Shown: positions 1 through 34,069 of the stretch, piece by piece
Layout of the letters: each line of letters opens with the position of its first letter
Numbering within the stretch: the stretch's first letter is position 1
Origin: a candidate division WOR-1 bacterium RIFOXYB2_FULL_36_35
GTDB lineage: Bacteria; Margulisbacteria; WOR-1; XYC2-FULL-46-14; XYC2-FULL-37-10
NCBI GenBank assembly: GCA_001771505.1
Contig: MEUA01000041.1
Location: 1-34,069, forward strand
Length of the DNA: 34,069 bases
Reading direction: 5' to 3'
The notes under the pieces: model-generated
What the model saw: the letters and a program-made list of their open reading frames with translations, nothing else
Database searches by the model: none
Told to the model about the DNA's origin: nothing
Translations under genes and position numbers: made by a program

Positions 1-92
1 TTGGAGATTTTTTATCGAAACTACTCCAAAGCCGGAAGTCAGTACAGGAATATTGGCGTTCGCTTTGCCAAGGACTTGCCTGCTTAAACCTT

Positions 93-180
93 GGGTCTGT
101 TGCATAATGGTCATTCCCGTGTAGCTCCCCGCTTTCGCGGGGATGACAAATTGCAAAAATTGCTATTATGCAACAAGCCC
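93..180. repeat. 88-bp MITE-like element, copy 1
   Basis: This copy is 86/88 identical to the copy at 4045-4132. The ends are imperfect inverted repeats: GGGTCTGTTGCATAAT on the left and ATTATGCAACAAGCCC on the right, 14 of 16 matching. ACCTT stands immediately outside both ends (88-92 and 181-185), a 5-bp target duplication. Inside is a strong hairpin, CCCCGC-TTTC-GCGGGG, nested within GTCAT/ATGAC. It has no coding capacity of its own, so it is a non-autonomous element whose transposase lies elsewhere. The IS family is not assigned. Confidence 0.9.
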
Positions 181-219
181 ACCTTGTATTCTTTACCCCT
201 TAAATCTTAGGAAACCGTT

Positions 220-236
220 CCGATTATGATAATCGG
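220..236. repeat. dispersed AATCGG palindrome, copy a
   Basis: CCGATTA-TGA-TAATCGG is a perfect 7-bp stem with a 3-nt loop, just beyond the stop codon of the minus-strand rseP gene. It shares its core with the palindromes near 4133, 5371, 6347, 7707, 31758 and 32406. At this site it could help terminate rseP, but no strong U-tract follows on the minus strand. Confidence 0.7.
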
Positions 237-243
237 AGTTCAT

Positions 244-1290
244 CTATTTCAACCATCTCAAAATATCATTTATTGTAATAATTACCATTAATGCTAACAA
301 AGTAATTAATCCCCATTGATGAATTTTTTGTTGAATATCTTCTCTAACCCGTTTTTTTGTTATCCCTTCTATTGCGGCAAAAACAATGTGTCCTCCATCT
401 AATGCTGGAAGCGGTAACAGGTTTAAAAATCCGATATTTACATTTAAAAATGCAAAGAAATGTAAAAAGGATAAAACGCCTGAGCTTGCATATCGTCCTG
501 TAATTTGTGCAATTCCAACAGGGCCTGCCAAATCTCTTACAGATACAGCTCCACTTAGTAGTTTCCATAAAATCAGAAACATTAACACGATCATTGCTAT
601 TGTTTGCTGTGCGCCATAATATAGCGCCTGTAATGGATTTACCCTTTCATAAACAGGGAGTGGGGTGAACCCCAACACAGCAACCCTTAATTGCTTGTCG
701 TATTTTGGAGTGGCTTTGATTGTTAAAAATTTTTCGCCTCTTTGGATTTTTAGCGTTAGCTCTTTTCCATTGTTTTTATGAATTGTTTCTATTGCATCTT
801 CCATTCGGGTAATTTTTTCTCCGTTTATTGCTATGATTTTATCCATGTATTTTAGTCCCGCTTTTTCTGCGATTGAATTGGGTTGAATATGGTCAATATG
901 TGTCGATAATTCTTTTGGCATACCGACAAATCCAAAAATCAAAGATGAAGTCATAAAAGCAAGAAAAATATTCATTGCCGGTCCCATAAAAGCCATTTTA
1001 AATCTTTGAAAAGGAGGTTTTGCGAAATATTTTTGTTCTTCAGGAATATTTGACTCATCGGAGCCTTTTACGTCATCCATCCCTGCGATACTAACATATG
1101 CCAAGACAGGAATTAAGTTTATCGAATAAGTGGTTCCTTTTATCTCTTTAGAAAAGAGTTTTGGGCCAAAACCTATTCCAAATTCTTTAACATTCATTCC
1201 AGCTCTTTTGGCGGCAATGAAATGACCTCCTTCATGGGCCAGCGCGATGATTGTGAAAGTGACAAGAAATACTGTCATTGATAAGAGCAT
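244..1290 (-). CDS. rseP: RseP-type site-2 zinc metalloprotease (M50)
   Basis: Intramembrane protease that cleaves membrane-anchored regulators or signal peptides in the inner membrane. The zinc motif HEGGH is at residues 19-23 in the first membrane helix and the second motif LDGGH is at about 297-301. A single PDZ domain lies between them (about 125-200), where E. coli RseP has two. The length (348 aa) suits the one-PDZ form. The ATG at 1290 has a strong GAGGAGG ribosome site 11 bases upstream and lies inside the end of the preceding dehydrogenase gene (16-bp overlap), so translation is probably coupled. The adjoining sugar-amine genes suggest an envelope setting. The substrate cannot be told from sequence. 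Confidence 0.95.
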   Translation of the reverse strand: MLLSMTVFLVTFTIIALAHEGGHFIAAKRAGMNVKEFGIGFGPKLFSKEIKGTTYSINLIPVLAYVSIAGMDDVKGSDESNIPEEQKYFAKPPFQRFKMAFMGPAMNIFLAFMTSSLIFGFVGMPKELSTHIDHIQPNSIAEKAGLKYMDKIIAINGEKITRMEDAIETIHKNNGKELTLKIQRGEKFLTIKATPKYDKQLRVAVLGFTPLPVYERVNPLQALYYGAQQTIAMIVLMFLILWKLLSGAVSVRDLAGPVGIAQITGRYASSGVLSFLHFFAFLNVNIGFLNLLPLPALDGGHIVFAAIEGITKKRVREDIQQKIHQWGLITLLALMVIITINDILRWLK

Positions 1291-2195
1291 TGTTTTTCTA
1301 CCTCCTCAGTAAGTTTTATTATTGATAATGCTTCTCTTCCAGAGCATCTTGGATTTCGATTTTTCCTAATAGATAAGCAAAAATCTTTTTGTTCAAGTTT
1401 TAGCTGGTCTTCAAGCCTAAATTCTATTTCAGTTTTTTCTATAAGAGTGTCAAAATTTCTTGTATATAATTTTTTGTTTAATAGGTCTACATCGTAGATT
1501 GCTTTATCTGTTGTAATTTGTATAATCCTTTCTTTTCGATCTTTTACTCGACTTGCGCTAATCTTTGCTATCATTCCATCTTTGAAGTAAAGGGTGGCAT
1601 TTGCTTCATCTAAGGCTTTTGTCTTTACTCGTTTTCCTGTTGCTTTAATAGAATCTACTTCTGTTTTACTAAGCAACACGGCAAGATCAAGATCGTGGAT
1701 CATTACATCCCAAATTACATTTGCATCTGTGATCCTTTCAGGCAAAGGGCTAAAACGTTTAATTTCCAACCCTAAAATTTTTTCTTTTTTTACTATTGAT
1801 AAAGCTTTTGAAAAAGCCGGATTGAATCTTTCGATCATTCCTACGGCTAAAACTTTATTTTTAGCCTTTGCAAGATTTACAAGCTCTTCTCCTCTTGTTG
1901 AATCTTGCGTAAGTGGCTTTTCTATCAGTATATGTAACCCTTGTTCTAGGGCTTTTTTTGCAATTTCGAAATGGGTTGAGGTTGGTGAGGCAATAATTAA
2001 AGCTTCAACTTTTTTCATAAGCTCTTCAAGGAAGGGGAGGGGAATTGTTGCATATTTTTCCGCTGTGCTTTTTGCTTTTTCTTCAATCGGATCGTGTACT
2101 CCCATTAATTTTTCCTCTTTTAACTCTGAGGCAGTTTTTGTATGAAAGGAGCCCATAACCCCACATCCGACAATTCCTATTTTAACTTTTGCCAT
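1275..2195 (-). CDS. Gfo/Idh/MocA oxidoreductase, possibly UDP-GlcNAc 3-dehydrogenase-like
   Basis: NAD-dependent sugar dehydrogenase of the Gfo/Idh/MocA family. The Rossmann motif GIVGCGVMG is at residues 7-15 and the family EKP motif is in 'HILIEKPLTQ' near residue 93. A C-terminal alpha/beta substrate domain follows. It overlaps the upstream aminotransferase by 14 bp and rseP by 16 bp, making a tight three-gene operon. A dehydrogenase next to a DegT aminotransferase is the arrangement of GnnA/GnnB (UDP-GlcNAc to the 3-amino sugar for lipid A) and of Wlb/Wbp O-antigen enzymes. I infer that kind of pathway; the exact sugar is not proven. Confidence 0.85.
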   Translation of the reverse strand: MAKVKIGIVGCGVMGSFHTKTASELKEEKLMGVHDPIEEKAKSTAEKYATIPLPFLEELMKKVEALIIASPTSTHFEIAKKALEQGLHILIEKPLTQDSTRGEELVNLAKAKNKVLAVGMIERFNPAFSKALSIVKKEKILGLEIKRFSPLPERITDANVIWDVMIHDLDLAVLLSKTEVDSIKATGKRVKTKALDEANATLYFKDGMIAKISASRVKDRKERIIQITTDKAIYDVDLLNKKLYTRNFDTLIEKTEIEFRLEDQLKLEQKDFCLSIRKNRNPRCSGREALSIIKLTEEVEKQCSYQ

Positions 2196-3291
2196 AGAAT
2201 TTTTTTATGCCATCAACAACTTCTTCAATCTCTTCCCTTGTTAATTCAGGGAAAATTGGAAGGGAGATGACCGATTCCTGTGTTTTTTCTGATATTGGGA
2301 AATCCCCATTTTTAAAACCCAGGCTTTTAAAAGCATTTTGCAGATGAAGGGAGAGAGGGTAGTAAATGGCACATCCGATATTTTTGCTTTTTAAGAAATC
2401 AAGAAGCTCATTCCTGGCTTCCACTTTTATTGTGAATTGGTTGTATACGTGAAAAATTTTTGGATCTTCTTTTGGGAGAGAGATTTCTTTTATATCTTTT
2501 AATAATTCCTTATATAGTTTAGCATTTTCCCTTCTTTTATTTGTCCATTCCTCTAAATATTTGAATCTTATAAGTAAAATTGCGGCTTGTATGGAATCGA
2601 GACGACTGTTATGCCCGACAAAATCGTAGTGATAAGTAATTGTGCTTCCATGACCCTTTAAAATTCTTAACATCTTTGCGATTTCATCAGAATTTGTCGT
2701 TACGAGTCCTCCGTCGCCAAAACAGCCTAAATTTTTTGTCGGAAAGAAAGAAAAACATCCGACCTCTCCCAACGAACCTACATATTTGTTGTTATATTTT
2801 GCCCCGATGGCTTGAGCTGCATCTTCAACAACTTTTAAGTTGTATTTTTTGGCAATAGAGAGCATCTCTTCCATGTTTGCCGGCTGCCCGTAAAGGTGGA
2901 CAGGGAGGATTACTTCGGTCTTTTTGGTAATAGCCGCTTCTATTTTTTTTGTATCTATGTTGAATGTATCAGGATCTATATCGACAAAGACCGGAGTTGC
3001 ACCGCAAAATTCTATGGCGTCAAGCGTTGCCACAAAAGTAAATGGCGTCGTGATTACTTCGGCATCTTTTTTAATATTTAATGCTTTAAGTGCGAGCATA
3101 AGCGCGTCTGTTCCTGATGCGACGCCGATTGCATGTTTTGCTCCAATATATTTTGCGGCAAAATCTTCGAGTTCTTTAACCTTGGGCCCAAGGATAAAAG
3201 CTCCGTTGTCTATAACTTCTGAAATTGCCGTGTCTATCTCGTTTCGAATAGAGGATATTTGCCTTTTTATGTCAAAAAACGGAACAGCCAT
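2182..3291 (-). CDS. DegT/DnrJ/EryC1/StrS sugar aminotransferase
   Basis: PLP-dependent transaminase that converts a keto-sugar nucleotide to an amino sugar. 'GVASGTDALMLAL' (about 56-68) is the cofactor phosphate region, 'VVEDAAQAIGA' carries the ring-nitrogen Asp157, and the Schiff-base lysine is Lys186 in 'SFFPTKNLGCFGDGG'. The full family length (369 aa) is present. It is the first gene of the minus-strand operon with the dehydrogenase and rseP. The ATG at 3291 has a GGA-type ribosome site (AAAGGATCC) shortly upstream, and the leader contains a bulged hairpin (about 3305-3342). Together with the next gene it probably makes an amino sugar for the cell surface. Confidence 0.92.
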   Translation of the reverse strand: MAVPFFDIKRQISSIRNEIDTAISEVIDNGAFILGPKVKELEDFAAKYIGAKHAIGVASGTDALMLALKALNIKKDAEVITTPFTFVATLDAIEFCGATPVFVDIDPDTFNIDTKKIEAAITKKTEVILPVHLYGQPANMEEMLSIAKKYNLKVVEDAAQAIGAKYNNKYVGSLGEVGCFSFFPTKNLGCFGDGGLVTTNSDEIAKMLRILKGHGSTITYHYDFVGHNSRLDSIQAAILLIRFKYLEEWTNKRRENAKLYKELLKDIKEISLPKEDPKIFHVYNQFTIKVEARNELLDFLKSKNIGCAIYYPLSLHLQNAFKSLGFKNGDFPISEKTQESVISLPIFPELTREEIEEVVDGIKKFYGKS

Positions 3292-3399
3292 AAATGGATC
3301 CTTTCTCTTTGCTTGATTTTAGAGGCAAAGAAGAGAAACTGATTCTTACTTCAAACCAAATTATATCATTGAATGGAATGAGGGTAAACTGATTCTCTG

Positions 3400-4007
3400 G
3401 TAACTATTCAGTATTTCCAAATTTATCTATTTTTCCCTCACCCAACTATATCTTTATTCTATATTTCTAGTATATTCGCCCTCTCCCAGAGGTAGAGGGC
3501 ATTGAGGTTGACTCATAAGATATATAATTTATACTTAATCATTAAGAATTTTATGAGAGAAATTAAAAGAAATTTCGCAAGAGCTTTGAGAAAAAATCAA
3601 ACAGAACTAGAAAAAACTGTTTGGGGATTTTTACGTAATAGAAAGTTTATGAACCTTAAATTCAGAAGACAGCATGTAATAGAAGGCTTTGTCCTTGATT
3701 TTTATTGTCATTCCATAAAACTTGGCATTGAAATTGATGGAAATATACATTTAAAAAGAAAAGATTATGATAATTTGAGACAAGAAATAATAGAATCAAA
3801 AGGCATAACAATAATAAGATTCTCAAACAAAGAAATTGCAAAGGATAAAAGAATAATTTTAACAAAACTTTAAAAAATCATTGAATATTTAACAATCCCT
3901 CGCCCAAAGGGAGAGGGCGCATAAGCACAAAACAAATTAAATCCCATAAAAACTGGGTGAGGGCTGTTTTATTTGGCTTTTACCGTTTGGCAATACTGAA
4001 TAGTTAC
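3400..4007. mobile_element. 608-bp TIR element with DUF559 nuclease as its only gene
   Basis: The 22-bp terminal inverted repeats are at 3400-3421 (GTAACTATTCAGTATTTCCAA plus A, broken here for length) and 3986-4007; 21 of 22 positions match. The 8-bp direct repeat ATTCTCTG flanks the element at 3392-3399 and 4008-4015. Inside are two nested inverted pairs around the gene: CCCTCACCCA (3435-3444) with TGGGTGAGGG (3954-3963), and GCCCTCTCCC (3478-3487) with GGGAGAGGGC (3909-3918). There is no recognisable transposase. GTAA-type ends with 8-bp duplications are known from IS66-like elements, so trans-mobilisation is one explanation. Confidence 0.9.
3553..3873 (+). CDS. DUF559 family endonuclease-like protein
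   Basis: Small single-domain protein (106 aa from this ATG) of the DUF559 family, related to very-short-patch-repair/PD-(D/E)XK nucleases. Visible family features are 'NQTELEKTVWGFLRNRK', 'FRRQHVIEGFVLDFYC', the acidic 'IEIDGNIH' and 'GITIIRFSNKEI'. The E, D and E/H residues are consistent with a metal-dependent active site. An upstream TTG at 3502 would add 17 residues and has a GAGG-type site before it. I prefer 3553 because family members usually start near 'RxxAraLRKNqT'. It is the only gene in the 3400-4007 element. Its substrate and whether it moves the element are unknown. Confidence 0.88.
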   Translation: MREIKRNFARALRKNQTELEKTVWGFLRNRKFMNLKFRRQHVIEGFVLDFYCHSIKLGIEIDGNIHLKRKDYDNLRQEIIESKGITIIRFSNKEIAKDKRIILTKL

Positions 4008-4044
4008 ATTCTCTGAAATTGTAAAATTTAACCTCTATGATTAT

Positions 4045-4132
4045 GGGTCTGTTGCATAATGGTCATTCCCGTGTAGCTCCCCGCTTTCGCGGGGATGACA
4101 AATTGCAAAAACCGCTATTATGCAACAAGCCC
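4045..4132. repeat. 88-bp MITE-like element, copy 2
   Basis: Same sequence and orientation as 93-180 except for two adjacent bases (TT to CC near the right end). It is flanked by its own 5-bp duplication ATTAT (4040-4044, 4133-4137). Removing the element and one ATTAT restores GATTATGATAATCGG, identical to 222-236. This copy therefore jumped into one of the AATCGG palindromes. Confidence 0.9.
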
Positions 4133-4201
4133 ATTATGATAATCGGAATTAAAAGGAGATAAAAAGCAAGAAAATCAGTTTCATTATGTGGAATTTAACA
4201 G

Positions 4202-5038
4202 TTATATACTTTTTCCGAGTTTCATCCTATGAATTTTGTTGACGGTTTTAAGGATAAAATCTGATAATTTGGGACTGATTAAATTTATCCAAACACCAAG
4301 AACTCCGTACCAGGTCATAACAACCTGCCGTTTTCTTTTTTTGACGGCATTAATTATTATCTCTGCGCATCTTGTTGTTGACATCATCTTGTTGTTATAA
4401 AATTTTTTCCCGTCTTCTCCGACTAATGTCCCGTCGAGTTGAATCATCCTCTCGACAAAACCTGTTATTACAAGCCCCGGGTAAATCATAGTTATGTCTA
4501 TTCCATCATCCTGAATTTCCAGGCGTAGAGAATCGAAAAATCCAGCCATTGCAAATTTACTGCTACAATAAGCTGTGTTCCCTTTTGTTGCAAACTTGCC
4601 AAGAATGCTTGATATTCCTACTATTTGTCCTTTTGTTTTTTTAAGATATGGGAGGGCGAATCTTGTGCAGAACACGCTCCCGTAAAAATTGGCATCTATA
4701 ACAGTCTTGAACAATTTTAAATCCTCAAATTCGTTAAAGTCTCCGCGTATTCCGAATCCGGCATTATTAATTAGAATATCGATTTTTCCAAAGACAGACA
4801 CAGTTTTTTCTATTAAAGTTTTACATTGATCTTCTTTTGATACGTCTGTCTGAACGAAAATAGCTTCTCCCCCGGACTGGCTGCATTGTTTTATTATCTC
4901 TTGCATGAGCTCTTTTTTGCGGGCGGCAAGAGAGAGGGCGGCACCGTATTTTGCAAGAGATAATGCGAGTTCTTTTCCTATCCCTGAAGAAGCCCCTGTA
5001 ATTATGATAACTTTGTTTTTAAAATAATTGGTTTTCAT
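4202..5038 (-). CDS. short-chain dehydrogenase/reductase (SDR)
   Basis: Classical SDR that uses NAD(P)H. From the ATG at 5038 (278 aa) it shows the cofactor motif TGASSGIG, the structural NNAG motif, and the catalytic Ser and Tyr-x3-Lys in 'GISSILGK' and 'AYCSSK'. The C-terminal part, with 'VITGFVERMIQ' and a basic/hydrophobic tail, resembles SDRs that act on lipid or retinol-like substrates. An in-frame extension to a TTG at 5077 has no better ribosome site and no conserved sequence, so I start at 5038. It is divergent from the DUF4342 gene and downstream of MITE copy 2. The substrate is unknown. Confidence 0.9.
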   Translation of the reverse strand: MKTNYFKNKVIIITGASSGIGKELALSLAKYGAALSLAARKKELMQEIIKQCSQSGGEAIFVQTDVSKEDQCKTLIEKTVSVFGKIDILINNAGFGIRGDFNEFEDLKLFKTVIDANFYGSVFCTRFALPYLKKTKGQIVGISSILGKFATKGNTAYCSSKFAMAGFFDSLRLEIQDDGIDITMIYPGLVITGFVERMIQLDGTLVGEDGKKFYNNKMMSTTRCAEIIINAVKKRKRQVVMTWYGVLGVWINLISPKLSDFILKTVNKIHRMKLGKSI

Positions 5039-5108
5039 AGAAAAGCAAGCTTGTAATTGTTGCAAATAAGTGTACAATATTTCTAAAATTAAAAAAAGGA
5101 GAGATTTT

Positions 5109-5363
5109 ATGACAGATGAAAAAAAAGATATTAAAGAAGAGATAAAAGTTCAGGGAGAACTATTGCTGCAAAAAGTAAAAGAGCTTATTAAAGAGGGGAA
5201 TGTTCGGAAAATAACAATTAAGGATAAAGATGGCAACACTATTATAGGGTTCCCTCTAACCTTTGGCGTTGTTGGGGCAGTCCTTGCTCCCGTATTGGCT
5301 GCAGTTGGCGCTGTTGCGGCCCTTTTAACCGAATGTACAATTTCGGTTGAAAGAAAAAAATAA
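5109..5363 (+). CDS. DUF4342 protein
   Basis: Small protein (84 aa) matching DUF4342. A charged N-terminal helix is followed by the hallmark 'LIKEGNVRKITIKDKDGNTI', then a hydrophobic segment 'FPLTFGVVGAVLAPVLAAVG' that may sit in or on the membrane. The ATG at 5109 has AAAGGAGAG upstream (about 5095-5103); an earlier in-frame start at 5070 lacks this support. Function is unknown; homologues in Firmicutes occur in stress-type contexts. The gene is followed at once by a 15-bp perfect inverted repeat. Confidence 0.88.
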   Translation: MTDEKKDIKEEIKVQGELLLQKVKELIKEGNVRKITIKDKDGNTIIGFPLTFGVVGAVLAPVLAAVGAVAALLTECTISVERKK

Positions 5364-5370
5364 ATCAGTT

Positions 5371-5445
5371 AACCCCGATTATTCATAGCTCGAGGAATGT
5401 TTGACAATTTGTTAGTTATTGATTCTGGGGTGAATAATCGGGGTT
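5371..5445. repeat. long-loop AATCGG palindrome, copy b
   Basis: AACCCCGATTATTCA (5371-5385) and TGAATAATCGGGGTT (5431-5445) are perfect 15-bp inverted arms around a 45-nt centre. It sits between the 3' ends of two convergent genes, where it could act as a terminator on both strands. The same arms recur at 32406-32478 with a different 41-nt centre, so it is a repeat family and not only a local terminator. Confidence 0.85.
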
Positions 5446-5447
5446 CA

Positions 5448-6224
5448 TTATATAAATAAGAGGCATATCATAAATCTGTCATTATTGAGGCTTGAAGGGT
5501 TTTGGTTCATTTTTGATATCAGCTCTAATATATGTGATCGGACAAATGTTATTACCCTGCTTTGCGGCTGAAGTTCTCCTGTTGCGATTATGGGTGGATT
5601 TTCTGGTAAAACATCTGGGGCCACTGTATAGCCTACTAGTCTGTGTGCAAAAGAATTTTCATCCAATTTATGGTAACTTCTGTTAAAGGCTGCTCCCCTC
5701 AAAAAGGTCATAATTGTTCTGTTGTGCACAGCAGCTGCTTGATATGGGCTTGAATATATTATCCTCAAAAGATTAAAGGCTGAAGTTCCTTCCGTTGGCG
5801 GGCCTACTATTTTTATCCCTATAGTTGTATCGCTTAAAAGAGATAATCCCTGATTCCCTTCAATTCCTTCAGTTAAAGGAGTTATGTCCTCATCGCTCAA
5901 CGACTCAAAACGCTCTATTTTTTCTCCTGCGGGGGTTAATTCTTCTTCTATAACAGCAACAAGTTCTTCCTCAACAGCTAACGGAGCAGCTTCTGCATAA
6001 GTTATCGGCATAAGGGGCGTTCTTGCCAGTAAAGTTTCTAATCCTTCTATCTTGTGGCTGTTTAGCCCCCTTGAGCTGCCAATTAACGCGTTATTAGCAG
6101 CGCCAAGCATTGTTGCCGGGAGGTTGTTTTGTATTAAAGGGCTACGATAAATCTTTCCCCAGCTGGTCTTGGTAAAATTTAAACCATTCCTAAGAAGATT
6201 TGTGGGGCTTGTTAAAAGGGCCAT
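5448..6224 (-). CDS. hypothetical protein, 258 aa
   Basis: No family recognised. The ATG at 6224 has a strong AAGGAGAGG site. The N-terminal about 70 residues are polar and Asn/Leu-rich; an acidic stretch follows (about 83-120: 'VEEELVAVIEEELTP', 'ERFESLSDEDITPL'), then an alpha/beta-like C-terminal half with 'AAAVHNRTIMTFLRGAAFN'. There is no signal peptide or clear membrane helix. It is divergent from the TPR protein gene at 6446 and might be expressed with it from the shared 221-bp region. The genome-specific repeats on both sides suggest lineage-specific DNA. Confidence 0.7.
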   Translation of the reverse strand: MALLTSPTNLLRNGLNFTKTSWGKIYRSPLIQNNLPATMLGAANNALIGSSRGLNSHKIEGLETLLARTPLMPITYAEAAPLAVEEELVAVIEEELTPAGEKIERFESLSDEDITPLTEGIEGNQGLSLLSDTTIGIKIVGPPTEGTSAFNLLRIIYSSPYQAAAVHNRTIMTFLRGAAFNRSYHKLDENSFAHRLVGYTVAPDVLPENPPIIATGELQPQSRVITFVRSHILELISKMNQNPSSLNNDRFMICLLFI

Positions 6225-6346
6225 GTTTTATTCCTCTCCTTAATCCATCCGTATAGTTTGTTATCTTTTTAAAGTATGAAAAATTTCAAGGATTTTATCT
6301 TTAGCCCACTCCCGTTTTATTTTCTGGGTAAAGCATAAAAATCTTG

Positions 6347-6370
6347 AACCCCGATTAGAATAATCGGCGT
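6347..6370. repeat. AATCGG palindrome, copy c
   Basis: AACCCCGATTA-GAA-TAATCGGCGT: a perfect 7-bp stem CCGATTA/TAATCGG with a 3-nt loop, extended imperfectly outside. It lies between two divergent genes (5448-6224 and 6446-7708), so here it cannot be an ordinary terminator. Nothing else is recognised in the 221-bp gap beyond AT-rich promoter-like sequence. Confidence 0.75.
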
Positions 6371-6445
6371 GAAATTTGTTATTTCTTTTGTCGATAAAAA
6401 AGAGAGCAGAAAAAAACTTTTGAATAAAAAAGAAGGAGAAAAATT

Positions 6446-7708
6446 ATGTCAGCAATACGAAATGTTTTTAATCCAGGAAATCCACCGGCGACTTTACGGA
6501 GGGTAAGTGAAGCCCCTAACATTACAGGCTCTGTGAATGAGATAGAACGTGAGAATCCATTACAGAAAAATGCCATGGAAATTTGTCGTGCAATAAATGG
6601 TGGAGCTTTCCTGGAAAAATCAATAGAAGTTGCAACAAAATCTTTTGCTACAGTGTTGCAATCATTAACCCGTTTTCCTTCGGTTGTTGACGGAAGGATG
6701 TTGCAGGCCATCCAGGCAAAAGGGGTATTTATTGATATTGCTGATTCAAGCCATTTCCCTTTTGGTCTGGTTGTAGCTATTTCTTTGGTAAAAGAGTCTG
6801 TTTGGGGCGATCCCGTCATAGTGCGCGCCCTGGCTCATGCTGAAGCTGGAGGGGTAAGTTATTCTGAAATGTCTGCCTTGGAAAGGGTCCTCTTTTTGGC
6901 AAATCATATAGATGGGTTGTCTGAAGAGAATAAAGATCTGACATTAAAGCTGCTTTGGCATACAAAGGATATAAAAATAGCAACATTGGTAGCATTAAGC
7001 GCTTCCACCACGGAAGAATTTAATTCAGGAGGGGCTACTGACTCAAGAAATATTCTTCGATTAAGAAGGGAACTTTATAGAGATTTTGAAATGCGCCGGG
7101 AAAAGTATAAGCCTTTAACTGAGTATAATCAAATAGTACGTTGCATTGACCGCACAAGGAGTATCGATTATTTTGCGGAAGCCAAGGCGCTTTTTGATAA
7201 TGGAGAAAAAGAGCAAGCACTCAACTCTTTGAGAGAAAGCTTGAAACTAACCCCTGATTTTGTAGACGCGAAGATTTTATTAATTCTATTGGTTTCCAAG
7301 GAAGAGGCGTCAGCTTTGTGCGATGAGGTTTGCAATCAAGACTGCGCGGATATTAGAAAAGCAGAGGCAATACAATGGACGGCGGCCCACTTTCTTTCTG
7401 CCAGAGACTATGAAGGGGCAATACAGCTTTTTAAAAAGGCGCTAACCTTCTATCAAGGTAATGTTTTTATAGGAGTGATGATATATGAGGGCCTGAAAAA
7501 TACTTATTTAGCGCTTGGCAAATATGACGAAGCAAAAGATGCTATTTGGCAAATGCTTAACCTTGATATTCCTAAAGAAGATAAAATGGCCTTTAGGCAG
7601 GAACTTGCTGAAATTGCGCGCGCGCAACTGCAAGGAACCCCTATCCAACAAGAAGAACCTAAACCTAAAAAGGCTAATGATTCTGGCCCTGAAGGGTGGA
7701 ATAATTAA
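6446..7708 (+). CDS. TPR-repeat protein, 420 aa
   Basis: Cytoplasmic-looking helical protein with a GAAGGAG ribosome site before the ATG. The C-terminal third holds tetratricopeptide-like repeats, for example 'AKALFDNGEKEQALNSLRES' (about 233-252), 'ARDYEGAIQLFKKAL' and 'LALGKYDEAKDAIWQML'. TPRs are protein-binding scaffolds. The N-terminal about 230 residues are helical and not recognised. The end is a polar, Pro/Lys-rich tail. It is divergent from an unknown gene (5448-6224) and converges on hisC. A partner cannot be named. Confidence 0.8.
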   Translation: MSAIRNVFNPGNPPATLRRVSEAPNITGSVNEIERENPLQKNAMEICRAINGGAFLEKSIEVATKSFATVLQSLTRFPSVVDGRMLQAIQAKGVFIDIADSSHFPFGLVVAISLVKESVWGDPVIVRALAHAEAGGVSYSEMSALERVLFLANHIDGLSEENKDLTLKLLWHTKDIKIATLVALSASTTEEFNSGGATDSRNILRLRRELYRDFEMRREKYKPLTEYNQIVRCIDRTRSIDYFAEAKALFDNGEKEQALNSLRESLKLTPDFVDAKILLILLVSKEEASALCDEVCNQDCADIRKAEAIQWTAAHFLSARDYEGAIQLFKKALTFYQGNVFIGVMIYEGLKNTYLALGKYDEAKDAIWQMLNLDIPKEDKMAFRQELAEIARAQLQGTPIQQEEPKPKKANDSGPEGWNN

Positions 7709-7740
7709 CCCCGATTAGGATTAAATCTTAGATAAGATTT
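7707..7740. terminator. AATCGG half-palindrome plus 8-bp hairpin between convergent genes
   Basis: The stop codon of the TPR gene runs into AACCCCGATTAGGA, one arm of the repeat family. It is followed by AAATCTTA-GA-TAAGATTT (7723-7740) and TT. The hairpin overlaps the last codons of the minus-strand hisC. The position and structure fit a bidirectional terminator, but the stem is AT-rich. Confidence 0.5.
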
Positions 7741-8798
7741 TTGAGGGCTTCTAGAAGCTTGTTATTTTGTTCCGGAGTTCCAATCGAAATTCTTATAGCT
7801 TTAGGGAATCCGAAAGAGGTCAAAGGCCTGATAATAACTTTTTCCGCCATAAGTTTTAGAAAGAGAGGGTCCGCGTCTTGTTGTACATCCACAAAAATAA
7901 AGTTGGACTCTGTTTTCTTATAATTTACACCCAAGGCATCTAATCCTGCATACAAAAATTTTTTACCCGCAATATTGTTTTGATAGGTCTTTTCTAAAAA
8001 AAACAGATCATTAAGCGCGGCGACCGCGCCAGCTTGTGCGAGTCTGCTCACGTTAAATGGCATCTTCACTTTCATCATTGGAGAGATTAATTCTTTTGCC
8101 CCGACCCCATAACCGACTCTAAGCCCTGCAAGCCCATAAAATTTTGAAAATGTTCTTAAAGCAATTAAATTAGGGCCCCCCTGTTTTATCTGTTCTATTG
8201 TATCAGGATAGTCCGTAGATTCTACAAATTCAGCATACGCTTCATCTATGACAAGCAAAATCTTCTCAGGAATTTTCTTTAAAAAACTCTCAAATTTATC
8301 TTTTGTAAAAATTGTTCCTGTCGGGTTGTTGGGGTTGGCGATAAAAATTATTTTTGTCTTGTTGGTGATTTTTGATGTGATATCATCAAGATCAATTTCG
8401 TTGCTTTTTAATTTTGATATGACTATTTTGCCGTCGAAAATTTTCGCAATAAGACTATAAACAGAGAAGGTCTTTTCCGGAATTATGACCTCTTCCTGCG
8501 GGGAGAGAAACGTTGCCCCGATAATTTGCATTATATCGTCAGAGCCATTTCCTATTATAAAAAAATCTTTATTCAGACCGTATTTTTTTGAAAGAGCATC
8601 TCGTAAGATAGTTGCTTTTTGATCTGGATATATTTGAAGGTTTTTTGTCTCTTTCTCGATAGCTTTTAATGCTTTAGGCGATGGGCCGAACGGGTTTTCA
8701 TTTGAGGCAAGCTTGATGACTCCTTGTGTATCGGGATTTTTCCCTGGCTTATATTCTTCTATTTCATCTACGATTTTACGAAGAATGCTATCCGACAT
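7728..8798 (-). CDS. hisC: histidinol-phosphate aminotransferase
   Basis: Class I/II PLP aminotransferase for the histidine pathway (imidazole acetol-phosphate to histidinol-phosphate). Motifs seen: 'LASNENPFGPSPKA' at the N-terminus, 'GNGSDDIM' (83-90), the 'NPNNPTGT' cofactor loop (155-162), 'IDEAYAEF', and the PLP lysine Lys219 in 'RTFSKFYGLAGLRVGYG'. The length (356 aa) is typical. No other his genes are in the window, so it stands alone here. Some HisC-like enzymes also act on aromatic amino acids. Confidence 0.93.
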   Translation of the reverse strand: MSDSILRKIVDEIEEYKPGKNPDTQGVIKLASNENPFGPSPKALKAIEKETKNLQIYPDQKATILRDALSKKYGLNKDFFIIGNGSDDIMQIIGATFLSPQEEVIIPEKTFSVYSLIAKIFDGKIVISKLKSNEIDLDDITSKITNKTKIIFIANPNNPTGTIFTKDKFESFLKKIPEKILLVIDEAYAEFVESTDYPDTIEQIKQGGPNLIALRTFSKFYGLAGLRVGYGVGAKELISPMMKVKMPFNVSRLAQAGAVAALNDLFFLEKTYQNNIAGKKFLYAGLDALGVNYKKTESNFIFVDVQQDADPLFLKLMAEKVIIRPLTSFGFPKAIRISIGTPEQNNKLLEALKNLI

Positions 8799-8836
8799 AA
8801 AAAGATTATAACATATAAATTAAGGGTGAATGTCTT

Positions 8837-9622
8837 TTAAAAAGGATTGACCCAGTTTATTCCGACAAGAATTTGTTTTGGGTCTTTTGCTTGTGTGGTT
8901 GCTTGCGCGTCTCCCGCAAGAATGTTAATGGCCCGTCCTTCTAATGTAAAAGTTGGGAGAATCCTAAATCTTACCCCAGCATTTACCTGAAAGACTTTTT
9001 CCCCTAAAAAAGTGTCTGCTAAAATAGAGAGAGAGCCCGTCGGAATATCAATCCCCGCCATTCCCATCGGCCTGAACTTCCCTTCTATGAAATCAGCCAT
9101 AAATCCAAAAGATAAAAAAGGCCCTTGCATTAAAGGTTTTGTCGCAACCATATAAACAGCCGTATCGTTTTTGCTTGCAAGATTTTCTACTCCAATAGCA
9201 AGAAGGAGGGGGTCTGTTCCATCTCCCAGCGAAGGGCTGTATTTTAGATTTATGTATACTCCATCTTTTAATTGCTGGGTTGTTTCATCTAATTGCCCGA
9301 TAAATCCCAGTTCCATGTTATAGAAAGCGCCAAGAGAGGATTTGTAAGAAAAAGTAGTTTTGCTTACTCCGGCACTGTCGGTTTTTGTCCCATAATCTGC
9401 GGCAATGTTCCAATTCTTATAAGGGATTACTGTTGCATCCGGAATTCTTGTCAGCCCTGACGCGCCGGATAAGGCGGGGGAGGGGAAATAAGCAAATGCG
9501 CCGTTACCAAAAAGCCAAATAAGCAAGGTTAAAACAAAAAGGCTAAAAGAAAAATGTTTATAACTTGAAACCTTGATCCCTTGAAACCTTGATCCCTTGA
9601 AACCTTGACCTTGTCTTGGCAT
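8837..9622 (-). CDS. YjbH-like outer-membrane beta-barrel/exported protein
   Basis: A 261-aa exported protein. The signal peptide core 'FSLFVLTLLIWLFGNGAFA' ends in AFA before YFPSP (about residue 45). The mature part resembles the N-terminal half of YjbH/DUF940-type lipoproteins and barrels ('SGASGLTRIPDATVIPYKNW', 'GFMADFIEGKF'), with alternating strands and a terminal Phe as in outer-membrane barrels. The ATG at 9622 has GAGGTGA just upstream, so the long hydrophilic n-region (about 27 aa) is probably translated. A 16-bp tandem repeat encodes part of it. It lies 4 bp after the glycosyltransferase gene, so they are co-transcribed. Confidence 0.7.
   Translation of the reverse strand: MPRQGQGFKGSRFQGIKVSSYKHFSFSLFVLTLLIWLFGNGAFAYFPSPALSGASGLTRIPDATVIPYKNWNIAADYGTKTDSAGVSKTTFSYKSSLGAFYNMELGFIGQLDETTQQLKDGVYINLKYSPSLGDGTDPLLLAIGVENLASKNDTAVYMVATKPLMQGPFLSFGFMADFIEGKFRPMGMAGIDIPTGSLSILADTFLGEKVFQVNAGVRFRILPTFTLEGRAINILAGDAQATTQAKDPKQILVGINWVNPF
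9564..9611. repeat. 16-bp tandem repeat, three units
   Basis: The unit CTTGAAACCTTGATCC is present twice exactly and a third time with a one-base loss (...CCTTGACC). It lies inside the 5' end of the minus-strand gene 8837-9622 and encodes the repetitive 'FKGSRFQGIKV' part of the leader. Slippage here would change the reading frame ahead of the signal peptide. Confidence 0.85.
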
Positions 9623-9626
9623 TGTG

Positions 9627-10739
9627 TCACCTCAAGAGGGAATTATAGAGGCTTTCAATCTGTTTTGCAATATGGGGGGCGGAAAATCTTTCTTGCGCGT
9701 CGCGCTTTGCCTCGCTTCCCATGGCCTTTCTTAACCCCTCATCATTTAAAAGCCTGTTTATATGTTCGTTAAAAGCTAAGATGTTGCGGGATGTCAAATA
9801 ACCGTCGATTCCTGACCTTACCGTATCTGCCAGCCCCCCGGCAAAAAGGGCTATCACCGGCAATCCCGCCCCTTTTGCTTCGGCAAGGACAAGCCCTTGA
9901 GTCTCTGTTGTCGAAGCAAAAACAAAAACATCTCCCGCATAATACAGCTTTGCAAGTTCTTCATGTGAAAATTCGCCGGCCCAGATTATATTTTTTCTCT
10001 TTTTGTTTTTTAACTCAGGGAGGAGCGGCCCATTTCCGATAACAACAAGATGAGAGTCTTCTCTGTTTAATTTTTCGAAAGCTTCAATTATAAATGAGAT
10101 ATTTTTTTCCTTTGAAATCCTTGAAACAGTTAAAAGAACTTTTGCTTCGTTTGGGATTTTTAATAAACTGCGTGCTTCCGCCTTTAGCGATTGAAATTCA
10201 TTCCCTTTAAAATTTATAAAAGCAACTCCGCTTGGCACAATTTCGCATCTTGCGGTTATCCCCCATTTTTTTAAAACTCTTTTTGACATCATTGAAGGGG
10301 CAATTATCAAATCCGCCCTTTTACAAAAGGATTGCAAGTAGGCAACTATTGACATTTTTGCAAATCTTTTGGGGAGAAAATTTGCATAGTGGAGGTATTT
10401 TGTAAAGAGGGTATGAAACGTGTAGACCAGTGGAAGATCATTTCTTCCTGCCAGAAATCTCGCAAGCAGTCCTGCTTGGAACGGAGAATGGGTATGTATT
10501 ATGTCAACTTGTGGAAAATTTTTTACAAAAGGGATTGCGAATCTGAATTTCGGGTAACCTGTGGGGAGAGAGGGGAATCGAAAGATATTGGGATCACGCT
10601 CTTTGTGGCCTGGATATGATGGAGCAAAGATATAAACAGTATGGCCAAGGGTTTTTAATTCCCTAACTAATGTGTCAATAGAACAAGAAACTCCTGAGAT
10701 ATAAGGCTTATATGAATCCGCAAATATTGCGATGCGCAT
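9627..10739 (-). CDS. GT4-family glycosyltransferase
   Basis: Retaining GT-B glycosyltransferase of family 4 (370 aa). The N-terminal motif 'YKPYISGVSCSIDTLVREL' and 'IIHTHSPFQAGLLAR' match the acceptor domain of the diacylglycerol glucosyltransferase / phosphatidylinositol mannosyltransferase-type group. The C-terminal donor site has the E-x7-E motif in 'TTETQGLVLAEAKG'. It probably adds a sugar to a membrane lipid or surface glycan on the cytoplasmic side. It is 4 bp ahead of the YjbH-like gene, which supports an envelope role. Donor and acceptor are not determinable from sequence. Confidence 0.9.
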   Translation of the reverse strand: MRIAIFADSYKPYISGVSCSIDTLVRELKTLGHTVYIFAPSYPGHKERDPNIFRFPSLPTGYPKFRFAIPFVKNFPQVDIIHTHSPFQAGLLARFLAGRNDLPLVYTFHTLFTKYLHYANFLPKRFAKMSIVAYLQSFCKRADLIIAPSMMSKRVLKKWGITARCEIVPSGVAFINFKGNEFQSLKAEARSLLKIPNEAKVLLTVSRISKEKNISFIIEAFEKLNREDSHLVVIGNGPLLPELKNKKRKNIIWAGEFSHEELAKLYYAGDVFVFASTTETQGLVLAEAKGAGLPVIALFAGGLADTVRSGIDGYLTSRNILAFNEHINRLLNDEGLRKAMGSEAKRDAQERFSAPHIAKQIESLYNSLLR

Positions 10740-10881
10740 ATGCGGATTATACTCAGAAATTTAAAAGATTTTCAAACGCTTAATTTTTTTTGTTTTTTGA
10801 TGTATTATAAAAATAATCTGAAATTTTTTAGAATCGATTCCGAAGAAGATAAAATTTAATTTTTTAGAAAGGGGAAACATT

Positions 10882-12180
10882 ATGCAAATTATACCTATAG
10901 AGAGAGGAACAATTAATAGTTCATTTATCAAGGAGATGAAAGAAAGAAATTTAACGGTGGCTTTTGCTCATTCGGGTGGGCCAGCTTCAGGAGGAAACAG
11001 AATTTTTTCTGTTGCTGCCAGGCAGTTTCTTAGGTGTGGAGTTCCTGTGATAGCATTTTTTAATGGATTTCAAAACCCCTTAAACGTTGAAATTGATCGA
11101 TTAAGTCAAAACATCCATTTTGTTAGTGCGGAAGAAGGGCTTATTAGGCGAGGGATGATTGAAAATGCCCTTCTTTTTAAATCTTCAAGAGCAAACCCCG
11201 GAAAATTGTCTGATGAATTGGAGATAAAATGTCCTGCTGATCTTGACGATCCCCAAAAAACAGCAGGACTTAATAAAGTTTTGGATGTTTTTGAATCTTT
11301 ACGAATTGGTGTCCTTAGTACGCTCGGAGGGGATGACACCTTAAAGACATCTAACTTTATAAACCTTTTGGCTATGTTGAGGAGGGCTGATCGCCTTTTT
11401 AGAGGGACTGTGCATGGCCCTAAGACCATTGATAACGATGTTCCTGGAATCCCCTGGACTTATGGATATTTTTCTGCGGTGGATGCTGCAGGCGTTGGAA
11501 TTGATGGTTTTTACAATGATGGGATTGCGACAGATGTTTATCATGTACTTAAAATGATGGGGAGAAATGCAGGATGGATTACCGCCGGAACTGTTATGAG
11601 CGGAAAAGTTGCTAAGGCATGTATTCCTGAAGAATTAGGGGCTGGGGAATTTGATCTTCATAGGTTTGTAGAAGAGGTCGTAGATGTTGTTATTAAAAGA
11701 GAAGATCGGGGGATTGGAGGTGGGGTTGTATGCCTTGCCGAAGGATTGATTGATAGGCTTCCTAAAGCAATGAAGCAGGACGCAAACAAAGATGAGCATG
11801 GGCATACTTTGTTTTTAACTTTGCATTTAGAAGAAGCGATTGCTAAATTCTGTGCAGAAAAATATCGTGCTAAGACAGGGCATAAAAAAGAATTTAAAGC
11901 ACATGAAATGGGCCACCAGTTAAGACAGGTTCCTCCTTGTGCTTTTGATCAGGCATTAACAGCTCAAATAGGGCTTGGGCTTTTCAGTCTTATTGCCAAC
12001 GGACAGTTTGGGAGGATGATTTCTGTTCATGATGCGCCTGATGGGACAAACAATATGGGCTTATACAGCATTGATTATAGAGACCTAGTCAATCCTGAGA
12101 CGTTAAAAGTTGTAACGCGTAACATCGATCCTAACAGCGATTATTTTCATTTATATAAGACCATGCAGGACATGATATAG
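10882..12180 (+). CDS. pfp: 6-phosphofructokinase, predicted PPi-dependent
   Basis: Phosphofructokinase of the PfkA superfamily (432 aa, longer than the about 320 aa of bacterial ATP-PFK). The phosphate-binding loop is GGDDT at 149-153, where ATP enzymes have GGDGS, and the catalytic motif is PKTIDND at 180-186. Both are diagnostic of pyrophosphate-using enzymes, which run glycolysis reversibly and save ATP. 'MGRNAGWITAG' (about 225) binds fructose-6-phosphate. The ATG follows AAAGGGG. It converges tail to tail with lpdA with only 9 bp between stops. PPi dependence is inferred from these residues. Confidence 0.9.
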   Translation: MQIIPIERGTINSSFIKEMKERNLTVAFAHSGGPASGGNRIFSVAARQFLRCGVPVIAFFNGFQNPLNVEIDRLSQNIHFVSAEEGLIRRGMIENALLFKSSRANPGKLSDELEIKCPADLDDPQKTAGLNKVLDVFESLRIGVLSTLGGDDTLKTSNFINLLAMLRRADRLFRGTVHGPKTIDNDVPGIPWTYGYFSAVDAAGVGIDGFYNDGIATDVYHVLKMMGRNAGWITAGTVMSGKVAKACIPEELGAGEFDLHRFVEEVVDVVIKREDRGIGGGVVCLAEGLIDRLPKAMKQDANKDEHGHTLFLTLHLEEAIAKFCAEKYRAKTGHKKEFKAHEMGHQLRQVPPCAFDQALTAQIGLGLFSLIANGQFGRMISVHDAPDGTNNMGLYSIDYRDLVNPETLKVVTRNIDPNSDYFHLYKTMQDMI

Positions 12181-12186
12181 GGCTTG

Positions 12187-12203
12187 ATTCTAGTTTATAG
12201 AAT
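12187..12203. terminator. small hairpin between convergent genes
   Basis: ATTCTA-GTTTA-TAGAAT lies across the stop of lpdA and just after the stop of the PFK gene. It is a short AT-rich stem without a clear T-run, so termination is only suggested by position. Confidence 0.3.
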
Positions 12204-13521
12204 GTAAACTCTTTTGTAGTGAGGCAAGTGTTGCTTCCTGCAATCCTTCGGGGAAACTGGGGTGTGCTTGAATTGTATTTGCAAGTTGATCCGCTGTTAG
12301 CCTGTTTTTAAGTGCGATTGCCGCAGCTCCGATTATCGTATTTGCTTCGGGCCCGATAATGTGAACGCCTAGAATTTTTTCATTTTCATCTGCGACCACT
12401 TTTATAAAGCCCTCAATATCACCCATTGCCTGTGCAATTCCAAGCGCCGCAAAAGGAAACTTCCCGACTTTTATATTGCTTGATTTTTCTTTTGCCTCTT
12501 TTTCAGTAAGTCCGACTCCTGCAATTTCAGGGTTTGTATATATGGTATAAGGGATGCAGTCATAGTTGAATGTTTTGTTCCCTCCCATTGCATTTTCAGC
12601 CGCAACCACCCCTTGTTCACTTGCGACATGTGCAAACATCTTTTTACTTACAAGGTCTCCAATTGCATAAATTCCAGGGATGCTTGTCTCCATCTTTTCA
12701 TTTACCCAAAGGCTCTTCCCTTCGGTTTTAAAATTGAGATTTTTTATAGGCTCAAGATTTGGGTTTCTCCCGACGCAGATTAAAGTTTTGCCACACGAAA
12801 GTTCTTTTGTAAACTTAATGCCTGTTTTAACGGTTATCTTTCTTCTTGCTAAAATTCTTTTTATCAAAGCGATCGCTTCATCGTCAATCCCGGGGAGTAT
12901 TTCAGGAAGGGCCTCATAAATTGTGACGTTTGTTCCGAGGGAGTTGAAGATGAAAGCAAAGTGAAGTCCTATAACTCCTCCCCCAACAATATCAAGCTTT
13001 TCAGGGACATGAGAGTTGGACAAAAGATCATTGCTTGACATGAAACATTCCCCGTTAAATTCTATGTTGGGCAGACATATGGGGGATGAGCCTGTTGCTA
13101 AAATAATTTTTGAGGCGGAAATCTGTTGTTCGTTAACTGTTACAATCTGTCGGGGGACAGAATCCTGTGCCCCAACAGAACCATTTCCATAAATAACATT
13201 GATTCCATTCTTCTTTAATAAAAATTCGACCCCTTGAACCAATTTTTCAATTATTTTGTTTTTTCTTTCTATTACTTTGCCGAAATCGATAGATATATTT
13301 TCTGCCGAAATGCCAAACTGATCCAGTTTTCTTGTTTTGTCGTAAAGGGATGTACAAGCAAGAAGAGCTTTTGTGGGGATGCAACCGTAATTCAAGCATG
13401 TCCCTCCGACCTTATCTTTTTCAATCAGGCAGACCTTTGCTCCAAGCTGTGAGGCTCTAATAGCTGCAATGTATCCGCCCGGCCCACCCCCCAAAATTGC
13501 TATATCATAGCTTTTTTCCAT
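12190..13521 (-). CDS. lpdA: dihydrolipoyl dehydrogenase (E3)
   Basis: Flavoprotein disulfide reductase (443 aa) that reoxidises dihydrolipoamide with NAD+. The FAD site GGGPGGY is at 11-17. The redox pair Cys42/Cys47 is in 'GGTCLNYGCIPTKALL'. The NAD-binding motif is 'VGGGVIGLHFAF' and a second FAD motif is 'IYAIGDL'. The catalytic His420-Glu425 pair is in 'AHPSFPEGLQEA'. No E1, E2 or glycine-cleavage gene is nearby, so its complex is unknown. A divergent intergenic region of 110 bp separates it from smpB. Confidence 0.93.
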   Translation of the reverse strand: MEKSYDIAILGGGPGGYIAAIRASQLGAKVCLIEKDKVGGTCLNYGCIPTKALLACTSLYDKTRKLDQFGISAENISIDFGKVIERKNKIIEKLVQGVEFLLKKNGINVIYGNGSVGAQDSVPRQIVTVNEQQISASKIILATGSSPICLPNIEFNGECFMSSNDLLSNSHVPEKLDIVGGGVIGLHFAFIFNSLGTNVTIYEALPEILPGIDDEAIALIKRILARRKITVKTGIKFTKELSCGKTLICVGRNPNLEPIKNLNFKTEGKSLWVNEKMETSIPGIYAIGDLVSKKMFAHVASEQGVVAAENAMGGNKTFNYDCIPYTIYTNPEIAGVGLTEKEAKEKSSNIKVGKFPFAALGIAQAMGDIEGFIKVVADENEKILGVHIIGPEANTIIGAAAIALKNRLTADQLANTIQAHPSFPEGLQEATLASLQKSLHSIN

Positions 13522-13631
13522 TTGATTTTTTTCCCCTTATTTCGAACAATTTCCTATTTAAGGGATAATTAAGCGAATATACTTTTTATTATAGCATGTC
13601 GGAATAGCTTGTTATATAATGAGGACTTAAA

Positions 13632-14087
13632 ATGGTGAAATTTTATAAGATTATAGCTGAAAATCGCATGGCTCGACATGAATATCATATTCTTGATACT
13701 CTAACTGCGGGAATTATTTTAAAGGGGGCGGAAGTTAAATCTTTGCGGCTTGGAAGAGTTAATTTAAAAGATAGTTTTGCGAGGGTTGAATCGGGAGAAA
13801 TTTGGCTCTATAATACGCACATTAGTCCTTACGAAAGAGCCAGTGAAAAGATAGACCCTTATAGAAACAGAAAGCTGTTATTATCCAAACAAGAATTAAA
13901 AAAGGCAATAGGGAAAGTTTCGGAAAAAGGGCTGACTCTTATTCCTTTAAAAATGTATTTTTCGGGTGATTGGGCAAAGGTTGAAATAGCCTTGGCGAAA
14001 GCTAAAAAGAAGTATGAGAAGAGGGAGAAATTGGTTAAGAAAAGCGCAGATAAAGAGATAGAAAGAGCGCTGAAGGGGAACCGATGA
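13632..14087 (+). CDS. smpB: SsrA-binding protein SmpB
   Basis: Partner protein of tmRNA in ribosome rescue. It has the typical length (151 aa) and signature segments: 'NRMARHEYHILDTLTAGI', 'LKGAEVKSLRLGRVNLKDSF' and 'WLYNTHISPYERA'. The basic C-terminal tail, 'AKKKYEKREKLVKKSADKEI', enters the empty mRNA channel. The ATG follows GAGGA. The tmRNA gene lies about 840 bp downstream on the same strand, so both rescue partners are linked. The gene overlaps the next small gene by 4 bp (ATGA). Confidence 0.96.
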   Translation: MVKFYKIIAENRMARHEYHILDTLTAGIILKGAEVKSLRLGRVNLKDSFARVESGEIWLYNTHISPYERASEKIDPYRNRKLLLSKQELKKAIGKVSEKGLTLIPLKMYFSGDWAKVEIALAKAKKKYEKREKLVKKSADKEIERALKGNR

Positions 14088-14332
14088 TAAAAATAAATTC
14101 AAGAAGTCCGGGGAGCGGGAAAACTTATAAAGTTAAAGATCTTGTCGATGAAACACAAGAGCTTATCAAACAAGAGATAGAGCGGTTGGCTTTTGATCAA
14201 ACATCCAATAAGAAGAATTTAACAAAGGAACAACTTGAAAAATTGAGGCTTTTAGCCCAGGGGCTTTCATATGAGGTGATAGCGGGGCGAGGCAAGTTTA
14301 AGGAATTTGAAAACGATAAGAATATTACATAG
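14084..14332 (+). CDS. hypothetical protein, 82 aa
   Basis: No family recognised. It begins with a Gly-rich, P-loop-looking stretch 'RSPGSGKTYK', but the protein is far too short for an ATPase and no Walker B is present. The rest is charged helix ('DLVDETQELIKQEIERLAF', 'NLTKEQLEKLRLLAQGLSYE'). The ATGA overlap with smpB implies translational coupling. The helical, polar make-up would suit a small regulatory or structural protein. Confidence 0.7.
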   Translation: MIKINSRSPGSGKTYKVKDLVDETQELIKQEIERLAFDQTSNKKNLTKEQLEKLRLLAQGLSYEVIAGRGKFKEFENDKNIT

Positions 14333-14352
14333 AAAAAGAGGGGGAGTTTTTT

Positions 14353-14832
14353 ATGGTTAGAATCCCAGGAGATGGAGCAGGGAAGCCTCCTATTCCGCCG
14401 CCCGTTACACATGGAGATAGCGTTAAGACTCAGGAGACAAAGCCCGAGAACATGAAGAGTACTCCGACTCCTAAAGAAGGGTTTGCCCGTGGGCCCGAGT
14501 ATGATGCGCAGGCCATTGCAACAAGAATGGCGGCTTTGACCCTTGAGGCAAAAGAGAAGGATTTAAAGAATTTAGATTTTAAGAAGATAGTAGAAAGTGC
14601 GATAAAAGAGACGGGGCTTAAGGATCCGCAATCTGCCATGGAAGAAGCAAATCGCAAGCTGCAAAAAGAGATTGATGCTGTGCTTAAAGCGATTAAAGAG
14701 AACGAAGAGCTTATGGAAGAAGCGGATGCGTGGGAAGAGTTTGGAAAGATGCTTGAGCAGGAACTTTCGGAAGAACAAGTAGGCGAATTTTTAGGCGCCA
14801 TCAAAGAATCTATTCAAGAGTATAAGGGATAG
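14353..14832 (+). CDS. hypothetical helical protein, 159 aa
   Basis: Unrecognised. A disordered, Pro-rich N-terminus ('GDGAGKPPIPPPVTHGD', about 1-45) leads into a long charged helical region (about 50-159) with heptad-like patterns ('NRKLQKEIDAVLKAIKENEE', 'FGKMLEQELSEEQVGEFL'), probably coiled coil. The ATG has GGGGGAG upstream. It is the third gene of the smpB unit and directly precedes the tmRNA. It has no signal peptide or membrane segment. Confidence 0.7.
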   Translation: MVRIPGDGAGKPPIPPPVTHGDSVKTQETKPENMKSTPTPKEGFARGPEYDAQAIATRMAALTLEAKEKDLKNLDFKKIVESAIKETGLKDPQSAMEEANRKLQKEIDAVLKAIKENEELMEEADAWEEFGKMLEQELSEEQVGEFLGAIKESIQEYKG

Positions 14833-14838
14833 TAATTT

Positions 14839-14920
14839 GTAGTTGGCAATTGTAATTGGTATTTGGTGGGGGTGTGGGGGGGCAGGGTGGACAAACTACT
14901 AATTACAAACTACTAACTAC
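14839..14920. repeat. imperfect inverted repeat with G-rich loop upstream of tmRNA
   Basis: Two arms of about 27-28 nt (14839-14865 and 14893-14920) are imperfectly complementary. Between them is a 26-nt G-run region (14865-14890) with at least four tracts of three or more G, a G-quadruplex pattern on the plus strand. It ends 7 bases before the predicted 5' end of tmRNA. No clear sigma-70 promoter is visible in this gap. Confidence 0.65.
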
Positions 14921-14927
14921 ACAACCC

Positions 14928-15353
14928 GGGGGAGTAAAGGTTTTGACGGTGAGGATTGGGGTATAGGTTGCGAGCCGAGGATGTCATCTGCCCTCGTAAA
15001 ATATGGTGGCAAATTTATAAACGCAGGTAACACTGTAGAAGAATTCTTTGATAAGGTGAAGATGGTTGCTGGAGAATATGCTTCCAGACTTCCAGTAGCT
15101 TCAGGGATTCTTGCTCCAAGCTTAAGCTAAAGAGCACACTAGCCGTTTTTGCCGATAGGGGCGGGGCCTAGTGTTATATTATCGGATACTCAATTAATCT
15201 TTTCTGACGGTTAGTTGGGGAAACTAAAGATCGGGATTACTTTGAGAAGTCTTCGCTTTGAGACAACCTCAAAGGACAATTAAATAGAAGCTACGCTCGT
15301 AGTAACTTATACAGCTTCCTTTTCGGACGGGGGTTCGATTCCCCTCTCCTCCA
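14928..15353 (+). ncRNA. ssrA: transfer-messenger RNA (tmRNA)
   Basis: The 5' end GGGGGAG (14928-14934) pairs with CTCCTCC (15346-15352) to form the acceptor stem with the alanine-identity G3-U70 wobble; discriminator A is 15353 and CCA is not encoded. The T arm is GGGGG-TTCGATT-CCCCT. Pseudoknot 1 pairs CGAGG (14976-14980) with CCTCG (14992-14996) and GTCATC (14983-14988) with GGTGGC (15005-15010). The resume codon GCA is 12 nt later (15023-15025). The frame is open for 35 codons to TAA at 15128-15130, in the loop of helix 5 (TGCTC 15112-15116 with GAGCA 15132-15136). Pseudoknot 2 pairs ACACTAG with CTAGTGT (15136-15142, 15168-15174). Confidence 0.95.
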
Positions 15354-15400
15354 TTTAAGTCTAGTCGTTAGCGTAAGGCATATAAAACATACAATTCTTT

Positions 15401-15451
15401 ATGTTTGATTTTGAGAAATTAACAGTTTACCAAAAAGCCAGAGAAAGGTAA
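15401..15451 (+). pseudogene. remnant of a four-helix-bundle (23S-IVS type) protein
   Basis: The ATG opens 'MFDFEKLTVYQKARER' then stops. This matches the usual N-terminus of the small four-helix-bundle proteins related to those encoded in 23S rRNA intervening sequences ('F.dL.vyqkA'). Nothing downstream in any frame continues the family, so it is a truncated fragment sitting 48 bp after the tmRNA. Confidence 0.5.
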
Positions 15452-15452
15452 G

Positions 15453-15647
15453 TTGCCACAAGAGATAAAACATAAAATGTCTTTTGATGAATTACAAAAA
15501 AGACTTGGGAAGCCTAATGTGTTAAGCAGTCAGCTTGCTCCTCGATGGCTAAAAGATGGAAAAGAATCTTTCTGCCGATGGCATATTCCTGTTAATAATT
15601 ATATTGAGTGGAGCCTTACATGGTGGCGACAATATGATGGTTTGTGA
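15453..15647 (+). CDS. short hypothetical protein or fragment, 56-64 aa
   Basis: Open frame from a TTG at 15453 or an ATG at 15477 ('MSFDELQKRLGKPNVLSSQL' onward). It is Trp-rich near the end ('WSLTWWRQYDGL'). No family recognised. 'DELQKRLGKP' looks like the start of a domain and the product could be a degraded piece, since it lies among remnants between tmRNA and the YibE/F gene. Confidence 0.4.
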   Translation: MPQEIKHKMSFDELQKRLGKPNVLSSQLAPRWLKDGKESFCRWHIPVNNYIEWSLTWWRQYDGL

Positions 15648-15749
15648 GATGGTGCTTTGGAAATAAAAACTATTTAAAGGTTTTGCCATTTCAATCCGAA
15701 TTTTAATATATATGAATGAAAAGGGATATTTACTTCAAACGCGCATTCC

Positions 15750-16931
15750 ATGTTAGGGAGGATGAAATATATTAATAAAAATTTTAAGATAATTATTTTA
15801 GCATCAATTTTTTTAATGTTTGCTTCTTTTGCTTTGCCTCTTACAAAAGAAAATTATGTCAAAGGTAAAGTTTTAGAGGTGCAAACAGAAAGCCCAGGAG
15901 ATTTAGGGGTGGAATACAAACAGGCTCTGCAAAATATAACTATTAAGATAACCAGCGGTAAAAATAAAGGTAAAGTTTTAAGTATTGAACATGCTTCTTC
16001 CGGTTCTATGATGGGTAGAGATATGGTTCTTAAAAAAGGCGATAGGGTTGTTTTGTATGCAGATGAAGAGCCATCTTTGGCGGAAAGCTCCAACGGAGAA
16101 CCTATCTTTCATGTGGCCGATTATGTTCGTGATGTGCCAATCTATTTGCTGGCTTTTTTGTATATGGCGCTGCTTGTTATTCTTGGAGGGCTAAAAGGGC
16201 TCAAGTCGTTATTTAGTCTAATTCTCACTATTAGTATAATATTTTTTGTTCTTTTTCCTCTTACATTTTTAGGGTACAGTCCGCTTTGGATTTCGGTCCT
16301 TATTTCAGCAGTTGTTTCTTTTATTGTTTTTATTATTATTGCAGGCAGAAACACAAAAGGTTTAAGTGCGACAATGGGAACAATATTTGGAGTTACTATG
16401 GCGGGGATTATTGCATATGTTGTTGGCAAAATGGCTTATTTAACAGGCTTGAGCTCTGAAGAATCAAAAATCTTGCTATACTCCATGAATTTGAAAATAG
16501 ACTATGAAGGACTGCTTTTTGGAAGTATCTTGATTGGAGCGCTTGGAGCTGTAATGGATACAAGCATGTCAATCGCCTCTGCAATTGATGAAGTACGCAA
16601 AGTCCACCCTGAAGCTAATTTTAAAAATTTGTTTAATGCAGGAATGAATGTTGGAAGAGATACCATGGGGACAATGTCCAATACTTTGATTTTGGCATAT
16701 ACAGGGTCGGCTCTTCCTTTGCTGCTTTTGCTTGTAATGAATAATATTTCTTTAACCAAAATATTAAATCTTGAAATGATAGCCGAAGAAGTTGTAAGGG
16801 CGTTTGCCGGAAGTATTGGTCTGGTCATTTGCATTCCGATTACCGCTTTTATATCTGCCGCAATGTATACGAGAAAACCCCGCATTCTAAGCGATAGCGT
16901 GCCTCAGGAGTGGATGAAAAGAGGCTTGTAA
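15750..16931 (+). CDS. YibE/F family membrane protein
   Basis: Multi-pass membrane protein (about 393 aa). A signal-anchor helix (about 11-30) is followed by an extracytoplasmic beta-rich domain ('VKGKVLEVQTESPGDLG', 'VLKKGDRVVLYAD') and about seven further membrane helices from residue 130. Conserved family stretches are 'GSILIGALGAVMDTSMSIAS', 'GMNVGRDTMGTMSNTLILAY' and 'ITAFISAAMYTRKP'. YibE/F proteins are of uncertain function; transport is often suspected. The start is uncertain: GGGAGG abuts a second ATG at 15762, which is too close to serve it well. Confidence 0.88.
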   Translation: MLGRMKYINKNFKIIILASIFLMFASFALPLTKENYVKGKVLEVQTESPGDLGVEYKQALQNITIKITSGKNKGKVLSIEHASSGSMMGRDMVLKKGDRVVLYADEEPSLAESSNGEPIFHVADYVRDVPIYLLAFLYMALLVILGGLKGLKSLFSLILTISIIFFVLFPLTFLGYSPLWISVLISAVVSFIVFIIIAGRNTKGLSATMGTIFGVTMAGIIAYVVGKMAYLTGLSSEESKILLYSMNLKIDYEGLLFGSILIGALGAVMDTSMSIASAIDEVRKVHPEANFKNLFNAGMNVGRDTMGTMSNTLILAYTGSALPLLLLLVMNNISLTKILNLEMIAEEVVRAFAGSIGLVICIPITAFISAAMYTRKPRILSDSVPQEWMKRGL

Positions 16932-16942
16932 CCGATTTTACA

Positions 16943-16994
16943 ATTAATAATTGACAATTATTAATGTCTTGTTGTATAATGTGCATATGCACAT
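16943..16994 (+). promoter_or_regulatory. sigma-70 promoter inside two palindromes, before the DUF134-MinD cluster
   Basis: TTGACA (16951-16956), an 18-bp spacer and TATAAT (16975-16980) form a consensus promoter 54 bp before the DUF134 start. The -35 box lies at the centre of a perfect 11-bp inverted repeat, ATTAATAATTG-A-CAATTATTAAT (16943-16965). A perfect 16-bp palindrome ATGTGCATATGCACAT (16979-16994) runs from the -10 box across the probable start site. Both are placed as repressor operators would be; the first could also serve as the end of the YibE/F transcript. Confidence 0.8.
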
Positions 16995-17033
16995 ATTGAG
17001 TTTTAGGCTTAAATATCAAGAGGCTTGTTTTCT

Positions 17034-17363
17034 ATGACACCCAGACCAAGAAAAGGAAGATTTTGTAGCCCGTTTACAGGCGACACTTTTTATAAGCCAA
17101 GGGCAATTCCTTTGTCATCTTTAGAAATTATTAGCCTTGGACAAGATGAGCTTGAGGCTATGAGGCTTTGTGATTTTGAAGGGCTTGAGCAGGAAGAAGC
17201 GGCTGGCAAGATGAACATTTCCAGAGGAACTGTCCAGAGGCTTCTTTATTCCGGAAGAAAAAAAGTTATAGAAGCAATTACATTATCAAAAGCTTTAAGA
17301 ATTGAGGGTGGGGAACATATTGTTTTTACTAAAAGAGGAAATTGCAGACATGGTTGGAAATAA
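17034..17363 (+). CDS. DUF134 (UPF0251) DNA-binding protein
   Basis: Small predicted regulator (109 aa from the ATG at 17034, AAGAGG site upstream). 'PRKGRFCSPF' opens the family; then 'ISLGQDELEAMRLCDFEGLE' and the helix-turn-helix 'EQEEAAGKMNISRGTVQRLL' (about 59-78), which resembles sigma-70 region 4, then 'YSGRKKVIEAI'. It is the first gene behind the palindromic promoter, so it is the obvious candidate to bind it and control the cluster. In other anaerobes DUF134 genes commonly neighbour NifX-like and MinD-like genes. Confidence 0.92.
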   Translation: MTPRPRKGRFCSPFTGDTFYKPRAIPLSSLEIISLGQDELEAMRLCDFEGLEQEEAAGKMNISRGTVQRLLYSGRKKVIEAITLSKALRIEGGEHIVFTKRGNCRHGWK

Positions 17364-17385
17364 GTAAAAAAGGAGGTGAATTATT

Positions 17386-17517
17386 ATGCCTAAAAAAGAT
17401 GGGACAGGGCCAAGGAGCGGCTCAAAAGGGCCAAGGGACGGAAGAGGAAAAGGGAAAGGAAGAGCTTCTGGAAAGGGAATAGGGAAAAAGAAAGGTGGAA
17501 AAAAGGGAAACTGTTAA
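17386..17517 (+). CDS. 43-aa Gly/Lys/Arg-rich small protein
   Basis: Short but convincing gene: a perfect AGGAGGTGA site (17371-17379) and ATG at 17386. The product begins 'MPKKDGTGPRSGSKGPRDGR' and ends 'GKKKGGKKGNC'. It shares the MPxxDGTGP opening and a Cys with the next protein but has no helical domain. It is almost entirely Gly, Lys and Arg, so it is disordered and strongly basic. Function unknown; nucleic-acid, cofactor or membrane binding are all possible. The position between the regulator and the DUF5320-like gene implies a cluster role. Confidence 0.8.
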   Translation: MPKKDGTGPRSGSKGPRDGRGKGKGRASGKGIGKKKGGKKGNC

Positions 17518-17561
17518 TGCTCTTTTTTTAATCGGGAAATATATAAAGGAGGGGAATAGTT

Positions 17562-17789
17562 ATGCCAGGAGGAGATGGAACAGGACCTTGGGGACAAGGG
17601 GCAGGGACAGGATGGGGTCGAGGAGGATGTGTTGCTCGTGGACGTCGTTTTTCAGGCAGAGCTTTTGGCGCTTTTAGGAACTTTTTCGCACCTTCATCAT
17701 ATAGCGCAAAAGAGGAACTTGAAGAATTAGAAGCGGAGTTGGCGACTATAAATAGCCGTATTTCTGAAATAAAAAAGGAGAAAAAATAA
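17562..17789 (+). CDS. DUF5320-like small protein
   Basis: 75-aa protein. The N-terminal Gly-rich part 'MPGGDGTGPWGQGAGTGWGR' followed by GGC is the hallmark of DUF5320-type proteins found with NifX/MinD genes in anaerobes and archaea. The C-terminal half is a short coiled coil ('KEELEELEAELATINSRISE', about 51-70). AAAGGAGGGG precedes the ATG. One Cys (position 23) could bind a metal. It lies 1 bp before the first NifX-like gene. Confidence 0.85.
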   Translation: MPGGDGTGPWGQGAGTGWGRGGCVARGRRFSGRAFGAFRNFFAPSSYSAKEELEELEAELATINSRISEIKKEKK

Positions 17790-17790
17790 G

Positions 17791-18168
17791 ATGAAAGTTG
17801 GAGTTGTGTTAGAGGATGAAAAGGGTTTGAATGGCGATGTGTGTGCTCATTTTGGCCAATGCAAATATTTTCTTATTGCAGATATTGATAATGATAAAAA
17901 GAAAATAATAAACATAAATATTGTACCCAATCTTGCTCAACATGGAGGAGGCGGTTGCGTTGCCGTTGATGAAATACTAAAACACAATGTAACGCATGTT
18001 ATTGCAGGTGGCATGGGTATGGGGGCACAGCAAAAGTTTTTAAGTGCAGCTGTAAAAGTATTTGGTTGTTCCGGAAAAGTACAAACAGCGCTTGATAATT
18101 TGATGAAAGATTCTTTAGGTGGGATTGATCCTTGCTTGGATCATGGCAAAGGGGATGAGTGTCATTGA
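17791..18168 (+). CDS. NifX/NifB-type cofactor-binding protein, paralogue 1
   Basis: Dinitrogenase iron-molybdenum cofactor family domain (125 aa), RNase-H-like fold. Family features: the start 'MKVGVVLE', 'DVCAHFGQCKYFLIADID', 'VIAGGMGMGAQQKFLSAAVK' and 'VFGCSGKVQTALDNLM'. Cys-rich and His/Gly-rich segments ('AQHGGGGCVAVDE', terminal 'CLDHGKGDECH') could hold a metal cluster. Relatives bind FeMo-co precursors or, in ORP, a Mo-Cu sulfide cluster. No nif structural genes are present, so a nitrogenase role is unlikely. Confidence 0.9.
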   Translation: MKVGVVLEDEKGLNGDVCAHFGQCKYFLIADIDNDKKKIININIVPNLAQHGGGGCVAVDEILKHNVTHVIAGGMGMGAQQKFLSAAVKVFGCSGKVQTALDNLMKDSLGGIDPCLDHGKGDECH

Positions 18169-18180
18169 GGAGGCTTTAAT

Positions 18181-18558
18181 ATGAAAATTTGTATAACTTC
18201 AACAGGCGATAACTTAGATTCTGCCGTTGATCCAAGATTTGGTCGTTGTGCCTATTTTATGTTTGTTGATACGGAAACCTTGGAGTTTAAGGCTTTGGCT
18301 AATCCTAATATTGATGCGACAGGCGGAGCCGGTATTCAGTCTTCTCAGTTTGTATCCAGCCAAGGTGTTTCACTTGTTGCAACCGGCAATGTAGGTCCAA
18401 ATGCTTTTCAAACACTTTCTGCATTAAAAATTAAAGTTTTTACTGGAGCAAATGGTACTATTCGTTCAACAATTGCCGACTTTAAAGCAGGGAAGCTTAA
18501 TGAAATGACAGGGCCTTCTGTTTCTTCTCATTTTGGACAGGGAGACTTAATAAAATGA
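18181..18558 (+). CDS. NifX/NifB-type cofactor-binding protein, paralogue 2
   Basis: Same family and same length (125 aa) as its upstream neighbour but clearly diverged. 'DSAVDPRFGRCAYFMFVDTE' and 'GGAGIQSSQFVSSQGVSLVA' then 'GNVGPNAFQTLSALKIKVF' are the standard form. Only one Cys remains, against seven in paralogue 1, so the two probably differ in ligand or role. The ORP and IssA proteins are relatives. The stop overlaps the thioredoxin start by 4 bp (ATGA), so the two are coupled. Confidence 0.92.
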   Translation: MKICITSTGDNLDSAVDPRFGRCAYFMFVDTETLEFKALANPNIDATGGAGIQSSQFVSSQGVSLVATGNVGPNAFQTLSALKIKVFTGANGTIRSTIADFKAGKLNEMTGPSVSSHFGQGDLIK

Positions 18559-18890
18559 GTGAAATTACATCTATCTCTAATCAAACATTTACGACGGAAG
18601 TTTTAGAATCTTCTATCCCAGTTTTGGTTGATTTTTGGGCGCCATGGTGTGTTCCATGCAAAATGATTGCTCCGCTTCTGGAAAAATCGGCGGATAAGTT
18701 TAAAGACCGTTTAAAAATTGTCAAATTAAATTCAGAAGAGAATAAAGAATTAGCTGACAAATATCAAATTATGAGTATTCCTTCCATAGTTATGTTTTCT
18801 AAAGGCAAGGAAATTGGCAGAATTGCTGGCGTTATGGATGAAAACAGGTTAAATGAAGAGGTCGAGGATCTTTTGGTTATGGCTACTTAA
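18555..18890 (+). CDS. trxA: thioredoxin
   Basis: 111-aa thioredoxin. The active site is 'FWAPWCVPCK' with Cys32 and Cys35. 'IMSIPSIVMFSKGKEIGRI' carries the cis-proline (SIPS) seen in all thioredoxins. The active-site dipeptide is Val-Pro where classic thioredoxin has Gly-Pro, so its potential or partner may differ. It sits inside the metal/Fe-S cluster, overlapping the NifX-like gene, and may keep the many cysteines of the neighbouring proteins reduced. Confidence 0.93.
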   Translation: MSEITSISNQTFTTEVLESSIPVLVDFWAPWCVPCKMIAPLLEKSADKFKDRLKIVKLNSEENKELADKYQIMSIPSIVMFSKGKEIGRIAGVMDENRLNEEVEDLLVMAT

Positions 18891-18914
18891 AAAATAAAAA
18901 GGGATAAATAAGCT

Positions 18915-19250
18915 ATGAAAAAAAAGATTGGAATTATTAGATGCCAACAAACTGAAGATATGTGTCCTGGGACTACCGATTTTAAAATTGCTGCTAATGG
19001 AGAAATGGCATTTTCTGATATAGGTTCATGCGAGATTGTTGGTTTTGTTTCTTGTGGCGGGTGTCCTGGGAAGAAGGCTGTTTCGAGAGCGAAAATGATG
19101 GTTGAAAGAGGAGCAGAAATAATTGTTATTGCTTCATGTATAAGTAAAGGGCATCCGATTGGTTTTGTTTGTCCGAATTTTGAAAAGATTAAAGAGAGTT
19201 TTATTAAAAAATTAAATTCAAACATAATAATAATTGATTGGACTCATTAA
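18915..19250 (+). CDS. CGGC-domain protein
   Basis: 111-aa protein of the CGGC-domain family, named for the motif seen here in 'FVSCGGCPGKKA' (47-50). Other cysteines are at 10, 17, 39, 75 and 86 ('IRCQQTEDMCPG', 'IASCISKGHP', 'FVCPNF'), enough for a metal or cluster site. The family is predicted to bind metal; its reaction is unknown. It is the sixth protein of the cluster with many conserved Cys, which supports a shared metal or sulfur task. Confidence 0.88.
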   Translation: MKKKIGIIRCQQTEDMCPGTTDFKIAANGEMAFSDIGSCEIVGFVSCGGCPGKKAVSRAKMMVERGAEIIVIASCISKGHPIGFVCPNFEKIKESFIKKLNSNIIIIDWTH

Positions 19251-19294
19251 AAAATAAAAAGAGATATTAAATTACAAGCCAAAGGAGTATTAAA

Positions 19295-19903
19295 ATGGTG
19301 GTTGATCAACAACAAATTGATTCAAATCAAAAGAAAATATTGGAACGAAAGTTGATTTTTAAACGTTATGGCTATGATCAAGATGTCAGCCGTAATTTTA
19401 TATTAGAAAAATGTCTGCCAATTTATAATCCGGTTCTTGAAGTTGGTACTGGCAAAGGGCATATGACTGTACTTTTGGCAAAATATGCTGATGTTATTAC
19501 TATCGATATTTCTAAGGATGAACAAAAAGCAGCGCAATTAAATGCGCGGTTTTTTGAAATATTGCACAAAATTCATTTTGTGGCTTGTGATGCAGGGAAA
19601 CTACCTTATAAAGACTTGTATTTTGGTTTGGTTGTTTCTGTTAATGCTTTTCATCATTTTGAAGAACCATTTGCCGTTCTTTCTGAAATGATCAGGGTTT
19701 GTAAAAGCAAACTGGTAATTTCCGATTTTAATCAGGAAGGGTTTAATATAGTAAGAAAAGTTCATAAGCAAGAAGGGCGAACACATAAAGAACAGTGCGG
19801 TGATTTTTCAATCGTTGGGGCGTATTTGAAAGAGCATGGTTTTTCTGTAAAATCCTATGATGGACACCATCAGAAAATTTATGTGGCAAATAGAATAAAA
19901 TGA
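19295..19903 (+). CDS. class I SAM-dependent methyltransferase
   Basis: 202-aa Rossmann methyltransferase. Motif I is 'VLEVGTGKGHMTVLLA', motif II 'VITIDISKDE', and the post-motif 'CDAGKLPYKD' and 'VVSVNAFHHFEEPFAVLSE' are typical. The substrate is unknown. It overlaps the first MinD gene by 4 bp (ATGA). AAAGGAG precedes the start. The family is broad (small molecules or metals such as arsenite), and with the Cys-rich setting a metalloid or thiol substrate is possible but unproven. Confidence 0.88.
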   Translation: MVVDQQQIDSNQKKILERKLIFKRYGYDQDVSRNFILEKCLPIYNPVLEVGTGKGHMTVLLAKYADVITIDISKDEQKAAQLNARFFEILHKIHFVACDAGKLPYKDLYFGLVVSVNAFHHFEEPFAVLSEMIRVCKSKLVISDFNQEGFNIVRKVHKQEGRTHKEQCGDFSIVGAYLKEHGFSVKSYDGHHQKIYVANRIK

Positions 19904-20751
19904 TTATTTCTATAGCTTCAGGCAAAGGGGGGACAGGCAAAACAACCGTGGCTGTTAATCTTGCTTTGTCGCTTAGCAATGTCCAGCTTTTGGATTGCGA
20001 TGTGGAAGAGCCAAACGCTCATCTTTTTATAAAACCAAACATAAAAACATCAAAAAAAGCGTTTGTATTGGTTCCTCAAATAGATGAAACAAAGTGCAAC
20101 TATTGCGGTAAGTGCGGACAGATTTGCGAATATAACGCGATTGTTGTCGCAAAAGATAAGGTTTTGGTTTTTCCTAATCTTTGCCATAGTTGTGGAGCTT
20201 GTAGTGTTCTTTGTCCCAGGCAGGCTATAAAAGAAATAAAAAAAGAGATAGGTGTAATTGAATTTGGGGAAAAAGACACATTACAGTTTGTAAAAGGCTG
20301 TCTTAATCTTGGAGAAGCAATGTCTCCTCCTCTTATTCGCCAGGTTAAAGATTGTGTCGACCCTGGTAAAATAGTTATTATTGATGCTCCCCCCGGAACT
20401 TCTTGCCCTGTAATTACGGCAATTAAAGGGAGTGATTATTGTCTGCTTGTTACAGAGCCTACCCCTTTTGGGCTTAACGATTTGGTTTTAGCGGTTGAAA
20501 CGGTTCGCAAACTTAAAATTGCTTTTGGTGTAATTATTAATCGTTCGGATCTTGGAAATAATAAAACTGAAGAATATTGTATTTTAGAAAAGATTCCAAT
20601 TTTAATGAAGATACCTTTTAAAAAAGAGATAGCAGAAGCATATTCAAACGGAAAAACAATTGTTGAAATGTTGCCGGAATATAAACAAAAATTTAAAAAA
20701 GTTTTTGAAGAAATAACATCTATTATAAATGGCAAGAATAAAAGCACATGA
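19900..20751 (+). CDS. MinD/Mrp-type ATPase with two [4Fe-4S] sites, paralogue 1
   Basis: P-loop ATPase of the MinD/ParA/Mrp class (283 aa). The deviant Walker A is GKGGTGKTT (8-16), switch/Walker B is 'VVIIDAPPGTSCP'-like near 160, and a bacterial-ferredoxin insert has two cysteine sets, 66-69-72-76 and 95-98-101-105. Such ferredoxin-inserted MinD proteins occur in pairs with NifX/ORP genes in anaerobes and may load or sense an Fe-S cofactor using ATP. It is coupled at both ends by 4-bp overlaps. The second paralogue follows at 21136. Confidence 0.93.
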   Translation: MIISIASGKGGTGKTTVAVNLALSLSNVQLLDCDVEEPNAHLFIKPNIKTSKKAFVLVPQIDETKCNYCGKCGQICEYNAIVVAKDKVLVFPNLCHSCGACSVLCPRQAIKEIKKEIGVIEFGEKDTLQFVKGCLNLGEAMSPPLIRQVKDCVDPGKIVIIDAPPGTSCPVITAIKGSDYCLLVTEPTPFGLNDLVLAVETVRKLKIAFGVIINRSDLGNNKTEEYCILEKIPILMKIPFKKEIAEAYSNGKTIVEMLPEYKQKFKKVFEEITSIINGKNKST

Positions 20752-21104
20752 AGAGCGATGAAGCTATAGATAATTTTTTTGGTCGTAACGGAAAAAAACG
20801 GCTAAATTGTGCTCAATCGGTAGCCGCTGTTTTTATAAATAATGGGTTTTTTTCTGAAGAAGATTTTTTTGATTTAAAGAATTGCGGTTTTGGCAAAGCT
20901 CCACAAGGTTATTGCGGCAGTGTTTATGCGGCGCATTGTATTTTGGGAAAAGTCAGCAAAGCGAAAGCAGAAAAATTTAACAATGAATTTATTGCGTATG
21001 CCAAGTTTCTTACTTGCAAAGAAATAAGAATGATGGAAAAAATAAAATGTTTTCAAACTGTTAAAAAGGCTACAGAACTTATTGAAAAAATATTAATGTT
21101 GTAA
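20748..21104 (+). CDS. C_GCAxxG_C_C-type Cys-rich redox protein
   Basis: 118-aa helical protein related to the C_GCAxxG_C_C family. Cysteines are at 21 ('RLNCAQSVAAVF'), 46 and 56 ('NCGFGKAPQGYCGSVYAAHC'), 64, 90 and 101. The GxCGxxYAAhxILG pattern is recognisable, but the exact GCAxxG sequence is altered. Members may act in redox or metal handling. It is wedged between the two MinD paralogues, coupled to the first by a 4-bp overlap, so it probably works with them. Confidence 0.82.
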   Translation: MKSDEAIDNFFGRNGKKRLNCAQSVAAVFINNGFFSEEDFFDLKNCGFGKAPQGYCGSVYAAHCILGKVSKAKAEKFNNEFIAYAKFLTCKEIRMMEKIKCFQTVKKATELIEKILML

Positions 21105-21135
21105 AAGTTAAACAATATTTTTAAGGAAAATAATT

Positions 21136-21984
21136 ATGAAACAAATAGTTGTAATAAGCGGAAAAGGGGGAACAGGCAAAACGGTTGTCACGGGATCGCT
21201 TGCTGCTTTAGCGCGAAATAAAATTATGGTTGATTGCGATGTTGACGCCGCAGACTTACACCTTTTGCTTAACCCCAAAATAAAAGAAACCCATGAGTTT
21301 AGAAGCGGGAAAACAGCTTTTATTGATCCGCGTCTTTGTCTGAAATGTGGTAAATGTATCAAGTTTTGCAGATTTAAAGCGATAAAACCGGACTATAGCA
21401 TTGAACCTTATTCTTGCGAAGGTTGTTCTTTATGCAGTCATATTTGTCCGTTTAATGCGATACAGATGAAATATAATATTTCGGGAGAATGGTTTATATC
21501 AGAAACTAAATATGGTCATTTTGTACATGCAAAACTTGGTATTGCCGAAGAAAATTCCGGAAAGCTTGTGGCAAAAATCAGACAGGCAGGCAGAGATTTA
21601 GCCAAACAATATAATTTAGACTACATAATCATAGATGGGCCTCCGGGAATAGGCTGTCCTGTAATTGCCTCTTTAACTGGAGTTAACTCTGCTCTTATCG
21701 TTACAGAACCAACCCTTTCAGGCCTTCACGATGCCCAAAGGGTAATAGCTGTGGCGCGGCATTTTAATGTTCCTGTCAAAATGGTAATAAATAAATATGA
21801 CCTTAATCTGGATATGACTTATAAAATTGAAAATTTTTGCACTCTTCAAAATATTCCTGTTGTCGGGGAAATCATTTTTGACAAACAAGTCGTCGAATCA
21901 ATGGTTGCTGGAAAACCCATTGTGGAGTATATTACAGGGTCTGTCAAAAAAGAACTTGTAAAAATATGGGAACAATTAAAATAA
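21136..21984 (+). CDS. MinD/Mrp-type ATPase with two [4Fe-4S] sites, paralogue 2
   Basis: Second ATPase of the pair (282 aa). Walker A GKGGTGKTV is at 9-17, and the ferredoxin insert has Cys 68-71-74-78 and 94-97-100-104. 'IIIDGPPGIGCPVIASLTG' is the Walker B/switch region and 'VTEPTLSGLHDAQRV' follows. The two copies have a similar layout but differ widely in sequence, so the duplication is old or they arrived as a pair and probably form a heterodimer. Gene pairs of this kind accompany the orange-protein operons of sulfate reducers. Confidence 0.93.
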   Translation: MKQIVVISGKGGTGKTVVTGSLAALARNKIMVDCDVDAADLHLLLNPKIKETHEFRSGKTAFIDPRLCLKCGKCIKFCRFKAIKPDYSIEPYSCEGCSLCSHICPFNAIQMKYNISGEWFISETKYGHFVHAKLGIAEENSGKLVAKIRQAGRDLAKQYNLDYIIIDGPPGIGCPVIASLTGVNSALIVTEPTLSGLHDAQRVIAVARHFNVPVKMVINKYDLNLDMTYKIENFCTLQNIPVVGEIIFDKQVVESMVAGKPIVEYITGSVKKELVKIWEQLK

Positions 21985-22038
21985 AATGATTTTTGATAAA
22001 AACAAACCAAAGCCATTTTAGAGAAAGGTTTTTAAGAG

Positions 22039-22072
22039 ATATAATTAGAGCCAAGATTCTAATTATATTTTT
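22039..22072 (+). terminator. 11-bp stem hairpin with T-run inside the cluster
   Basis: ATATAATTAGA (22039-22049), loop GCCAAGAT, TCTAATTATAT (22058-22068), then TTTT. The shape is that of an intrinsic terminator, but the stem is almost all A/T, so it is weak. It falls in the 104-bp gap between the second MinD gene and the NifU-like gene, and could attenuate transcription or protect the upstream message from decay. Confidence 0.5.
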
Positions 22073-22088
22073 ATAAGGAGGCATAGGA

Positions 22089-22427
22089 GTGAATAATGAT
22101 GAAAAATTTTATGGTCGTATGAATGATCCTACCAGTTCTTCGTATATAAAAGGATTATGCGGAGAGATTATGGAATTTTATTTGCATATAGAAAACGATA
22201 AAATAATTGAAGTAAAATATTATACCGAAGGCTGTAAAACAACCAAGGCTTGCGCCGCAATGGCGGCTAATCTGGCTTTGAACAAAACAGTAAAAGAGGC
22301 ACTGCTTATTTCAGCTGGAGAGGTGATTGAAAAATTGGAAAATGTACAGGAAGGGCATTTACATTGTTCTATTCTAGCAGTCAGTACTTTATACAAGGCT
22401 ATAGCTGAGTATCTTTTGCGTTTATAG
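22089..22427 (+). CDS. NifU/IscU-like Fe-S scaffold protein
   Basis: 112-aa protein beginning at a GTG with AAGGAGG before it. 'LCGEIMEFYLHIENDKI', 'YYTEGCKTTKACAAMAANLA' and 'HLHCSILAVSTLYKAIAEYL' match the N-terminal scaffold domain of NifU, which assembles transient Fe-S clusters. Cysteines corresponding to the scaffold ligands are in these three segments. No cysteine desulfurase is nearby. It may supply clusters to the two MinD ferredoxin domains. Confidence 0.85.
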   Translation: MNNDEKFYGRMNDPTSSSYIKGLCGEIMEFYLHIENDKIIEVKYYTEGCKTTKACAAMAANLALNKTVKEALLISAGEVIEKLENVQEGHLHCSILAVSTLYKAIAEYLLRL

Positions 22428-22438
22428 AAAAAATAATT

Positions 22439-23197
22439 ATGGATATTTTAAAAATAAAGATTTTTTATGATAATAGTTCTTTTCAAAAAGAGATAATCTC
22501 TGCATGGGGATTTTCAGCCTTTGTAAGTTATGGAGGAAGAAATATCCTTTTTGATACGGGTGGAAAAGCGGATTTGCTTTTGTCAAATATGAAAGCCATG
22601 AAAAGCGATCCCAAAGAAGTTACAGATGTTTTTATTTCCCATAACCATTGGGATCATATTGGCGGGTTGTTTGGGTTTTTAAGCAAGAACCACAAAGTTA
22701 AAGTTTATCTCCCATCAGCCTGCTCTAAGACTTATGCTAATGAAGTTGAAGCTTGTGGAGCGAAATGTTTTAGGATAAAAGCTTTTACCAAGATTGCTAA
22801 AAATATATACAGCAGTGGAGAATTAGGCGAAGAGATAAAAGAGGAGTGTTTGATTGTTGATACCCCAAAAGGGCTAATTGTTTTAACAGGTTGTGCTCAT
22901 CCTGGAATAATTTCAATGCTTGATAGTGTGATAAAAAAAATCAATAAAAAGATTTTTGCTGTTTTTGGCGGGTTTCATTTGGCAAAAAAAAGTTCTATTG
23001 AAATTTCAGAAATTATTTCCAAATTCAAAAAAATGGGAATTGTTTGTGTAGGTGCTTGTCATTGTACCGGAAAAACTGCAATTAAGCAGTTTAAAAAAGA
23101 ATATGGATGTAGTTTTGTGTTTCTTGGTGCCGGAAGTATATTAAAACAAGCTAACCTTTCTTGGTTTTATTGGACAACCGAAATACCCCGAGCGTAA
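22439..23197 (+). CDS. metallo-beta-lactamase-fold hydrolase
   Basis: 252-aa MBL-fold protein of the subgroup annotated as dihydropterin-ribofuranosylaminobenzene phosphate synthase-like. The metal motif is 'SHNHWDHIGG' (HxHxDH), with 'VLTGCAHPGII' and 'VFGGFHLAKK' further on. It starts 11 bp after the NifU-like stop and is probably the last gene of the cluster. Its final residues (IPRA) and stop codon are read from the left hairpin of the adjacent IS200-like element. The original C-terminus has therefore been replaced by a few residues, though all catalytic motifs are intact. Confidence 0.88.
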   Translation: MDILKIKIFYDNSSFQKEIISAWGFSAFVSYGGRNILFDTGGKADLLLSNMKAMKSDPKEVTDVFISHNHWDHIGGLFGFLSKNHKVKVYLPSACSKTYANEVEACGAKCFRIKAFTKIAKNIYSSGELGEEIKEECLIVDTPKGLIVLTGCAHPGIISMLDSVIKKINKKIFAVFGGFHLAKKSSIEISEIISKFKKMGIVCVGACHCTGKTAIKQFKKEYGCSFVFLGAGSILKQANLSWFYWTTEIPRA

Positions 23198-23706
23198 GCT
23201 CGAGGGATAAAGAGTTCCCTCTGTCTGTTTGGGGTGGTAATATATGAAGAATGGAATACAGGAGCCAAGGACATTGTGTATATTACGCACAATATCATAT
23301 AGTGATAGTAAGTAAATATCGAAGGAAGATATTTAATGAAGGGACATTGGAATACTTAAGAGATATATTGAAAAGAGTTCCAGAATATTATCCCGCAATC
23401 GACATTGAAAAAGTTAATGGCGATAAAGATCATGTTCATATGTTAGTGTCAATTCCGCCTAAGATGGCAATAGGAAAAGTAATAGGAATAATCAAAGCAA
23501 ATACTGAGCGAGAGATGAAAAAGAAATTTGATTTTTTAAAGAAGGTATACTGGGGGAATTAAGGGATATGGTCAGACGGGTATTTTGTGAGTATGGTGGG
23601 GGTAAACGAAGAAACGATAAGAAAATATATAGAGTTGCAGGGGAAAACAGATAGCGGGCAAGCGAAGCTTGAATTTAGTTAAAATACCATGGGCGTAAGC
23701 CCGTGG
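23186..23706 (+). mobile_element. IS200/IS605-type insertion sequence
   Basis: A 0.52-kb element with one tnpA gene and no tnpB. The left hairpin is at 23186-23206 (stem CGAGC-GTAA-GCTCG plus a bulged CCC/GGG). The right hairpin is at 23687-23706 (CCATGGGC-GTAA-GCCCGTGG, one G-T wobble). Both have a GTAA loop and both are preceded by AAATACC, as subterminal hairpins of this family do. No target duplication is expected. Exact ends are uncertain by some bases. Confidence 0.8.
23251..23682 (+). pseudogene. tnpA: IS200-type TnpA (Y1 HUH transposase) with in-frame stop
   Basis: Single-strand DNA transposase. His61 and His63 of the HUH metal site are in 'GDKDHVHMLVSIPP'. The frame stops at codon 104 (TAA, 23560-23562) after 'KKVYWGN', then continues without any shift as 'GIWSDGYFVSMVG', reaching the catalytic tyrosine Tyr126 in 'TIRKYIELQ' (TAT at 23626-23628) and a natural stop at 23680-23682. 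One AAA-to-TAA change would explain it. The truncated product lacks the nucleophile, so it should be inactive unless the stop is read through. Confidence 0.88.
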
Positions 23707-23723
23707 TTGTTTCTTAAAAATAT

Positions 23724-23999
23724 ATGAGCATAACAAGAATCACAGCATTTATTGTATTTTATATCTTAATCTCTTTTTTTATAGCGCTTGGAGGTTATGT
23801 TGGCTCATTGGCATTTAAAGAATATAAAACGGGAGTTGCCTATGCTATGTATAAAAAACCAAACCCTCATCCATATTATAAAAACAAAACTCCAGTTTTA
23901 TTTTGGGTTATAATTTCCGAAAAAATTTTATTTAGCCTTTTTTTCTTTGCCTTTAGCGGGTTTCTTGTTTATAAAAGCATCAAAATTTTTTATTCATGA
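23724..23999 (+). CDS. small membrane protein, 91 aa
   Basis: Two hydrophobic helices, at about 5-28 ('ITAFIVFYILISFFIALGGY') and about 58-84 ('PVLFWVIISEKILFSLFFFA'), with a basic, Tyr/Pro-rich loop between them ('MYKKPNPHPYYKNK'). No family recognised. It begins 17 bp after the IS right hairpin with no strong ribosome site, and its 3' end overlaps the convergent next gene by 10 bp. Confidence 0.6.
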   Translation: MSITRITAFIVFYILISFFIALGGYVGSLAFKEYKTGVAYAMYKKPNPHPYYKNKTPVLFWVIISEKILFSLFFFAFSGFLVYKSIKIFYS

Positions 24000-24349
24000 T
24001 GCTTGGTGTAGCTCATGACCTTTCCATCAATAATATCAACTACAATCACTATCCTTTGATCCGTTGGCCCCATTGGTAAGTTGTATACAACCTCATAAAT
24101 AGAGGGATTCTCCTCTCTTAGAACCTGTTCGACCTTGTATTCTATCCCAAAATTTTTCTTGTCTGGAAAATGTTTTATAAGTTCTTGATCTGCAAGTTTA
24201 ATTGCAACCTGGTGATCTTCTCTCCAAATTTTATTGATGTAGTTGGGACTAAATACCTTTGCTGATTTTTCAGAATTTTTAGTTATATATAAAAAGAGAC
24301 TTCCGCAAATAAAAAAGACTACTATTATTATTGCCAATATTTTGCCCAT
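23990..24349 (-). CDS. exported or membrane-anchored small protein, 119 aa
   Basis: An N-terminal hydrophobic helix (about 4-22, 'ILAIIIVVFFICGSLFLYI') anchors or exports a soluble domain of about 95 residues. The end, 'IVIVVDIIDGKVMSYTKHHE', has the look of a PepSY-like beta hairpin, but I cannot confirm the family. GGGAGG lies before the ATG at 24349. Function unknown. Confidence 0.65.
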   Translation of the reverse strand: MGKILAIIIVVFFICGSLFLYITKNSEKSAKVFSPNYINKIWREDHQVAIKLADQELIKHFPDKKNFGIEYKVEQVLREENPSIYEVVYNLPMGPTDQRIVIVVDIIDGKVMSYTKHHE

Positions 24350-24389
24350 TTAATACCTCCCCCACTTCTTTTTTGAAGAAAACTTTGTT

Positions 24390-25046
24390 TTATTGACTCA
24401 CTTCTTGCTTAGCCAAGAACTCCTGCGCCATTTGGTAAAAGTTTCTGCCTTTTGAAATAAATCCTCCGGAATCATTTTCTGCCAAACGAGTTTCAATTAT
24501 ATTTTTTGCTGAGGCATATTCTTTTTTTATTATTTTAGTAATCAGTTCTTCTTTGTCAATATTTATTGTGGCCTTAGGAAAAGTCGCCGTTAATTGCTCG
24601 AATAATTTTCTGACATACAGTATATTCTCATCTATATTTTTTATTTTGCTAGCAATATCATCTGATATGTTATTTGTTTTTTTGACGATTTCAAAAATTT
24701 GGGCTAAAAAATCGAAACTCTCCCAATTGCAATCATCAATATTTTGTTTAAATATAATCATTCCCGGCATTGTCCATGCGCCTGCTGCATGAAAGCTTAA
24801 AGGTCTCTTTTTGTTTTCTTGCAGATCCAGGATATCCCAAAAAACATTATCAAAATCATACCATTTATAATATAGGCTTATGTTTAATTTTTTAATGTTT
24901 TTTATCGGATTTATACATATATAAAAAAAGAGATTGCCTTTTTTGCAAAAGAGAAAACCTCTACTAAAAGACCATAAAAAAAGTTTTGCGGCTTTCTTGA
25001 GAGCTTCATTAGTTTTCTTGTTCAGTTCAGATTGTTTAATGCTCAA
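24390..25046 (-). CDS. hypothetical protein, 218 aa, possible immunity-type
   Basis: Starts with TTG, supported by GGAGG six bases upstream. The first part ('FLFCKKGNLFFYICINPIKN', then 'LNISLYYKWYDFDNVFWDIL') has the alpha/beta make-up seen in several polymorphic-toxin immunity and DUF4304-like proteins; the C-terminal half is helical. No family is certain. It is the last of four consecutive minus-strand genes of which others match immunity families, so a similar role is inferred from context only. Confidence 0.65.
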   Translation of the reverse strand: MSIKQSELNKKTNEALKKAAKLFLWSFSRGFLFCKKGNLFFYICINPIKNIKKLNISLYYKWYDFDNVFWDILDLQENKKRPLSFHAAGAWTMPGMIIFKQNIDDCNWESFDFLAQIFEIVKKTNNISDDIASKIKNIDENILYVRKLFEQLTATFPKATINIDKEELITKIIKKEYASAKNIIETRLAENDSGGFISKGRNFYQMAQEFLAKQEVSQ

Positions 25047-25096
25047 GCCATTCCTCCACAGGACATTTAAAAGTTTTACTCTTAATCCAGATTGTT

Positions 25097-25525
25097 TTAT
25101 ACACTATCAGCATCAACTTCAATTGAAGCTAAAAGTTCAATTTCTTTGCACATGAAAAAACAGCTTAATCCGGAACTTGGTTCAATTGTAACCTGAAATT
25201 TTGAATCCCCAGCCTGGTCATCAGAGAAGTCTTTAATATCAAGATTGTAAACGACATTTTGATAATCAAATCCTTCAAGCTCTAATCCTTCCACCTGATG
25301 GAAACAAAAAGTTGTCAGAGAATGTTTTATCTGCTTAAAATATCCTTTGGCATCTGTTTCGCTTGTTGTTTGAAAATGGTGAATGCGCAGTTCCATTTTA
25401 GGCATATGGTTAACGCCGTCTTTTCTATAAAGCGATAAACTTATGATCTCTGCATCATGAAACGCCGGCCATTCTCCAAATCTTTTTATTAAAACTTCAA
25501 AATTCCTGATTTTTTCGTAATACAT
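25097..25525 (-). CDS. Imm50-like immunity protein
   Basis: 142 aa. 'RFGEWPAFHDAEIISLSLYR' near the N-terminus is the signature of the Imm50 family (W-P-x-FHDAE), and the beta-rich remainder fits. The C-terminal 'CFFMCKEIELLASIEVDAD' is a typical last strand. Imm50 proteins neutralise polymorphic toxins. GGAG lies 6 bases ahead of the ATG. No toxin gene is next to it in this window. Confidence 0.75.
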   Translation of the reverse strand: MYYEKIRNFEVLIKRFGEWPAFHDAEIISLSLYRKDGVNHMPKMELRIHHFQTTSETDAKGYFKQIKHSLTTFCFHQVEGLELEGFDYQNVVYNLDIKDFSDDQAGDSKFQVTIEPSSGLSCFFMCKEIELLASIEVDADSV

Positions 25526-25537
25526 AAAGTTCTCCTA

Positions 25538-25936
25538 TTATTCAGCATCAACAAAATAGATAACAAAGTAAAGACAATCCAAGATATTAATGCTTTGATC
25601 TATTTTAGCTTTAAGCGCTGGCCAATTTTGCGCTTCTTTTAAGAAATCTGTTTTTAGGATTTTTTCTTTGAAAAGCCTTAAAAACTCATGATTGCTTCTG
25701 CTTACATATTGAAGCCAATCTTCGTCTTGGGTTTTACCGTTTGTATCAATCTCAATCCAATATAATTCATAAATTCCCTCGGGAAAAATAAACTGCGCTT
25801 GACCTCCTAAATTGGCAAGCCCAAGTTTTTCTGCCGCAACAACAACCTCTTCAACATCATTTAATTTCCAGGCCAATTCATTCCCATACTTGGAGGTTTT
25901 TTCAAGCAACTCTTTTGGCAGTTTGTCTTCAATCAT
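25538..25936 (-). CDS. hypothetical immunity-like protein, 132 aa
   Basis: Opens with 'KYGNELAWKLNDVEEVVVAA', then 'LANLGGQAQFIFPEGIYELY', which recalls small proteins encoded in immunity arrays ('GNElAWkl.D..ea...l...gi.ilGG'), but I cannot name the family. The ATG overlaps the SUFU gene stop by 4 bp (ATGA), so the two are co-translated. Confidence 0.65.
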   Translation of the reverse strand: MIEDKLPKELLEKTSKYGNELAWKLNDVEEVVVAAEKLGLANLGGQAQFIFPEGIYELYWIEIDTNGKTQDEDWLQYVSRSNHEFLRLFKEKILKTDFLKEAQNWPALKAKIDQSINILDCLYFVIYFVDAE

Positions 25937-26517
25937 TTGTTTATTGGCTCTCTCGACAAATCATATATATCGATCTTTTGCTTTGTCATCAAAGCTTCAA
26001 ACTTGCGATCACCATTTTCCACCACAAAATTCAACTCTTCTTCTGATATAGGAAAAGCCAACAGCCATCCTATTTTTTTGTTTTGTATTTTTTTTATGTT
26101 CAAACCGTCGTTCCAAATAAATGGAACTGAAAAATAAAGATGGGGCAATTTCGGACAAAAGTCGGAGTTGGCATTTACTATGTTTTTCAAAATAAATCCA
26201 GGATATGGGACTTTTTTCCCATTGATCAACGCAAAGGCGGCGGATGCCAATACATTTCCATATTCGCCTGCTTTTTGCAAAGATCCTCCCACAATCTCCA
26301 CTCCTACATCGGTGCCATCAGAATCTTTAAAGACACAAAAATCAGAAAGGCCTATAGTCCCGCACGAAACAGCTCCCTCGTAAGGGCGATTGAAGCATTC
26401 TAATATGTCAACAAACATTGAATGGCTATCATTCCAGTAGTGATGAACAACGGGAGTTCCGCCAAAAGCGGTGGCCATAGTTTTGGCAATTATTTTTTTC
26501 TCTTCACTGACAGGCAT
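25933..26517 (-). CDS. suppressor-of-fused (SUFU) domain protein
   Basis: 194 aa with the bacterial SUFU domain. Matching segments: 'VGVEIVGGSLQKAGEYGNVL', 'ASAAFALINGKKVPYPGFIL', 'LYFSVPFIWNDGL', 'KKIGWLLAFPISEEELNFV' and 'KQKIDIYDLSREP'. In bacteria SUFU-domain proteins are among the commonest immunity proteins of polymorphic toxin systems. First gene of the minus-strand immunity group. No toxin lies upstream on this strand. Confidence 0.88.
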   Translation of the reverse strand: MPVSEEKKIIAKTMATAFGGTPVVHHYWNDSHSMFVDILECFNRPYEGAVSCGTIGLSDFCVFKDSDGTDVGVEIVGGSLQKAGEYGNVLASAAFALINGKKVPYPGFILKNIVNANSDFCPKLPHLYFSVPFIWNDGLNIKKIQNKKIGWLLAFPISEEELNFVVENGDRKFEALMTKQKIDIYDLSREPINK

Positions 26518-26629
26518 AATGATAAATTATACCTAATTTGCGGTACAAAGTCTTTGCAGAAAACGCGGAATATGTGTAAGCTGTACATATATAACATCCA
26601 GTTGTTTTCTATAAAAAAGGAGATTTTTT

Positions 26630-27343
26630 ATGAGTGAAAATGTGGTTTATGGTTTTAAAGTTGATATGAAGGCCTTGCAGAGAGTTCCTGGCTCTAAGGA
26701 TAATTCCTTGCTCAAAAAAATTGAACAGAGCCAAAAGGGACTCTTGAAAGAGTTTGGGATGATATTTAAGGAAGACGCTGAAGATGTAGGCATAAAAATT
26801 AAAAGTGTTTCGGAGATTATAAGTGATATTCTTGCTGGCAAACTTGACAAAGATTATGCACGTCAGTACCGGAGAGCCACCGAACTTATATGTCGCGCCT
26901 TTGCCCAGACATTAAAAGGATCGTCAATAATGGAAGGGATTTGGACTGGCTATCGAGATGATTTGGAAGTTGTTTTGAAGGATATTGGTCTAAATATGCT
27001 TGCAAAAAAGTGGTGCATCGATAATGTGTCGTTTCCTTGGCCATCAACGGCAAAGGAGCCTAAAATTACTTGGCCAATTTATACCTATTTTACATTTGAT
27101 GAAGCCCGAACTGCTTTAACCGAGTTTGGTAAGATAAATCTTAAAAAATCATTGGGCTTAAAAAAGAGCCCGCTTTTTGAGTATTCCTCTATCCAAGAAG
27201 TGACGGAATTTCTGCAACAAATTTCAAAATGGTTAAGCATTGTGGTCGCCCCAGATCAAAAGAAACAAACCATGGCTCAAGGTTTAATACCCACGAGTGG
27301 AGATCAACAAGGGCTTCTACTTATTATTGACGGGGATCAATGA
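26630..27343 (+). CDS. hypothetical protein, 237 aa, DUF7691-like
   Basis: ATG behind AAAAAGGAG. The start 'YGFKVDMKALQRVPGSKDNS' recalls a family of small bacterial proteins beginning YgyaVDl..L....GSkD (DUF7691-type), often found with immunity genes. The middle is helical ('QYRRATELICRAFAQTLKGS'), and the C-terminus has an alpha/beta part. Not certain. It is divergent from the SUFU gene across 112 bp. Confidence 0.6.
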   Translation: MSENVVYGFKVDMKALQRVPGSKDNSLLKKIEQSQKGLLKEFGMIFKEDAEDVGIKIKSVSEIISDILAGKLDKDYARQYRRATELICRAFAQTLKGSSIMEGIWTGYRDDLEVVLKDIGLNMLAKKWCIDNVSFPWPSTAKEPKITWPIYTYFTFDEARTALTEFGKINLKKSLGLKKSPLFEYSSIQEVTEFLQQISKWLSIVVAPDQKKQTMAQGLIPTSGDQQGLLLIIDGDQ

Positions 27344-27372
27344 CTTTTCGGCTTTTCAGTTTTAGGTAATAA

Positions 27373-27395
27373 TAGCAAAAACATCACAAGCCTTG
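27373..27395. repeat. direct repeat left of the DUF4143 ATPase gene
   Basis: TAGCAAAAACATCACAAGCC then TTG. It matches 28636-28657 in the same orientation except for one extra A and a C/G change. The two copies frame the ATPase gene. Confidence 0.7.
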
Positions 27396-27409
27396 CTTAC
27401 CTCAAAAAA

Positions 27410-27462
27410 TGGAATCGCTGATTCCAAAAAAACGGTAAAAATGGAATTGACGATTCCGAAAA
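27410..27462 (+). promoter_or_regulatory. paired GGAATC palindromes before the ATPase gene
   Basis: TGGAATCGCTGATTCCAAAAA (broken here as TGGAATCGCTGATTCC + AAAAA, 27410-27430) and TGGAATTGACGATTCC + GAAAA (27442-27462) are two similar imperfect palindromes with a 32-bp period, about three helical turns. They end 21 bp before the ATPase start. Spacing and symmetry suit a dimeric repressor; no regulator gene is adjacent. Confidence 0.6.
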
Positions 27463-27483
27463 TTTAGAGTATGATTCTGTTAT

Positions 27484-28620
27484 ATGTATAAAAGATTATT
27501 AAAAATTCCCGACAATAAAAGCTTCTTCCTGTTTGGGCCCAGGGGAACAGGTAAAACTACATGGGTCAAAGAGAATTTTAAAACAGGACTTTATATAGAT
27601 CTTTTGGAGGCAGAGCTTTTTAATGATTTATTAGCTAATCCTCAAAGGCTGGAAAATCTTATCCCAAAAAATTTTGATAATTGGGTTGTAATAGATGAGA
27701 TACAACGAATCCCTGATTTGCTAAACGAAGTCCACAGGCTAATTGAAAAATATAAATATAAGTTTGTATTGACAGGATCAAGTCCCAGAAAACTGAGAAA
27801 AAAAGGACAAAATCTTCTTGCAGGCAGGGCGCTGTCCCTTAAAATGCATCAATTTACCGCTTTAGAACTTGGGAATAAATTTAATTTAGAAAAATCTCTA
27901 AAATACGGAAATTTGCCTTCTGTTTATTCGGAATCTGATCCTCAAAAATATCTCGAAAGTTATGTAAAAACTTATCTTGAAGAAGAGGTTCGGCAGGAAG
28001 GTCTTACCAGAAATTTAAGTGCTTTTTCGCGATTTCTCGAATCTGCAAGCTTTTCGCAAGGGAGTATTTTAAACATTTCAAATGTTGCGCAAGATTGTTC
28101 TGTTGAGCGCAAAGTGGTATCAAATTATTTCAATATATTGGAAGATCTTTTAATCGCGTACAGAGTCCCACCATTTTTAAAAAAAGCAAAAAGAAAATTG
28201 GTTTCTCATCCTAAATTTTATTTTTTTGATGTTGGCATTTATAGGACATTAAGACCAAAAGGGCCACTTGATAATCCTCATGAAACAGAAGGGCTTTCTT
28301 TTGAAACGCTTGTCTTTGAAGAGCTAAAAGCAATAAATGATTCTCTTGATTTTGGATACGAAATCTATTACTGGAGATCAATGTATGGGCAGGAAGTTGA
28401 TTTTGTTTTATATGGTGAGCGTGGATTTAAGGCTTTTGAAGTTAAACGAACCAATAAAATTAATGATGACGATTTGAAATCGCTTAGAACCTTTTTATCT
28501 GACTATCCAGAAGCTTCCTGCTATTTATTATACGGTGGAACTAAGGTTCTGAGGTTTGACAATATAGAAGTTCTCCCAATAGAAAAAGCGTTAAAAGAAC
28601 TGGATAAGTTGTTGGGGTAA
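27484..28620 (+). CDS. AAA+ ATPase with DUF4143 domain
   Basis: 378-aa ATPase. Walker A is 'FGPRGTGKTT' (17-26), Walker B 'VVIDEIQ' (68-74), and sensor I 'FVLTGSSPRKLR'. A winged-helix-like part (about 200-240) and the C-terminal DUF4143 domain follow, with a PD-(D/E)xK-like pattern in 'GQEVDFVLYGERGFKAFEVK'. The family is abundant in accessory DNA of anaerobes and is usually of unknown function; toxin, defence or regulatory roles have been considered. Two palindromes lie upstream and 22-nt direct repeats on both sides. Confidence 0.9.
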   Translation: MYKRLLKIPDNKSFFLFGPRGTGKTTWVKENFKTGLYIDLLEAELFNDLLANPQRLENLIPKNFDNWVVIDEIQRIPDLLNEVHRLIEKYKYKFVLTGSSPRKLRKKGQNLLAGRALSLKMHQFTALELGNKFNLEKSLKYGNLPSVYSESDPQKYLESYVKTYLEEEVRQEGLTRNLSAFSRFLESASFSQGSILNISNVAQDCSVERKVVSNYFNILEDLLIAYRVPPFLKKAKRKLVSHPKFYFFDVGIYRTLRPKGPLDNPHETEGLSFETLVFEELKAINDSLDFGYEIYYWRSMYGQEVDFVLYGERGFKAFEVKRTNKINDDDLKSLRTFLSDYPEASCYLLYGGTKVLRFDNIEVLPIEKALKELDKLLG

Positions 28621-28635
28621 TTTTTATTAGAAGCC

Positions 28636-28657
28636 TAGCAAAACATCACAAGGCTTG
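28636..28657. repeat. direct repeat right of the ATPase gene, extended into a palindrome
   Basis: TAGCAAAACATCACAAGGCT then TG, the second copy of 27373-27395. Here it continues into a perfect palindrome, ACATCACAAG-G-CTTGTGATGT (28643-28663). A further small inverted repeat, GTCAC/GTGAC, is at 28678-28694. Without a T-run it is a poor terminator. Confidence 0.7.
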
Positions 28658-28724
28658 TGATGTGTGAAGAAAAATTTGTCACGCAGTGAGTGACTAAAAT
28701 AGCTAATAAAGGTAAAATACCATC

Positions 28725-30323
28725 ATGCAACCCACCATCGATCTCAATCCAGAATTCAAACTTGCTCTCGATCTGCTCGAAAACAGTTCAAAAAATGTTT
28801 TCGTAACAGGTCGTGCCGGCACAGGGAAATCAACTCTTCTTGAATATTTTAGGCTTCATACAAAAAAGAAAATCGTAGTCCTTGCTCCAACAGGGGTCGC
28901 CGCCCTCAATGTTAATGGTCAGACAATCCACTCTTTTTTCGGATTTAAGCCGGATATCAATTTGGCAAAAGTAAAAAAGATAAAACCCAGAAAAGGGAAA
29001 CCGAATATTTATAAAAAAATTGAGGCAATAGTCATTGATGAAATATCAATGGTTAGAGCTGACCTATTAGACTGCGTCGATAAATTCTTGCGCTTAAATC
29101 GAGGAAACGGGCTCCCTTTTGGCGGGCTACAAATGATTTTTATCGGTGACTTATACCAGCTTCCACCTGTCATCACAAGCCAGGAAAAAGACATTTTTAA
29201 AGGTTTGTATAAAACAGGCTATTTCTTTTCTTCGCATGTTTTCGAGCAGTTTGAACTCAAACTTGTAGAACTTGAAAAAATTTACAGGCAGAAAGATCAG
29301 GATTTTATAGATTTGCTAAACTCAATCCGCAATAATACTGTAACAGAGGCCGAACTGGAAATGCTGAATAAAAGACTTAATGAAAATTTCGAGCCTCATC
29401 CAAACGATTTTTTTATCCATTTAACCCCAACAAAAAAACTATCGCAGGAGATAAATGAAAAACAGCTCTCAAAACTTAAAGGGAAAACATTTACTTATGA
29501 GGCTCAATTTAAAGGAAATTTCGAAAAGAACCAATTGCCGACCGACACTGTACTAAACATTAAGAAAGGCGCGCAGGTAATGCTCTTAAACAACGATTCC
29601 CTTGGAAGATGGGTTAACGGGAGTATTGGCAGAATAATTAAAATTGAAAAAAATGAGTTTGATTTTGATGATGACGATGAATTTGAAATAGAAGATAAAG
29701 GAAATAGCCCGGATATTGTATGGGTAGAATTATCAAGCGGAGACACAGTGGATGTTACTCCCCACACATGGGAGCTTTTTAACTATAAGTACGATGAAGG
29801 AAAAGATGCTCTCGATTCAGAAGTTATAGGCACCTTTACCCAATATCCTATAAAACTTGCATGGTCAGTCACTATTCACAAAAGCCAAGGGAAGACCTTT
29901 GACAGGGTTGTAATCGATATCGGGACGGGCACTTTTGCGCACGGGCAAATGTATGTCGCTTTAAGCCGTGCGACTTCGCTTGAAGGAACAATCCTGAAAA
30001 AGAAAATCCAGAAAAAGCATATTTTTATGGATTGGAAAGTTGTCGATTTTTTGACGAAACATAAGTACAAGCTTTCCGAAAAGGCCATGCCCAAAGACGA
30101 AAAAGTTAAAATGATCCAAAAAGCTATTGATGAAAAAAAGAACCTGAAAATAGTTTATTTAAAATCAAGCGATGAAAAGTCAAAGCGAGTTATTCGCCCT
30201 GAATTTGTGGGTCAGCTTGAATACAATGGCAAGCCCTTTTTGGGGATGGAGGCGTTCTGCATGGAAAGGAAGGATAGAAGGGTCTTTCGTGTAGATCGGA
30301 TTTTGGAGATGGGGGAGAGCTGA
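28725..30323 (+). CDS. Pif1-like DNA helicase with C-terminal WYL-like domain
   Basis: 532-aa superfamily 1B helicase. Walker A is 'VTGRAGTGKSTLLEYF' (29-37 core), 'APTGVAALNVNGQTIHSFF' is motif Ia, 'VIDEISMV' motif II (105-106 DE), 'IGDLYQLPPV' motif III, 'VTIHKSQGKTFD' and 'MYVALSRATSLEG' motifs V and VI. Residues 462-532 ('DEKKNLKIVYLKSS', 'RRVFRVDRILEM') look like a WYL domain, known at the C-terminus of some bacterial Pif1 proteins. An acidic insert (DFDDDDEFEIEDKG) sits in domain 2. Pif1 helicases unwind DNA 5' to 3', including G-quadruplexes. Confidence 0.92.
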   Translation: MQPTIDLNPEFKLALDLLENSSKNVFVTGRAGTGKSTLLEYFRLHTKKKIVVLAPTGVAALNVNGQTIHSFFGFKPDINLAKVKKIKPRKGKPNIYKKIEAIVIDEISMVRADLLDCVDKFLRLNRGNGLPFGGLQMIFIGDLYQLPPVITSQEKDIFKGLYKTGYFFSSHVFEQFELKLVELEKIYRQKDQDFIDLLNSIRNNTVTEAELEMLNKRLNENFEPHPNDFFIHLTPTKKLSQEINEKQLSKLKGKTFTYEAQFKGNFEKNQLPTDTVLNIKKGAQVMLLNNDSLGRWVNGSIGRIIKIEKNEFDFDDDDEFEIEDKGNSPDIVWVELSSGDTVDVTPHTWELFNYKYDEGKDALDSEVIGTFTQYPIKLAWSVTIHKSQGKTFDRVVIDIGTGTFAHGQMYVALSRATSLEGTILKKKIQKKHIFMDWKVVDFLTKHKYKLSEKAMPKDEKVKMIQKAIDEKKNLKIVYLKSSDEKSKRVIRPEFVGQLEYNGKPFLGMEAFCMERKDRRVFRVDRILEMGES

Positions 30324-30384
30324 CCAACTCCTGTTGTTATGTATCCCCGAGACGAAAAGCTTTATTGTATAGTATAATCCTCAA

Positions 30385-31050
30385 GTGAATAAACGCCTTT
30401 TTATCTTGGGAATAATATTAGTTTTAATTGTTGGAGTAATGTTGTCCATTCCGTTTTGTTTTTATTCGAGCAAACCGTATCATGGGCAATTAGTTAAAGA
30501 GGAAAGCAAATTTTTAAGCATAAATGCTTCTTTCCCAAAATTCAGTAATAATATTATTAATAAAGATATTTCTGCTTTTATTGATAAGAATATTACTGAT
30601 ATAAAAGAAGATTCTTTTTCTCCTGATGACCACAGAGACTATAAAAATGAATTACTTATTACTTATGACGAGCCCTTTGTTTCTCAAAAGTTTATTAGTC
30701 TTGTTTTTTATGTAATGATATATGACGGAGGGGCACATCCCAATACCTTGGTAGTTGCCAAAAGTTATGATCCAAAGACTGGAAAAATTCTGCGCTTATC
30801 TGATTTAGGCATAAAAAAGCAATCAGTGAAGCAAAATTTAAAGTTTATGGTCATCGGTAAATTGCTGAAGCAAATGGAGTTGCCTGTTAAAGAATGGATT
30901 GAAGAGGGCGTAACATTAAAGAATCTTGAAAACTTTTCAATAGATAATGATGGATTAACTTTTCATTTTTCGCCGTATGCTGTTGCTTGCTATGCAGCTG
31001 GGATGCATAAAGTATTTATCTCCTTTAAAGAGCTTGGATTAAAACTTTAA
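30385..31050 (+). CDS. DUF3298-domain membrane-anchored protein
   Basis: 221 aa from a GTG. One N-terminal helix (about 5-25) anchors an extracytoplasmic domain. 'VMIYDGGAHPNTLVVAKSYD', 'TGKILRLSDLGI', 'FSIDNDGLTFHFSPYAVACY' and 'AAGMHKVFISFKEL' match the DUF4163/DUF3298 pair seen in RsiV-like anti-sigma factors and peptidoglycan-linked proteins. No sigma-factor gene is adjacent and there is no cytoplasmic anti-sigma segment, so it is a DUF3298 envelope protein of unknown partner. Confidence 0.85.
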   Translation: MNKRLFILGIILVLIVGVMLSIPFCFYSSKPYHGQLVKEESKFLSINASFPKFSNNIINKDISAFIDKNITDIKEDSFSPDDHRDYKNELLITYDEPFVSQKFISLVFYVMIYDGGAHPNTLVVAKSYDPKTGKILRLSDLGIKKQSVKQNLKFMVIGKLLKQMELPVKEWIEEGVTLKNLENFSIDNDGLTFHFSPYAVACYAAGMHKVFISFKELGLKL

Positions 31051-31089
31051 AGGCATAAATGTTTTCTCAAGGAGGCATAAAGAGTTTTT

Positions 31090-31782
31090 ATGTTCGGCAA
31101 TAATCAATCACGAAGATATTTATCCGGCGATTTGTCTTTATGGCTTCTTGTCTTCTCAAATTTTGCAACCATCTTTCTTGCCATAACCCAAGATTGGAGT
31201 TTGGTCTCAATAATGTGGGTTTACTGGTTTCAAAGCGTTACTATAGGCCTTTTTAATTTTATAAGAATATTAGGACTAAAAGAATTTTCAACCGATGGGC
31301 TTAAGATTAACGGCCAACAGACTCAACCGACAAAAAGGACACAGCTTTTTACTGCCTTTTTTTTCTTATGCCATTACGGCTTTTTCCATTTAGTTTATCT
31401 AATCTTTCTTTTGGCCGGCTTGTCTGATGGAACATTTGGAGAAAAGATAGATCTTGCGGAAAATATGGAATTTGTCTTTTTCCCTTCTTTATTATTTTTT
31501 ACCAACCATCTTTTTTCATTTATTTACAACAAACAAAGAGATACTAAAAAACAAAATATTGGAACAGTAATGTTTTATCCTTATCTAAGGATAATTCCGA
31601 TGCATCTTACCATAATCTTGGGGTTTTCTTTGGGGCTCTCCTTGGGCAATATTGTTTTGCCCTTTTTTCTTATATTAAAAACTTTTTCAGACGCTATTAT
31701 GCATACAATAGAACATCGACTTATTAGGAAAGGGGGGGGACAAAGTCACGGTAGCTTAACCCCGATTATTCACCCCGATTAG
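31090..31782 (+). CDS. DUF6498 multi-pass membrane protein
   Basis: 230 aa with about six hydrophobic segments. 'MWVYWFQSVTIGLFNFIRIL' and 'FFFLCHYGFFHLVYLIFLLA' match the DUF6498 family. Function unknown. The C-terminus ('LTPIIHPD') and stop codon are read from the AATCGG repeat at 31756-31796, so the original end may have been changed by that repeat. AAGGAGG is about 20 bases before the ATG, a long spacing. Confidence 0.8.
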   Translation: MFGNNQSRRYLSGDLSLWLLVFSNFATIFLAITQDWSLVSIMWVYWFQSVTIGLFNFIRILGLKEFSTDGLKINGQQTQPTKRTQLFTAFFFLCHYGFFHLVYLIFLLAGLSDGTFGEKIDLAENMEFVFFPSLLFFTNHLFSFIYNKQRDTKKQNIGTVMFYPYLRIIPMHLTIILGFSLGLSLGNIVLPFFLILKTFSDAIMHTIEHRLIRKGGGQSHGSLTPIIHPD

Positions 31783-31796
31783 GAAATCGGGGTTAA
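31756..31796. terminator. AATCGG repeat copy d, bidirectional terminator-like hairpin
   Basis: A compact stem ACCCCGATT-AGGA-AATCGGGGT (31772-31793) sits beside an extra AACCCCGATTATTCA arm at 31758-31772. It overlaps the stops of two convergent genes. On the minus strand TTAA follows the arms. GC-rich stem base and position fit bidirectional termination; it belongs to the dispersed family. Confidence 0.75.
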
Positions 31797-32380
31797 AAGC
31801 AATATTTATAGCCAAAGCTGGAAATTAATGGAAATTGTGACGGAAACTGTGCATTAGTATAAAAAGTGTTAAAAATTGCGGGGAAGCTAAAATCGAAATT
31901 AAGAATATGATTTTCATTGCCAAAATCTAATCCTCCTCCCAGTAATATATCGGCAAAGAAATTATTCCCACTAATATAAAATTTATTTCCGCTTTTCAGC
32001 CAGGAATTACTTCCATTCAAGCCTGTTCCAATTGAAAGATAAGGATGAATAAATCCAAGGATGTGAAAATAAAAAAAGTTCTTGATATTAAGATAGGAAG
32101 CTGTTTCAACATAAACGTTGGTTGTTGATGCAAACACATTTCTATCTACCATAAACCCTATTTCTAATGCAGCGGAGTAAAAATCATTAAATTTATAGCC
32201 ATAGCTTACTTGAAGTGCGTTACCAGTGTTGGCTGCACTCCCTGCCCACATTTTACAGTTGTTTGTAACCCCATAATTTAACCCCACCCCATGCTTAGGG
32301 GCAGCTTTAGCTGCAATCGAAAGGGTCATAACAATAAAAATGGCTAAAAACCCTGTCCAGACTTGTGTTTTTGTTGTCAT
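31793..32380 (-). CDS. exported outer-membrane beta-barrel-like protein, 195 aa
   Basis: Signal peptide 'VWTGFLAIFIVMTLSIAAKA' with AKA before APKHG. The mature part is rich in alternating aromatic strands ('ALQVSYGYKFNDFYSAALEI', 'PYLSIGTGLNGSN', 'FFADILLGGGLDFGNENHIL') and ends in Phe, as barrels inserted by BamA do. It probably forms an eight-stranded OmpA/OmpX-size barrel. No conserved family named. Its promoter region also holds the repeat at 32406-32478. Confidence 0.75.
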   Translation of the reverse strand: MTTKTQVWTGFLAIFIVMTLSIAAKAAPKHGVGLNYGVTNNCKMWAGSAANTGNALQVSYGYKFNDFYSAALEIGFMVDRNVFASTTNVYVETASYLNIKNFFYFHILGFIHPYLSIGTGLNGSNSWLKSGNKFYISGNNFFADILLGGGLDFGNENHILNFDFSFPAIFNTFYTNAQFPSQFPLISSFGYKYCF

Positions 32381-32405
32381 AACATTATAAAGTATAACAT
32401 AGTTT

Positions 32406-32478
32406 ACCCCGATTATTCATACCTAAGGAATTTTCTAATAGACTGCTAAAATTTTGTTGGTCTATGAATAATCGGGGT
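32406..32478. repeat. long-loop AATCGG palindrome, copy e
   Basis: ACCCCGATTATTCATA (32406-32421) and TATGAATAATCGGGGT (32463-32478) are perfect 16-bp inverted arms around a 41-nt centre. The arms equal those at 5371-5445; the centres are unrelated. It lies between two divergent genes, so it is not a terminator here and may instead overlap their promoters. Confidence 0.85.
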
Positions 32479-32560
32479 TTAAAGATTTTTGTGTCATTTC
32501 AATTTTATGTTGTTATGTTATAATTTATCCCAGTATATTGATAAAAGGGGGAAATCTATT

Positions 32561-32758
32561 ATGTTTGATAAAATAAATGAAAGAGTTAAAGGGCTAACAG
32601 TTTTGGATATTGGATTTACCAAGCTTGCGGTTTTATTTGCAACAATTATAATTGTAAAGATTTTCCCTCAACTGCTTACTATTGATTATCTTATTTTGAT
32701 ATTCCTTGTCATTTTATGTGGAGCAAAGCCGCTTTATAGTTTTTGGGCAAAAAAATAA
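32561..32758 (+). CDS. small membrane protein, 65 aa
   Basis: ATG with AAAAGGGGG upstream. A short amphipathic start ('MFDKINERVKGLTVLDIGFT') leads into two hydrophobic segments ('KLAVLFATIIIVKIFP', 'TIDYLILIFLVILCG'). No family recognised. 10 bp before the papain-fold gene, probably co-transcribed. Confidence 0.7.
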   Translation: MFDKINERVKGLTVLDIGFTKLAVLFATIIIVKIFPQLLTIDYLILIFLVILCGAKPLYSFWAKK

Positions 32759-32768
32759 GAAAATATAC

Positions 32769-33410
32769 ATGTCCAATGTTTTGAAAATTATAATTCTTGT
32801 TTGTATATTATCGGAAATCTCTTTTTCCTATCCAGCAAAGGTCTTTTTACAAGTTCCCTTTACTCCTCAAGCCCCTTTTGGAAATTGGGGAGAGCCTTAT
32901 CAGGAGGCGTGCGAGGAAGCCTCTGTTTTAATGTCTATGCGATATATTCATCATAAAGGGATTACAAACATTGAGGCAAAACGAGAGATTGACAATATGG
33001 TTAAATTTCAGGAAGAAAATTATAAAGGACATAAAGATTTGACAGTGCGGCAGACTGGTAAACTTTTGAAAGATTATTATGGTTTTGATAAGTTCAGAGT
33101 CATCGAATCTGCGACCATTGAATCTATTTTATCTGCACTTGGGAATGGAAATCTTGTTATTGTGCCTTTAGATGGCCGAACCGTCGGCAATCCATATTAC
33201 ACAAGGCCTGGTCCCGCCTACCACATGGTTATTGTCAAAGGATATGATCTTGGCAAAAAAGAATTTATCACAAATGATCCTGGGACAAAAAGGGGCTCAA
33301 ATTATCGGTATAAATTTGATGTTTTATATAATGCAATCCATGACTGGCCGGGGAGCAAAGATAAAATGTCAAAAGGAAAGAAGAATATCTTGGCTATAAT
33401 GATAAAATAA
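32769..33410 (+). CDS. exported C39-like papain-fold (Peptidase_C39_2) protein
   Basis: 213 aa from the ATG at 32769; a further in-frame start at 32706 lies inside the previous gene and would add no useful sequence. An N-terminal signal ('VLKIIILVCILSEISFSYPA') is followed by 'VFLQVPFTPQAPFGNWGEPY' and 'QEACEEASVLM', where the Cys of 'EACEEA' is the nucleophile. 'AYHMVIVKGYD' carries the His and 'TNDPG' the Asp/Asn, as in C39-like cysteine peptidases. The target is probably an envelope peptide or peptidoglycan link. Confidence 0.85.
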   Translation: MSNVLKIIILVCILSEISFSYPAKVFLQVPFTPQAPFGNWGEPYQEACEEASVLMSMRYIHHKGITNIEAKREIDNMVKFQEENYKGHKDLTVRQTGKLLKDYYGFDKFRVIESATIESILSALGNGNLVIVPLDGRTVGNPYYTRPGPAYHMVIVKGYDLGKKEFITNDPGTKRGSNYRYKFDVLYNAIHDWPGSKDKMSKGKKNILAIMIK

Positions 33411-33417
33411 AATATTT

Positions 33418-34069
33418 ATGGGAATTAAACTGCAAAAGAAAAAAATAATCTTAGGGCTAGCAAGTTTACTTGTTGTCGGTAGTTTCATTTTAATCTATGT
33501 GTTGATTTATCGGCATTTTGCATCTAATCAGCAAACGATTGTGGAGAAAAGCGAATCAGCATTAAAGTTTGTTTCTGTATATAAAGAAGCTGCTGTTCCG
33601 TTAAGTCAAATTCCAAATTATCAGGCGGTCAAAGCAAAATACGGATTGCAGTTAACTCCGAATCAGGAAAAGTTTTTAGATCAAAATAAATTTTTGCTAA
33701 TTTGTTTAGATAGTACTAAATTTCTTCCGGGGATTAATTTTGATCAAATGTTGGTGGATTTTGATTCTATGGGCGGTGGTTCAGTTTATGACCGTGTCCC
33801 AGAAGATACCAGGCTTATTACTCCCGATATAGTTTTGCATGCATACCATAAATATTTTGAACTGACTTTGGAGGATTTGGAACAAAAGGAGCTAAGCTAT
33901 GCATTAGGTGATTTTTTGGTTAGTCTGCATAGCAATTTAGCTGTAGCAGCCCGTGCTAATTCCGGAGATTTAAAAGAAAGATATCAAAATTTAGAGGCTC
34001 AAATAGTTTTAGCTTTAGTGCTCTTTGAGAATAAAAACTCCGCGAAGCCGGATTTCTTTGAGACTCCGG
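33418..34069 (+). CDS. DUF3160 protein, 3' end outside window
   Basis: Frame from the ATG at 33418, 7 bp after the papain-fold gene, open to the last base (217 residues seen). An N-terminal membrane helix ('IILGLASLLVVGSFILIYVL') is followed by 'DQNKFLLICLDSTKFLPGIN' and 'TRLITPDIVLHAYHKYFELT', the start of the DUF3160 family. Those proteins are usually 600 aa or more, so over half lies beyond the window. Function unknown; exported and anchored by prediction. Confidence 0.8.
   Translation, partial: MGIKLQKKKIILGLASLLVVGSFILIYVLIYRHFASNQQTIVEKSESALKFVSVYKEAAVPLSQIPNYQAVKAKYGLQLTPNQEKFLDQNKFLLICLDSTKFLPGINFDQMLVDFDSMGGGSVYDRVPEDTRLITPDIVLHAYHKYFELTLEDLEQKELSYALGDFLVSLHSNLAVAARANSGDLKERYQNLEAQIVLALVLFENKNSAKPDFFETP

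Follow-up and report, generated by a model that had tools for sequence, protein, structure and literature searches.

A DUF559 nuclease gene between mirrored hairpins in a candidate division WOR-1 bacterium suggests a RAYT-like partner for orphan palindromic repeats

Introduction

The stretch of DNA analyzed here (the window, 34,069 nucleotides of contig MEUA01000041.1 from the candidate division WOR-1 bacterium RIFOXYB2_FULL_36_35, assembly GCA_001771505.1) contains a gene for a DUF559 nuclease set between mirrored hairpins, and both the association of DUF559 genes with such hairpins and the mobility of the gene together with its ends are well supported. A first-pass annotation described a single 608-bp transposable unit running from one terminal inverted repeat (TIR) to the other. 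This unit is composed of two layers, a MITE-type shell and a core of hairpins and tails; the inner hairpin/tail pairs are a general feature of DUF559 units and the outer TIRs are not. These findings suggest that a widespread class of orphan palindromic repeats is moved by DUF559, as its hitherto missing partner.

The repeats in question are known as BoxC, PIT or TM elements, occur in more than 260 bacterial genomes and have been linked to genome rearrangement (PMC4666352). In E. coli K-12, Holder et al. (2015) described 23 TM repeats with no mobility gene nearby (PMC4666352). Independent hints of DUF559 activity come from Caulobacter, where the DUF559 protein VsrA is required for the SOS response in cells lacking cytosine methyltransferase and is proposed to act in mismatch repair (PMC12907096), and from evolving Legionella, in which segments carrying a transposase and DUF559 are recombination hotspots (PMC12308824). 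No paper joining DUF559 to inverted or palindromic repeats was found in the literature searched, which covered few subscription papers.

Structure of the unit

The window was scanned for 22-bp TIRs with at most one mismatch, lying directly inside an exact 8-bp duplication and 200-3000 bp apart. The sole match was the DUF559 unit, and the combination was found in 0 of 40 dinucleotide shuffles of the window. The features of the unit are as follows.

3392..3399, no strand: left 8-bp target duplication ATTCTCTG (exact-duplication/TIR scan)
3400..3421, plus strand: left outer 22-bp TIR, a MITE-type end beginning GTAACTATTCAG (sequence GTAACTATTCAGTATTTCCAAA)
3435..3443, no strand: tail motif CCCTCACCC of the left end, on the outer side of the hairpin at a distance of 35 bp
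3479..3499, no strand: left hairpin CCCTCTCCC-AGA-GGTAGAGGG, a TM/PIT/BoxC-type repeat (hairpin search)
3553..3873, plus strand: DUF559 (PF04480) nuclease gene, 106 aa, with the conserved D49, E60, D62, H66 and D73 of its Vsr/EDxHD-like site intact
3897..3917, no strand: right hairpin CCCTCGCCC-AAA-GGGAGAGGG (hairpin search)
3955..3963, no strand: tail motif GGGTGAGGG of the right end, on the outer side of the hairpin at a distance of 37 bp
3986..4007, minus strand: right outer 22-bp TIR (sequence GTAACTATTCAGTATTGCCAAA)
4008..4015, no strand: right 8-bp target duplication ATTCTCTG (exact-duplication/TIR scan)

The TIRs GTAACTATTCAGTATTTCCAAA (plus strand) and GTAACTATTCAGTATTGCCAAA (minus strand) agree at 21 of 22 positions. 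Within them the tails mirror each other (CCCTCACCC at 3435-3443 and GGGTGAGGG at 3955-3963), as do the hairpins (CCCTCTCCC..AGAGGG at 3479-3499 and CCCTCGCCC..GGGAGAGGG at 3897-3917), so that the TIRs, the duplication ATTCTCTG and the two nested inverted pairs reported at first pass were all confirmed. The only gene between the TIRs matches PF04480 with E=4e-32 and 110.7 bits, against a gathering score of 20.6. The unit had also been read as lacking a transposase, and this holds: the Pfam scan returned DUF559, a sub-cut-off match to REase_MTES_1575 and no Y1-type HUH tyrosine transposase. A structured-RNA reading was discarded, as the Rfam search matched no family at the unit and a hit to IRE_I at 3339-3382 scored under the cut-off. 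About 30 bp past the unit, at 4045-4132, lies another small palindrome of MITE-like form (GGGTCTGTTGCATAAT...ATTATGCAACAAGCCC), and a 93% copy of part of it adjoins a TIR/TM end in G071, a genome of the same family (locus L211).

The outer shell

The unit is short, bounded by TIRs and a target duplication, free of a transposase and furnished with recurring ends, as is expected of a MITE; this structure is exact in the window, and matching 12-bp ends recur in G071 and in MITEs of G014, a genome of the same phylum. Seven ends in G014 have the identical first 12 TIR bases and bound gene-less elements of ~208 bp, some with perfect 8-bp duplications (e.g., CAAAATTC and GAATAATC), and three further single TIR ends in G071 each adjoin a TM-type tail. 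The outer TIRs and the 8-bp duplication belong to a MITE family common to the G014 gene-less elements.

The window's TIRs are unique in the host genome even when 3 mismatches are allowed, and across the phylum they were found in few genomes only. The search of the host for the unit's repeats failed for the 22-bp ends and succeeded for the inner repeats, with 16 hairpins. The TIRs were rejected as the definition of a general DUF559 unit, since they are absent from every other DUF559 copy in the host.

Ends starting GTAA are a trait of IS66 elements. The window unit resembles IS66 insertion sequences and their MITEs in having such ends and an 8-bp duplication; it differs in carrying no transposase, and the IS66 transposase (PF03050) has no match in the host genome (G000, 96% complete), G071 or G014. 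The first-pass suggestion that the unit rides on IS66 in trans is thus unsupported in the assembly and was rejected, and inspection of three IS66 loci from the phylum revealed no paired GTAACTATTCAG-like ends. The orthologous interval in G071 measures 222 bp vs 1,728 and holds no unit, and therefore the window insertion is probably younger than the split from G071, judging from a site that has diverged and also lacks the neighboring SDR gene. As a comparison of sites with and without the unit, this gives an unoccupied interval and no clean junction.

The hairpin/tail core in the host and in E. coli

The host genome contains 16 hairpins of the inner type, and a reversed-pattern control gave 0. 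Most of these TM hairpins are solo ends without a gene, and their tail stands on one side at a constant spacing of 33-37 bp. The inner hairpins and tails are also present at the other DUF559 copies of the host, which lie at the starts of contigs C29 and C37. C37 shares 213 bp at 96% with the end of contig C40, a match that reaches beyond the tail, and therefore a repeat containing the DUF559 gene probably broke the host assembly here; contig breaks also fall inside further host DUF559 units.

These repeats resemble the BoxC/PIT/TM intrastrand-triplex repeats (Hoyne 2000; Holder 2015, PMC4666352) in their CCCTCNCCC..GGGNGAGGG hairpin and GGGTGAGGG tail and in being dispersed and intergenic. Against the Holder 2015 consensus, CCCTCNCCC N3-6 GGGNGAGGG N3 GGGNGAGGG, the sequences of the right end match and the left end nearly matches, with one stem change. 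The host repeat differs in flanking a gene and in having its tail 33-37 bp away rather than 3.

A partly comparable arrangement exists in E. coli K-12, where the DUF559 gene ycjD adjoins TM number 9. A different E. coli has a second TM-like copy immediately after ycjD, and the upstream palindrome differs, so that there is no simple mirrored pair. Phylogroups A, B1 and C have the gene, and the eef operon stands in its place elsewhere. Between lldD and trmL in E. coli genomes (L251-L257), a paired TM element is variously present, truncated, altered by another palindrome or absent. Beyond the enterobacteria, the palindromes that border a DUF559 gene in Sinorhizobium are found again in many replicons of rhizobia, and a DUF559 copy on a cyanobacterial plasmid sits amid GGGG/CCCC palindromes.

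The nuclease

The DUF559 protein is predicted to be a Vsr/EDxHD-type (PD-(D/E)XK-like) nuclease. Its structural model has a mean pLDDT of 80, and the nearest solved structures are a Neisseria gonorrhoeae member of the family (3hrl) and then I-Bth0305I, an EDxHD homing endonuclease, in its catalytic domain; Vsr ranks lower. Residues D49, E60, D62, H66 and D73 do not vary among 37 relatives, and the conserved E, D, H and D (E60, D62, H66 and D73) accompany the catalytic-domain fold of I-Bth0305I (PDB 3r3p), which is matched by both profile (E=7e-5) and fold (TM-score 0.65). I-Bth0305I differs in being intron-encoded, with extra DNA-binding regions, whereas the DUF559 protein of the window is a bare, free-standing 106-aa domain with no intron. 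The Vsr mismatch endonuclease (1vsr/1cw0) belongs by fold to the same superfamily, as a weak match, and Caulobacter VsrA is itself a DUF559 protein; unlike Vsr and VsrA, the gene of the window is flanked by repeats.

Association of DUF559 with hairpins across bacteria

DUF559 is present in 39 of 74 genomes of the phylum, many of its loci having mirrored hairpins of several sequence types. The nearest named loci place the host with Candidatus Margulisiibacteriota/Saganbacteria. Scans of a wider collection yielded 81 loci, comprising one viral contig and 80 named genome loci from Margulisbacteria, Spirochaetes, Bacteroidota, Cyanobacteria, Chloroflexi, Acinetobacter and others, the 80 being biased to relatives of the window's clade because the scans used the narrower alignment A2 in place of A1, a deep alignment of excessive diversity. 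Inverted pairs that flank the gene and score at least 15 were found at 37 of the 81 loci and in 1 of 268 shifted windows taken from the same loci (p=3e-25). With 18 orthologous Acinetobacter loci removed the count is 32 of 63, and a sizeable share of DUF559 loci has no clear inverted pair. The idea that DUF559 genes rarely have defined ends is contradicted by these relatives, in which mirrored hairpins flank the gene across phyla. The reading of DUF559 as phage cargo was also rejected, as only 1 viral-contig and 2 phage matches were found.

The type of hairpin follows the type of enzyme. Mapped on the protein tree, hairpin class requires 13 changes vs 29.4 when shuffled (0 of 200 shuffles as low), and dispersed hairpin copies are in excess where the resident DUF559 gene carries the same hairpin (Fisher p=5e-4 and 4e-4), the tree and Fisher statistics both being inflated by the relatedness of the genomes. 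The TM hairpin occurs almost exclusively in the window's class and CTCCCCTTnnnAAGGGGAG in other classes, in complementary sets of genomes, and each matches the DUF559 flanks in its own genomes. Of 422 TM hairpins, 39 have a DUF559 gene no more than 350 bp away. The analogy with RAYT proteins and REP sequences drawn at first pass was accordingly borne out: inverted hairpins flank DUF559 in many phyla, and gene-less copies are found in the same genomes.

Several loci depart from the simple pattern. G054 has 45 TM hairpins and G067 has 36, neither with a DUF559 match, which may reflect gene loss, incompleteness or another mover. At L024 a tandem array of several TM ends with a ~70-bp period lies beside a DUF559 gene, and at L017 successive DUF559-sized intervals, each between TM ends, suggest tandem units in one genome. 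In Neisseria gonorrhoeae (L103) a ~100-bp repeat flanks the DUF559 gene in direct rather than inverted orientation.

Mobility of the gene and its ends

Two pairs of loci hold near-identical copies of the core. At two sites of one genome (L073 and L078) the gene and its ends are 97% identical and the sequence outside is not shared; in another pair, ~12 kb apart within a single genome (L042 and L043), they are 92% identical with no flanking homology, and the homology begins at TCCTCACCCC and ends at GGGGGTGAGG, which are the end motifs. These pairs imply that DUF559 cores move without TIRs in other genomes. Comparisons in S. meliloti, E. coli, relatives of L078 and G071 gave no empty and filled site with precise junctions for the core: the S. 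meliloti difference is a partial deletion inside the gene, the E. coli pair is polymorphic with imprecise junctions, and the relatives of L078 lack right-flank synteny. A target duplication for the core was rejected, since the weak excess (mean 3.79 vs 3.27, with 1 of 300 shuffles as high) is confounded by common base composition.

In Acinetobacter the gene has been kept vertically, as 18 DUF559 loci occupy one orthologous site, and gene-less paired elements of ~130 bp with similar ends lie around it. This pattern resembles that of RAYT genes and REPINs. At L171 and L196, which belong to close species, a gene-less paired element occupies the same position upstream of DUF559 but points in opposite directions, as would result from a flip or from independent insertions.

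Interpretation and alternative explanations

The reading that we favor, with somewhat better than even confidence, is that the core is a minimal RAYT-like mobile system of nuclease and hairpins built on an unrelated enzyme, and that the outer shell is a MITE. In such a system one DUF559 gene would lie between two inverted ends, each a C-rich hairpin with an outward CTCACCC/GGGTGAG tail. The nuclease would recognize its cognate ends when folded (single-stranded, hairpin or triplex) and exposed at replication, and would nick the DNA at the tail or close to it; new copies of the unit, or of an end alone, would then arise at other sites through replication and repair by the host, and bare ends would be the dispersed TM/PIT/BoxC-type palindromic repeats. 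The window core would sit within a MITE shell that explains its latest insertion, probably through an unrelated transposase not found here. We infer the end recognition, the nicking and the role of the nuclease as mover. Weighing against this reading are the failure to find a precise empty site or a target duplication for the core, the vertical retention in Acinetobacter, the TM-rich genomes G054 and G067 with no DUF559 match, the DUF559 loci that have no clear inverted pair, and the mismatch-repair role proposed for Caulobacter VsrA (PMC12907096). The likeness to RAYT (TnpA-REP)/REP/REPIN 'REPtrons' consists of a small nuclease gene between inverted palindromic repeats, gene-less repeat copies dispersed in the same genome, a repeat type that matches the resident enzyme clade and a gene that is sometimes vertically kept. 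The differences are a Vsr/EDxHD PD-(D/E)XK-type enzyme in place of an HUH tyrosine transposase, a CTCACCC/GGGTGAG tail in place of GTAG, and a mobility deduced here from sequence comparison.

The main rival is homing, which we consider unlikely: a free-standing EDxHD-type DUF559 enzyme would cut hairpin repeats that already exist and are spread by another agent, and double-strand-break repair with the repeats as homology arms would copy the gene between them. The kinship with I-Bth0305I, an intron homing endonuclease and the closest solved relative besides the gonococcal family member, is consistent with this, as are the position of the gene between repeat copies, a core lacking both target duplication and transposase, a weak match to the PADLOC HEase model, and the Legionella DUF559-bearing repeats that are recombination hotspots alongside homing endonucleases (PMC12308824). 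However, the match of hairpin type to protein clade, and of gene-less copies to the resident gene, is left unexplained by homing unless spreading the repeats is also the work of the enzyme, and the sites of L042 and L043 have no common flanking homology.

It is improbable that a DDE transposase moves all 608 bp through the 22-bp ends as a MITE-like passenger, with DUF559 and its hairpins incidental. The perfect 8-bp duplication and TIRs, the G014 MITEs bounded by the same first 12 bases and with their own 8-bp duplications, and the three additional TIR ends beside TM ends in G071 all point that way for the last hop in the host. They do not account for the general association, as the TIRs are in no other host DUF559 unit and in few genomes of the phylum, and hairpins flank DUF559 across phyla; the host also has no IS66 transposase. 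Very improbable, in our judgment, is that the hairpins are terminators or regulatory palindromes of an immobile VSP-type repair gene. Such a gene would agree with Caulobacter VsrA, which is linked to DNA damage and for which a part in mismatch repair has been proposed (PMC12907096), and with the retention of DUF559 at one Acinetobacter locus, but not with hairpins and tails mirrored across the gene, numerous gene-less copies at other places and near-identical units of gene and ends at two sites. PIT elements, moreover, reportedly lack promoter or terminator activity (as cited in PMC4666352).

Conclusions

Extended beyond the window, the RAYT-like reading would make DUF559 nucleases dedicated mobilizers of a superclass of C-rich palindromic repeats across bacteria, and a second, independently evolved counterpart of RAYT/REP, a tentative proposal to which we give slightly less than an even chance. 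This superclass may include BoxC/PIT/TM in enterobacteria, the rhizobial and cyanobacterial palindromes and the paired elements of Acinetobacter. BoxC/PIT/TM repeats without a known mobility gene and DUF559 proteins without an agreed role are thereby joined in one testable hypothesis, and since the partner gene ycjD exists in E. coli K-12, it can be tested there. If true, it would describe a Vsr/EDxHD-type nuclease acting on hairpin or triplex ends.
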